Of a DNA stretch of 64,000 nt, positions 1 through 64,000 are shown in pieces. The notes beneath the pieces were generated by a model. That model had not been told where the DNA came from, ran no database searches, and saw nothing but the letters and a program-made list of their open reading frames with translations. Source of the DNA: Henricia sp. BOLD:AAB3569 (lineage: Eukaryota > Echinodermata > Asteroidea > Spinulosida > Echinasteridae); assembly GCA_037783545.1 (NCBI GenBank), contig JBBELK010000992.1, positions 744,001-808,000 on the forward strand, written 5' to 3'. Made by a program: the position numbers and the translations under genes. How positions within the stretch are numbered: position 1 is the stretch's first letter; each line of letters opens with the position of its first letter.

Positions 1-1062
1 ACCAGCTCGGCCACGGCACTTCCTGCAGTTTAATTCTAACAAAATCTAAGATGGCGGCCCACACCAGTGTCTTTGACAGTCTGGTACCATTTTGTAATTA
101 GCATGACTTGATTCCTTGTACCAAAAAAAATAGGTTCAGCCACAAAAATTATAATTCTGTATCACTTAAGTTCTGAAATACTACAAAAATCCCACCTGAA
201 AGACGCTATTTTTAAAAATCCAAGATGGCTGCCATACAGGCATTCGGACAAATGGAAACATATGTTTTCTGGTTTGTTATTTTTTGGAGTTTTCAAAAAT
301 GTATAGTTTATCTAATCTCCAAAAAAAGTGAGCGAAATTACACAACGACCCTGACTAATGTAGCCTAAATAGCTTAATGGCACTTTGAGAGGTTGCAGTT
401 CTGTACAGGTACAGAACTGGAGCATGGACCTAGATTGATCTCCCATAGCTTAACGAGAGTTGCCCAACTTTGGTTTATGTGTGTGAGGTAATGCTGAACA
501 CGCAAAGGTTAACATAATTTTGTCAACCAAACAAAGTGATCATTTTGTTATGGTTGAAAAATAGAAAAAGCGGGAAACAATATTTCTCTTTCCAATTGAT
601 AATGAATGACTATGACTGAGTCATACTTCAAGAAAGTGCACAGTCATCTAAATTATCTGGACTATTATGATAGAACGGTTAAATTGAAAATAGTGTTTCG
701 GACGTTACATTTTCCGTTAACAATCATACCCTCCATTTGACTCGATGGGACTACAATTTAATTATGTAATATCAGTGTCAAAATACACTTATTGGTTGCT
801 CCTTTTCATTATCTCATTTTCCGTAAACAATTTTGTAACGTCCGAAACAACATTAATTTTGAAGTATCATAAAAGATAGAAATGGCAAAAGCTATTGATG
901 ATTTTATTTTGGAAGAATCTCAAGGCAGCTTCCTATCGAAGCATAAATTAATCCAGTATATGATTACATTACTGTAATATCAGCAAAACAAATTTTCCGT
1001 TAACAGTTGTAACGTCCGAAACAAATGTAACGTCCGAAACAAAAAACACTATTTTCAGCTTA

Positions 1063-1733
1063 GGCCAAAAAAAGAAAGTCTCCGGTTTCTGGTATGGAGC
1101 TTGCCCCAAAAGTGGTGCGGCGATGCGGCTTTTTTTTTTTTTTTTCCTACTTTTTTCCCCTTCCAAACAGGTGTGTTTGGGCTACATAACATGTGACCCT
1201 GCTATGAGATGCACGAATAAGCCACTTTGTAATACATGTGTAATGAATGGACAACTGGGGGCATATAAAAAGAGCAAGAATGTTGGATTAATAGTGAAAA
1301 TATACATGGACATGTTGTGGCATCTAATGTTTGTTGAGAATAAATAAAAATGCCAAAGTATGATCTGTCTCTCATACTCTTTATTTCACAAGTCAAAATG
1401 GGAAACTTGTTGAGTTGAAACTGCAAACCGAATGTCATGCAATAGAAGGAATATTCCTATGGGGTGAAGAACAACGCCGTCTGCAAATGGTGCCCGACTA
1501 TTCTGTGCAAAATATATGGAAGCCCAGACAGGCCACATAAAGCCTATACTCGATGGTAACCCCATCTAAATACACGTTCAAATTGTGCAGCAGCAGAATT
1601 CTAGACGAACCAGTGAGTTTGGCAGTTTTGAGTCATCGTCTTACATTAAAAAAAAACTTTTTCATTTTGCCGACGCGCATGGCTAAGGCGACGCGCGCGC
1701 ATACCAGAAACCGGAGACTTTCTTTTTTTGGCC
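1063..1733. repeat. 34-bp perfect inverted repeat enclosing about 0.6 kb
   Basis: Positions 1063-1096 and 1700-1733 are perfect reverse complements over 34 bp (starting GGCCAAAAAAAGAAAG). The outer bases continue to match weakly (TTAGGCC against TAAGGCC). This is the structure of a short non-autonomous DNA element or foldback. The interior has no recognisable coding sequence, and no clear target duplication was found. Confidence 0.6.
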
Positions 1734-2330
1734 TTATACCTCAAAGTAGAGGGTATCTAAAGTGAATCAATCATCATGAGATAAAATGTTGACATAATGA
1801 AAACAATTCTGGATACAAATTTAGTCATTCATACCTAAAAATTTCTCTTTGCACAGGAATTATTTTTCGGACTTTACACAATCTTGTTAACACAAAATTT
1901 TCATTTTATTGCATTTATTTTCATTATATCAGTATTTTTGGGTCATTTTATTTTTTCATCAGGTCAAGAAAACAATACTCTCATTATTTTATTTCATTAT
2001 TTTATTAAATGTAAAAATAGCATGCATGATGCACAAATCCAATTTTACTACTGTCAATTAAACCTTTCATGAATAATAAACTGGTAACAATGAAGTGTTT
2101 AAGATTCTGTATCTATAGATGTATGGCATTGCTGGACTGTTTTAAAATAACCTTACATGTACTTTTAATAAAACAAAAAACAGTGTCAACTATTCCACTC
2201 AGCATATAATTAATACTTTCTGGGGTTATAGTTAGCATGTTTCGGACGTTACAGTATAGTGTTAACATACACTTTTTTATCATTGGACAAGTTCAAAAGA
2301 TGGGAAAATCTTTGTGGGTTGATTGGTTAA

Positions 2331-3333
2331 AGGGCCCCTTATTTATAATTTTTATCAATGAAATCTATGCTTTAAAACCACTCTACTCAGTTAAAGTCAT
2401 AAAAATCCTATTTGGAACTTGCTTTGGGGGTTAAAACAAAGGTTTTTAGTTTTTATGCTAATGAAATATGCATATTCATGACCAAGGTCACTATGTCACA
2501 AGAGGCAAAGACGGGAAAATCACATTCAACTGTGCACAAAAGATTCCACTTTTTCTCAATTTTCCTGAAACTTTTGTAATCCATGGCTGTTTGAGTTTGT
2601 TTTACATGTTGCCTGCTGTAAGCCATGACAAAACTGGGGGTAGAAACTGCAGCAATTTGCCACAAGTCCAACTTGAAGTCTTATGTTTTTTCTTAACTTT
2701 TTCCTTCTGTCTTCATTATGTGATACACTCAAAACAGCGCCCTCTGTCTGTGATTTATTGCAGTGAAATCTTCAAAGTTGAAAAAGGCCACCTTTTATTG
2801 ATTTTACATCCAAACGAACAATAGTATGTCTTGCTGAACAAGTAATCCGTCATTATGAAGCAAAGCTTAAGTGGTGTTCCCATTGGACTAATTTTGGTAA
2901 AACTCCCGTGGTTGTGCGGGAGAGTAACAAAATTTAGTCCAATGGGGACGCACGGAGAATTAGCATCCCTGTAAAGCTACCGCGACCATGATGTAAAACT
3001 TACAGGGTGAGAGAGGCCGCGGAAACTTTCCGCTCAGCCGCGGGAGTTTTACAGGGCCATCGAAAAGTCCAATGGGAACAGTTTCGCCCTGTAAAATGAA
3101 CACGACCCTGCAGTAAACTATGGGCCTCATGCACGGCAAAAGTTTACTGCAAGGTCGCAGTACATGTAGCTTTCCGCATGGGCACTGAAAACAATTGCAA
3201 ATGGGAACGCATGGGAAGATTACACGAAGGAATGTTACCGAAGGTCGCGGTAACTTCCCGCGAATCAGCGGAAAAGAAAGTCCAATGGGAACATGCCTTA
3301 TGGCACAAAGTTGTTTAGCATGTCACAGGCCCT
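2331..3333. mobile_element. TTAA-flanked non-autonomous element, copy 1 (interrupted)
   Basis: The element begins AGGGCCCCTTATTT directly after TTAA (2327-2330) and ends CACAGGCCCT at 3333. It is homologous over its length to 43174-43750, which has perfect TTAA on both sides. Here the right TTAA has decayed to TTTT. The element is interrupted by another element at 2870-3297; resuming at 3301 (GGCACAAAGTTG) restores the sequence of the second copy. The TTAA target suggests a piggyBac-like or Kolobok-like source, but no transposase is present. The 118-codon open frame inside is not conserved in the other copy. Confidence 0.7.
2870..3297. mobile_element. TTA-flanked TIR element (Harbinger-like MITE), nested
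   Basis: TTA at 2867-2869 and 3298-3300 flanks a 428-bp element whose ends read AGTGGTGTTCCCATTGGACT and, from the other side, GGCATGTTCCCATTGGACTT. The uninterrupted paralogue near 43.72 kb reads straight across the site, which confirms the insertion and the 3-bp duplication. The interior is rich in CGCGG and CTTTCCGC words. A related copy in the opposite orientation lies at 32146-32796. TTA duplications are typical of PIF/Harbinger elements; the family assignment is inference. Confidence 0.75.
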
Positions 3334-4146
3334 TTTGCCTTAGTGCCTAGCATGCAGGAGGTTGTGGGTTTCAGTCCTGCCCAAGCAAGCTTTTATAATA
3401 GTGTTTCGGGATGCCATGAGTACTACATGTAGTAAAGCTACGCCAGGCATGTGTCAAAACAAGCCCTAATTAACATTGGTTCTCCCCAATGCAAGCCAAA
3501 TCACCTTCCCTCATCATATTCTCAAAAATATTTAATAAATCATCTGGATATAAACCATTTGTTTGCTGCAAAATTTATAAAATTCTTTTCATTCACCGAC
3601 ATACATGTAGTTTACGGTATGTATTGCATAATGGCGAAATGATACCCAAACACTCGCTGGTTCATCCCAAGATGAAATACTCAAAGATAACATGTTTCAG
3701 CTTTGTTAATGCATTTTGACAATTTACAATGTTTAGTCAAATGCGAGCTCATTGCCTGTCAATTTAAAAAAAATAAAAAGTGACATTTTGAGTGAAACAC
3801 TTACTACATGTACGTGTACATTGTGCAATGTACATACATCTATCTGTTTTTAATTATCTGGTTTGCAAAATGCCTGCATAAAAATTCCTTAAAGCCATTG
3901 TTATAAGTGGATTCAGAGCTTGATTTGATATAATTGAAAGATCAGTTTGAAGTTGATCCATATTTTGTCAAATCTGTTGTACTGGGAGATGTGCACTGTG
4001 AAGATTCTACACCTTGTCAAATTCTCCTTTATTAATTTTGCACCTTTAGACATCTCTCCAAGACAAAAGTGGCTGCAGTATTTACCGTACTCCCCTCACT
4101 ACCGGTACATACATTTCTAAGAAAGCTCTATGCCTGGTACAGATCT

Positions 4147-4240
4147 GGGTCTTTCTATAAATTAGGGGTCCAAAAGTGTGACATTTGGTGTCCCCCGTTA
4201 CACCAAAGACATTGTTAACATAGTGTAACGTCCGAAACAT
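4147..4240 (+). mobile_element. One end of a GGGT-type element
   Basis: The sequence starts GGGTCTTTCTATAAATTAGG and continues with GTGACATTTGGTGTCCCCCG, both matching the left part of the complete element at 24752-24985. It runs into a copy of the TGTAACGTCCGAAACA word at 4224. I could not find the matching right end, so the element is probably truncated or diverged. Confidence 0.45.
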
Positions 4241-5532
4241 AGGGTTTAAATTATAAAAATTATAAGCCAATGTACTTTTCCCAATAATTTTCACATAACT
4301 GTTTTGTATTACCCATTGTACACATGCAGCAGGTCTGATAAAAAAACACGTCAAAAATTTGCATAAATAATCTTTGAACCATGCTATTAACATTAATTGC
4401 TAAAGCAATTGGCAAAACCCGAGTTCAATATCACAACTGTAAGTTATGTAACGGTTTTTACTCAAATGAAAAAATGTTGTTTCATTCATGAATGTTTCAC
4501 ATGTTTAGATTTAGAATTAAGCTCAGACCTTTACATTTCTCATAAATTCAATTATTCTTCTTGACAAAACTACTAGTTTAAAGTGTGTTTTCATTTTTTG
4601 CCCTCTTAATTGGTTGACACATTTGGGCTATGTTAAAAAATCCCAGAGCCTTATACAAATCTAGTCAAACATTTGGAGCTTTTCCTCAAGGCACTATAAC
4701 CATGCTGGTTTTCAAGCTTCTTTAAATTGTTGCAATTCTACAAATTGACTGGACTCCCCCAGAGACATTCAACCAAACAGCCATAACGTACGTACGTGTT
4801 TCAGCTTAAGCTATAGCTATTAAGACAGTCTCTAAAGACACTTGTGGAAATCGTAAATCATCTCCCCAACTCAAAACAAGTTCTAGTTTCCTTTAGGGAA
4901 ATGTCACAAGTTAGCACTTCATTCTTGGCCTAAAGGCAATTCCACGAAATTTGTACATAATCTTAAATTGTGGGATTAATTTTTTGAGTAGAAAATGGTT
5001 TTTGATGACAGCATATGTACCGGGTATCAAGCTTCTCCAAAAGCTTTTTTGTTATTGAGTCTTAACAAATACACTACAATTCACTTGGGAAATGTTTCCA
5101 ATTCCATGTGGACATAGACCAACTGTACTGCAAATAAGTGTAAAGTATAATGTATTGATTTTTCAATAAAGTTTGGAAGTACTTTTCACATAAGACACAG
5201 CACATAAAGCATATACCGGTATACATGTACATGTAACACAGAAATACAGTAAGGCACTTTATTTCAGTTGTCTTTTTTTGAGGAAATATCAACTTCACAA
5301 ACAATGGCAATTGGCCGCATTGTTCAAAAGTTTGTTTTGGTGTATTGGCATAGGAATACACGGACAACTTGTAAGCAAAAATGACTTTTTTGTCTAGTTT
5401 TCGTACCAAATAATGGTGCCTGTGATATACTACAAGGCGTCGCTGCAATTGTCTTGTGAAGTTTGAATCCCCTTTTCAGTGGGTCATAAATTATTGTCCT
5501 TTGTATAACAGTGATGTACAAGTTACACTTTA

Positions 5533-6066
5533 AGCCTCGGTCACAAATGGCCTGCAGTGTATTGGCGGCGGCCGTAAGTCCCCAAAATTGCCATAACCGT
5601 GTGGTGGCCGCACGGTACAATATGCTAACCGTGAGGCGATCTCAAGGTTTTTTGCTCGCCGCAGGGGCTTACGATTTTTATAACTTGACATTCAACTTTT
5701 TTTCGGAAATCACCAGGCTGTAGGCCTTAACCCCGCCGCATGTATCACCGCATGTATCAAAGGACGCCGCACGGACCTTGCAGCGGCCTCGCGGCGTCCT
5801 TGCGGCGTCCTTGCGGCGGCCGCAACAGCCGTGCGGGTGCCTTGCGATTGCCTTGCGGTCACTGTGAGGGCTCCTCGCAGTTTCTTAACTGGTGCCTTGC
5901 GATCTCACCGATTTTGATTTCATGACTTTTACGATTGCCGTGCGGACCTCGTAACATTGGTGAACACTGCTTCCGCAGCCCGCAAAGCTGTACGATTTGT
6001 AAAATCCCATCTACAAACCGCAGACCGCAGAACCGTGCGGCGGCAGCATTATATGTGACCGAGGCT
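5533..6066. mobile_element. TTA-flanked TIR element with GC-rich interior
   Basis: TTA at 5530-5532 and 6067-6069 flanks a 534-bp element with terminal inverted repeats AGCCTCGGTCACA / TGTGACCGAGGCT. The interior is GC-rich against an AT-rich background and repeats words such as CTTGCGGCG and GTGCGG many times on both strands. No coding capacity is evident. The size, the TIR and the 3-bp TTA duplication fit a Harbinger-type MITE. The right TTA lies 116 bp before the ALDH7A1 exon at 6185. Confidence 0.75.
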
Positions 6067-6184
6067 TTAGCACAATAATGGCGTTTGTTTTTTGGGTGTA
6101 CTTTTTCTTAAAGGAGAATTGCTTCTCTTGCTGAAACGTGGCACAGAATGTCACCTCTGTGATATTTATTGTCTGTTTTATTAG

Positions 6185-6269
6185 ATTCTACATGAAAAGG
6201 TGTATGACGAAGTTCTGGAGAAACTAAAAAAGGCCTACAGCCAGGTCAGGATTGGGAACCCCTTGGAAG
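6185..6269 (+). CDS. ALDH7A1: ALDH7A1 exon (helix after the catalytic segment)
   Basis: This exon encodes ILHEKVYDEVLEKLKKAYSQ followed by VRIGNPLE, clearly homologous to the antiquitin segment that follows the catalytic-cysteine region. ALDH7A1 is the NAD-dependent alpha-aminoadipic semialdehyde dehydrogenase of lysine breakdown and acts in mitochondria and cytosol. The acceptor is TTTTATTAG before 6185 and the donor is GTATTT at 6270. The exon starts in phase 0 and ends with one base of a split codon (G), which the next exon completes as GAG. Length is 85 bp. Homology and in-phase joining to four further exons make this call firm; exact splice sites are inferred from sequence. Confidence 0.93.
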
Positions 6270-7281
6270 GTATTTCTGTGCTGAGTTAATTGTTTGTTGC
6301 AATGATACAATCAGTTTTTCCTTTCAAAGTTTGTCAATATTTTTGGTAGGGGTAATATCAAGATAACGTCATCCAGTCAAAAGATTAATTGTTCCTCGCT
6401 GTGCATACATAGCAACCAATGACTTTTCATCGGCGTGCTCAATCTGTGCGCCGGTCTTGTGACCATCACAATGTATTCACTTCTAAGTGAATGAAGTTGG
6501 GAACAAGTTCCCAGATGTCCACCAGGGTTTAATTCATCTAGTGTTTCCAAAACTGCCTATCCTACTTATTAGGTGCAGTTAAAAGGTACCCGTCCTATGA
6601 CTGGCAAAAATTGAAAGGTGCACAAATGCATAAAGCGGTTACGGACACCAGGCAAGTTGGAAATCGTGACACATGTGATGTGGTCCTGTTGTGACGTACA
6701 TGTAGGGCACACGTACGTACTGTGTGTATACAACATGTACAGAAGTCGTAACTCGTGAGCGTACCCTGGCCGGCCGGCTGGTCGCATGGTCACGTCGGTC
6801 GGCCTGCCGCACAAATTACGAGGTACTTTTGTGTTTTCATTCTAAACAAAAATGCAATTTATTAGTCGCTCAAGCATGTATACATTTAAAACCAAAAATC
6901 CACCTGTCATTTTTAATGTCCAGTTGACAAAATTCTACCCGTCATGTTTTATTGTCAATTTCTCAAAGTGCCCGTCTAAAATCACACATTGCCCTTCCAA
7001 AAGACGGGTGGAAGGGTGGCTAGATGAAACACTCTGTTCACCCCTTCCCATCAGGCTAATTTTGAAGTCTTTAATTTTTAATGGAGTGCCACAATTTTAA
7101 ATTTTTAACAAAGGGGTGGTTGTGGATGTAACTGGGATACTACATACAGCAGTTTACCCTCTTTGAGTCCGACTCCAAATTTTGTTTTGTGTTGAACTTT
7201 TAAAAAGGACAGTTTACAGACTATACAACTTTTTTCTGATTTGATTTTGAAGAATTATAACTTGAATTTCTGCGTACATGT

Positions 7282-7472
7282 CGGGGGCGGATCAAGGAAT
7301 TTTTTCAGGAGGGGGTTTTGCCACCAGGGAGGGGTTTTGCCCGTCAGATTTTTTATGTCAGCTCGTTTCGGACAGGCGGACACACACAAAATGCATTACA
7401 TTATATTTTTTTGGTGACCCCCCCTCCCCCCCCCCCCCCTCCCCCCCGACCCCCCCTCTGGATCCGCGCCTG
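7282..7472. mobile_element. Small TIR element with long C tract (hAT-like)
   Basis: The ends read GGGGGCGGATCAAGGA and, inverted, CAGGCGCGGATCCAGAGG, a pattern common to small hAT-derived elements. The interior contains a run of nearly unbroken C (about 7416-7456). A clean 8-bp target duplication could not be established because both flanks are ACATGT-like. Assignment rests on the ends only. Confidence 0.45.
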
Positions 7473-7489
7473 CATGTAGTTCAAAAAAA

Positions 7490-8165
7490 TCTGAACACCA
7501 CCAAGTGTCATCAAACCTGCATTTGCACTACAAGTACATTCCATTTCGTCGACATCAGCTCGTGAATTTTGTTACAAGTAATTAAGGTTTTAAATTTCTC
7601 TTAATCTACAGCTGAAAATTGCTTGCCAGATGCTTTTTGCTCAACTGCATGCGTGACCAGTCCTTCCAAACTACTTTGAATATAGGGAGCGTACTTATTA
7701 CAATTCTGCTTCGCTGGTCATTATTAACCCTTAATATAACACGCTGTCGGTGACTAGACTCGCCAGGAAATGCAATAGTGTAGTGAAATTGTAGCATGTT
7801 ACTTAAAGGAGCGTGGCCAGATTTTCTGGAAACTTGATCTAGATCTAACTTAACAATCGTATAAAATACATCGCAAAAATAATATTCATAACAAGAAAAC
7901 AAAAAAAAATACAAAATAATAAGGTGAACATTTGAGAGTAAGTTAATGTCTTGATCGCAAGTAGTGACACAAATCAAAATCGCGCTGTTTCGCTTTACAT
8001 GTATACATGTATGTAGTATCGGAATTTCTCTGAACACCACCAATTCAAGTGTCACACCTGCATTTGCACTACATGTACATTCCATTTCGTCGACATCAGC
8101 TTGTGGATTTTGTTACAAGTAATTCAGGTTTTAAATTTCTCTTCAACAGCTGAAAATTTGTGAGT
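7490..8165. repeat. Repeat block flanked by 120-bp direct repeats, copy 1
   Basis: A central segment (about 7615-8010) is almost identical to 11240-11640. In this copy it is bracketed by two similar stretches, 7490-7614 and 8026-8160, both running from CTGAACACCACCAA through CATTTCGTCGACATCAGC to CAGCTGAAAATT. The copy at 11.2 kb lacks this bracket. A minus-strand open frame (up to 159 codons) covers the block, and the shared part is also open in the other copy, but I recognise no domain in it. Confidence 0.65.
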
Positions 8166-8310
8166 ACTATTGATTCAATGAGTTTACTGTAGATACCTAT
8201 CAGTCAATCTAATATGTCATGCCATTAAAGCAAATCTTCATCTGCAGTACAAATACTGCACTTTTCATTTACTGTGATGTGGTTTATAACTGACTGATAG
8301 TGATACATGT

Positions 8311-8904
8311 GGGTATTTCCATAAGAAAAGGAGCCAAAGTGTGACATTTTTATGCATTTGTAAAAATGGCCTTTGCAAGTTAACAAAAATGTTTAAAGAA
8401 ATTTCTGTGCAATTTCTGAATAATGTAGAATATTTAGAATAATTTACAAACAGTTAGACATGTCTTGGTATCATAGTCTTCAAAATATTCAAGAATGTTG
8501 TTTCGCGACGTAAGGGGGGACTCCAAGGCATTTTCCAACTCTTGCGACTACATTTCAAGTCTTTTTGACCAGTTTCGTTCTGGAAAAGGTAGTTGCTGAT
8601 TTTACCCAGCTGTAGAACCTGGACTTTATTGATTCAAATTACAGTATGAGCGAAATTTGTTACATTTTGAGCGAAAGGTTAAAAATGTCACACTTGCATT
8701 TACAAGATCGCACTAGTTTATTGAATCGTTCTCGTTATGTTTTGGGTAGTATCAACAGATAAAGGTGGTGTTCGATTCATGAGGTCATATATTCTTTATA
8801 TGCCGAGGGTAATCATTCTCTGAAGTCCGGTAATTATAAAAAATCAACTCTAGAAGTGTCACGACGTAAGGGGGACACTGTGTCCCGTTTTCATGGAATG
8901 ACCC
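8311..8904. mobile_element. GGGT/ACCC element with ATGT duplication
   Basis: The element starts GGGTATTTCCATAAGAAAAG and ends CATGGAATGACCC, with ATGT at 8307-8310 and 8905-8908. It is about 594 bp and very similar over its whole length to 26328-26915. The interior includes GTGACATTTTTATGC and, near the right end, CACGACGTAAGGGGGACACT, phrases that recur in other GGGT elements here. No coding sequence is seen. The flanks contain ACATGT words, which weakens the duplication call slightly. Confidence 0.7.
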
Positions 8905-8995
8905 ATGTACATGTACACGTACATGTATCAAATGTTACAGGCAGATTGAATTTAGGTTTCATCAAGCCTTGTGCTTTTTTTCTATCTGTTATCAG

Positions 8996-9102
8996 AGACA
9001 ACCTTGTACGGTCCCATGCACTCTCAACAGGGAGTGCAGGTTTATCAGAATGCCATCAAGAGTGCCGTAGCCCAGGGCGGCAAAATCGAGGTTGGAGGAA
9101 AA
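8996..9102 (+). CDS. ALDH7A1: ALDH7A1 exon (LYGPMHSQQ segment)
   Basis: This exon completes the split GAG codon and encodes TTLYGPMHSQQGVQVYQNAI, then KSAVAQGGKIEVGGK. Antiquitins have the same NxLYGPLHT...GG..YGGK arrangement, and the number of residues between NP and LYG equals that of the vertebrate protein. The acceptor is TCTGTTATCAG and the donor is GTGAGT at 9103; length is 107 bp, ending in phase 0. An open frame beginning upstream at 8856 runs through the exon, but its first part belongs to the intron. Confidence 0.94.
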
Positions 9103-9343
9103 GTGAGTTAATTCCAATATGAACTGTCATTGGTTATTAGTCCAAACATAATCTCATCACTTGTATGCATTTTTAAAAGCTCTAATTGCTTTTAACTCTG
9201 TAGATTAAATTTTTTTCCGGCCAAGTGCCACAACATCTCACGTGTGGTCTAGTGGAGAGGATGCGTGGTCTAGTCAGTACACAGCCGTGCATTATGATCT
9301 ACAAGATGTGGAACTATACGAGCCTCACTTGTGCCAACAAGTA

Positions 9344-9942
9344 CACTACCCATCAAAACTTTGGAAACACCTTGAAAGTTTCAGTTTTTTGAAAAGAAAA
9401 CGTATAATTTTGTGAAAGCAAATGTAGGTGTATTCTAACAAAAAGCAATATGCACATGTTAATTTTAGTGCCATCTTCGGCCTTAGCAGTGGGCTTTATT
9501 AACAAATTGGAGAGCATGCAAAAAGAAACGGCGAAAGTTGATGTTCATCAAATAAGCCACCCTTAGCAGCTACATGTATGACAGTACAATGTACATTGTA
9601 CACACAATCTCTGCATCCTGATTGTCGGTTTTTCTAAACATTCAGTGGAAATACGCCTCCTTTAAAATTCTCCAGAGGTTTTCTTGGCTGGTTGGGCATT
9701 TCTTTCTGACCTTATGATCCAACTTCTCCCGGAGCAGCTCATCAATGGGATTAAGCTCAGGTGACTGGACAGGCCATTCCATGAGGGACAGCACTCCAGA
9801 TGTCTGCTTTCTCTCCAGATACCCTTTACACCTCCGTTTGCTTTAATAGCTTGGTTTATTATGAATAAACAAAATAATACATGTACTTCCTTCTCAAAAA
9901 CCTAAAACCTTCAAGGCGTTTCAAAAGTTTTGATGGGTAGTG
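9344..9942 (-). mobile_element. Internally deleted Tc1/mariner-like element
   Basis: TA dinucleotides at 9342-9343 and 9943-9944 flank inverted ends CACTACCCATCAAAACTTTG / GTTTTGATGGGTAGTG. At 599 bp it is far shorter than a complete Tc1-like element of about 1.6 kb. The minus strand keeps the 3' end of a transposase gene (about 9663-9835), so the deletion removed the 5' two thirds. Confidence 0.85.
9663..9835 (-). pseudogene. Tc1-like transposase C-terminal remnant
   Basis: Read on the minus strand, the segment encodes MEWPVQSPELNPIDELLREK followed by LDHKVRKKCPTSQENLWRIL. The SPELNPID box is the third catalytic block of the Tc1/mariner DDE/D transposase; the acidic residue is Asp. The two upstream catalytic Asp residues and the DNA-binding domain are absent, so it cannot act as a transposase. 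Confidence 0.8.
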
Positions 9943-10220
9943 TAACAAGAGTGACCACTTGGCCTGACTAACCTTGTCTGACTAGACAAACTACCGTACA
10001 CCTCGTTCACAATAGGGAAATCGCTTCATTCGACAAAGATTACCTAACTGTTGCTAGTTAAAGCTCCGATACATGATTTTCAGTTAAACCACAGTTTTAC
10101 TCCATAAGTTGACGAGGAGGAGGAGGGGGAGAGGGAGGGGGAGGGGTGTGGGAGAGTGTTGATAGAAATGGTAACAAACACCACTTTCTTTTTTTATCAA
10201 CATTATTCTTTTTAGTAATA

Positions 10221-11032
10221 TACAGGGTGTTTTAGAAAAAAGGAAACCGAGATTAATTTGTTAATTTCGTGGAGATGGCTAAATATTTTGGAAATTGGCA
10301 ACCACCATCTATTAGCTAATGATGTCCTCTTTCTTATGACACCACGAAATCCAATTTACGGTCACACATGACTGAGCACGGAGCAGTGTAATCAACCATG
10401 TCAGAACTGGTCTTGCACCAAAAAGATGTTTTCATAATGAACCATGCTGCCCAGTGCAGGGCTTTTGTTGGGCCTCCAAATTATGCAATCCTCAGCCTGT
10501 TATTTCATTGCACACTCCTTAAAAGTTGGAAAGGTTCATTTTCTTAGATGGTATTTTCGGATGTTTTTCCAAATTGTCGACTTGGCGGGAATGGCACGGT
10601 CAGGAAAACGCTGACCAAAGGCATCTGCTACTTGCTGGAGGCTTCCAGTCCTCAACAGCTGTTACCACAAACACACGCTGCTCAGCTGCATTTTGCTGGT
10701 CTGAGAAAATGAACAACCTTTCCAACTTTTAAGGAGTGTGCAATAAAATAACAGGCTGAGGATTGCATAATTTGGAGGCACAACAAAAGCCCTGCACTGG
10801 GCAGACATGGTTCATTATGAAAACATCTTTTTGGTGCAAGACCAGTTCTGACATGGTTGATTACACTGCTCCGTGCTCAGTCATGTGTGACCGTAAATTG
10901 GATTTCGTGGTATCATAAGAAAGAGGACATCATTAGCTAATAGATGGTGGTTGCCAATTTTCAAAATATTTAGCCATCTCCACGAAATTAACAAATTAAT
11001 CTCGGTTTCCTTTTTTTAAAAACACCCTGTAT
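10221..11032. mobile_element. Foldback element with arms of about 325 bp
   Basis: The left arm (10221-10545) and right arm (10706-11032) are nearly perfect reverse complements, separated by about 160 bp. The ends are TACAGGGTGTTTTAG and AAACACCCTGTA. TA-like sequence is present at both ends, which fits a TA target. The spacer carries a protein-coding remnant on the minus strand. A diverged single arm of the same family lies at 51146-51277. Near-identity of the arms points to a recent origin or to gene conversion. Confidence 0.85.
10545..10658 (-). pseudogene. Transposon helix-turn-helix domain remnant (DUF4817-like)
   Basis: The minus strand of the foldback spacer encodes TGSLQQVADAFGQRFPDRAI followed by PAKSTIWKNIRKY. 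The pattern GS...VA..F..RFPDR..P..STI is that of the DUF4817-type helix-turn-helix domain found at the N-terminus of transposon proteins. The frame is interrupted by a stop just upstream and ends soon after RKYHLRK. The family name is from recall and was not checked by search. Confidence 0.6.
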
Positions 11033-11239
11033 AGTGTTGTTCCTGTTTTCAGAAGTTTTCTAATCATGTAATCTGTCTTTAATGAAGCGTGTGTTCACAT
11101 CTCACTTGACAAACATTAATATTAAACAGAAAGCGGTACCATTCAAATCAAGCAAATCAAAATAAGCTGTGTGATGCCCAGGTGATCTGTGCATCAAGCT
11201 TCATGCTTTGCAAGGTTTTCATTCATGGACAGTGCTTCA

Positions 11240-11660
11240 AAAACAATACTTGCCAGATGCTTTTTGCTCAACTGCATGCGTGACCAGTCCTGCCAAACTA
11301 CTTTGAATATAGGGAGCGTACTTATTACAATTCTGCTTCGCTGGTCATTATTAACCCTTAATATAACACGCTGTCGGTGACTAGACTCCCCAAGAAATGC
11401 AATCGTGCAGTGAAATTGTAGCATGTTACTAAAAGGAGCGTGGCCAGATTTTACTTGATCTACCGGTAGATCTAACTTAACAATCATATAAAATACATCG
11501 CAAAAATAATATTCATAACAAGAAAAGAAAAAAATATACAAGATAATTGAACATTTGAGAGTAAGTTAACGTCTTGATAGCAAGTAGTGACACAAATCAA
11601 AATCGCGCTGTTTCGTTTACATGTACATGTACGTGTACGTGTACGTGTACATGTACGTGT
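11240..11660. repeat. Repeat block, copy 2
   Basis: This is a close copy of about 7615-8010, sharing AGATGCTTTTTGCTCAACTG at the start and CAAAATCGCGCTGTTTCG near the end. It lacks the 120-bp direct repeats that bracket the first copy. Differences include loss of a few bases near 11450. The right edge runs into an ACATGT/ACGTGT-rich stretch at 11615-11672. Confidence 0.65.
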
Positions 11661-11672
11661 ACATACATGTAG
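11615..11672. repeat. TACATG/TACGTG microsatellite
   Basis: Alternating ACATGT and ACGTGT words form an imperfect hexanucleotide array of palindromic units. Shorter stretches of the same kind are scattered over the whole window (for example 8908-8930, 41890-41915 and 42350-42365). Confidence 0.7.
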
Positions 11673-13715
11673 TAGCAGAATTCGAAATCGGACTGACATG
11701 ACTAAAGTTGGCTTTTCCGACTATATTTTATTAGTGCTAGCTGTAACATAATTTCTAATCACATTGGAACCTCCCGGTAATATATCCGAATACACAAGAT
11801 CAGTATTTCGACTAGAAAAAGACTTTTAATGACCATATTTTTGAGTGAAACGATCGACTCGTGCTTTGAACGATCCGTGGATCGGAAGACACTGGCTGGT
11901 GCCCCTGTTACACCGCGCTATGACTAGACTGGTTTCCGCTCCACAAATTCTACATACTACGAATGATTCTTATATTCAATCGTTGTATGTGGAATAGGTC
12001 GAACGGAATCCAGTCTAAATCGCCAGTCTAATTAAGGGAACAGCGCCACCAACAACACAAAAAGCCAGGGTATATATCGGGCCTGCTTTGCGGCAAACAT
12101 TTTCAAAACCGTGATTCTAATCATCGTCGAATGAAGAGGCGTGCGTTCACATCTGGAAAACTCTTCGTCGAATCATGATCATCGAACGAAGCGATTTCTC
12201 TAAGAACGTGGTCATAGTTGAGCTGCATCTACAGTTGTTGCTTGAATACATACCTGCCAACTAGTCTGATTTTATCGTATTTGTTCCGATTTTTAAGTGT
12301 TAAAAGTGTTGAAAATCGGAACGGTCGGCTTGACCTGACTCCCCGCGCGTGCCACATGTGTTGTACATGAAAATGGGTGCAGTACTAGGTTTTTTTGTGA
12401 AAATGTGAGAGATACGGTAAGTTGTTTAGAAATATTTTGATTTCCAGATTGTGTCATAAATGTACTTTCCAGATCATTTCATTAATTTTTCAGAATACTG
12501 TGAAGCCATGCATACAAATTACACACTAAAGTGATGCACAGTTCATAATTTATACTTTTGTACAAAACCAGCCAATTTGGACTGCAATTTTGAGTACATT
12601 TTTTTTCTCCGAAATTCATTTTAAAACTGCGCAAATGAGTTTGGAAAATGCTTGATTTTTATTATGTATATATGCTAATTTTTGAGACATTTTCAGAAAG
12701 AGTCCAGTTTTGGTCAATTTTGTCAGGATTGGACCTCTCCCCAATGAAGACCCCATCAGACCCGTGGGATTTTGTCCTTTCTTTAAAATCATCATTTTGA
12801 AATCAATACTAAGTGATATTGGGAAAGGGCTAGTTTTATTTTCCTTTTCCCTAGTTAGAATTTCCCAAGTGACAACATTTCTGTCTAAGGTGCTTTTCCA
12901 ATAATTTTGTTTTATGAATAGCACAAATAAGCACTGCCCAAGTGTCCAGTTTAATTTGACATGCAATGTGTAACATGAACCTGCAGATAAGTCTGTAGAG
13001 CTAAGCACTTTGACAGAAGTGGTTTGTGGAGAGCACTTAAATTGGACAGTCCCACTCGTAGGGGGATAAACTTGGTATTCAGTGAATAATGCTGCTTTGC
13101 GAATTTTGCTCAGGTGTCTACATTGAACTGTTCAAGAAGGTTTTAAAATCGGAGATTTACAATTGTTATGCAAATTATGCTGAGCCAAAAACGTGTGGTC
13201 TTGTGCAAGGCAACTATAACATACAGTACAGTGAAAGTTCCTTCACAATAGTTTTTGGGAGTGAGGAAATTTTAAAAGTGTTAGATTATTCAAAGGGTAT
13301 GAATAATTTTGAGCACATCTGTACATGTAAATATAAAATGAGATAAAATCGTACACGTTATTTTCTCTGAAACTATCAAAATTGTGCCAGTGGCCGGGCC
13401 CTCTACTTTTGGTGAATGATTGCTATAATGTACTCTTCCATACTTTTATCCAAGGGCGGGACGGTAAGGGGTGGGGCACGGCAGGACAGGTCGAGCGATT
13501 AGCGGTCCCCTCTAAACTCGTGAAGATATAGATGTTTGTCTTTAAGCACCACTGTATTTTGGTGATAATTTGGACCTTTTCATACATGTACCTGCCAACT
13601 TGTGCGATTTTTAAGTGTTACATGTAAGTGTTGAAAATCGGAACAGTTTTTCACCCACCATCCCCCAAAAATTCAGTTACATGAACCACTTTCTTGTTTG
13701 TTACATATATATTAG

Positions 13716-13832
13716 GTGTTGGATAGACCGGGGAATTACGTTGAGCCTACGATCATTTCTGGCCTATCCCATGATGCTCCGGTTGTCCAGACTGAAGCAT
13801 TTGCCCCTGTGCTGTATGTGCTGAAGACCAAA
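13716..13832 (+). CDS. ALDH7A1: ALDH7A1 exon (NAD-binding ETFAP motif)
   Basis: Thirty-nine codons read [20 protein letters not shown], then [28 protein letters not shown] is the aldehyde dehydrogenase motif whose glutamate contacts the nicotinamide ribose of NAD. The match to vertebrate antiquitin is close throughout. The acceptor is ATATATTAG and the donor is GTGAGT at 13833; both ends are in phase 0. This exon alone is enough to identify the family as ALDH7 rather than another ALDH. Confidence 0.97.
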
Positions 13833-13910
13833 GTGAGTATACATACTTGTAGAAAATTAAAGGGCAATTATATCATTTGCAGTGGACCAAAATCTTACAT
13901 TATATTTATA

Positions 13911-14064
13911 TACCACATCCAACCGCCAATTACAGGAATGGGAGCAAGTGTGGTTGAGTGCCTTGCTCAAGGGCACAGGTGCCACAACCCGTCACGGCCA
14001 GGAATCGAACCTACATTCTAGCACAGGAACTTAAGTTTGACGCACTAGACCGCTCGGCCATAAC
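13911..14064 (-). mobile_element. tRNA-derived SINE
   Basis: On the minus strand the sequence begins GTTATGGCCGAGCGGTCTAG (A box) and carries the B box GGTTCGATTCC (complement of 14001-14012). It then continues GTGCCCTTGAGCAAGGCACT and CTCCCATTCCTGTAATTGG. It is a close relative of the SINE at 60444-60641. The tRNA part looks leucine- or serine-like with a long variable region, but it does not form a clean tRNA and is not called as a tRNA gene. Confidence 0.8.
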
Positions 14065-14748
14065 TATGTACATATGTATTTCGCGAGTCGACAAGGAAAA
14101 CAAAAGTGTTCATACATGTAGCAATGGTATAACAAACATCACTTGAATTTATTTCTGTCCAAGATGGTACTTTCTGTCCAAGATAATACTTTCTGTAAGA
14201 AAGTAACAAGAGAATGTGTTTTAAAAAAAACGTGTGCGCTTACACATTTTTTGTACAATTCAAAAACACACAGATTTTAAAGGTTTTTAGAGCACTGCAG
14301 CATCTACATGTATGCAGCTGAAATTTCTGCAGGCTAGTTTACTAACCTTCTTCGTCAGATCTGTTGTGCCCTAATTCTAGGAAATTATATATTTGGCCTT
14401 TTAACTTTGTCGGCATGCGATTTGTTTTCAATATTTTTGAAACACATTGTAGTGTATGTATCTCTTTGTCTTCTGTCTGATTTTACTTGCCATATTATTT
14501 TTGCTCTGATTTTTTTTAAGGGCTATTTTTGGCTTGAAATAGACCCATACATGTACATGATTCTGAAGGTCTTTCTGAAATAGACTGAAAGAGACTATTT
14601 ATTCAGGTTATGAAACAAAGTTAAACATAACTATGAAAAATCGACGTAACATTTTGACTCAAAGTCCAAGGAACCGAAGCAAGTTTTACCATGGACAGTG
14701 CACGGGCGAATGTGACATTTAACCCCGTGGCACACACACTGCAACCGG

Positions 14749-15043
14749 TACAGTGTCGTTGTTTTTGCAGCCAGACCGCCAGGTGTCTGTACACCTACAT
14801 GTACTCTAGCTCCACGTATGCGGAACTGTCACAACAACCGATTGCTAGTTGTACGGTACGTTCGTGAAGACAAACCATAAATGTCAGCTCCTTCAAAGAA
14901 AACGTACAGTGTCGTGGTTCTTGCAGCCAGACCGCCAGGTGTCTGTACACCTACTTTAGCTCCACGTATGCGGAACTATCGCAACAGCCGGTTGCTAGTT
15001 GTACACATGTACGGTACGTTCGTGAAGACAAACCATAAATGTT
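14749..15043. repeat. Two-copy tandem duplication, 156-bp period
   Basis: TACAGTGTCG begins copies at 14749 and 14905. Both contain CAGCCAGACCGCCAGGTGTC, GCTCCACGTATGCGGAACT and end ACAAACCATAAATGT. The copies differ at scattered positions and by short ACATGT insertions. No function is evident. Confidence 0.75.
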
Positions 15044-16172
15044 CAGGGCTGTCCAGTGAAATCATCAGCAGAAAATGAGAGATAGAGGCCTACATGTATA
15101 TATTCAAAGCAAAAGCTGGCAAGTGAAGAGTGAATCGTTTGCGACAAAGTAGTGAGCCTCGCGCGATAGTGAACGGCTGGTAAAGCGTATAACCCGACTA
15201 TTAATTGACCGTTCTAGTTAATTTAAAGTTTTTAAAGTTAATTACGAGCATTTTGATGATACTTTTTCACAAGGACCATCAAGAAATTATTGTCGATGAT
15301 GCTACATGTACATCACTAAAAGTTAGCCGGTGTGTCCCTTTAAGATGTAATATACATTTAGGGAATGCACATATTTTGTTGGTCTTATCTTGAATCTTTT
15401 GTGTTCAGTTCAGGATAAACCATTTTGCCAGTTCTATGAGCTTTTTGTATTCAAAACAACTCTACATAAAACGTACATGTCATGTAGTTGGATCGAGCCA
15501 TTTCACAAACTGTGTTGGAAGTGATGATAACATGCAACAGCAAAACATACATAGTACAGTTCATGCACTGGATGGCCCCCATAAAATGCTCAATCATGGT
15601 GTTGATTGCGCAGTCAGGTAAAAACATGGGGAAATGGCTAGTTCAGTGATTTATGCTACTAATAGAATGTGGCATTCAGTTCAGCTCTCTCTGGAGCAGT
15701 CAGATTATTTGACTGGGAAATCATTAAGTGACTGATTTGTTTAGACATTGTGATGTTACCAACATTTACATGTACAATGTAGAGTAAAATTCAGCCTCTA
15801 AACATGCTGAACATTATTATAAACCAAAAATACATATGTACATGTAAAGGATTTTCCAACTTCCACTCAGAGCATTATGGGTCAGATCATTACAATGATC
15901 AGGTTGGGGCAAAAATACAGTGATGTCCATGTAAATTGTACCAGTACCGGTAGCATGGGTATTATATAAGCTACAGGCATTAAACATGTTAAATTATATA
16001 CACACAATTTATTCAGATTCCAAAAAAATTCATTATGAGATTGTTGGCTTTTTCGCTAGGACGTTTTTCTTCTGATTATTTTGCCATATTCATAACGCAT
16101 GGGCGTTGTCGGCACTTTTTCAGGTTGTTCGCAAACTTCGATCCTAACCAAACTTGTTCACTTCAAAGACAT

Positions 16173-16799
16173 GGGTGATTCCATAAATTCGGGCCCCGGT
16201 GGCATCCTTTTGGGTAGATTGTACTTTCATGTTGAATTGTCATGTTACTTTAATCCACAAAACCTTCAAAATTGGTATCATGAATATTCGTTGTCCTAAT
16301 TATGACTAAAAATAGGCTAAAATTATCACTTTTTAGGCAAAAATGTGCGACATTTTATACACCATTTTAAATTTTCCTTCTTTTTAGTGGGTTAGCATGG
16401 TTATTTGTAAACTGAAAAGATTGATAACACATTGCTTTTGACAATAAAACCCACATTTGATGGACAATTTGATATTTTCATAATACAAAAGATTTGTCAA
16501 AAAATGTGTTTCATGTGTAAGATTTGGTGTCCCATCTTAAGCGTAAAACATGTGTACATGTCTGTACGTACATGTAACTACCTGTAGGTGTTCTGGCCAC
16601 ACCAACTGCCACAACGTATCAATTTCCATGCATAATGTAAGCCTGTACTTAGTTTTAAATTACTTAAATGTTTGGACATGGAAATTTAGGCAAACAATAA
16701 AAATATGGTCATTCTGATTTTCGTCGAACCACTTTGGTGTCCCTCTAATATTTACATCGTGCATGTCACAAGTTAGTACCCTAATTTATGGAATCACCC
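16173..16799. mobile_element. GGGT/ACCC element with ACAT duplication
   Basis: The 627-bp element starts GGGTGATTCCATAAATTCGG and ends AATTTATGGAATCACCC. ACAT stands on both sides (16169-16172 and 16800-16803). A longer relative lies at 42661-44262. Comparison of the two shows that the TTAA element in the longer copy is a later insertion: this copy reads CTTAAATGTTTGG uninterrupted near 16666. Confidence 0.8.
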
Positions 16800-17309
16800 A
16801 CATACAAGAGATGTGCACCCAAGAATTATGTCATCATGAAGTCATAAGGTGTCAAATTACTATCAATGCTAGAATAGGGCGACAAATCGTGTGTAAAAAA
16901 GGTATATTACTCTTGCCGAAATTTCGGTGGTCTCCGGCGAGAGTCTTCCCTAAATGTTGCCCCATTGCGGCATTCAGCGTTGTTTAAATTACAAGTACAT
17001 GTTCATGTACTTGAAATTTAAGGGTGTGCATTAGCAGATGGATATGTAAGAACAACACATCGTAACAACACATCGGCTGTCTTACGACAGGCTTCATTCG
17101 ACGAAGACATCGCTTCATTCGATGAAGCAAATTTGTAATGAGAATTAAATGCTTAATTCCTCCCACAGCTTCATTCGATCCTCGTTAGCAGTCGGTATGG
17201 TATCACTCTTCATTAGATTTTCGTTAAGTGATATGTGAACGAGCATGCTTCATTAACTAACGATGATTAACTAATCTTAGTCTTAGTGAGAACGGGGTCT
17301 ATGTCTTAG

Positions 17310-17391
17310 GTGGGACAGCCCAGGGGGTGGGGGAGGGGAGAGGTGGGGGAATGGGGGGTTGGAGGGCGGGGTTGGGTGGGTTGAGTAGGGT
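17310..17391. repeat. G-rich tract
   Basis: Many runs of three to six G on the + strand (GGGGGTGGGGGAGGGG and similar) lie immediately before the TIR element at 17392. Such tracts can form G-quadruplexes; no other role is suggested by context. Confidence 0.6.
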
Positions 17392-18198
17392 AACAATTCG
17401 TCGCGTTTTTTCTTATACTGACGAACATGGCCAAACTGCAGTTTTGAGTAATTCCAGTTTTTAGTTGGACTTATTTTGGTTCTTTTAATTCACCGTTTTT
17501 GAAAATAAAATTCCACTTTTTGGTTTAATAACCTTTTTGCTTAATGTCTAAACTTTAATTAATTACATATTTTCCGTTTATTTGATTAATATCTGAGCAG
17601 TTATAAAGCTGTGAACGTGTTCGTCGGTATGAGAAAAAACAAAATTTGATGCGCGTGCTGTTCGCCACCCGTAACGCTATGCACTTTCGGGTTCGTCACT
17701 ATGAGAAAAACTCAAAAAGTTGTTCACCACCTCCATATGTTTAGTGTGTGTTTGAATGGCGGTCTTCCAGATTAGCGGTTATATTACTTCATCGGGGCTG
17801 CGGACGAGACTTATCTTTATACTGATGAACACTTAGGTAATTAAGTACCATATCCACAAACTAACATTTTGTAAAATTCCATATATTTCTTTATTTATTT
17901 ATTTTTCTTACGTAAAAACAGCGTTCAGCTTCGCGCGATATTGGTTGGTACCCGGTACCAGCGCGCTGTGTTGTAATACGCAGAAGCAGTGAACGGTCAC
18001 CAATCAAGAATCCATGTTCGTCAGTATGGGAAAAGCTTTTTAAGCGAAATGGGGTTGTTCGTCATTTTCAGATGTTTCATAACTCAAAAACCAGACAATA
18101 TCTTGGTTTGAAATGTTCAAAAACCCCAAAAATTTCAAAAAACGAAATTTGATAAAAAGTGTCTGTTCGTCAGTATGGGAAAATTGCGACGAATTGCA
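17392..18198. mobile_element. TIR element (AATTCGTCGC ends)
   Basis: The left end AACAATTCGTCGCGTTTTTT runs into CTTATACTGACGAAC. The right end, read inverted, is GTGCAATTCGTCGCAATTTT followed by CCCATACTGACGAAC. The interior repeats the GTTCGTCAGTATGGGAAAA phrase in several orientations (about 17625, 17690, 18013 and 18165). The length is about 800 bp with no coding remnant recognised. Confidence 0.7.
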
Positions 18199-18599
18199 CT
18201 ACTCACATAACCAAGATCTCAATGTATCAGGGGATGCAATTGTGCATTAGTTGCATTTTTCGATTTTCTTGATCAAATTTACCATGAGTGGGCAGCCTAT
18301 ATTTACATGTCAGCGCCCAACAAATCCCCCATAAAGGCAGTTGCCCATAGACAATTAACTGCATGCTTGCAAAATGGATGCGTGCCTATGATGTCAAATT
18401 GGAAGCCAAGAGTAAAATTAGTGCAGTATAGCTTTGCCAGATTTTCAGGCGTGGGCAACTTTTTTGTGGATTTCTGAGAGCCCAGCAATTTGTTTGGTTG
18501 TCCCGGGATTCCAGGCAACCAATTTGTCGAGCACTGTTTATAATGCATCTAATTCCCGTCATTAGTCTAATTAACTATAGTATTGACAACATTTAACGA

Positions 18600-18920
18600 G
18601 AAAACAATTTTGAAAAATTTAACCACCACCTTGTTTTTCTTGAATCAAGGAAAATACAATGTAAAGGGGTTTTCTTGTGTGTCTCCCAAGAAAAAAATGT
18701 GCAAGAAAAGATTGTTTAATTGTTTTCTTATTTCAAGATGTTTTCTTAATTGAGAAATGTTTTCTAGAAAATTAGAAAAGGTTTTTAAAACTTCTAAATT
18801 TTAGAAAATTATTCTTGACCCCAGAAAAAATATGTTGTTACTTAAATCAAGAAATTAAGAATAAAAACTTGTCTTGCTATTCTCCCAAGGAAAAAATAAT
18901 CTTGGAACAGTTTCTTAAAA
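18600..18920. repeat. AAGAAAA-rich repeat, inverted relative of 20835-21095
   Basis: The stretch contains CTCCCAAGAAAAAAATG, CTTAAATCAAGAAATTAAG and TTCTCCCAAGGAAAAAATAA. It matches 20835-21095 in inverted orientation (for example TCTTGATTTAAGTAAT there). It probably belongs to the family of the element at 20801-22951 but lacks the TACACTGCC end. Confidence 0.6.
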
Positions 18921-20800
18921 TAGGCAGTGGGTCGAGTAACCTTCCATTAGACTTTCATCATCATCTAGCCAGATTCGTACATTTCTCCGGTATATTCTTG
19001 TCTGGACTGTAGCCTCAGGCAGTGATCGAATAAAATACTCCGGCTTTTATCCGTATCTCCAGGAACCCCTTTAGCAACGCTATTTCCTTTTTTACCATCT
19101 TAGTCAGTTTGATGCAAGTGATCACACAAAATGCCTGTAGCTTCTTAGGTATAGCAACAGAAAGTTTATGAGAGATCCAAGGAGACTTGTGTATGTCAGG
19201 TAAATGTCTTCAGAGAAAAATGTCCATGTGCTGTATAAATTACGGAAAAAGATCAGTTTTAAGAAACTTCATTTCACAGATAAAGAATTGAAATACAAAA
19301 ATATTCTCTTTTTGAGAGGGATATTTCTGTTTAATAGATATCAATTTTTGTTTGCTGCGATAGCAAATATACATTGTAGATGGAATGTCAGTGGCCATTC
19401 AAATAGAGCAAAGAACCTGATAGCTTTTAATGTTGGCCATAAATTTATAACCAGGAAACTAAAAATAGTGAAAGTGACAACTATTTTGGTTTCACTTCCA
19501 GGACACAATAACTACATGTAGAAGTAGAAAGGAGAAATACATGTAATTACCTCCGAGAATGCAATTCTTGAATAATTCTGTCCTGCCTTTCTTCTCGCAA
19601 AACAAGAACAAACTAAAAGTTTCTCTGATGAAATTAAATAACCAAATACAGAAATGAAATTAGTTCAGAACCCCATTCTGGTTAAGATTAGACAAACACA
19701 GATATCCACAGGGGAATGTGTCTCAATGGCTGTAGTTTACCCAAGTGCCAGTGCAACTAATGACTTTAAGCACGTTTTTCCCCATGGAAGACGACAGTGT
19801 TGACTTGTATTGCGTGCATACCTTCAGCCTGTCAAAAATAGAAAAAGCTGAGCTCACTGGGTTGTTTGTCACAATTTTCAGATCTACATGTAAGCCAATT
19901 TGGCATTGATCAGTGGGATGCTTTTGGGGGGACTTGTAAGCTAAGTTCAGATATTGGTCCATTCTTTCTTTCTCCTGAATGGGACCGAGGAGTTCCTTTG
20001 GGAAATCAGGGGAATCAGGAATAATGGCATCTCGAATTACACACACTCTACATTTCCTGGATATTGTGGGGATTCTGTATAGGCTGCTTTTGTATCGATT
20101 TATTCACTTTGCCCAAGGATAAAAAAAAACCTTGAAATCAAGACCCCCATTTTGTTATGATCTATGCCATGTGTGATTTTTTTGTTGGGGAGGCCTGGAG
20201 AATAGCTATATAATAACAATTTGTTTTTCTTTTATAGACGAATAAACAGCTTTTAAATTTGATTGAAAAGGAAGGTATGATAAGATTGCACCCACATGTA
20301 TTTGTCCTGATTGTTCCAGCTGTCTGGCAGAATGAGAATTGATCCTTGTTCACTTGTGAAAATATACTTTTCTAAGAAAAGAAACTTGAGACGTGAAAAT
20401 AAGATACTGACATTTTGGACTATTATTTTGATCTTACTATACGCTTCTTCATATTTGGGTGATCTTGTCTCTGACGTGTATACAGTATTTTTTAAGAGAA
20501 TATAGTTTGCTACCTATACATGTATATTTTGCTACACAGTCTAATTTTGAATGTCGTGAACTTAATGATAATTAAATTCCAGGCAAGTCCAACCCATATG
20601 GGGAAAGATGGCTTTAAAACGGACAGTGGTGTTGGTAATGTATTAGTTAATATTCATAAATACCTTAAACAGGATCCCTATTGGCTGTACATTATGTGGG
20701 CATACAGTCTTAAATGGGCAGTAAAGGCCTAGCTAGTCTTAAACAGTTTTGAGTTTCAGTGCATATGGAACACGCGCACACACAGTGATGAAGCTTAGTG

Positions 20801-22951
20801 TACACTGCCAAAAATGAAATTCTCATTTTAAGAAAAAAAAACTTATTTCAAGATTTTTTTCCTTGGGAGTATAGCAAGAAAACCTTTTATTCCTAATTTC
20901 TTGATTTAAGTAATCTTTTTTTCTAGGTCAAGAATAATTTTCTAAAAATTAGAAAAACAGTTTTAAAACCTCTTTCTTATCTTCTTAGAAAAATATTCTC
21001 AATTAAGAAAACAACATCTTGAAACTAGAAAAAAAATTAAGAAACCTTTTCTCGCACATATTTTCTTGGGAGTATAGCTAGAAAATCCTTTTTTTTTTAA
21101 AGAAAAATCATCAGCACGCACGTCATATATGGAGTCCAACCTGGGGCCAATTTCATGGCGCTGCTAAGCACACAAATTTGCTTAGCACTACATTTATTTG
21201 CTTTATAAAATGAATTACAAGCAAAAATTATATGCCAACTTGTGTTCTTCGCAAGAGTAGGAGAATACAATGTACCTTTCAATACACATCAATTACGATT
21301 TTGGCTGGCAATCCATTTTTGCAAAATAAAGCAAACAAATCCTGTCCTAAGCAAATTTGTGCAAATTTGTGCTAAGCAACGCCATGAAATTGGCCCCTGG
21401 GCTAGGCCTAATTAAGCTTAAACAGAAAAGAAGGTTTTGATTAAAAAATACATAGAACCATTTTTTTTTCTGCAGGCCTAGTTAAATATTTACCAACACA
21501 AGTTTCTGTATGCATTTGTATATAGGGGAGTTTAGTGTGTTTAATTTGATGCACTAACCGAGGCTAAAATGGAACTTTCTGATTTACCTGGAAGATGACA
21601 CTCCCTCCATGTGTATTACAATTATCGTTTTTAATCTTATACTAAACTAATATTCATAGAATATTGAGATATGAAGCAAATACTTACAGAAATTAGGACT
21701 GTTTGAGGAAAAGAATGGTCACTCTCTCAACTTTTCAAGTGAACACATGGGTCAAAGGTCACACAGCCTCTTCCTACCATGCTTTCACTTACTACACATG
21801 TATAAAGATAGGAGCTTTTGATAAATTCTCAACTTATTGTTCCTAACTTAGGATAATTAATTATGCCTTAGTTAGGAATTTTCCCAAATAAATTGTTCCT
21901 AAATGACTTAGGAACAATTAATTAGGAATGTTCCTAAATAGTGAAAATTACCTTAAAATAAGAAAAGCTTTAAAAAATGAGAATTTTTTCTTGTAATGAG
22001 AAAATTGAGAAAAATATCTGATGGAAAATATTCAATATGAAATATATATAATTTTTTTCCAAAACCTAGATGTTTTTTCTTGTTTCAGGAATAGCGGTCT
22101 TGTATTTCTTAAACAATTTTTCTTGACAAACATTTCAGTTTCTGAAAACTTTTCTAAACCCTAGATTTTATTATTTTTTTAATAGAGGTTTAATTCTTAT
22201 ACCAAGAAAACTGTTTTCTTAAAACAAGATAATCTTTCTTGAAGTAATAATTATTAAACATTTCAAGATATATTTTCTTTTAAAAATGTAATGTGCAGTC
22301 AAGCGAACTTCAATATATAGAGTAGCGATAACATATTCTACTTAGAAGGAAAAGTTTTGGTCTTTTTTTGTTCTTTAGGTTTTCCTTATAGTTTCTGTTA
22401 AGTCCCCTGCAACTTGGACCTATAAATATTCGACTAGAGCTCTGCAAACATTCCAAAATACCGGTACATGTGCAAGCGGAGGGGGAAGGAAGCATGTATA
22501 CATGTATCTTACCTTCAGTCAAAGTTCACATGCTCGTGCTGTATTCAATATACACAATTTATGAACATGCTGAATGGAAAGGGAAAAATGTTGTTTTTAG
22601 AAAAGTATTCTGAGATTGGTCAAAAATATTCTTGTTTTGAGAAAATATTTTTAATTTCGGAAAAATTTTCAAATATTCTTGTTTTGAGAAAATATCTTTA
22701 ATGTAGGAAAAATTTTTCTTAATGACGAGAAAATATTTCTAACGGCAACATAGAATTCAAAGCAGTTTTCTTAAAATAAGATAAAGTTTCTCGTTTCAAG
22801 AAAATTACACAAAACAGCTAACACATTCTAGCATTTCGAGAAAATATTTGTAACGGCAAGATAGAATTCACAGCAGTTTTCTTAAAATAAGATATATTTT
22901 CTCGTTTCAAGAAAATGTTTCTCAAGTAAGAAAATCATTTTTGGCAGTGTA
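20801..22951. mobile_element. 2.15-kb TIR element rich in AAGAAAA words
   Basis: The ends are TACACTGCCAAAAATGA and its exact reverse complement at 22935-22951. The interior near both ends consists of imperfect repeats of TTTCTTGTTTCAAGAAAAT-like words. A smaller element (21143-21397) is inserted in it. The CACTGCCAAAA end recalls hAT-type non-autonomous elements of fishes and invertebrates, but I could not confirm an 8-bp duplication. The middle (21.4-22.3 kb) has no recognisable gene; it includes TTAGGAACAATTAATTAGGA-type repeats near 21.84-21.95 kb. Confidence 0.65.
21143..21397. mobile_element. GGGGCCAATTTCATGG TIR element, nested
   Basis: The 255-bp element is bounded by GGGGCCAATTTCATGG and CCATGAAATTGGCCCC, with GCTAAGCA words just inside each end. 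Two further copies lie at 29189-29443 and 31429-31650. It interrupts the AAGAAAA-rich element. No coding sequence is present. Confidence 0.75.
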
Positions 22952-23612
22952 CATGTATTTACCCGGCCGTTTGCGTCCGCTCGCATACAGCATACATGCC
23001 TGCAATGCGCGCAATGCACGCAATCTAACAAAAACAGCTCGACGCACGGCACTTTGAACAATGCGCATGAAGCATATGTAGTAAAATACTCTACAAAATC
23101 ATAACTGGCCAGACATTGATTGCCAAAGAGTTTTATTGATTTACACAAAATGGTGTTTATGAATGGGAATAAAAGTGGGTTTGACTAGTCTTAAACAATA
23201 CGTTTAAAACCGCCTCCATGTCCCTGGATGAGTGATAATGGCCCGAGCCGCATACAGACTGGTCAAACCCACTTTTACTCCCCAACAGACCGATCCAGTC
23301 AGCTCCGTCCATTTGGCAATTGCCTAGCAACACGGCACATGCGCCCTGGTCAGTGTGTATGGAACACACACACGCACACAGAAACTGCTCGCTCCCGAAA
23401 GCAAAATGTGCACTGTGACAAGTATCCAGTCGTGTGCATGCGCGTATAACGCGCTTGCTTTAAGTGTTACGCGCGCGAGTGAACAAAAACAACTAGACGC
23501 ACGCTAGCAGTTCACACACAAACACGGTGTATATATAGGAAAATGAATACAAAACATGGCAAACAACAAGCTAATTTTTGTGAGTTTTATGGGTTTACAC
23601 AAAAAGGTATTT

Positions 23613-24219
23613 TGGTCATTCCACGAAGTTGAGGAACACGGTTTCTGTGTTACATCCACAACCATTTTCACTTTTCTTTGGCCTTGATAACCCATGAATC
23701 AATACTAATCAGAAATTCAAGCTGTTGGATGAGAGAAATCTAAAACATTCATTACTTGTAACAAAATCCTCATGGATTTAAATTTATGTCAACTAAATAT
23801 AATTTTGTTCAAATGTACTATATATGTACTGTATGTAGGTGTGACATTTGGTGCTTTTTAGCAGATTTTCTTGAATCACAAAGAAATGTAGAATCCTTTA
23901 AATTCAAATTAAAAAGGATTGTTTAGTTTGAGAGCTGAGTGTTAATTTCATATTCAACATGAAAACATTTGTAGTTGAAGTGAAAGCAGTTGAACTGTAT
24001 TGGTTTTCAAGTTATATACATCCACAACCACCACTTTGTTAAATAATTTAAAATGGCAGCACTTTGGCAACACTGAAGACTCCCAAATTACCCCCAAACA
24101 ATGTAAGCCACCACATCATGCAACATCGTTATATAAATAGTGATTCATTGTTCCCTTATTGAAAATTTTTGTGGAAATGAAGAAATATCACTTTGTTCCT
24201 CAACTTCATGGAATGACCC
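23613..24219. mobile_element. GGGT/ACCC element with ATTT duplication
   Basis: The element begins TGGTCATTCCACGAAGTTGA (first G changed to T) and ends CTCAACTTCATGGAATGACCC. ATTT flanks both ends (23609-23612 and 24220-24223). It is about 607 bp and has internal phrases ACATCCACAACCA and GTGTGACATTTGGTGC. A truncated relative lies at 25561-26327. Confidence 0.75.
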
Positions 24220-24751
24220 ATTTATGAGTTGATTAAAAGTAGGCTGGTCCTATAGATCCTGGGCGCTGATAAAAAATGATGTTTATTGTGTTTTTGCATC
24301 ACTCGGGTGCTGCAGTTTGCCATGTATCTCTGTGCACACAATTTTGAGGACTCGGATAACCAAAATGGGGAGCCACCTTTTGGTTACTTCAACCTGGGGC
24401 TGTGATTGGTCAATTCCAAAATGGGCAGAGCTTACTGGATTGGTCTATTATAGTCCTCTTAAACATAGATTCTTGTCTAGTGATTGTTTAACTGTATCTT
24501 GTGACACTGATTATTTAGATTATTTTCCAAGAGAAATAATGTACACATGTGTACCCGGTACTACTGTACTGGTTGACCTTTCACGTCATGTGGCAAACCG
24601 TTAATGCTGTAACCGAATGGACGAACCAAACAAGTTTTTGCCGAACATGGCACTTTAGGACTGAACCGGTCCGAATCGAACATTTCCTTCAGTTCGGCAG
24701 TGGTTCGGAAAAATTACTTTTACGCGCTCTGTCAATTTTTCTGCAACATAA

Positions 24752-24985
24752 GGGTCTTTCTATAAATTAGGGGTCCAAAAGTGTGACATTTGGACACCTA
24801 ATATGTGTTATTTTTCGTACAAAAATCATTAAAATGGCTTTTAAACCATTTTGTATGAATTGTACTTTATGTACTCACTCTTTGAGATGGAAAGTATTTA
24901 AAGAATGTGTCCTAAATTTACAAAAACAAGATGTAAAATGTAACGGGGGACACCAACATTGGACCCCTAATTTATAGAAAGACCC
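24752..24985. mobile_element. Short GGGT/ACCC element
   Basis: The 234-bp element has well-matched ends: GGGTCTTTCTATAAATTAGG and CCTAATTTATAGAAAGACCC. Inside, GTGTGACATTTGGACACC faces GGGGGACACCAACATTGG. The left part also occurs at 4147. The flanks (ATAA and ACCT) show no duplication. Confidence 0.7.
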
Positions 24986-25560
24986 ACCTGTATGTTTACC
25001 TGCTACTGATTTTATTACACACACCCAGTTTATCACGTTGAAATTGACTTTACAGTTTTATGCAAAGGTTGTTTTTTATGCGTGAGAGACGGACAATCAA
25101 TAAAATTGACAAAAACTACTATTTTCTACATGCATTTTAAACTATTTTTTTAAAATGTGTTGGCACAGTGTGCATGCCCAGTCAAATTTATTCTGTTAAT
25201 TTTTGTAATATGATTGTAAAATATGGAAATTTCTTTACTCTTCGAGGTATTAATTTGATTAATTTAAGAAATTTTGAAATGTTCGCTCAGTGTTTACTAG
25301 TTTTGAATCGCGCTCGGAACCAAAACATTGCAATCTAAATGTCCACATATTATACATGTCAACATGTATACAACTGAGGCAATTTAAACTTTTACCAGAT
25401 GTTTGAATTGCTCTGAATGATGGCAATTCCATGTACATAGTATGTACCGTATGAAGTGTATAAAACGAATATTGCTTTGAGAGATACATGTATGAAAACC
25501 ATTTTCCTTTTGTAATCTTGACACGGTTAAAGCGTGCTACATGTATGTATGTATGTATTT

Positions 25561-26327
25561 GGGTCTTCCCATGAAGTTGGGATCCCCGTTACATCAGTGA
25601 CGTTTTCACCATGTATTATTAGACTTATGAATTTCTTTAGCCAATAGTACACAGAAATACCAGCGGCTGAGTGAGATAAATTAAAAACCTCCATTATTTG
25701 TAACAAAATAGCAACAGTCAACCAAATGGGATTTTGTGCAAATGCAGGCATGATGACATTGAGTGTTTTTCAACAGACTTTCTTGAACCACACAAAAGGT
25801 AACATGTAGAATCCTCCAGATTTAGATTACAAGTGATTGTTTAGATCAACCATGGATCAACAGGGTGTCCGCGGGTCTTTCAAAAGTCTTAAATTAATTT
25901 TTATAATTTTAAGGCCTTAAAAAGCATTAAAAAGTATTAAACTATTAGCTACATGTACAGTAGATGTTGGGCCTGTTGTGGCTGGGTATGGAATTCTTTC
26001 TTGTTTTGGTGGTTTAATTGGTCCTAAATTCCATTAAAGAAGGCATTAAAAAAGTCTTTAAATTTGACACCCTGATCGAACTGTGTGTTACTGTTAATGT
26101 CAAATTCAACAAGATCACTTTTAGGGACTGATGAGTGAAACGGGATAAATTGGCATGACGTCCCCATTACATCAGTGACCATCATTTTGTCAAATAATTA
26201 AACATTGCCAAAGTTTCTGAAGACTGAAGACTCAAAAAAATTATTACAGAATAGGCAAACCAACATCGTGCAACGAAATGACGACTTCCTGTTCACTAAT
26301 TGGCAATTTTGTGGAAATGAAGAAATG
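25561..26327. mobile_element. Truncated GGGT element, relative of 23613-24219
   Basis: It starts GGGTCTTCCCATGAAGTTGG after ATTT. Near its right side it repeats TTTGTGGAAATGAAGAAAT from the relative at 24.17 kb. It is then interrupted by the element at 26328, after which only ATATCAC of the expected continuation is visible. It also contains a stretch around 25870-26060 with TTAAAAAGCATTAAAAAGTA words. Confidence 0.55.
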
Positions 26328-26915
26328 GGGTATTTCCATATTAGAAAAGGAGCCAAAGTGTGACATTTTTATGCATTTGAAAAAATGGCCTTTGCAAATT
26401 AACAAAAATGTTTAAAGAAATTTCTGTGCGATTTCTGAATAATGTAGAATATTTAGAATAATTTACAAACAGTTAGACATGTCTTGGTATCATAGTCTTC
26501 AAAATATTCAAGAATGTTGTTTCACGACGTAAGGGGGGGGGGGACTCCAAGGCATTTTTCAACTCTTGCGACTACATTTCAAGTCTTTTTGACCAGTTTC
26601 GTTCTGGAAAAGGTAGTTGCTGATTTTACCCAGCTGTAGAACCTGGACTTTATTGATTCAAATTACAGTATGAGCGAAATTTGTTACATTTTCAGCGAAA
26701 GATTCAAAATGTCACACTTGCATTTACAAGATCGCACTAGTTTTTTTGAATCGTTCTCGTTATGTTTTGGGTAGTATCAACAGATAAAGGTGGTATTCGA
26801 TTCATGAGGTCATATTCTTTATATGCCGAGGGTAATTCCGGTAATTATAAAAAATCAACTCTAGAAGTGTCACGACGTAAGGGGGACACTGTGTCCCGTT
26901 TTCATGGAATGACCC
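26328..26915. mobile_element. GGGT/ACCC element, second copy of 8311-8904
   Basis: It starts GGGTATTTCCATATTAGAAA and ends CATGGAATGACCC, and is very similar to 8311-8904 along its entire length. A run of nine G replaces a shorter run in the other copy (near 26531). It is inserted in the right part of another GGGT element: the relative at 24.18 kb reads GAAGAAATATCAC where this copy has GAAGAAAT, then the element, then ATATCAC. Confidence 0.75.
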
Positions 26916-27206
26916 ATATCACATAAACTGAACAAATTGAGCCACATACGTTTGTGTTTTGAAATTTTTTTATGATGTGCGCACGTGTACTTGGTGGTAT
27001 TTAATACGCAGTTGTACTTTCCTACGAAGATACTTGTCTGTGAGAGGAGTCTATTAGCCGAACCCTTAATTGGTGGCCAAAATTGAGGCTTCCACCTTGT
27101 CATCTCTTAAATAATGGTGATGGAAAGGATCTTAGAGGGACAAGTCCTCTAATACACATCACGAAGAAAGGTATATTTTACCCGTTTCTCGTATTTGTTT
27201 GCTTAG

Positions 27207-27304
27207 AACCTGGAGGAGGCCATTATGTGGAACAATGAGGTCAAGCAGGGTCTTTCCAGCAGCTTGTTTACCAAGAACCCAAGTAACCACTTTCGATGGC
27301 TTGG
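27207..27304 (+). CDS. ALDH7A1: ALDH7A1 exon (GLSSSLFTK segment)
   Basis: The exon encodes [20 protein letters not shown], then [13 protein letters not shown]. The antiquitin signature [12 protein letters not shown] is exact; [10 protein letters not shown] is the aldehyde dehydrogenase motif before the C-terminal NVN box. The acceptor is TTTGCTTAG and the donor is GTGAGT at 27305. The exon starts in phase 0 and ends with two bases (GG) of a glycine codon, completed 35 kb downstream at 62454. Confidence 0.96.
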
Positions 27305-27642
27305 GTGAGTACCCTATACATGATCATGTACATTTGTAGGTTTGGTTCAAAAGCCTATCGTATGCCTTTCCGATTTCATGAGGAACAAATTTGGCTGCGG
27401 TGCCCCGCTAGCTGGCTTCAGAGCTTTTAGAAATTCAAGGCCAGTGCGATCTGCCCTTGTTTTCATAATGCCATGGCCTGGAATTATTTTAGCAACAATA
27501 CAGGGGTTTGAGATATATATCTTAACTGATATCTTTCAAAAGAAGCTTAGATGATTCTAACCAATAACATGAATCTAACATGTAGAACTAGATTGCAGGA
27601 TTGGAAAACCGTTTTGTGTTACTCATATGCATATGCACCAGG

Positions 27643-27957
27643 ATGTGTGGCAGAAGGTGTACGTATGCCTTCTACCATTGTTCCCCTATTGTGTCTCAAA
27701 CATCCAAGGAATTCCATAGGAATTTCTTTCAGTTTTTAGGGGTCTTTGGTGCGTTAACAAAAGGAAGGAGTGTGTTGAGGAAATAGTGTTATTATCTCAT
27801 ATATGCAGCACGATACATGTATGTGGCAGAGGGTGTACATGTATGCCTTCTACCATTGTTCCCCTATTGTGTCTCAAACATCAACGAATTCCTTTCAGTT
27901 TTTAGGCGGGTAATTGGTGCGTTAACAAAAGGGAAGAGTGTGTTGAGGAATAAGGGC
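27643..27957. repeat. Two-copy tandem duplication, about 177-bp period
   Basis: 27643-27786 and 27819-27957 share ATGCCTTCTACCATTGTTCC, CTATTGTGTCTCAAACATC and GGTGCGTTAACAAAAGG. The copies differ by small insertions. There is no coding signal. Confidence 0.75.
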
Positions 27958-28271
27958 ATTCGAGGGGAGTCCCTTTGCCACATATCGTGCTGGGTATATA
28001 TATCTCCATGTCCGTTTGAGAATAAAGACCAACCTTGGTTGGTGTATAGCTCATATGCATACATGTACATACCTCATCTATATTCCAAGAAAACAATGAA
28101 AAACTGTTTGTGCTTTGAAGAAAATATGCCAAGCCACTGTTCTATTTAGGCTGATCCATGACTGTACAATGTACATGTACATTGTACAGCACCTCGTACT
28201 CAGACCTGATGGGGTTACCTCCATGGTTATACATGTACTTAATTGCCCAACAGGTATTGACACTTTGCTAA

Positions 28272-29049
28272 AAGAGGCCTTTTCCCACTACCCACCTCCG
28301 ACCCGGGTAACTTTTCTACCTGGGTAGCGGTAAATAACCCGGGTTACATTTAACCCGGAGTTTCTTTTCACACGACAAGCGTTAACCCGGAGAAGCACTT
28401 ACCCGGGTCGTCTCTTACACGGGTACAACAGCGACCCTTTTCCCACAGCATTTCTGCATGCGCACGTACCCGGGTACACCCGTCGGCACAAATACCCAGA
28501 AACCATTGCGTGTGGAAAATCGATCGATCGATCAGGCTGCGCGCGCACACACAAACATGGCGGACGACACAGAAACATCGCTGGCAATTTTGCTGTTAAT
28601 ATTTCCATGTTTAATAATATTTATCGATGTGTGTTTCGTCACTGGCCCCACGCGTATTTTGTTGTACACTACCTTCCGAAGAGTACCAGTTTGACAGTGC
28701 TATTCAAGTGCGGGCGCACTTGCAACCTTTGACCCAATCATTACTGCAGCAAGAATTTAACTCGCTAAATAGCCTACCCGGGTAGGCTATTGTCGTCGTT
28801 TCCCACGACAAACGTTAACCCGGAGAATCGTCTCAAGGTCGCCGTTAACCCCGAGATTGGTGGGTTAACCCACCTCCCGAGCAGGGCTAGAAATTACCCG
28901 GGTTAAATGGCATTTTTGGCCAGATAACCCGGGTAATTCGTAACCCCGAGATTTGCCGTGGGAAACGAACCCTTAACCCGGGTAATCTCGGGGTTACACT
29001 TTTCTGTTATCCGGGTTATCTCGGGGTTAAAGTGCCGTGGGAAAAGGCC
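28272..29049. mobile_element. TAA/TTA-type TIR element with ACCCGGGT words
   Basis: The ends are AGAGGCCTTTTCCCAC and GTGGGAAAAGGCC, with TAA at 28269-28271 and 29050-29052. Unit 2 of the tandem duplication has no insertion at the matching place (about 31297), apart from two extra A. The interior carries more than ten copies of AACCCGGGTTA-like words in both orientations. A short frame beginning MADDTETSLAILLLIF lies in it, but I do not recognise it. The type fits Harbinger-like MITEs. Confidence 0.75.
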
Positions 29050-29188
29050 TAAGGTTGATTGTCTTATTCAGACACCGAATTTCAGTTGCAACCACTGCGA
29101 AGGTTTTGGCTCATTAAAAAGCACATCGGGCAAAGCGCGGAAACCTCACACATGAAGCAAAACACATACGTACATGTACATACCATCA

Positions 29189-29443
29189 CGAGCCAATTTC
29201 ATTGCACTGCTAATATAAAAGCACAACAATTTGCTTATAGCACAGTATTTGTTTGCTTTATTTTGCAAAAATGGATTGCCAGCCAAAATCGTAAGTGACA
29301 TGTATTGAAAGGTATTCTCATACTCTTTTGCTTAGAACACGTAAGGTTGGCATATAATTTTGCCTTGTAATCCATTTTATAAAGCAAATCAATTATGTGC
29401 TCAGCAAATTTGTTTGCTTATAGCAGTGCCATGAAATTGGCCC
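29189..29443. mobile_element. GGGGCCAATTTCATGG element in duplication unit 1
   Basis: It begins GAGCCAATTTCATTGCACTG and ends AGTGCCATGAAATTGGCCC. It sits at the same place in duplication unit 1 as 31429-31650 in unit 2, so the insertion predates the duplication. Confidence 0.7.
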
Positions 29444-31428
29444 TACATGTACATGTAGGTCTGGGTACACATGTATAAATGTACGTGACTATTCAGCACT
29501 AAAAATGGAGCACTGGGCCTATACTGTAGATGTACATGTACATCTGGGGCGGCTTGGGGCCACGTTTACATCTGGCATTCATACTCTGATAAGAAATATC
29601 TTGACTGGAATCATTGCTGTGGATATTTGAAACCAAGTTTCTTGTGATTGAGTTTTACGAACCCCCTTCGTTGAAATATTTGATTACAATTTTGAGACAT
29701 TGCGAATCCTTAATGCAAATTTTGCCATTTCACTTTATTTCAAAAGCAGCGTTTTCATGTAATGCAGTTTACATCACATGAACAAACTTTTTTTAGAAAG
29801 GCATGTTGTCACACTATTTGTAACCTTTTTTGGGCCTAATTTATCCCTTCAGAACAACTTAAACTTATTTATTTTATCTTGAGACCAGACAAAGGTATTT
29901 TCTGGAAAATATGGTCTGTGTTGCCAAAATGCCCCCTTTACCCTGGAAAGACCCATTTCCTTTCACATGCACACTTATAGTATCCACTTCACTACTAGAT
30001 ACTAATTTTTTGTTATGTGGTGCACACGCCAGGTGTGAAGTACAGAATTAATACCGTGTTCACCCAGGGAGAGATTGGCATAAAGCAACCAGACTGCTTG
30101 TTGCTAGGCAGTGTTATCAATGTACACCACGTACACGTGTAGCACCAACAGCATAGTACGGTACATGAATGGGAACTTTCTAAACTCCACCTCCATTTAA
30201 AAGTGAAGAATTTGGGGCGCCAGCCATATGCAAATGTTAGACGCAAAAGGCCAATTCACTTCCATTCACTTTGTGCTAAAAATAGCAGCATGTGGATGTA
30301 GTACTTCACTTCTATGTACATACTTGCGTTAGCTCTTACAGGGACATATTTTGGGAAATTGGCATACGCTCATTATCCATGGAGTACTTTAATGCCCGTA
30401 ACTAGGAAGCACTTGTTAGTTTCAGTTTGTGTCAAGTGGTATGTGCTTTGGTCACATGGCACGTACAAGTGCCCTACACTTGTACACTTTACTGTTGTGG
30501 TATTGGGATGTTATCCACAGGCAAACATTATCGCAGAGTAGGGTGCTGACGTACAGTACCGGTAGGCCACTAAAGTTACATTAGAGTGATTATTTTATAC
30601 ATGTACAGTTTTTCCACAATTTTATTAGGTTACTGGATTTTTTTCTTTGCAATAGACCCCACATCTACTTTAAATGAGTCGGTTCCCAGAAAGTTCAGTA
30701 TGCATTCATATTACATGTAGCTCACAGAGAAATGAAATTTTAATATGTACATACGTATGCATATTCTTGATCAGAACAGAAGTTGAATAAAGTGAACTTG
30801 TGGATAACAATTATATAAGGCACTGATCGACAAATCACGTTGGAATCACTTTTAAGGACTTCCTGGAGTTCTAGGTCCAAGAAAACCTTTTTGAATCGGA
30901 GAAATATTTTTTGGCTTTCTATCTGAGTGAACCTGTATGGAAAGAGCTGACCTCTGGATCTGCGTGTCCCCCAAACAGCCCTAAAGGTGTGACACTAGTT
31001 CAGGGAGGCACTTCGAGCAGAGTGGTGAACCCTGCCTCAGTGTACCGGTACCTTGCCAAAAGATGGTCATACTACATGTACATGTATGTACGCTGTATAC
31101 CATGTAACTGACCAATAAATGTAACATCTCTCAGCCTGCTTGATTTTTCGGTCAGATAATTTGCATTTCTTTCTTTTTGTTTTGGCCATAATCCAAAAGT
31201 TGTGCATTTATATTACTTTCAAAACAAAAATGTATTATTACATTTATGTTACCTCCATGGTTACATGTACTTGCCAAACAGGTATGGACACTTTGCTAAA
31301 AGGTTGATTGGCTTATTCAGACACCGAATTTCAGTTGCAACCACTGCGAAGGTTTTGGCTCATTAAAAAGGCACATCGGGCAAAGCGCGGAAACCTCACA
31401 CATGAAGCAAAACACATACATACCATCA

Positions 31429-31650
31429 GGGGCCAATTTCATTGTACTGCTAAGCACAACAATTTGCTTAGCACAGGATTTGTTTGCTTTATTTTGCAAA
31501 CATGGATTGCCAACCAAAATCGTAAGTGACATATATTGACAGGTATTCTCATACTCTTGCTTAGAACTCAAGTTGGCATATAATTTTGGCTTGTAATCCA
31601 TTTTATAAAGCAAATCAATTCTGTGCTAAGCAGTGCCATGAAATTGGCCC
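31429..31650. mobile_element. GGGGCCAATTTCATGG element in duplication unit 2
   Basis: It begins GGGGCCAATTTCATTGTACT and ends AGTGCCATGAAATTGGCCC. It is the counterpart of 29189-29443, shortened by small deletions. Confidence 0.7.
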
Positions 31651-32145
31651 TATAGGTACAGGTCTGGGTACTTCAGCACTAAAAACGTAGATGTACATCT
31701 GGGGCGGCTTGGGGCAAAGTTTACTTCTGGCATTTATACTCTGATAAGAAGATATCTTGACTGGAATCATTGCTGTGGACATTTGAAACCAAGTTTCTTG
31801 TGATTGAGTTTTACGAACCCCCTTTGTTGAATTATTTGATAAAAATTTGAGACATTGCAGATCCTTAATGTAAATTTTGCCATTTCACTTTATTTCAAAA
31901 GCAGCGTTTTCATGTACATGTAATGCAGTTTACATCACATGAACAAAATGTACATTTACATCCCCATTTTGTAAAATAGCCTTTTGCGTGTTTCACATGA
32001 ATAGCGTCTGGTGCACTGACGTATTTGAGTCTTTGCACGGTACAGGGAGCATTTTGGCAACACAGACCATATTTTTCATAAAATACCTTTTGTCTGGTCT
32101 CAAAATAAACGAAATAAGTTTCCGTTGTTCTGGAGAGATAACTTA

Positions 32146-32796
32146 AGGCGTGTTCCCTTTGGACTTCTTTTTCCGCGCCCTCGCGGGAACTTTCCGCGAC
32201 TCCCTGTAAACATTCCTTCCTGTAAATCTCCCGTGCGTTCCCACTTACCATATATTTTACACGACGCGAGCGGAAAATTTAGCTACTCGGCTGGCCATAT
32301 GTGGTCAATTGAGGGCGTGGTTTGCATAACCTTTGACCTAACAGGATGTTCGACATGCCATGCGATACACATATTGGCGCAAAATTATTAATTTCGAACA
32401 ACTTCGATTAAACTTGCCATTATATTTGCAAAGAAAAGAGCATGAAAAAACACGTGCGTACGTTCATACAGGGCCAGTAACCAGAATTTGTTCGCGCAAT
32501 GTGTGGTGGGATTGCACGATGCAGGAAGTGACGTCATCCATTTGGCATTTTACACAGCGGCAGCGATAGTTCTACAGGGCGGCGCTGTTCCCATTGGACT
32601 TTTCGAGGGCCCTGTAAAACTCCCGCGGTTGAGCGGAAAGTTTCTGCGGCCTCTCTCGCCCTGTACGTTTTACATCGTGGTCGCGGTAACTTTACAGGGA
32701 CGCTAATTCTCCGTGCGTCCCCATTGGACTAAATTTTGTTACTCTCCCGCACAACCACGGGAGTTTAACCAAAAATAGTCCAATGGGAACACCACT
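32146..32796. mobile_element. TTA-flanked TIR element, relative of 2870-3297
   Basis: TTA at 32143-32145 and 32797-32799 flanks ends AGGCGTGTTCCCTTTGGACT and, inverted, AGTGGTGTTCCCATTGGACT. It is about 651 bp and runs in the opposite orientation to the copy at 2870. The right arm of the enclosing element (near 34.2 kb, inverted) reads through the site as ATAAATTAGGCCC, which gives an empty-site control and confirms the TTA duplication. Confidence 0.75.
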
Positions 32797-32955
32797 TTAG
32801 GCCCAAAAAGGGTTACAAATAGTGTGACAAAATGCCTTTGTAAAAACCCTGTGTATAAATTTTCAATATACATGTACTGTACGCTCCTAACGTGGACGAC
32901 CTAATTTGTAAAATTAACACAAGCATTACAAGTGTCCGTCCCATTTACAAGCGTA

Positions 32956-33338
32956 TGTGACCCGCTCTGCAAAAAAAGGGTATTAAGTCGCGCTGGCTAG
33001 TATTCTTTTTGCGACCATAAGAAGAAATCTGTGGCATTTCTACGCTCATTAAAATACCAAAACACAAAAGAAATTCCAGGGGGAACGCAGACATTCCAGG
33101 GGGAACGCAGACATTCCAGGGGGAACGCAGACATTCCAGGGGGAACGCAGACATTCCAGGGGGAACGCAGACATTCCAGGGGGAACGCAGACATTCCAGG
33201 GGGTATCTGGGCACCGCCAGGAATTTCCATTGTTTTGGTATTTTATTGAGCGTGGATTTGCCGCGGATTTCTTTTTATGGTCGTAAAAAGAATACTAGCC
33301 AGCGCGACTTAATACCCTTTTTTGCAGAGCGGGTCACA
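32956..33338. mobile_element. TA-flanked TIR element carrying a minisatellite
   Basis: TA at 32954-32955 and 33339-33340 flanks inverted ends TGTGACCCGCTCTGC / GCAGAGCGGGTCACA. The similarity continues inward about 100 bp (GGTATTAAGTCGCGCTGGCT; GCGACCATAAGAAGAAATC). The centre is a 20-bp tandem array. A single related end (TGTAGCCCGCTCTGCAAAAA) occurs at about 55206. Confidence 0.8.
33073..33203. repeat. 20-bp minisatellite, 6.5 copies
   Basis: The unit ATTCCAGGGGGAACGCAGAC is repeated six times without change (33073-33192), followed by a partial copy. It forms the centre of the TIR element 32956-33338. The open frames it creates on both strands are products of the repeat, not genes. Confidence 0.95.
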
Positions 33339-33341
33339 TAT

Positions 33342-34128
33342 TAGCCTTGTCCAAGGCTATGAAATTGTGTGAATCCGTGAAGAATTTGCCTGTATGCTAT
33401 GCAGCGAAAGTGCGCCATCGCGCTGTGAATTGTAGCCATGCAACTGCAAAATAGTCTGGTTACCAAAATATCTTGGTCTGAATCCTGACTTCTCGGGCGA
33501 GGCTGTATCATAGCCCTGTTCTTTCTGTATTCGATTTGTTATGTGTTTCTTTATATCTGCGTTCGAAATCCGACGCAGTTACTTATGCGAAACCCGAGTG
33601 CTTATAAATATTCATATCTTACATAACATCCAATCAGAGCTCACTACTCGGGTCAAATGTGCGTGTGACCGGTTTGCAAGCATAAACGTTTGTTCGTCGT
33701 ATATGTGTAGTGTTGTTGTTGTTGAAGACCAGAAGATATCCCTCACATATTTTCTGTAAAGGTATGACGTATTTGTGAACTTACCAACTGGGTATAGGCT
33801 ATACGTACGGAAAATCTGCTATTTTTCAAACGGCACCGTATTGTTCTGTCAAAACAACCGTTAACCAATGAGCTTTCGCGTCTCGGTGCTCTGTTCGAAA
33901 CATTTGCATAAAGAGTCCCCGCCCATTAAACACATCGATTACAGAAAGAACAAGGCTATGATACAGCCTCGCCCGAGAAGTCAGGATTCAGACCAAGATA
34001 TTCTGGTAACCAGACTATTTTGCAGTTGGCTACAATTCACCGCGCGATGGCGCACTTTCGCTGCATAGCATACAGGCAAATTCTTCACGGATTCACACAA
34101 TTTCATACATAGCCTTGGACAAGGCTAT
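33342..34128. mobile_element. Foldback-like element with arms of about 190 bp
   Basis: The left arm (33342-33530) and right arm (33938-34128) are inverted copies. Shared words are TAGCCTTGTCCAAGGCTA, GTGAATCCGTGAAGAATTTG, GAAAGTGCGCCATCGCGC and TTCTCGGGCGAGGCTGTATC. Each end is itself a short palindrome (AGCCTTGTCCAAGGCT). The middle has no recognised gene. It abuts the element ending at 33338. Confidence 0.8.
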
Positions 34129-34645
34129 ATAGTCACATATTGGAAATTTGTACACAGGGTTTTTAGAACTTGTTCATGTTGTCACACTATTTGTAACCTT
34201 TTTTGGGCCTAATTTATCCCTTCAGAACAACTTAAACTTATTTATAGACCAGACAAAGGTATTTTCTGGAAAATATGGTCTGTGTTGCCAAAATGCCCCC
34301 TTTACCCTGGAAAGACCCATTTCCTTTCACATGCACACTTATAGTATCCACTTCACTACTAGATACTAATTTTTTGTTATGTGGTGCACACGCCAGGTGT
34401 GAAGTACAGAATTAATACCGTGTTCACCCAGGGAGAGATTGGCATAAAGCAACCAGACTGCTTGTTGCTAGGCAGTGGTATAAATGTACACCACGTACAC
34501 GTGTAGCACCAACAGCATAGTACGGTACATGAATGGGAACTTTCTAAACTCCACCTCCATTTAAAAGTGAAGAATTTGGGGCGCCAGCCATATGCAAATG
34601 TTAGACGCAAAAGGCCAGATTATTACACTGAACTGCTTACCTTGT

Positions 34646-34792
34646 TCCATAGTTGACTGAACAATTGCATTACTTTCGCGAGAATGGAATCACCCAAACA
34701 AACACAAAAACACCCCCTCTAGCCCATGTGGTCTAGCCCTATGACCCCAGGTCATGCCATGTGGCCCAACAATCATCCTCACTTTTCGTTCG
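34646..34792 (+). repeat. DIRS left inverted terminal repeat
   Basis: From TCCATAGTTGACTGAACAAT to about CATCCTCACTTTTCG. It matches 41211-41360 inverted with only a few differences (for example GCATTACTTTCG against GCATTCCTTTCG). Outside it, 34618-34645 is the left extension that is complementary to the first half of the internal region. Confidence 0.9.
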
Positions 34793-35533
34793 GCTTCACC
34801 CTGGCCAGACGTACTTCTGTAGTGCTCCGGTGTTCAGCCAATTTCGAGATCGGATTTCTGATAGTCTTCCGAAGAGAGTCTCCCCCAGATTCTACCCACG
34901 TTCCTTCTCCTACCAGTTCTCCTGGAAAACGAAGCGACTCTGGGACGAATTTCACCTCTATATCCTTTTAGTGCTCGTGCGAATTTCAGTTTTAGACTCG
35001 CACGTAGTAGCGGCCTGACCCGACGCCATTTTTGTTAAATAGCATTGGGAACCGGCCTCTGTGTACTTGGGTGTAAGAATACAGTAATGTTTTTGTCGAT
35101 GTGCTTACGCCACTGCATTTCCTTAACCCCTTGCTCTTGTTAGTTCTCGGGAGCGGACAGTATCGAACAGTTCGACACTCGGTTAAGATTTTTTTTTTGC
35201 AGCTTCAGCGGCGTGCATATCCACCTGGTACCGCCCCCGCCTCGGCGCGTTTGCAATTCACTACTGCTCGCGCCTTTTTCCCCGGTCCCTTACCCTGTCT
35301 TCGCGCTCCCGGGCCGTGTTCCGTTAGCCCAGTGCTCCTGTGCTGCTCTGGGCTTACCGTCGCGCAGTTCCACCATCGAACGTTTTTCTCTGTGGTCTAG
35401 CGTAAGCCGCATACACTATGAGCGACTCACGGTGGAGATTGGGCCCAGACCACCGTTGTTAACGGTGGTGTGTGCCCATTTTCCATTGTTAACTGCTCGT
35501 GGTGATAGAGCCTCCGTCGCGAGCGCGCTAGGT

Positions 35534-36007
35534 GAGGGACAAGGAAAGTTTGGGGGTTTCTGATGGGGACGCTGCCCAAGGGGCTCCAGAACCGTCTCTA
35601 ACCCTAACAGGGCTCCGGTCCTCGTGCCCGCGGTACTTGCTGGTACCGCTACGGGCACGAAAGGTGAGACCCCAGCGGGATTGGTCAGGCCGATTCAAGC
35701 AGGGGACTCGCGGTGTACAACCTGCGAGGAGGACGGAGGTGATCTGTCCTCTTCTGCTCACGCTACACCTGAGGGACAAGGGAAGTTTGGGGGTTTCTGA
35801 TGGGGACGCTGCCCAAGGGGCTCCAGAACCGTCTCTAACCCTAACAGGGCTCCGGTCCTCGTGCCCGCGGTACTTGCTGGTACCGCTACGGGCACGAAAG
35901 GTGAGACCCCAGCGGGATTGGTCAGGCCGATTCAAGCAGGGGACTCGCGGTGTACAACCTGCGAGGAGGACGGAGGTGATCTGTCCTCTTCTGCTCACGC
36001 TACACCT
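35534..36007. repeat. Two-copy tandem duplication, 237 bp, in DIRS 5' region
   Basis: 35534-35770 and 35771-36007 are almost identical (GAGGGACAAGG ... CACGCTACACCT). The period of 237 is a multiple of three, so the open frame from 35532 to 36215 continues through both copies. The minus strand is open as well, so openness alone is not evidence of a protein. It lies where a gag-like gene would be expected. Confidence 0.9.
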
Positions 36008-36194
36008 CCGGCCGTCGACCAGCAAAGCGACCCCCAGGGGACCGCTGTCGCTGGTCGAGGGAGCTCAGCTCGGTGTTTCCCTAGGGGTTTCACCGACGCA
36101 GAGTTTTCTGGGCCAGCAAGACGTGACCGCTCCGGGTTCTGGGCTAGGCTCGGACCCTCTACGCGGTTACGCACCCCGGCGTGCGGCCCGCCTT

Positions 36195-37250
36195 CTAGCT
36201 CCATGTTGGAGCTAGCGTGGCGGGCGGGGTCCGTCTTCCGAGACAAACCCAGGGAAGCTTGCCTTTCCACAGCACGCCGGGCAGCTGGCTCGCGGTGCAG
36301 ACTTCCTCGGTGGACTCACCGACAATAAAGGTCCCGGTGGTTTTCCTTGCAGCCGAGTATTCGGCTGTGGGACCTCCCACGCACCGCGCAAACGGCTGGC
36401 TCGCGGTGCAGACTTCCTCGGTGGTCTCACCGACAGTAAAGTCCCGGTGGTTCCCCTTGCAGCCGAGTACTCGGCCGTGGGACCCCACGCACCGCGCATG
36501 GGAGGCGGAGATGCCAATGTGTATTGGCCCCTCCACCCCCCAGAGCGTGGCCGCTCGGGTTCCGGGCTAGGCTCGGACCTCCCCTGCGGTTACGCGCCTC
36601 CGATGTGCAGCCCGCCTGTCAGCTCCAACGGAACTGACGTGGCGGGCGGGGTCAGCCCTCACGGGCAATTCCCAGGGAAGCTTGCCTTTCCTCAGCACAC
36701 CGGGGAAGGAACAGAGCGTGTCCGCTCCGGTCCGACGTGCGGCACGCCTGCTAGCTCCATGACGGAGCTGGCTTGGCGTGCGGGGCCAGCCCCTCGTGGG
36801 CAACCCCCGGGAAAGCTTGCTTTTCCTAAGCACACCCGGAATGTTAACGTGCGGCCCACATGCTAGCTCCACCAGAGGTGGCATGGCGGGCGGGGCCAGT
36901 CCTTCGGGACAACCCCCAAGGAGGTTTACCTTTCTACAGCACGCAGGACTACTCTGAGAGCGTGACCGCTCCTCCGACGTGCAGCCGCCTGCTAGCTCCA
37001 CATCGGAGCTAGCATGCCAGGCGGGGACAGTCCCTCGTGGGCTATTCCTAGAAAAGCTTGCCTTTTCTCAGCACGCCGGGTAAAGTTGTGTCCCCGGTGC
37101 TAGTTGGCGCCTCTATGGACACTGCGGTTACGCGCTGCCGACGTGCGTCCCACCTGCTAGCTCCAACGGAGCTGGCGTGGTGGGCGGGGCCAGTGGCTCA
37201 GGCCGTTCCCCTTGGGCTTGCCTTCCCACAGCACGCCGGAAAATCCGGCC
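36195..37250 (+). repeat. Array of six GCTAGCTCCA-GGAGCTAGC hairpin repeats
   Basis: Short palindromes of the form GCTAGCTCCA-n-GGAGCTAGC start at about 36195, 36618, 36750, 36862, 36991 and 37156. Each is followed by GGCGGGCGGGG, and most by AAGCTTGCCTTT...CAGCACGCCGGG. A second repeat (GGCTCGCGGTGCAGACTTCC ... CCCACGCACC) occurs at 36290, 36398 and, diverged, at 37270. Spacing is irregular. The array occupies the presumed gag region of the DIRS element. Confidence 0.75.
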
Positions 37251-38717
37251 TCCCTACGCACGACCCGTGCGGGAGCCGGCTGGTTTGTGGTGCAGACTTC
37301 CACGGTGCCTGCACCGACGGTAAAGTTCCTATAGTGGTCCGCCCCCCCCCTTTAGCCGGTGGTACGGCTGTCGGGGGCGCCACCCCACGCACCATTCAGG
37401 GTAGGCGGGGATGCCCAGTGCGGCATCCGTTACCACCCATGACCAGACCTGGTGGACCAGGCGGCACTGCCCTGGCGTTCGCCGCGGCAGTTGCCGTAAC
37501 TGCAACACAGCTAACAAGTCCGGTGCCTGTGCACTGGGCCTCTGATCTTGTCGTCCAGGAGGAGTCCTGGAACGCAGAGGGAGGCGGAGGGCTGTCCACT
37601 TCAGGGCTTATATCGGTCTGATCGGCCGCACGCAGCCCCTGGACAAACCCTAGTGTGGACCCCGCAGGCGCCTCAGGTGGGCATTCCAGCTTTGGTCCGC
37701 ACGCGGGTCTCTCCTCGCGAGCGGATGTCCGCCCGCCGAGACCTCCCCTGCACACTCGATAAGCACTATGCCGTGTTCCCTCGCGAGGTAATGCCCCTTC
37801 TATCGGAGGGGCCCGCTCGAACCTCGCCCGGGGTTCCACCACCTCAGGAACCCATGTACCATCCCAGGTTGCTACACGGGTTCAGCCAGGGCGGCGGGTT
37901 TCCCAGATTTCGGGACCTGTTGTCCCTTAGTCAATCTGGCCCGACCGCCCGTACGGCTGAGGAAATGGAGAGCATTCCAGCCGCGGTGCTAGGCTGTTGT
38001 GGGGCATTCCTTATGCCCACGAAATGCTGCCTCCTTTCCTACGAAGACCTCCTCAGGAGGACTTTGTCCCTTTCCTACGGAAGCCTCCCATGGATGTCGA
38101 TATCGCTAAGCGACCACCAGATGCTGGTCGCCCACGATCACAGACAATCCTTGAGTATCGTGGCCTCGTCAGATGTTCGGACGGGCCCACACTCCTGGCG
38201 GCCTCCCCGGGCCTGCCAGTCGGGGGCATTCGAGACCTTTCTCAGGCGCATTCCAGGTCAGACGGAATAACGCCGGCGTGCCCCTCCATTCAGTTCCTAG
38301 TTCTGACCTCGTAACTGGGGTCAACCCCTGACACGAACCGTTCTCTTCGAGGACTTGTTTGCGTCACGGTTCTTGGACTGGCGGATGAGGCCGAAAGCGA
38401 GGATAGTCAGTTGCTTTATTAGCTACCCGCCCAGTGGACTAGGACATTAGAGCGTGCACCACCGTTCGGTGGATGCTTCAAGTCCGTCCAAGCGGCGTAG
38501 GTAGAGCGGTGCTGCCTCCACCCCAATCCGATCACACCCTATCCTATAGCTAAGACACTGCTATGGACAGGTCCGTCCGACTCCGCCTTCCAAAGTCAAG
38601 AGACCGCGGAAGGCGAAGCAGGGCTGTGACGGTTGGTCCTCGGACCGCCGTTTGTACACTCCTTTGGGACGGTCGCTGAGGTCTCCGCGCCCGGGAGGGG
38701 CCCCCATTCTCCCGGGC

Positions 38718-39152
38718 CCATGGGTTATGGTGGTCAGCAACCGGGGGTATCGCCTTGTGTTTGGCGACTTCTTTCCCCTCAGTGACTTTGTCCCTAAAGT
38801 CATCACCGCTCCCTCCAGAGGGGAACAGAAGAGCGACCCACTCCGAATGTCTACCACTGAATACGTTCCCCGGGACGGGGGTTCAGAATGGGGACATTGA
38901 CCAGCGCTCTTCGGTGCCCGCTCTAGGGCACGTAGGCATCCTTGACCCCAGGGATGCCTACTAGCACGTCCCTATTATGGCCTACGACCAGCGGTGACTC
39001 GGGCTTAACACCTGGGTCAGTCGTTCGTCTGACGTGCCTCCCCTTTGGCCTTTCCGTATCACCCGGTTTTCACGGTGATCACCAGGGTGGACGGAGCATA
39101 CTTAGGCCGCGGGAGCCAGTTAAGGTTGGGATCTCTGGTCTATCTCAATAAT
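38718..39152 (+). pseudogene. DIRS reverse transcriptase remnant
   Basis: The order of motifs fits a DIRS reverse transcriptase. PWVMVVSNRGYRLVF is at about 38720. DPRDAY-stop-HVPIMAYDQR-stop at 38944 corresponds to the catalytic aspartate motif usually read as DLKDAYFHVPI. TCLPFGLSVSPGFH is at 39032 (usual ALPFGLSTAPRVF), and VYLNN is at 39141-39152 in place of YLDD. The motifs lie in three different frames, and both aspartates of the last motif are Asn (AAT AAT). The region between the first two motifs is shorter than expected. It encoded RNA-templated DNA synthesis for the element and is now inactive. Confidence 0.8.
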
Positions 39153-39329
39153 TCCTCATGGCTCCCTGCCAGGTCCTGGTATGCCTGGGTGCCCGACCAC
39201 ATCTGAGTTAGTCGGGGGACCCATCGGCGGAACGGAAATGGATCCCTTAGGGCCCTCGCTCACCGCTTTTGGCGGAGCTAGACGGCCCTGTCCGCCCCTG
39301 GCTGTGCCTGCTGGATCTTATGGCAAGTA

Positions 39330-39866
39330 CATGCATACGTTTCTCGCCATATGTCCGCTTTTACAGGGATGACTTCTGTTGAAGCGTTACAGCAGGCTCC
39401 CAGACTCCCAATCAGTCCCAACGACGGTCCTGATAGGGACGAGCTCGCCTCGTGGAACCCCCATCCAACCTGACGCGGGGACTGTCTCCCCCGCACGCAT
39501 CCATTCGATCGGACGCGTCTGGTCAGGCTGACTGTTAGGCGCACGAGTATCCGGGACCTGCTCCCAGGATTAAGCTTGCTCATACTCCAACCTCCTCGAA
39601 CTACGGGCGGTCGGGCAGCCCCCGCTCCTGAAGTTCGAAGCGACGGTGGCTGGAGGCAACATCCTTGTTCGATCGGACATTCCCAGTGGTGATGTTACAG
39701 TTAGCAGGGTGGGATTTACTTCCTCGTCCCTGTGTCTCAACACCTTCCAAGCAGGTGCAGAGACAGGATCACCTCTCTGTCCGCAGTCCATATACCGGGA
39801 ACGGTTTATCTGCCCGCCGACGGCCTCTCTTGAGGCAGGGCGTCTTGCGCAGAATGGACCATGAAC
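39330..39866 (+). pseudogene. DIRS connection/RNase H remnant
   Basis: A diverged HMRPLQ-like site (about 39350) is followed by GGNILVRSDI (39652-39681, usually LVRTDN) and by SLSAVHIPGTVYLPADGLS, then a stop (39768-39826). The last matches the characteristic HIPG..N..AD.LSR close of the DIRS RNase H domain. Frame changes and stops separate the pieces. Downstream, 39870-41035 should hold the remaining domains, including the tyrosine recombinase, but I recognise no HxxR/Y motif there. Confidence 0.7.
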
Positions 39867-41039
39867 CTGGCTATAGCCCGGGAGATCTCCACGGGGATCG
39901 ATCTCCTTGCCTCCGCGATCAGTCGCCAGCCCCCAGGGCATTGCTCCAGGGTCCCCGACCCAGGAGAATATACAGTCAACACTCTCTCGGACCGAAGGAC
40001 GACTCCCCCTTTTGGGAGTCCCTCCCCCATGGTCCCGATCCGCTCATTTCTCTGAAGCGCTGAGGAGGACTGCTTCCTATCCTGCCTGTAGAGAGTATGA
40101 TCCTGACTGTACGGCCACTTCCCGGCGACGTTGCCGGGAGAAGGGCCTCCCTGGGGGGCCTTCGTCACCTTCGCCACCGGGGGAATTAAGTGTCTACCCT
40201 CGCCGATTACGCTGACGCCTGGGTCCCTTCTATCGGTGGTGTGACGGAAGAGGTTGCTCCCCCACTAGAACGCTGTAGCTCTAGTTGCGGGATCCCTCTC
40301 TGAACACCTTGTCTCGGGCCTTAAGTCATCTACATGGCTCTTTCGGCCCTTTATTCTAGCGGTTCATAGAGGGTTCTGAGGTAGGCTCGAACATCTACGG
40401 CGATGATTCTCGCTTCTGCCTCTTGGAAGGAATGTCTGTTTGAGGCCGCCTAGCCTGTACTCTCGTTCCGGGAAACGTTCTCACGAGGGCCACATCCTGT
40501 TGGTGTTGCCTGGACTTTCCGAAGGCTAGGCCTCCCTGTTCTCTGTTCAAGACGCTGTTGTCTGGAACAGGTCTGCATCCTTCCCGCACTCGGCTATCCT
40601 CCTTGGAATTAACTATTCCTCTGGAACGGGGGATCGCCTTGGTGCCCGGTCAGAGTCCCGGTCAGTCCGCTGCTGTCCGGGACCCGACCAACCTTCTGTT
40701 TGGTTCACGATCTATGGATATGCACCGGATTCTCTGGCGGTGCTGTAGAAGGCTCTAACTCCTTCTCTTCAGGTTTCTCGGGCATTATGCCTGCCCGGAA
40801 GGAGTTTTCCATTTCCATGCTGCTAAACAGAATCCAGTCAGTCAGAATCATAGTATCCCTAGAGTCCTCCGGGAGGTACTCCTCCTCTGGGCGGAGTCTC
40901 CCCTTAGCTCGTACTCTACAAGGGCTTTTGAGTCTGACCTGTCTGCGCATTGCCATGTCCTAGCCCTGACGTGCCCGGAGCCCTTGATTGTTGACATCTT
41001 GCTCCGACCTCCTACTAAGTGTGCTAGTCTGGAAGTTAA

Positions 41040-41160
41040 ATGCAATTGTTCAGTCAACTATGGAACAAGGTAAGCAGTTCAGTGTAATAATCTGTTACGA
41101 AACATATTCTGTTTCTTAGATTATTTATACTGAAGCCTGCTTACCTGTCCATAGTTGACT
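41040..41160 (+). repeat. DIRS internal complementary region (121 bp)
   Basis: 41040 to about 41094 (ATGCAATTGTTCAGTCAACT ... TAATAATCTG) is the reverse complement of the left end. 41094-41160 (GTTACGAAACATATTCTG ... CATAGTTGACT) is the reverse complement of the right end. The halves meet exactly as the two ends would in a circle with one CA at the junction. In the established model this region templates restoration of the element ends and formation of a circular DNA intermediate. Confidence 0.95.
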
Positions 41161-41210
41161 CCCACGCCGTACCCGCCCCACAGCAAGATGTGTACGTCTT
41201 TGTTGTCGGG

Positions 41211-41360
41211 CCAAACGTAAAGTGAGGATGATTGTTGGGCCACATGGCATGACTTGGGGTCATAGGGCTAGACCACATGGGCTAGAGGGGGTGTTTTTGT
41301 GTTTGTTTTGGTGATTCCATTCTCGCGAAAGGAATGCAATTGTTCAGTCAACTATGGACA
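41211..41360 (+). repeat. DIRS right inverted terminal repeat
   Basis: From CCAAACGTAAAGTGAGGATG to GTTCAGTCAACTATGGACA. It is the inverted counterpart of 34646-34792. It is followed by a right extension (41361-41413, CAGGCTTCAGTATAAATAAT ... TTTCGTAACA) that the left end lacks and that matches the second half of the internal complementary region. Confidence 0.92.
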
Positions 41361-42660
41361 GGTAAGCAGGCTTCAGTATAAATAATCTAAGAAACAGAAT
41401 ATGTTTCGTAACAATTCACTTCCATTCACTTTGTGCTAAAAATAGCAGCATATATGGTGGATGTAGTACTTCACTTCTATGTACATACTTGCGTTAGCTC
41501 TTACAGGGACATATTTGGGAAATTGGCATACGCTCATTATCCATGGAGTACTTTAATGCCCGTAACTAGGAAGCACTTGTTAGTTTCAGTTTGTGTCAAG
41601 TGGTATGTGCTTTGGTCACATGGCACGTACAAGTGCCCTACACTTGTACACTTTACTGTTGTGGTATTGGGATGTTATCCACAGGCAAACATTATCGCAG
41701 AGTAGGGTACTGACGTACATACAGTACCGGTAGGCCACTAAAGTTACATTAGAGTGATTCTTTTATACATGTGTACAGTACTTCCACAATTTTATTAGGT
41801 TACTGGATTTTTTTTCTTTGCAATAGACCCCACATCTACTTTAAATGAGTCGTTTCTTAGAAAGTTCAGTATGCATTCATATTACACATGTACCGGTACA
41901 TGTACATGTAGCTCACAGAGAAATGACATTTTAATGTACACGTACAGTGTATGCATATTCTTGATCAGAACAGAAGTTGAATAAAGTGAACTTGTGGATA
42001 ACAATTATATAAGGCACTGATCGACAAATTACACATGTACGTTGGAATTACTTTTAAGGACTTCCTGGAGTTATAGGTCCAAGAAAACCTTTTTGCATCA
42101 AGTGATTTCCACAGTAATGAATGTTTTGATTTTTTTTCTGAGAATGGGAGAATCTTGAAGTTACATGTAAGAGCTCTCAGAAAAAATTTTTGGCTTTCTA
42201 TCTGATTGAACCTGTACATGGAATGAGCTGACCTCTGGATCTGCGCGTCCCCAAAACAGCCCTAAAGGTGTGACACTAGTTCAGGGAGGCACTTCGAACA
42301 GTGGTAAACCCTGCCCCAGTGTACCGGTATCTTGCCAAAAGGTGGTCATACATGTACATGTACACCATGTAACTGACCAATATAAATGTAACATCTCTCA
42401 GCCTGCTTGATTTTTTTTGGTCAGATAATTTGCATTTCTTTCTTTTTGTTTTGGCCATAATGCAAAAGTTGTGTATTAATTATATTACTTTCAAAACATC
42501 TATATAAATGTACCGGTATTATTAAATTTATGCAAGTCTGGCCTAACCTGAAAGAGTTGACATCTTTCTGTGGCGCAATCCACAAAAAAATGCATTAGAC
42601 ATGTACTCTTGGCATTGCTGTTTCCCCTTTTGGGAAGGTAATTTATCTGTAGCATAATAT

Positions 42661-44262
42661 GGGTGATTCCATAATTTCGGGCCCCATAAAATGGGTAGAT
42701 TGTACAATGTACTTTCATGTTGAATTGTCAAGTTACTTCAGTCCACATGTTATTTTTTGAGTTTTGCTTGTGTCACCAACATCAATTTGTACTAAACGAA
42801 ACCTTCACAATTGGTATCATGAATATGCGTTGTCCTAATTCTGACTAAAAATTATCACTTTTTAGGCAACAATTTGTGACATTTTAAACACATCATTTTA
42901 AAACTAAGCTTGGTTGTTTGTAAACTGAAATGATTGATAACGCATTGCTTTTGACCATAAAACCCACATTTGATGAACAATTTGATATTTTCGTAATACA
43001 AAAGGTTTGGCAAAAAATGTGTTTCACACGTAAGATTTGGTGTCCCCTCTTACGCGTGAAACATGTGTAACTTTTAAGTGTTCTGGCCACACCAACTGCC
43101 ACAACTTTTCAATTTCCATGCATAATGTAAGCCTGTACATGTACACAAATGTACTTAGTTTCAAATCACTTAAAGGGCCCCTTATTTAGGATTTTTATCA
43201 ATGAAATCTATGCTTTAAAACCACTCTACTCAGTTAAAGTTATAAAAATCCTATTTGGAGCTTGCTTTGGGGGTTAAAACAAAGGTTTTTTTACTTTTTA
43301 TGCTAATACGAATATGCATATTCATGACCAAGGTCACGATGTCACAAGAGGCAAACACAGGGAAATCACATTCAACTGTGCACAAAAGATTCCACTTTTT
43401 TCTCAATTTTCCTGAAACTTTTGTAATCCATGGCTGTTTGAGTTTGTTTTACATATGTTGCCTGCTGTAAGCCATGACAAAACTGGGGGTAGAAACTGCA
43501 GCAATTTGCCACAAGTCCAACTTGAAGTCTTATGTTTTTTCTTAACTTTTCCCTTCTGTCTTCCTTATGTGATGCACTCAAAACAGCGCCCTCTGTCTGT
43601 GATTTATTGCAATAAAATCTTCAAAGTTGAAAAAGGCCACCTTTTATTGATTTTACATCCAAACGAACAATAGTATGTCTTGCTGAACAAGTAATCCGTC
43701 ATTATAAAGCAAAGCTTAGGCACAAAGTTGTTTAGCATGTCACAGGCCCTTTAACTGTTTGGACATGGAAATTTAGGCAAACAATAAAAATATGGTCATT
43801 CTTATTTTCGTCGGACCACTTTGGTGTCCCCCTAATATTTACGTTGTGAAACTTTACAGTTACTATAACAATATTTGCCGAGCTTAACATACGGACTTTT
43901 CTAGCAGAAATTTATTTACGTGGAGCCTTTTAAACAAACGGCACAAAACATTTTGTAAACTTGTTTCAGAATTTGTACATTTAGGCAAAACCACTTTGGT
44001 GTCCCCAAAAACTCCTTACACGTAACACATTTGTTTTTGTGCCATAAAAGTATAATGAAAACACTGACAGACTAATCAATTGAGTTTTTAGCTTGGAATT
44101 GATTACATCTTTCAAAATAAACCCATAAATGGTATGAAACAAATATTACACTGGTTCTAATGAGAAAAGGGCATTTTGGTGTCCCCCCTTACGCGAGAAA
44201 CCAATAATTTTTTTTGATGAATTGCATGTCACAAGTTGGTACCCTAATTGATATAATCACCC
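42661..44262. mobile_element. GGGT/ACCC element with ATAT duplication (long copy)
   Basis: It starts GGGTGATTCCATAATTTCGG and ends TGATATAATCACCC, flanked by ATAT at 42657-42660 and 44263-44266. It shares most of the element at 16173-16799, including TAAGATTTGGTGTCCC and TTGGACATGGAAATTTAGG, and has an extra right part with three more GGTGTCCCC phrases. A TTAA element (43174-43750) is inserted in it. Confidence 0.75.
43174..43750. mobile_element. TTAA-flanked non-autonomous element, copy 2
   Basis: TTAA at 43170-43173 and 43751-43754 flanks a 577-bp element with ends AGGGCCCCTTATTTAG and CATGTCACAGGCCCT (inverted match AGGGCC). The uninserted paralogue near 16666 reads CTTAAATGTTTGG, confirming insertion into a single TTAA. 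It is homologous to 2331-3333. A frame around 43.38-43.67 kb resembles one in the other copy at 2.5-2.8 kb, but the two are shifted and I see no domain. Confidence 0.8.
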
Positions 44263-44408
44263 ATATATGTATGTCTGACCACATACCGGTATATAAGAAT
44301 CTTACAAAAATATTGGAATTCTACAAGGCACAAGCAAAGATTAAAATACACCACCATACGGGTAGGCCCAATATACATGTAGACCACTCTAGCCTGACAT
44401 TTGTAGTA

Positions 44409-45015
44409 GGGTCTGTCCACACTATACTAATGGACCCATTTGACCAGTGTAGATAAGAAAACAAACAAGTATAACATGAAGTATAAGCATGTTGTCCCAT
44501 TTAGCTCCTTTACATTCTGTATTACACATCATGTACCTATTTTCTCTAATGACCAAAAATAGGCCAATTATTCTGAAATTCTAAGAAATTACATTATATT
44601 CATAACATGGATGGACACTTGTATCTGGAAAGTGATAACATAATTTGTTATATTTCAACATACAAGTAATAATGCCCACTTCAAATCTAGCAACACTTAA
44701 CGATTTCCCCATTTCAACATCAGCCAATTTCTAGGTAATTCTTTATATGGAAAATATGTCATTTTGGCACAATTTTCTGTCCGTGTTACAAACATAATAC
44801 ATGTACATACCGGTAGTATCCCAGTTTTAAAAAAGAAGACTACTTTTTATTCATGATGTTGTCAAAATTTCCAAAGTTGTAAAGTAAAGTCAGGAGAGTG
44901 AACATAATCCTTGGAAGACCTGGGATACAGTACTCTGAATTTTAAAAAAATTATCATTTTTATCAACTTTTTAAAACAAATGTCACAAAATGTGCCCATT
45001 AGTGTGGACAGACCC
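44409..45015. mobile_element. GGGT/ACCC element (GGGTCTGTCC type)
   Basis: The ends are GGGTCTGTCCACACTATACT and ATTAGTGTGGACAGACCC; length is about 607 bp. The flanks are AGTA and ACTA (three of four bases match). The interior includes GGAAAATATGTCATTTTGGC and a CATAACATGG region but no coding remnant. The reading frame crossing its right end into 45.3 kb has no recognisable domain. Confidence 0.7.
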
Positions 45016-46344
45016 ACTACTGGAACGTCATGGGTGCCATTTTTAGTTTTAGATGTGCCTCATGTCTGTTTGACATGTCTCATTGCATCCTCTTGCAACA
45101 GTGCCCCTTTAACGCACTCCCCAACTCCTGCGTACATGGCCCTGTTGAAAAAGGCCCCATTTGGCGGTGGGACTAGCGACAGAAATCCTGTCGCCTCGGC
45201 TGGACCAATCAGGACGCTTGCAGTGCATTGTGCAGCACGATTGCAAGCATTCAAATGTAACGCGCGCAGTTGTAAACACAGTGCATGCATGTGATACATG
45301 TACTCGGTAATGCTGGCCGTTGTCCGCGTCGGCGATTGGCTGCTATTTAAAGCATACTGGGGAATCCGTTCCATTACATTCATCAGCATGCATCCCTGTT
45401 ATTAATTTGGAAAACTGCGGAGTAAATAAGGTTCGTCGTTTGAAAGTTTGGTAGGAATGGGACAGTCATAAGGAACAGAACCCAATACAATTTCTGGAAA
45501 GTATAGAAATTGTTTCTTTTCGGCAAAACATGACCGAATTAATTAAATTACATCAAAATTACTCGGGCGTGAGTTGGCTCAAGACAACAGCCGGCTCGCT
45601 CCACAGATTTGCGTGTATTTCCTCAGGGTATTGTCGCGTCGCTTTGCAGAGTAGAAATTCCGTGAGATCTCAGGATGGTCTCATTGATGCTGCTGTAACT
45701 ATGTATGTATTCGCCACAATTGAGTTGTCTTTGCATGAGTTGTCTATCTTGCGCCTACACAGTACATGTACATGTATATTAACTTTGGACACAAGGGGAT
45801 TCATTGTTGAACCAAAAAAATATGCAGAGCAACAAACAACTTAGAAATCTTGAAAATCCCCCAAAAGTGCCTCTATCAGGATGGATGTGATCGTAATTTA
45901 AAGAGAATTGCTCAGACTACCGGTAGTTACTGTACGTGTTCAGTAGTCATACATGTAGAGAAATATTGGCCAAGCTATTTTTTTATCCAAGTTGGCTACC
46001 ATTTTGATGCTGCAGTTTACTTCACACACATGTACATGTACCCGGTACATATGTACCGGTACTTCTGTACATTGTACACTGTACATGTGTATGTAATTGA
46101 TACAATTATCAATTGATACTTGGGCAGTTTCACAGGAAAGGTTGCAAAATTAAAAATAGGTAATTTGTGGGGTTTTTTTGCATGAAGACTGTGTTGAAAT
46201 TTGCTTGTTTTTGCCTTACAATCACGGTAAAGCAATCTCCAAAACAAATTTCACAGTTCTACGCATTACATGTACGGTTCTTAAATTATAAGCTTACATA
46301 TGGGTGCTAAGGCACAAGATTTTGAGTCTCATTCACATTTTCTA

Positions 46345-46590
46345 ATAACCGTGGCCGAGTGGTTTGGGTCATTGACTCGCAATCATGGGTGAAAACTTGG
46401 GATAGCGGGTTCGAATCCAGCTGCGGTACCTGTGCCCTTGGGCAAGGCACTCAACCACATTTGCTCCATCCTTCGGAAGGGATGTAAAGCCTTTGGTACA
46501 GTGTGTTAGGTAATGGTAACACACTCTAAAGATCCCAGAGCATTCTTTCGTGAAGAGCAAGGGGATTCCCCGGTGTCTCTGGCCATTTCT
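46345..46590 (+). mobile_element. tRNA-derived SINE with long tail region
   Basis: A box GTGGCCGAGTGGTTTGGGTC and B box GGTTCGAATCC (near 46408) are followed by GTGCCCTTGGGCAAGGCACT, then GGGATGTAAAGCC, TAAAGATCCCAGAGCATT and GAAGAGCAAGGGGATTCC. The tail phrase is shared by invertebrate SINEs I recall, with GTTAAAGAACCCAGT-like forms. The head differs from the SINEs at 13911 and 60444, but the LINE-independent middle is shared. Confidence 0.75.
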
Positions 46591-46947
46591 AATTCTAATT
46601 CTTCATAGGTTTCCTCAAGCTTGCGAGTGACAGTGCAATTGAGCACAGGGTTCTCCCCACGTACAAACGTGCGTATCGGCCCGATACGCTGAAATTCCGG
46701 CCCGATACGCAGGAAAAATTGCCGATCAAAAAATTTAGCTCCTGATACGCACACAAAAAATCAAAAATATCACACATGGTGCTGCTAAAGAATACAATAA
46801 AATTACCATACATAAATTTTCTCTCGTGAAAAAAGAACCATGCATGCACAGAGAATTCATGGCAAACAATAATTCCTTCTGATTCGCACGTACGGCCGAC
46901 CAAAAACAGCTCTTGATACGGTACAGGCGGCCCGGCTGGTCCACGGG

Positions 46948-47210
46948 CGCCGGAACGTGCCTAGTCCAGTTTCCGGTCCATAAGATTTCCGGCTTTAGTG
47001 GGCCGGTAACCAGTCTAACTCATGCCGATCACCGTTTTGTTAACTTGAACGTCATTGGCCAGAATTTACTAGCAACAGGTCATATTATTTTTATCAGCCA
47101 ATCAGCATGCGTTTTACAACACGAGTTGGCCTCATACTCTGAACGGGGAATTCCCTGCACGTGAAATCCCCTGCACGCACGTGTACAGTACATGTAGATA
47201 GCTGCATGTT
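46948..47210 (+). repeat. 260-bp direct repeat, copy 1
   Basis: From GGCGCCGGAACGTGCCTAGT through CAGCATGCGTTTTACAACAC to AATCCCCTGCACG. A close copy in the same orientation lies at 51852-52110, 4.9 kb away. No terminal repeats or coding sequence are recognised. Confidence 0.75.
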
Positions 47211-48388
47211 GTCGATCGTAATTTTTGGGCCAAGTCCATATTCATGAATGGATGCGGTATGGAAAATAATTGAGTCCATGTTCATGTACATGTAGTTGAT
47301 CATGGCTTCAAACCTGGTGTGCAAAACATGAGGCAGACTGAATTTTCTTTAGGAAGTGTTTCCACACAAAATATTAACATTTTCTCACTCAAACATTTCA
47401 AGTTTTTCTACCAAATTTGCACTCATCGATGCTTTATTACATGTTAGTCCTAGTCTTTTAAAAAATAAAATAAAAATCACACAGAGCACTGCGTTTGCCA
47501 TATGTGCCAACCTAACACACATCAACAACATGTGAATTAGCATAACGCCAATAACGTTTTACGGTGCTTGTCTCCGGAAAACACACTTTGTCTCCAGGGG
47601 GAGTGAGAGGGTTCATTCCAAAAGCTGGGATGATGCATTGCCTAGGTTACAGTTGGCTGATTGGCTTTTCAACCATGCGTTGGCCAATCACATGTGAGGG
47701 TCTTGCGCGCCAAAGAGGCCACACTCCTTCGTTGTCCACTGCCGAGTAGGTTTGCTAAAAAATCCCACCCTCCCGTCCCAATGGGATGGATGTTTGATCT
47801 TAATGAAATTCTTTTACCACGATTATTTGTTCCGCAATGGCATCTCCTTTCTCAATCTGTATACTTTTTGATGTTTGCCCAATGCGGCCACTGTGGGTGT
47901 CTTTAGCCAGAATGGTGGTGCATTTTGGCCCGGTGGGTTTCGCTGACGGATTTCTTGTGTAGATCGTGTCTAATTAAAAAACATTTAAGAATTTAGTATG
48001 TGGTTATTTAGTATGTGGGACTTTGTTAATTGCCTTTGTTAACAGTAATCTTGTTTTTCAGTCTTGAAAACAAAGACTGGGGACCTAATGCTTTTTTTGT
48101 TTTAGGCATTTCCTGGTCTTAACAGTGCTCTTGTTATCAGTGTTCGACTGTATTCGCAATGTTGCTCATTTGTCTCTGTACATGTATATTTGTATTTTGT
48201 AACAAAATTGGGTTCGCTTAGTTTTCTAAACGAGGACTTGACTTGTCCAGCCAAGGGTGAGTTTACCGAGATCACGTCATTATGGATATGTTTTGGGAAT
48301 TTATAGTGTGGATGTACACGCACTAGTGCATTATTAACAGTGTGGTTCATGAGCAGGGAAAGTATACTTAGGTTAGGCAGAGACAAAT

Positions 48389-48643
48389 TGGGCGAGTCCC
48401 CTGTTTTGCTCGGATGTGGGTTCCCGAGCAGGCAAGGAAAGTCAGCCAGGTTAGTCCTGGTTTCAGCTCGGATGTGGTTTCCCGGGCGAGGGTGAAAATT
48501 GCTCCCCTCATTTGAGTGGTCATTGCTGTCAACCATGGATAAATTGGGCGAGTCCCAATTTCAGCTCGGATGTGGTTTGCCGGGCGAGGAGGAAAATTGC
48601 TCCCCTCATTTGAGTGGTCATTGCAGTTGACCATGGATAATGT
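48389..48643. repeat. Tandem duplication, 98-bp period
   Basis: TTTCAGCTCGGATGTGGTTT starts copies at 48461 and 48559. A partial earlier copy begins at about 48389 (TTGGGCGAGTCCC). Each full copy includes GAAAATTGCTCCCCTCATTT and GACCATGGATAA-like ends. The minus-strand frames through it are repeat artefacts. Confidence 0.75.
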
Positions 48644-49608
48644 GTTTGTGGATGGTGGTATTTTAACTGACAATGATGAAACTGCATCATTTTGAAGTCT
48701 TGGGACTTCTTCCCAGGGTCTCCCTCTGTGTACTTTGCGGAGGGGGGTGTGGGCGGGGTAAAAATTGGGGGGTTGGCTCTTGAAGATGGATTTTGGGTGG
48801 CTTTTTCTTGCCGGCCCAGAAATCCCAGAATGACACTCGGGATTTTAGAGATTTGGAGTTGTCTTTATTTTAACCCAATATTTGGCCTGAACTTGTGTTA
48901 CACATACATATGTAGTATAACTCTATTTTGTGGTCAAGGTTGACTTACATGTAATATAGTGTTAAGTTTGACGTTTGTTTATATGTGTACAACGTGATAG
49001 TTAACTAAGTTTTTAATTAAAAGGCACCTTGACAATTCACATTATGTTCTGTTAAGACCAGCTGGCAAATGTTCATGTACATACATGTACTTGTGTAGAA
49101 AGAGAAAATAATTGAGAGTTTGAGACAATAAACTCTCGGCAGTGGATGGCCGAAGTAGATTGGCAAATTGGTTTCCGTGTGTTTCTCTCTCTCTCTCTCT
49201 GGAGACAACTACACGTTGCACATGCACACAATGATCTGTTTATCGTATGAGTATGACGTAGTAAGAATTTATAAGGGAGTTTACGAAAAGGGGCTAGAGG
49301 CTCAGGCTATGTATGCTCCTTGCTCTATGGTTTGGCTACGTCAGGATTTTATCAAAAAGTTATTTTTCAAAAACTTCACTGTGTCATCTGCAGGGTTTGA
49401 TATAGATCTGTTAATAGTGGAAAGTGTTTACATGTATTTATTTAATATATCACTGTGAGTCACAGGAGGTATCATGGACTCAATGAGTACATGTATTCTA
49501 GTTCATAATCCTGAGAGTTCGGTATATGAATGTTACTTGACATCCTGTGCAGTGTACAAACCCAATGAGGACGGTCTGATGGTGTTTACATTTTCTCACT
49601 GCTAAATT

Positions 49609-49677
49609 TGACAAAGGTATTTTCTGGAAAATATGGTCTTTATTGCCAAAATGCCCTCTATACTGTGGAAAGACCCA
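49609..49677 (+). mobile_element. Right-end fragment of a GGGT/ACCC element
   Basis: GACAAAGGTATTTTCTGGAA followed by ATATGGTCTTTATTGCC and GGAAAGACCC matches the right end of the element at 32027-34318 and the corresponding part of duplication unit 1 near 29.89-29.95 kb. The left part is missing. Confidence 0.6.
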
Positions 49678-49707
49678 CTGAAGAAAAAAGAGTGTACATG
49701 CTTATTA

Positions 49708-50512
49708 CAGTTTTTCTCAGTTGCTTTGATGCACTTCCCGAAACACTAACCTCTTTCTCAATACTCTAAATGCAATCCTCAAAACACTGAAAGCATTTCT
49801 CACAACACTATACCACCCTTGCAAAAGCAAATATAACAATCAAAATGTTAACAGGCGTCAAAATACACTAAGTCAGACAATCGCTACATCAATGTAACCA
49901 AATGCATAGCACCTTCTGATCATTGCGTGAACACCGGCACCCAAATGGCAAAGTAATTGCATCAAAACTGGACAGAGTGATAGTGTTGCCGACAATGTAA
50001 ACAACAAATGGACACACTATACAAGAAAAAACACATTTATGATGGTGTGTATCTTGAATGTATTACGTTATGTACATGTAGTATTGTTGTTTTATTTCTT
50101 ATTTCTTTATTTATGTATTTCTTGGGACAATCGCCCCATTGCTGACAAATGTAGTCAAGCAGTTACCCACTCCCATCGTGCTGGCGTTATCTTTTGTACA
50201 AACACAATGCTCATTGTACGTAGTATTTTGCATGCAACGATTTACCCAATGCACAACTGCGGCATTTCGAATGGACAATGTACACAGTCAGTAGAGAAGA
50301 AAACAACCTGTTTTGCCTAGAATATAAAATAAAAATGAGAATTGCGTCTATGCTATGACAAGTGCGTTTAGTGTTTTGCATTTTGTGTGCACACAATGGG
50401 AACTGGAAATAGTGGACTGGCCAATTGCATTCATGATGTGGGGTTTTGAGGCGCTGTTAAACAAATGAGGTTAGAGTTTGGGGAAGTGCATTAAAGCGAT
50501 TGAGAAAAACTG
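49708..50512. mobile_element. TA-flanked TIR element (ACAGTTTTTCTCA ends)
   Basis: TTA/TA sequence at 49706-49707 and 50513-50514 flanks inverted ends CAGTTTTTCTCAGTTGCTTT / AAAGCGATTGAGAAAAACTG. The similarity runs about 33 bp (to GATGCACTTCCC). Length is 805 bp. Similar ends are known from DNA transposons of fishes. No transposase remnant was recognised. Confidence 0.75.
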
Positions 50513-51145
50513 TAAAGTTAGCACACAAATTTCCGAAAAATAAACATCTCTAAAGATGAAAATCAATGGAGTAGTTAAAATTAACTCTATAGAAGATTCC
50601 AGTAGCATTGTCTTGGTCGAATCCTTGGTGACAGCTAGGTGCATCTTTTTGAAGACCACAGTACAAGGGTCTAGCAGGCAAATTTCATTAGCTCTAAACA
50701 TTGTTTGTTCAGGTGCTAAATGCTTAAAAACCGCTCGGCTCGTCGAGCGTTTATTTGATTGGTTTGTCTGTTTGTCGGATGTTTGAGCTTTTGGCCCAGA
50801 AAATCGGAGCTCTACAAACCTAATTAACAATTTAGTTGCATTGCAGAGTTCAGTTACAGTAGTTGCACTGGAGGGATCACCGTCTTATGAAGAGATTTGA
50901 GTGTACACAAATCATTTTTATTCAAACTACATGTACGTGTATCAAACAATCTTTTGTGGGAGCACTATGCATAAAGGTTTTTAAACTGATTATTGATCTT
51001 TTTGTTCTGTTCATCCTTTTTGTGTCGATAAACTTAAATATTCATAATCTAGTACTGTAAAGCTCTTTCTGACAGACTACCGTAGCTTATTAGAACCGTC
51101 GGTGCTCATCAGTCATCCTTGAAGGTATTCTGGATCGTTTGATGT

Positions 51146-51277
51146 CGTAAGAAAGAGGACACAGTCATGAAATAAATAGTACCGGTGTTTTTGACGTTTT
51201 CCAACATTCTCAGTCGTTATCAAGTACATGTAATTAGCAATTTAATCTAGGTTTTCTTTTTTCTAGGACACCCTGTA
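51146..51277. mobile_element. Diverged single arm of the 10.2-kb foldback family
   Basis: The stretch contains GTAAGAAAGAGGACA, TTAGCAATTTAATCTAGGTT and ends GGACACCCTGTA, in the same order and spacing type as the right arm 10915-11032 (ATAAGAAAGAGGACA ... AACACCCTGTA). No opposite arm is present nearby. Confidence 0.6.
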
Positions 51278-51286
51278 TTACAGGCG

Positions 51287-51439
51287 TATAGACCGTATCG
51301 GATAGCCGCCATTTCGTGGGGCAGTTTCTTTGTTCCTTGAGGACATGCATGGTTGCACATAATTGTGCTTCCATTGTTGAACGGTTTAAGTAACAAAAGG
51401 TGCCCCACGAAATGGGGCCTATTCGATATACGGTCTATA
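51287..51439. mobile_element. Short TIR element, about 153 bp
   Basis: The ends TATAGACCGTATCGGATAG and, inverted, TATAGACCGTATATCGAATA continue into GCCATTTCGTGGGG / CCCCACGAAATGG. It lies 10 bp beyond the foldback arm. It is the smallest complete inverted-repeat element found here and has no coding content. Confidence 0.7.
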
Positions 51440-51554
51440 CAAGTTTGCAAAATGTCTTGTTGCTGACATCGATTACCAAAGTTTTAAATTAAACAGCTTT
51501 GTACACTACGCACCATAAGTTAGGGATATTGTTATTTATTTATATATTTTCAGT

Positions 51555-52626
51555 GCTCGAAATAAGCGGTATCGCATCGCAGTTTGCGATGCAAAAACAG
51601 CAGTTTGCGAACCATAAACTTTGATTGCCTAGCAAAACTGCGAATCAACTTTTTAGCACAAGTTTAGTCCAGAATTTCTTCCACCACCAGCATACATCAT
51701 GTACAGTACATGCTACAAAACTAAATGCAACAAAATAAATGCACAAAAGGTTGCCCTTCCCTCACATTTCAAGTTAAAAATCTACAATTACAAAGGCTGT
51801 ATTTAAAACAAACGATGCATGGGCTTACGTTCGATCCCCGCACAGACCCGGGCGCGCGCCGGAACGTGCCTAGTCTGGTTTCCGGACCATAATATTCCCA
51901 GCTTTAGTGGGGCGGTAACCAGTCCAACTCATGCCGATCACCTTTTGTTAACTTGAACGTCATTGGCCAGAATTTACTAGCAGCGGGTCATATTGTTTTG
52001 ATTAGCCAATCAGCATGCGTTTTACAACACGAGTTGGCCTCTTACTCTGAACGGGGAATTCCCTGCACGTGAAATCCCCTGCACGTAAAATCCCCTGCAC
52101 GTACGTACACACGGTAGGTAGATTTTGTTGCTAACGTGTAGTAGGTGCGTTGACGGTGGCTCCGGAGCTACGTGGTATTAAAATAACAAGCCGGAGGTAG
52201 GTTGTAGCATGTACTACACGGTCACAAAAAAATTCTACTTCCGGGTTTCAACCACACCGCATGGTACATGTAGATAGCTGGGTTGTCGATCGTAATTTTT
52301 GTGATTGTTTTTTTTTCGTGCATCACAGCGACCGTGTTTTGCTTGATCGTCATTTTTATGGAAAATATCGTCAACTCCCATGGATAATGTGCCAAAATGT
52401 ATTTGAGAAATGATAATATTTCGTGTGGAATGGTCACCAACTACCGGCAATGACCGGCCGGCGCGGCGGCGGCCGTCTCGCGTCAAGCCTGCCGGGCGGG
52501 CTCTGTCTGCCAATCACACCGTATTTCGAGTACGAAATAAGTGCTCCTCAATTTCCAGAATTGCTATTCAAATGAAACCAATGATTAGCAAAATTGCTCC
52601 AGCCTGAATTTTTTTTATTTCGAGCC
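51555..52626. mobile_element. Possible hAT-like element (CAGTGCTCGAAATAA end)
   Basis: The left end TCAGTGCTCGAAATAAGCGG and the right end, inverted, TCAAGGCTCGAAATAAAAAA match over the AGNGCTCGAAATAA core. The interior contains the second copy of the 260-bp repeat (51852-52110) and a GC-rich patch (GACCGGCCGGCGCGGCGGC, 52451). A target duplication is not clear, so the boundaries are tentative. Confidence 0.4.
51852..52110 (+). repeat. 260-bp direct repeat, copy 2
   Basis: A close copy of 46948-47210. The CCCTGCACGTGAAATC unit at its end is repeated once more here (52066-52100). It is embedded in the possible hAT-like element. Confidence 0.75.
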
Positions 52627-52671
52627 TTGATTTTTATTTTTTTTAATTTTTCATTTCACCTACATGTATTA

Positions 52672-52995
52672 GGCCAAACAAAATAAATGGTGTGTTTACG
52701 GTAACCCGACCTACCTGGATTTTTGAGGCTAAATTGCCGACCTCAAACTTTTTATTGCCAATTTTTAAGTTGATAATTTTAAATGAGCACTATTTGCAAT
52801 AATTTCCAGTAAACATAACATTTTCTACACTTGTACATGGACATGGTTAATAGTGTTAATAGTTCAAACACCGCAAAAGAACACGCAAATGCATGAACTG
52901 AAATGTTTTTAAAAAATTTCAAAATAAAATTATTTTCCTACCTGCCTTTTTTTTTTAGGTCGTTACCGTCAACGCACTATTTATTTTGTTTGGCC
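52672..52995. mobile_element. TTA-flanked TIR element, 324 bp
   Basis: TTA at 52669-52671 and 52996-52998 flanks ends GGCCAAACAAAATAAAT and ATTTATTTTGTTTGGCC, which are perfect inverted repeats. The similarity continues into GTTTACGGTAAC / GTTACCGTCAAC. The interior is AT-rich, unlike the other TTA elements here. The structure is typical of Harbinger-like MITEs. Confidence 0.85.
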
Positions 52996-53610
52996 TTACT
53001 GTGATGTGTCTGTCATGCAAATATGTACGTGGACATTGTACAATTGTCACATATATGTATACAAAATCATCCAAGCGGAATGCGTACTAAAATAACCTTT
53101 AAAAAAAATCTCCACACCCAGTCTGGACCAATTATTTTGTAACTTACAGCACTAGTGTATACTGTACTTCCACATTGAATTTTGGTGATGACTGTTCCAA
53201 TTATGGGATATTCCATGTAGTGATTTCCCCTGGTTACTTTGCCATAATTCAGTGATTTCTTATTGAGACAGCTAGATCACCTGTACCAAGACACCCTCAG
53301 GACACCTTTCTAAGCTTGTTAGTTTCTCATTTACTGAGTGTTTTTTGCATTTGTATACAGTGCCCACTTGTGTTCATCAACACATGGTAATTACTTACCA
53401 GTGCAGTAAGGCCCTAATCCCCTGTGAAAGGGTTGTCTAATTGGATGGTTATTTAACACATTGTGGTCACTTTTTGGTCAGTGCCTGACAGGTGGGCTAG
53501 ATGAGGTGTTTCTTTGAGGTGTTGCATGATGACAATAATGACCAGGCTTATACTACATATGTACCTACAGTTTTGATCCCTGGTACATGGATTTTATGAT
53601 TTTTTGTTAG

Positions 53611-53696
53611 GGATTAAAAGTAGGTTTGGCCAATCTTAAACATATGTTTAAAACCAGCTAGGGGTGTTTAAGATTGGCCAAACCTAATTTTAATCC
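53611..53696. repeat. Inverted repeat (hairpin of about 35-bp arms)
   Basis: GGATTAAAAGTAGGTTTGGC pairs with GCCAAACCTAATTTTAATCC, and CAATCTTAAACA with TGTTTAAGATTGG. A related but longer-spaced structure is at 23166-23283 (GTGGGTTTGACTAGTC ... AAACCCACTTTTACTCC). The downstream 53.70-53.83 kb also matches 23.5-23.6 kb in inverted orientation. Confidence 0.65.
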
Positions 53697-54214
53697 CAAT
53701 CATAAATACCTTTTCGTGTAAATCGGTAAAACTCACCAAAATTAGCTCGTCGTTTTGCCATGTTTGCATTCACTTTCCTACAGTGTCAACACCGCGTTCA
53801 TACAACTGCTAGCTGTGCGTCATGTTGTTTTTGTTCCATTTTTTTCAATGGGCGCTAAGATTTTCATACCATATCATGTCATATTTTACTCATTAGCATT
53901 CTGAAATATCGCTCCCTCAATTTGTATGTTTTCAGGGATATTGTCAAAAAGTTGCATTAGGCAGTGCAATGATTACACCAACCTTTTTGCTAACACAACC
54001 AATTTGGTGATTGCAAATTTGCTGTTTTCTCCTAATGGATAGTATTTTGTGGAGGTATTTTATATAATTGTAAGATTAGAGCGAAATCCATTTTCTGAAA
54101 AAAATCTGAACACACTCCTTTAAACATTTTACACAGTTTGAGGCAGTACTGTATCTGCATTATAGACACCTTGCTGTTGGCGTTTTTAGTGCCAATATGG
54201 CACAGTACATGCAC

Positions 54215-54965
54215 GGGTACGGTGGAGGACGGTATAGTGTTCGGTCAGACATACACGGTGGGAGGGGGTGTGGTGGGTTTTTTGTTTGATCGGAAACGCG
54301 GATGGACGACGGTATAGTGTTCGTTCAGACATACACGGTGGGCTGTGTGGTGGGCTGTTTGTTTGATCGGACACGCGGGTGGAGGACGGTATAGTGTTCG
54401 GTCAGACATACACGGTGGGAGGCGGTGTGGTGGGGTGTTTCTTTGATCGGACATGCGGGTGGAGGAAGGTATAGTGTTCGGTCGGACATACACGGTGGGA
54501 GGAGGTGTGGTGGGTTTTTTGTTTGATCAGACACGCGAGTGGAGGACAGTATAGTGTTCGTTCAGACATACATGTACACGGTGGGAGGGGTTGTGGTTGG
54601 GTGTTAATTGTTTGATCGGACACGCGGGTGAAGGAAGGTATAGTGTTCGATCAGACATACACGGTGGGAGGGGGTGTGGTTGGCTTTTTGTTTGATCGGA
54701 CACGCGGGTGGATGAAGGTATAGTGTTCGGTCAGACATACACACTGGGAGGGGGTGTGGTGGGTTTTTTGTTTGATCGGACACGCGGGTGGGGGAATGTA
54801 CAGTATAGTGCTCAGTCAGACATACACGGGGGAGGGGGTGTGGTGGGATGTTTGTTTGATCGGACACGAGGGTGGAAGATAGTGTTTGGTCAGATATATA
54901 CACGGTGGGAGGGGTGTGGTGGGGTGTTTGTTTGATCGGACACGCGGGTGGAGGAAGGTATAGAA
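54215..54965. repeat. Minisatellite, about 81-bp unit, 9-10 copies
   Basis: Units start with GTGGAGGACGGTATAGTGTT-like sequence at about 54219, 54302, 54381, 54462, 54541, 54629, 54711, 54790, 54873 and 54949. Each contains GGTCAGACATACACGGTGGG and TTTGATCGGACACGCGGG. Unit length varies from 76 to 88 bp. Long open frames on both strands come from the near-multiple-of-three period and are not genes. Confidence 0.93.
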
Positions 54966-55433
54966 AGTACAACTACCTATTAACTACATGTACACATAAA
55001 GACAAATGGTTACCTTTGAGGATAGTGAAGGTGATGTTTATAATTAGTCTAAAAGCACCCATATGTAGCTGGTCGCCACGGAGATACTGTTACGTGTATG
55101 TACTCTCCAATTAACTACTGTATAAGAGGGCGTAACAAATGATAAGGGCTAGGGCCAAATGACCAGGGCAGGGGTGCTGCAGTGTTGCTGTACATGTACA
55201 TGTATGTAGCCCGCTCTGCAAAAATGACTCGCTTCTTGCACAGTTGAGCCAAGTTTTTGCCACCTTAAACTAGTAATCAGTGGCAGATATGCTCAGTATG
55301 AAAATACGATTATTAGTAAAATACGTTTTGTTGAATATATTAACTGTTAGTTAGGCCTACAGCTTTTTGCAACATGTATTTTGTCTTTGTAAAATAAGTG
55401 GAGACTCAATTTTAGTCTTGCATTAGTCTAGGC

Positions 55434-55513
55434 CCTAGACGTTGTTATTGTTTCGTTTTGAACGTCCGTCCCGAAAACCGATCGCCGCGAGACAGTCAAT
55501 AACAACGTCTAGG
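55434..55513. repeat. 17-bp perfect inverted repeat
   Basis: CCTAGACGTTGTTATTG (55434-55450) pairs with CAATAACAACGTCTAGG (55497-55513) around a 46-bp GC-rich loop (GAACGTCCGTCCCGAAAACC). It may be a tiny inverted-repeat element; a target duplication is not evident. Confidence 0.6.
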
Positions 55514-57804
55514 AAATCTCGTAGTGACAGCGCCGTGCGCGCGCACTTTTATGCATAATGTTATGCAGAGCGCACTGTCGCCTGCTTACTACCGGTATAT
55601 GCATGTATGCACGATGTCTAGTTCCCTGTGTCCTCACATCGTGGCATGACTGCACGGGGAAACCGCGGGCTGGGAAAATCGTAATGCCCTCTGCAATTTA
55701 GATATTTTGTTGGAAATACAACAATTGTATAGGACATTGCAAATGATAGGTACTGTTCCACAGATAATCGAGGCCATAGTTGAACCTATTTGCCAGTTCA
55801 AAAACCCGCCGGTTCGGGAAAATAATCTTTCAAGCTGTACATTTTGTTGGAATGAAAACAAAAACCGGGTGAAATTAAAACACTGCTTGTTGCCGTAGCT
55901 TGATCGTGTGTTGAACAGTTTATTGGCCTAAATCTCAATGGCTCAGAAATCTTAGGAAATAATCTGGAATATTTGACAGATACACATTTCATTTTACCAT
56001 CCCATAACGGAGAAAATCGCTCACACCATGGAGCCATAAATAGCTCCATGCTTGACGAAATATGGAAGAAAGAAACTCGCAAAAAGCAAATACTGCACAC
56101 TGGGCGACTCGTGCGGGCACAAAAACATAGGAAACATTTTTTCGTGACATAAATTCCCCTTCCCTCCCAGTGGGTTTTCAAAATGTCAACTTAAAACCAG
56201 CAATAGCACTGTCATAAGATAAATCCTTAGGCCTATGCTAGGGACTTGGAAATCCGTGACATCATCAGTCGTGCAGTCGCGACACTATTACTTCAACTTG
56301 GTCAAATCCGCAACCGAAGTCATGCAAGCTTGATAGACTGCTGCGTGAAATTGCACTTTAGTTTCTGTCATTTAATCTGCCAGGCTGATTTATTTTTGGT
56401 ACAGGCCTATTGGGGCTGGTTTTCTTTGTATTTGTGCCAAATATCACGCAAATCCACCTGTGCAGTGGTGAGATTTTCCGCCCCAAAATATCACCAAAAT
56501 CACATCACAATTTTTAAAGTTGCTGTCTATTCATTTTTATTGACGATTCCGCACGTATATTTGGCACATTTTAACAAGCATAAAACAGGAACTGCTTGAT
56601 TAATTTTTGCAACAATATTGTTTTTGATAGCTGTCGCAACTTGTCCGTTGTGTGAAAATGGTTTTAACTCAAAATAGAAATGTTTAATTTTTATTCCAAG
56701 TCGCTACCCAGCCATTGACTTAGTGTACGGAGTCTCAACTGCCAAACTATGGTATTTTTTTCCGTTGGGCTCTGATCACTGCATCGGGCCGCCGGTATAT
56801 AATTTGTTATTTTTTTGAAAATCCTTTTTGTTTTTAGTCGGGCTTAGACAAAATTCAAAACTCGTGCGGCCTAGATGGATTTTTCCCTAAGTATTTTTTC
56901 CCCGGGGTATTTTTCAGACCGACCGAAGCCTAACCGCCAACGTCGGCCAGGTTCTGTTACTTCGCCACCCGTCCGTTGCAAAGAGTCTTCGCCTACCCTT
57001 GCAACCGCGCGAGCCACCCGGCGAAATCAACAACGCGTACCGGTCAAATCAACCACGCGTACCGGTCAAATCAACCACGACGCGTACAAAACAACAAGAA
57101 ACTTTCAATTCAACACGATATAAGCGCCGAACATACGGTGCATGTACCATAGCTATTTGCTCTTAAAGGTACACACCTGCCTACTGTTTACATGATTTAG
57201 TGATGTAGCAGCATTGACAATACTTTTTTGATGGTCGTTGCGAAAAAATTTCATCAAAATATCCCGTAATTTACTAAAGAAGTGCAAAGATAACGAAAAC
57301 GGTCAAAAGACGGGTTATACGCTTTACCAGCCGTTGCAACTACGCGAGAGCCTCACGACTTTGTCACAAACGATTCGCTCTTCTCCTGCTCAGGATATCT
57401 CCAATTTTCTGCTCACGATTTCACTGGACAGCCCGGACGACCGAATAGGAATTTCCGTTTTCTTTTGAGGAGTTGGCATCATGTTTTTTCTTCACGAACG
57501 TACGTGCACCGAATCAACACGCCCTTTCGTGTGTGTGTGCACTCAGGTTATTTGCCGTGTACCGCGCGGGGCAAGTTTCTACACTCCACGGTAGCCTGCC
57601 GTAGCACGCGCTCGCTCCCGTTCTCCGGACTCTCGAAACAAACAATTATGTTCGAATTTTCATACTTTAACTTTGTTTCATACCTGTATAAATAGTCTCT
57701 CTTTTGTGAATTACTTATAAATATTGGGGGGAAATCAGAGTTGAATTTGGTGCAGTAACAAACTTTTATACGGCTGGAAATGAAACTAACTCACAAGACC
57801 ACTT

Positions 57805-57839
57805 GACTTTTCGGAACCAGAATTTGGTTCCGAAAAGTC
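57805..57839. repeat. 15-bp hairpin (GACTTTTCGGAACCA)
   Basis: GACTTTTCGGAACCA is followed after GAATT by its exact reverse complement TGGTTCCGAAAAGTC. CACGTGACC follows directly. It has no T tract or other terminator-like context and is reported only as a structure. Confidence 0.7.
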
Positions 57840-58327
57840 ACGTGACCTTGGATTTTTCAAAAGTGCTCAAAAACGGCTAAATTTGACGGCGTCTTTGCAG
57901 GATATATCTAATTTACTCTCGAATGCGCTTCAGAATAATGTATGGGTCTATTTCGAGCCCAAAATAGCCCAACAAAGAAGGTGTGTTCCTTTAAGTGCGC
58001 GTGCGTTGAGAAAAATCTACCCGTATCTGCATACAAAACTAACGCATGCGCACTAATTTCCCCCTGTTTCGGGGGGAAAATTTACGGATTTCCCTAGACG
58101 GTCATTTTGACAAAACAATATGGTGATAGGACTACGAACGAGTCTATCGCGTGATTACGCCCTCTTGCGGCAGTCGGGTATCCAACACATAATGACCGTC
58201 TATGGCCTAGACTAGTCTTGCATCTGTCAGTTGGACATGTCGATCTGTTAGTCATAGATTTGACAGTTGGCTGCCTGTTAAATTACAAGATCACATACTG
58301 TATATCGCAGATGAATTATATAACTTA

Positions 58328-59108
58328 ATGCCGGGGTCACACAGTGCCGATTATGGCTCCCGTTTGAGATCAGACAGCGCTACGACACGAAAAGTGAAAA
58401 AGTCGGATTACTATCCTCAATGATCTGGAATGTCATATGTCATTGTCCTATCATTGTCTGAACGTAGTCGTATACGTTCGTAACAGAGTCCTATACGGAT
58501 CGGGAATGGTCCGGAGAGGTCGGCTAAGCACTCCTGACAGTTAGGTGTGTCCCGTAACATTCGGGAAACTCTGCCAATTTTGTCTAGTCGGATTACAATC
58601 GTGACTATGTCGTGACCGATTCTGCTGTATCGGATCAAATCGTAACAATTTCCTGTGTTGTCTGGAAGGTGTTTGGACGGTGTCCTGTGGATCGGGACGC
58701 TGTCGTGATGAACGCGCATGTCTCGATCATTTTTTCATTGCCGTTTCTTGCCGATTGAATCCAGATTGCGTCCAGAGCGTCGGGTCACTGTCTGATCTCT
58801 GTCGGATTGCATTAGGGAGAATCGGGACGCTGTCGGGACAGATTCGGTCGGTTTTCTACCCTGCGAGAGATACAAATATTGAGAACTGGATAATCGGGAT
58901 GTATTCGGCTGGGAACGGCGGAATCGGGACGTTTCCTGAACAGTATCTGATTGTTGTCGTGATTAAATAAATGTTTTTACACATTTTAATAAAAAGTTTG
59001 AATTTCCCGTCACGAATCACAGGATCTTGATCAGACTTTTGACAAATTTTAATCGGGAATGGTCCTATTAAGGACGGCAGTAAAAATCCTGAATGTGTGA
59101 CCGCTGCC
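58328..59108. mobile_element. TTA-flanked TIR element with GAATCGGGACG iterations
   Basis: TTA at 58325-58327 and 59109-59111 flanks ends ATGCCGGGGTCACACAGTGC and, inverted, GGCAGCGGTCACACATTC. Length is 781 bp. The interior repeats ATCGGGACGCTGTCG-like words (about 58691, 58820, 58890 and 58921). The TCACAC-type end resembles the element at 5533. No transposase remnant was seen. Confidence 0.75.
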
Positions 59109-59919
59109 TTAGGGTAAATTGTATGTTCTCTGTTTGCATCTAATAATAGGGTTTTGTAAATCCAAGAGTGGTGAATGGGTCATTCCGTGTCAAATCACCT
59201 AAATTTCAGAAAAGTTGTCAGGGATCCGACTCGGATTTGGACGAAACTGTTATTCTAAAAATACTTCAACCTATGTCAAGAACAACTCCAACTCGTTGCT
59301 GAGATATGACCTCCAGAAAATCCCTACATGTACCCTACCCACTTGTTCCCAATCATAGCCGTGCCATTGGATTTGTTTTTGCATTTTTGGAGGTATGTAT
59401 ATCTCAAAAATGCTTGGGAATGTTTACCTGAAAATTGAAATACACATTGAATGGCATCCAATCTGCATGATTCTGCTATCAACAGTACGGTACCATGTTT
59501 CCGTTACAAGATGTAAAGTTGTGCTCAAAATTATTCATACCCTTTAAAAAATCTAACATTTTCAAATGTCTTCACTCCCAAAAACTATTGTGAAGGAACT
59601 TTCGCTGTATCCTAGGACAGTTAGTTGCCTTGCGAATCACATGTTTTTTCTCAGCATCATTTGCATAACAATAGTAATGTCCAGATTTGCTTTTTTTTTT
59701 GCCTGTTCAAAATTATTCATACCCCTTACAAAATATCAGCATTTAGGCCATTTTGTGTGAGAATGCACCTGCTTTCAACATTCCAGTGATTCATTTTTGT
59801 TGTTCAACAGTTATCCTAACATGTTTGCATAAGATTTGAATCATTAACATATCTGTTCAATTAAATTTAAATCAAATAATGTCATAGAATAGTTCATGCC
59901 TTCATTCTCAGTTTCTGGT

Positions 59920-61120
<1,201 letters not shown>

Positions 61121-62448
61121 AGTGACTTTATTAAGGGTATAAGAATAGTTATGGACATGACCTTTTTTGGAAAAATGTTAATATATTACCCCCTAAATAA
61201 TACATTATAGAAAATGTCACTTGTTGTTATTCTTTCAGTTGTTTGTCACATACTTATCAAGTAAGCCAGATAAACTCACCCATTTATTAACATGATTCAA
61301 AAGGGTATGAATACTTTTTAGCACAACTGTAGCTCCCCGAAAACCCTCATTTATTTGTTATTGTCGTAACTTTTGGCGTTTTTTTGGGCCCCCTTGGTGC
61401 CCACATGGATGGTCAGATTAACTTCATGTTTTCTGACCATTCATGTTTTAACTTCACACACACACACTAGGCATATGGGTTTGCTTCATTTTAAGGGCAA
61501 AGCAATCCCGTGCGTCAATATTGCCCAACTTTTGATACGTTCGTTGTTCGTCACATCGAGTAGAAGTACAGAAAACAATCGTAAAACGTTCTGTTGATTT
61601 TTTTTTGGGTCAGGTGGTTTATTGACCCGCCTATATGTGATGCTGTTCCTGTTCTTAAAGGTTTAGTGAAGTGAAAATTATCAACCATTTGTTTTTATAC
61701 ACGAATCAGAAGATCAAAGTGTTGCAGAGGGGCAAACTGAAATTTGTTTTCATTTCATAAAGAAGTGACCTTTTCTCTACAAAAATTCTTGACAGACGAG
61801 GGCGCTGTTTATTGCTGGGCATGGAGGGAACTCACAGTTGAGAAACAAAGAAAGGACATTACATTTCAAACAGTAGCAGTAGCCCACTGATCCATTTCTG
61901 ACCCAAACAAACTTGTTAGGATTGTTGCAAATGACATACTAAACAAACTTAGTAAACTGTTACAGATCATAACACCAAGAAGTCGCCTAAAATGGCAAAC
62001 TTTTGTACACAAGTCAATGGAGATTTCCTCTGTTGTCCTGAGATGACATCACAGATTTGCTCATGAATATGGAAATTCTCATTATCATAAAAATAAACTT
62101 GCAATTACACCAAAACGGAACAATCAAACTTTCTGAAATTGACCGAAATGTGTAAAACACACCCTCTACTATTATTATATTTAATAAAAACCCTTATTTC
62201 ACACGTCATTTGAAGGTTTTCCAATCATGTACATTAAGTTGATTATCATGTCCCTTAAGAATGCTACATTTAAATTCAAATCTTCAGCGTATCGAAACTG
62301 GTATTTTGCTGTGTAGCCATAGCAGTTGCACTCACAACCTGGTGCTTGGAAATGCAGTATACATATATGTAAATCAACCCAATTTCTATCTTGCACACCT
62401 ATCTTTAAAATCATTGCATAATACATGTACCTGACCACCTCTCTTTGA

Positions 62449-64000
<1,552 letters not shown>

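Follow-up and report, generated by a model that had tools for sequence, protein, structure and literature searches.

DIRS1-like elements, of which 28 annotated examples including SkoDIRS1 and SkoDIRS2 are treated in PMC3266345, share inverted terminal repeats (ITRs), a two-part internal complementary region (ICR) on the 3′ side and the lack of a target duplication. According to the same source, an NTT trinucleotide stands at the start and end of 23 of the 28, and a circle recombines at an identical genomic core (PMC3266345). DIRS integration has been proposed and its experimental demonstration is still awaited, as stated in PMC5941688. The phrase “non-autonomous DIRS” had no match in the literature searched, and no title or abstract start among the matches listed dealt with the asymmetry of DIRS junctions; most subscription journals lie outside this coverage, so that the latter result is not proof of absence. 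Here we describe, from the genome of Henricia sp. BOLD:AAB3569, what is very probably a non-autonomous DIRS-derived element whose constant circle junction appears to have been joined cleanly to a degenerate YA target, with the circle bases on the right and the target bases on the left.

Anatomy of the element and its empty site

The window, i.e., the whole stretch of 64,000 nucleotides that was analysed, contains the element at positions 34618..41413 of the plus strand (6796 bp, from GATTATT to GTAACA), and all of the features given below lie on this strand. The left boundary reads ...AAAAGGCCA followed by GATTATT, with the first base of the element at 34618, and on the right the element ends in ...TTTCGTAACA (41413), followed by the flank ATTCACTT; the termini take the form GTAACA / GATTATTACAC. 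The left terminus with the left ITR (34618..34794) and the right ITR (41210..41387) pair through their conserved parts (34646-34794 and 41210-41358), which form an inverted repeat with arms of 149 nt and 97% complementarity. The two ITRs cease to match at 41388, the first base of a right extension (41388..41413) that is found in the right terminus and in the ICR and that ends in the CA attributed below to the element (TAAGAAACAGAATATGTTTCGTAACA). The ICR (41039..41160), near the 3′ end, is complementary to both outer ends with 0 mismatches of 122: its first 54 nt (41039-41092) are the left end in reverse complement and its remaining 68 nt (41093-41160) the right end, and on the minus strand the region spells the circle junction, GTAACA joined to GATTATT.

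This layout resembles that of SkoDIRS2, for which PMC3266345 gives ICR parts of 63-65 nt and a right extension of 27 nt, compared with 54 and 68 nt and 26 nt, respectively, in the window element. A size near 6-7 kb is also common to the window element and the DIRS1-like elements. Unlike most of the latter, the window element starts with GAT and ends with ACA instead of NTT, and no reverse transcriptase (RT), methyltransferase or tyrosine recombinase (YR) frame was found in it. A six-frame Pfam search with stops as X, and likewise a search of five frames, detected 0 families at E up to 1, and the six-frame search found no gag, RT-RNase H-methyltransferase or YR reading frame. The body is GC-rich and non-coding, with a perfect internal tandem duplication of 237 bp (35533..36006), and of 124 indels between the window element and seven sister copies, 25 have a length divisible by 3.

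One stretch, at 39756..39986, resembles the pol frame of L112, a DIRS element with open frames from this genome (tblastn, 34% over 82 aa, E 8.9e-9), and we name it, on this similarity, a putative frameshifted RNase H relic of DIRS type. The RNase H query also matched the sister copy L026; the RNase H frames had no match in one shuffled control, nor in the sister copy L029, and the latter counts against our reading. Ten long frames from other copies were searched for a hidden coding body, and this candidate was rejected: an RT was found in one only (L028), where it is antisense to the element, has LINE-1 and R2 proteins as its best PDB matches and lies in a copy that carries an extra insert, so that it was taken as a nested LINE; L028 also gave a weak REC104 match below the cut-off (E 0.031). 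Since no reading frames beyond the RNase H relic were found, the element is filed as a non-autonomous DIRS derivative and not as a DIRS1-like retrotransposon. An earlier note on this DNA had called it “DIRS-like”, a name that the termini bear out and that, in the absence of any protein domain found, needs the addition “non-autonomous”.

The element lies in a local duplication, whose unit 1 (29051..31226) is empty and whose unit 2 (31300..42498) is broken up by two segments, a 2.2-kb piece (31948-34174) and the element itself. Of the flanks, the left (34175-34617) aligns with 29802-30253 at 97.6% over 452 columns and the right (41412-42099) with 30252-30897 at 91.3% over 689 columns; when the flanks are joined without the element, the alignment is gapless over the junction, with no target base doubled or missing. 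The earlier note had placed the ends at 34618 and 41413, the flanks in contiguity in the other unit and a clean insertion between them, and its element ends are exact to the base. The empty target site, AAAAGGCCAATTCACTT, lies at 30245..30261. Its further claim, that the insertion is younger than the duplication, is supported as the simplest order of events.

Junctions of the sister copies

At the window copy CA stands on both sides of the element, where the empty site has one CA, and the earlier note had suggested that this shared dinucleotide may be that of the crossover and should recur in other copies. Sister copies were collected from the 740-Mb genome, and both outer junctions were read in 38 further copies (39 pairs with the window copy) and one junction in more, giving 56 left and 55 distinct right junctions. 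The right end is CA in 54 of the 55, including all 39 paired copies. The left dinucleotides comprise 10 kinds (CA 21, TA 14, GA 7, CG 3, TG 3, AA 3, CT 2, AT 1, CC 1 and TT 1), and are other than CA at 35 of the 56 left junctions and in 25 of the 39 pairs. The constancy of CA expected by the earlier note held on the right and failed on the left, so that, under the refuting condition set by that note itself, a shared CA crossover is not supported. A chance match at one site is ruled out by these 55 right and 56 left junctions.

A search that covered the window and L001-L070 located paralogous empty sites for 11 of the 39 paired copies; these are paralogs and not the same locus before insertion, which counts against our reading. 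The junction shows no gap in nine of the 11 and a gap of 1 nt in the other two (L012 and L021), which likewise count against it. At the nine gapless sites the left dinucleotide is CA in four, and AT, TA, GA, AA and GA in five. A constant right CA, a variable left dinucleotide and non-CA empty sites without extra bases indicate that the CA is borne by the element; these comparisons show, at the level of sequence, a target that gives the left dinucleotide once and an element that gives the right CA.

Two other accounts fit the window copy. In the first, CA is a target-site duplication of 2 bp, the work of a DDE-type enzyme or of chance at this one site, which would explain the window copy taken alone; it is refuted by the junction counts and by the non-CA empty sites, which lack any duplication, the presence of the CA within the ICR also argues against it, and we give it practically no credence. 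The published DIRS model left unchanged, in which the short junction of the circle recombines with an identical core in the genome and both ends show this core, fits the window copy as well, and CA targets are in excess (21 of 56). The 35 non-CA left junctions and the five paralogous empty sites without CA refute the strict version of it in the family of the window element, whereas a relaxed form, in which a similar core is preferred, survives; as published, the model seems very improbable here. In this family, identity of the genomic core with the circle junction is not needed, and the CA marks the place at which target and circle tend to agree.

The ICR offers a source for the constant junction. 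Among 20 distinct copies, the ICR and the termini differ by 19 mismatches in 2440 columns (0 mismatches in 12 of the 20), and at an AAACAG/AAACAC variant the terminus and the ICR agree in 20 of 20 copies, as expected if the ends are templated on the ICR. Ends rebuilt on the ICR in each cycle would always yield the circle junction GTAACA joined to GATTATT, irrespective of the dinucleotide beside the parent copy. The diverged copy L073, with CG at its right end and CT in its own ICR (n=1), counts against this reading.

Target site and a possible mode of integration

The target resembles the circle next to the exchange point, with A at -1 in 45 of 56 sites (p 5e-15) and C at -2 in 27 of 56 (p 6e-6), and no match was detected at -3 to -6 or at +1 and +2. 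To the right of the exchange point, target and circle share T at +3 (32/55) and +4 (36/55) and agree more weakly at +6 and +7, and +5 disagrees (6/55); we read this agreement as reflecting a run of T in the arm of the target, although it lies outside the CA and counts against our reading. The target is a degenerate YA site with a dyad centred about 3 bp to the left of the exchange point. The score of this axis was reached by 0 of 1000 random flank sets (38 pairs), and 1391 of 2000 bootstraps peaked at -3 and 1821 of 2000 within -3.5 to -2; with 38 pairs the -3 axis was recovered in only 930 of 2000 bootstraps and an axis at +1.5 to +3.5 in 444, which counts against it. When spacers from 0 up to 10 nt were tried, the comparison of the inverted arms at the circle junction had no clear winner, with 6/12 at both 0 and 6 nt, so that a 6-bp spacer is suggested by the target dyad alone.

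Tyrosine recombinases cut with a stagger. On the reading that we prefer, the element would be moved in trans, most likely with the RT and the tyrosine recombinase supplied by a different DIRS element in this genome, and its circle would be joined, at the step from CA to GATT, to a target with the layout A-rich, NNNNYA, exchange point, (A)TTTT. Bases of the target would stay once, on the left, and GTAACA of the circle on the right, with no base doubled or missing. The one-sided retention of CA, taken together with staggered cutting, suggests that, of the exchanges at the two edges of the 6-bp spacer, the right one alone is inherited, i.e., a one-strand exchange. A blunt or zero-overlap join, made after a cut that favours YA, would leave identical sequences with no strand asymmetry to explain, and the YA preference could belong to the enzyme instead of reflecting pairing with the CA of the circle; the staggered cutting of tyrosine recombinases and a dyad centre about 3 bp off the exchange point, which fits a 6-bp stagger, make such joining unlikely.

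All 39 paired junctions are of one type, as judged from sequences and not from strands. Ordinary reciprocal recombination of two strands, in which strand-directed repair always resolves the heteroduplex spacer in the same way, would likewise leave the spacer of the circle at the right junction and that of the target at the left, but the same strand would have to win at both junctions each time. Random resolution would produce the 24 of 24 informative pairs with a probability of 6e-8, and we know of no strand signal that would make repair favour the same strand at both junctions; we regard this route as somewhat unlikely.

A candidate partner was sought among the open-frame elements of the same genome, in which there are 141 PF00589 (tyrosine recombinase) matches, 134 of them stop-free inside the match. 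L111, L112 and L115/L116 resemble the window element in the layout of right terminus and ICR; L115 has a pol frame upstream of its YR frame, and the right ends of L115/L116 carry GTAA ahead of the core, as in the window element. In contrast to its CA, the circle core of three open-frame families is, in our reading, ATT then CTAC. The termini of L111, L112 and L115/L116 have no significant match to those of the window element, nor did an open-frame partner with its termini turn up in L111-L116, the six of the 141 YR loci that were read, which counts against our reading. The right end of L112 is unlike its own circle core (n=1), suggesting that the retained side may vary among DIRS families, which also counts against it.

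Comparison with other systems and implications

The window element differs from the DIRS1-like elements in its circle core, CA and not NTT, in a target core that need not be identical and in circle bases that stay on the right. Strand-biased YR elements (SE) would share with it, on our reading, a tyrosine-recombinase mobility and a 6-bp spacer, and exchange on one strand only has been reported for them; unlike the window family, SE are bacterial DNA elements and not retroelements, and their spacer depends on the site, whereas that of the window family is constant. In the attC x attI recombination of integron gene cassettes, short homology lies beside one exchange point, the substrate is a hairpin-forming single strand and one strand is exchanged. 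Integron cassettes are bacterial and unrelated in sequence, and a single-strand substrate for the window element is suggested only by its fold.

By this analogy, DIRS-type retroelements in general could, as a tentative proposal, integrate by one-strand exchange, perhaps from a single-stranded circle folded into a hairpin through its inverted repeats. The two bases beside the exchange point would then match loosely while the rest of the 6-bp spacer is free to differ, strand copying would leave one side with bases of the circle and the other with bases of the target, and the ICR would wipe the record in each cycle.

Many sister insertions with one constant donor junction, different targets and several paralogous empty sites amount to a natural experiment on DIRS integration. 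For the family of the window element, they show that an identical core is unneeded, define a degenerate dyad target and reveal a strict asymmetry between left and right, for which any mechanism has to account. In addition, a long non-coding DIRS derivative has multiplied in this genome, and the renewal of its ends through the ICR appears to be visible in the junctions themselves.

Empty sites and order of events

The element at 34618–41413 lies in the second unit of a local duplication (31300–42498), and its flanks join directly at 30245–30261 in the unit without the insert (29051–31226), which confirms the empty site recognized in an earlier note. Flank identity between the units is 97.6% on the left (452 columns) and 91.3% on the right (689 columns). 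The insert is found in one unit only and its internal complementary region (ICR, 41039–41160) is identical to the ends at 122/122 positions; the order proposed in that note, insertion after duplication, is the simplest, although unit 1 may instead have lost its insert or been converted by an empty allele. Unit 2 is also interrupted by a 2.2-kb piece (31948–34174), which includes inverted fragments of unit 1 and an inverted repeat (32954–33340, a 387-bp near-palindrome) surrounding a tandem array (33069–33203, 20-bp × 6.8).

When the flanks of each copy were joined without the CA and compared with the window and loci L001–L070 of the same genome, an unoccupied paralog spanning the junction was identified for 11 of the 39 pairs. 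The junction shows no gap in nine of these (left dinucleotide CA in the window element, L025, L026 and L037; AT in L013; TA in L015; GA in L017 and L098; AA in L049), bearing out the claim of clean insertion without target duplication, and a 1-nt gap in L012 and L021. At the five non-CA empty sites, the target's own dinucleotide is present once and no CA occurs at that place, indicating that the right-end CA belongs to the element rather than to the target. Unoccupied paralogs of the target sites of L025 (51287–51428), L017 and L021 (53670–53836, with the 1-nt gap for L021), L049 (57599–57700) and L037 (60313–60424) are located in the window itself, and L015 sits inside a 50-bp tandem array that supplies many internal empty sites. 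Self-comparison of the window also identified a tandem array of roughly 80-bp units at 54220–54963.

Junctions of the sister copies

A search with the left end identified at least 52 matches, including partial ones (40 of 323 candidates scored), and a search with the right end identified at least 40 long matches that run through to the terminus (40 of 157 candidates scored), plus short matches to the inverted terminal repeat (ITR) or ICR; the exact left-tip 40-mer occurs 54 times per strand, ICR copies included. Right junctions were read in all 40 long matches (one being the window) and in loci from the left-end and 40-mer searches, the latter taken from the first places among the matches listed. 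L023, L069, L086, L091 and L092 were left out as repeats of flanks already counted. L075 (ICR only) yielded no legible outer junction, nor did L089, L095, L099, L100, L101, L109 and L110, which were taken at presumed positions; L027 contributes a right junction only. The left flanks of L024 and L104 are nearly alike, with a 1-nt difference before the element (GGTCCT vs GGTCACT), reflecting either one repeat struck twice or a diverged duplication, and both were kept in the left-junction counts.

The earlier note took CA to be common to both ends, an interpretation that is half right and that the sister copies correct: the right dinucleotide is CA in 54/55 junctions, but the left dinucleotide varies (CA 21, TA 14, GA 7, CG 3, TG 3, AA 3, CT 2, AT 1, CC 1 and TT 1; n = 56). 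The sole exception on the right is the diverged copy L073, with the right end CG and the ICR core CT; the 17 right ends reached via the left-tip pattern, and thus selected blind to the right dinucleotide, comprise 16 with CA and L073. Among the 39 copies with both junctions, the left dinucleotide is not CA in 25, whereas the right is CA in 39/39. The right-end hexamer is GTAACA in 37 of 38 pairs and GTGACA in one, and GTAACA was found at the end of 0/43 left flanks and of none of a further 13 distinct ones.

Target preference and a proposed model of exchange

In the target profile, drawn from 56 left flanks and 55 right ones, the stretch from −10 to −6 is rich in A; position −2 favors Y, −1 and +1 favor A, and +2 through +4 favor T. 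Positions −1 and −2 of the target match the inferred circle junction, GTAACA|GATTATT, above chance; positions −3 through −6, +1 and +2 do not. Further agreement occurs at the T of +3 and +4 and, weakly, at +6 and +7, with disagreement at +5 (A in 6/55), a pattern that we read as the T-run of the target's right arm. A dyad in the profile has its axis 3 bp to the left of the exchange point, which lies between CA and GATT; 0/1000 random flank sets reach its score, and bootstrap support for this axis is 930/2000 (38 pairs) or 1391/2000 (all flanks). Symmetric recombinase binding would make NNNNYA the target spacer and GTAACA the circle spacer, with the exchange point at the spacer's right edge. 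The left edge of that spacer is never the inherited edge (0/39 pairs), and random strand inheritance would yield the 24/24 informative pairs with a chance of 6e-8. Exchange of one strand would leave this strict asymmetry.

The constant CA despite differing left dinucleotides implies that the circle core is not copied from the parent's left flank. The ICR, which consists of the left end (54 nt) and then the right end (68 nt), each reverse-complemented and meeting at a single TG (= CA), would renew the core in each cycle, which would explain the constancy of the right CA; in 20/20 copies terminus and ICR carry the same AAACAG/AAACAC variant, which also points to renewal. The hairpin that the ICR forms when folded as single-stranded DNA is long (z −10 and −11), with the exchange point on the minus strand predicted one base pair inside the stem, next to an unpaired AAC; since the hairpin follows from the inverted repeats, it does not prove that the substrate is single-stranded. 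Going by its title, a 2020 study by Malicki reports that DIRS elements amplify via linear single-stranded cDNA.

Element body and relation to other DIRS elements

The ITR arms are conserved over 149 nt (34646–34794 and 41210–41358, 97%), and the right terminus extends 26 nt (41388–41413) beyond the reach of the left ITR. The body has a GC content of 0.585, compared with 0.391 in the remaining window, and includes a perfect 237-bp tandem duplication (35533–36006) with several diverged GC-rich repeats beyond it. Six-frame translation of the element matched zero Pfam families at E up to 1. Among 124 indels that separate the right half of the body from seven sister copies, 25 are multiples of three (5/22 for L026, 1/24 for L029). 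The pol frames of two open-frame DIRS relatives match the body at 39756–39986 (L112, E 8.9e-9) and 39723–40070 (L115, E 1.5e-4); both also match sister copy L026 and neither matches L029 or one shuffled control, while no tyrosine-recombinase frame of the open-frame relatives matched the body. The pol matches mark at least part of the body as a decayed DIRS pol region, one that has kept multiplying. Twenty sister copies, including L022 and L023, which have common flanks, are 88.0–98.7% identical to the window element over aligned parts covering 53–100% of it, and L029 and L030 share 99.6% identity with one another. Sister copy L028 contains a 499-aa LINE-like reverse transcriptase frame antisense to the element (L028:3597–5093, + strand), probably a nested insertion.

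The Henricia genome is rich in tyrosine-recombinase elements, with at least 141 matches, many in open frames of 330–415 aa. In the model given in PMC3266345, a 3-bp circle junction recombines with an identical genomic sequence, and the table there lists NTT at both start and end in 23 of 28 elements. Counting from that table, we find 10 of the 28 elements with a start unlike their end; the circle core equals the start in seven of these and the end in one, and two are unclear; the core is thus mostly on the side opposite to that in the Henricia element, with one annotated sequence for each. Within the same genome, the right end of L112 is unlike its own circle core, whereas L115 and L116 both read ATT. 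The start-side cores in that table and the right end of L112 suggest that the side keeping the circle core may be family-specific. The element family presents a clear, testable left/right asymmetry within a known kind of element, DIRS.
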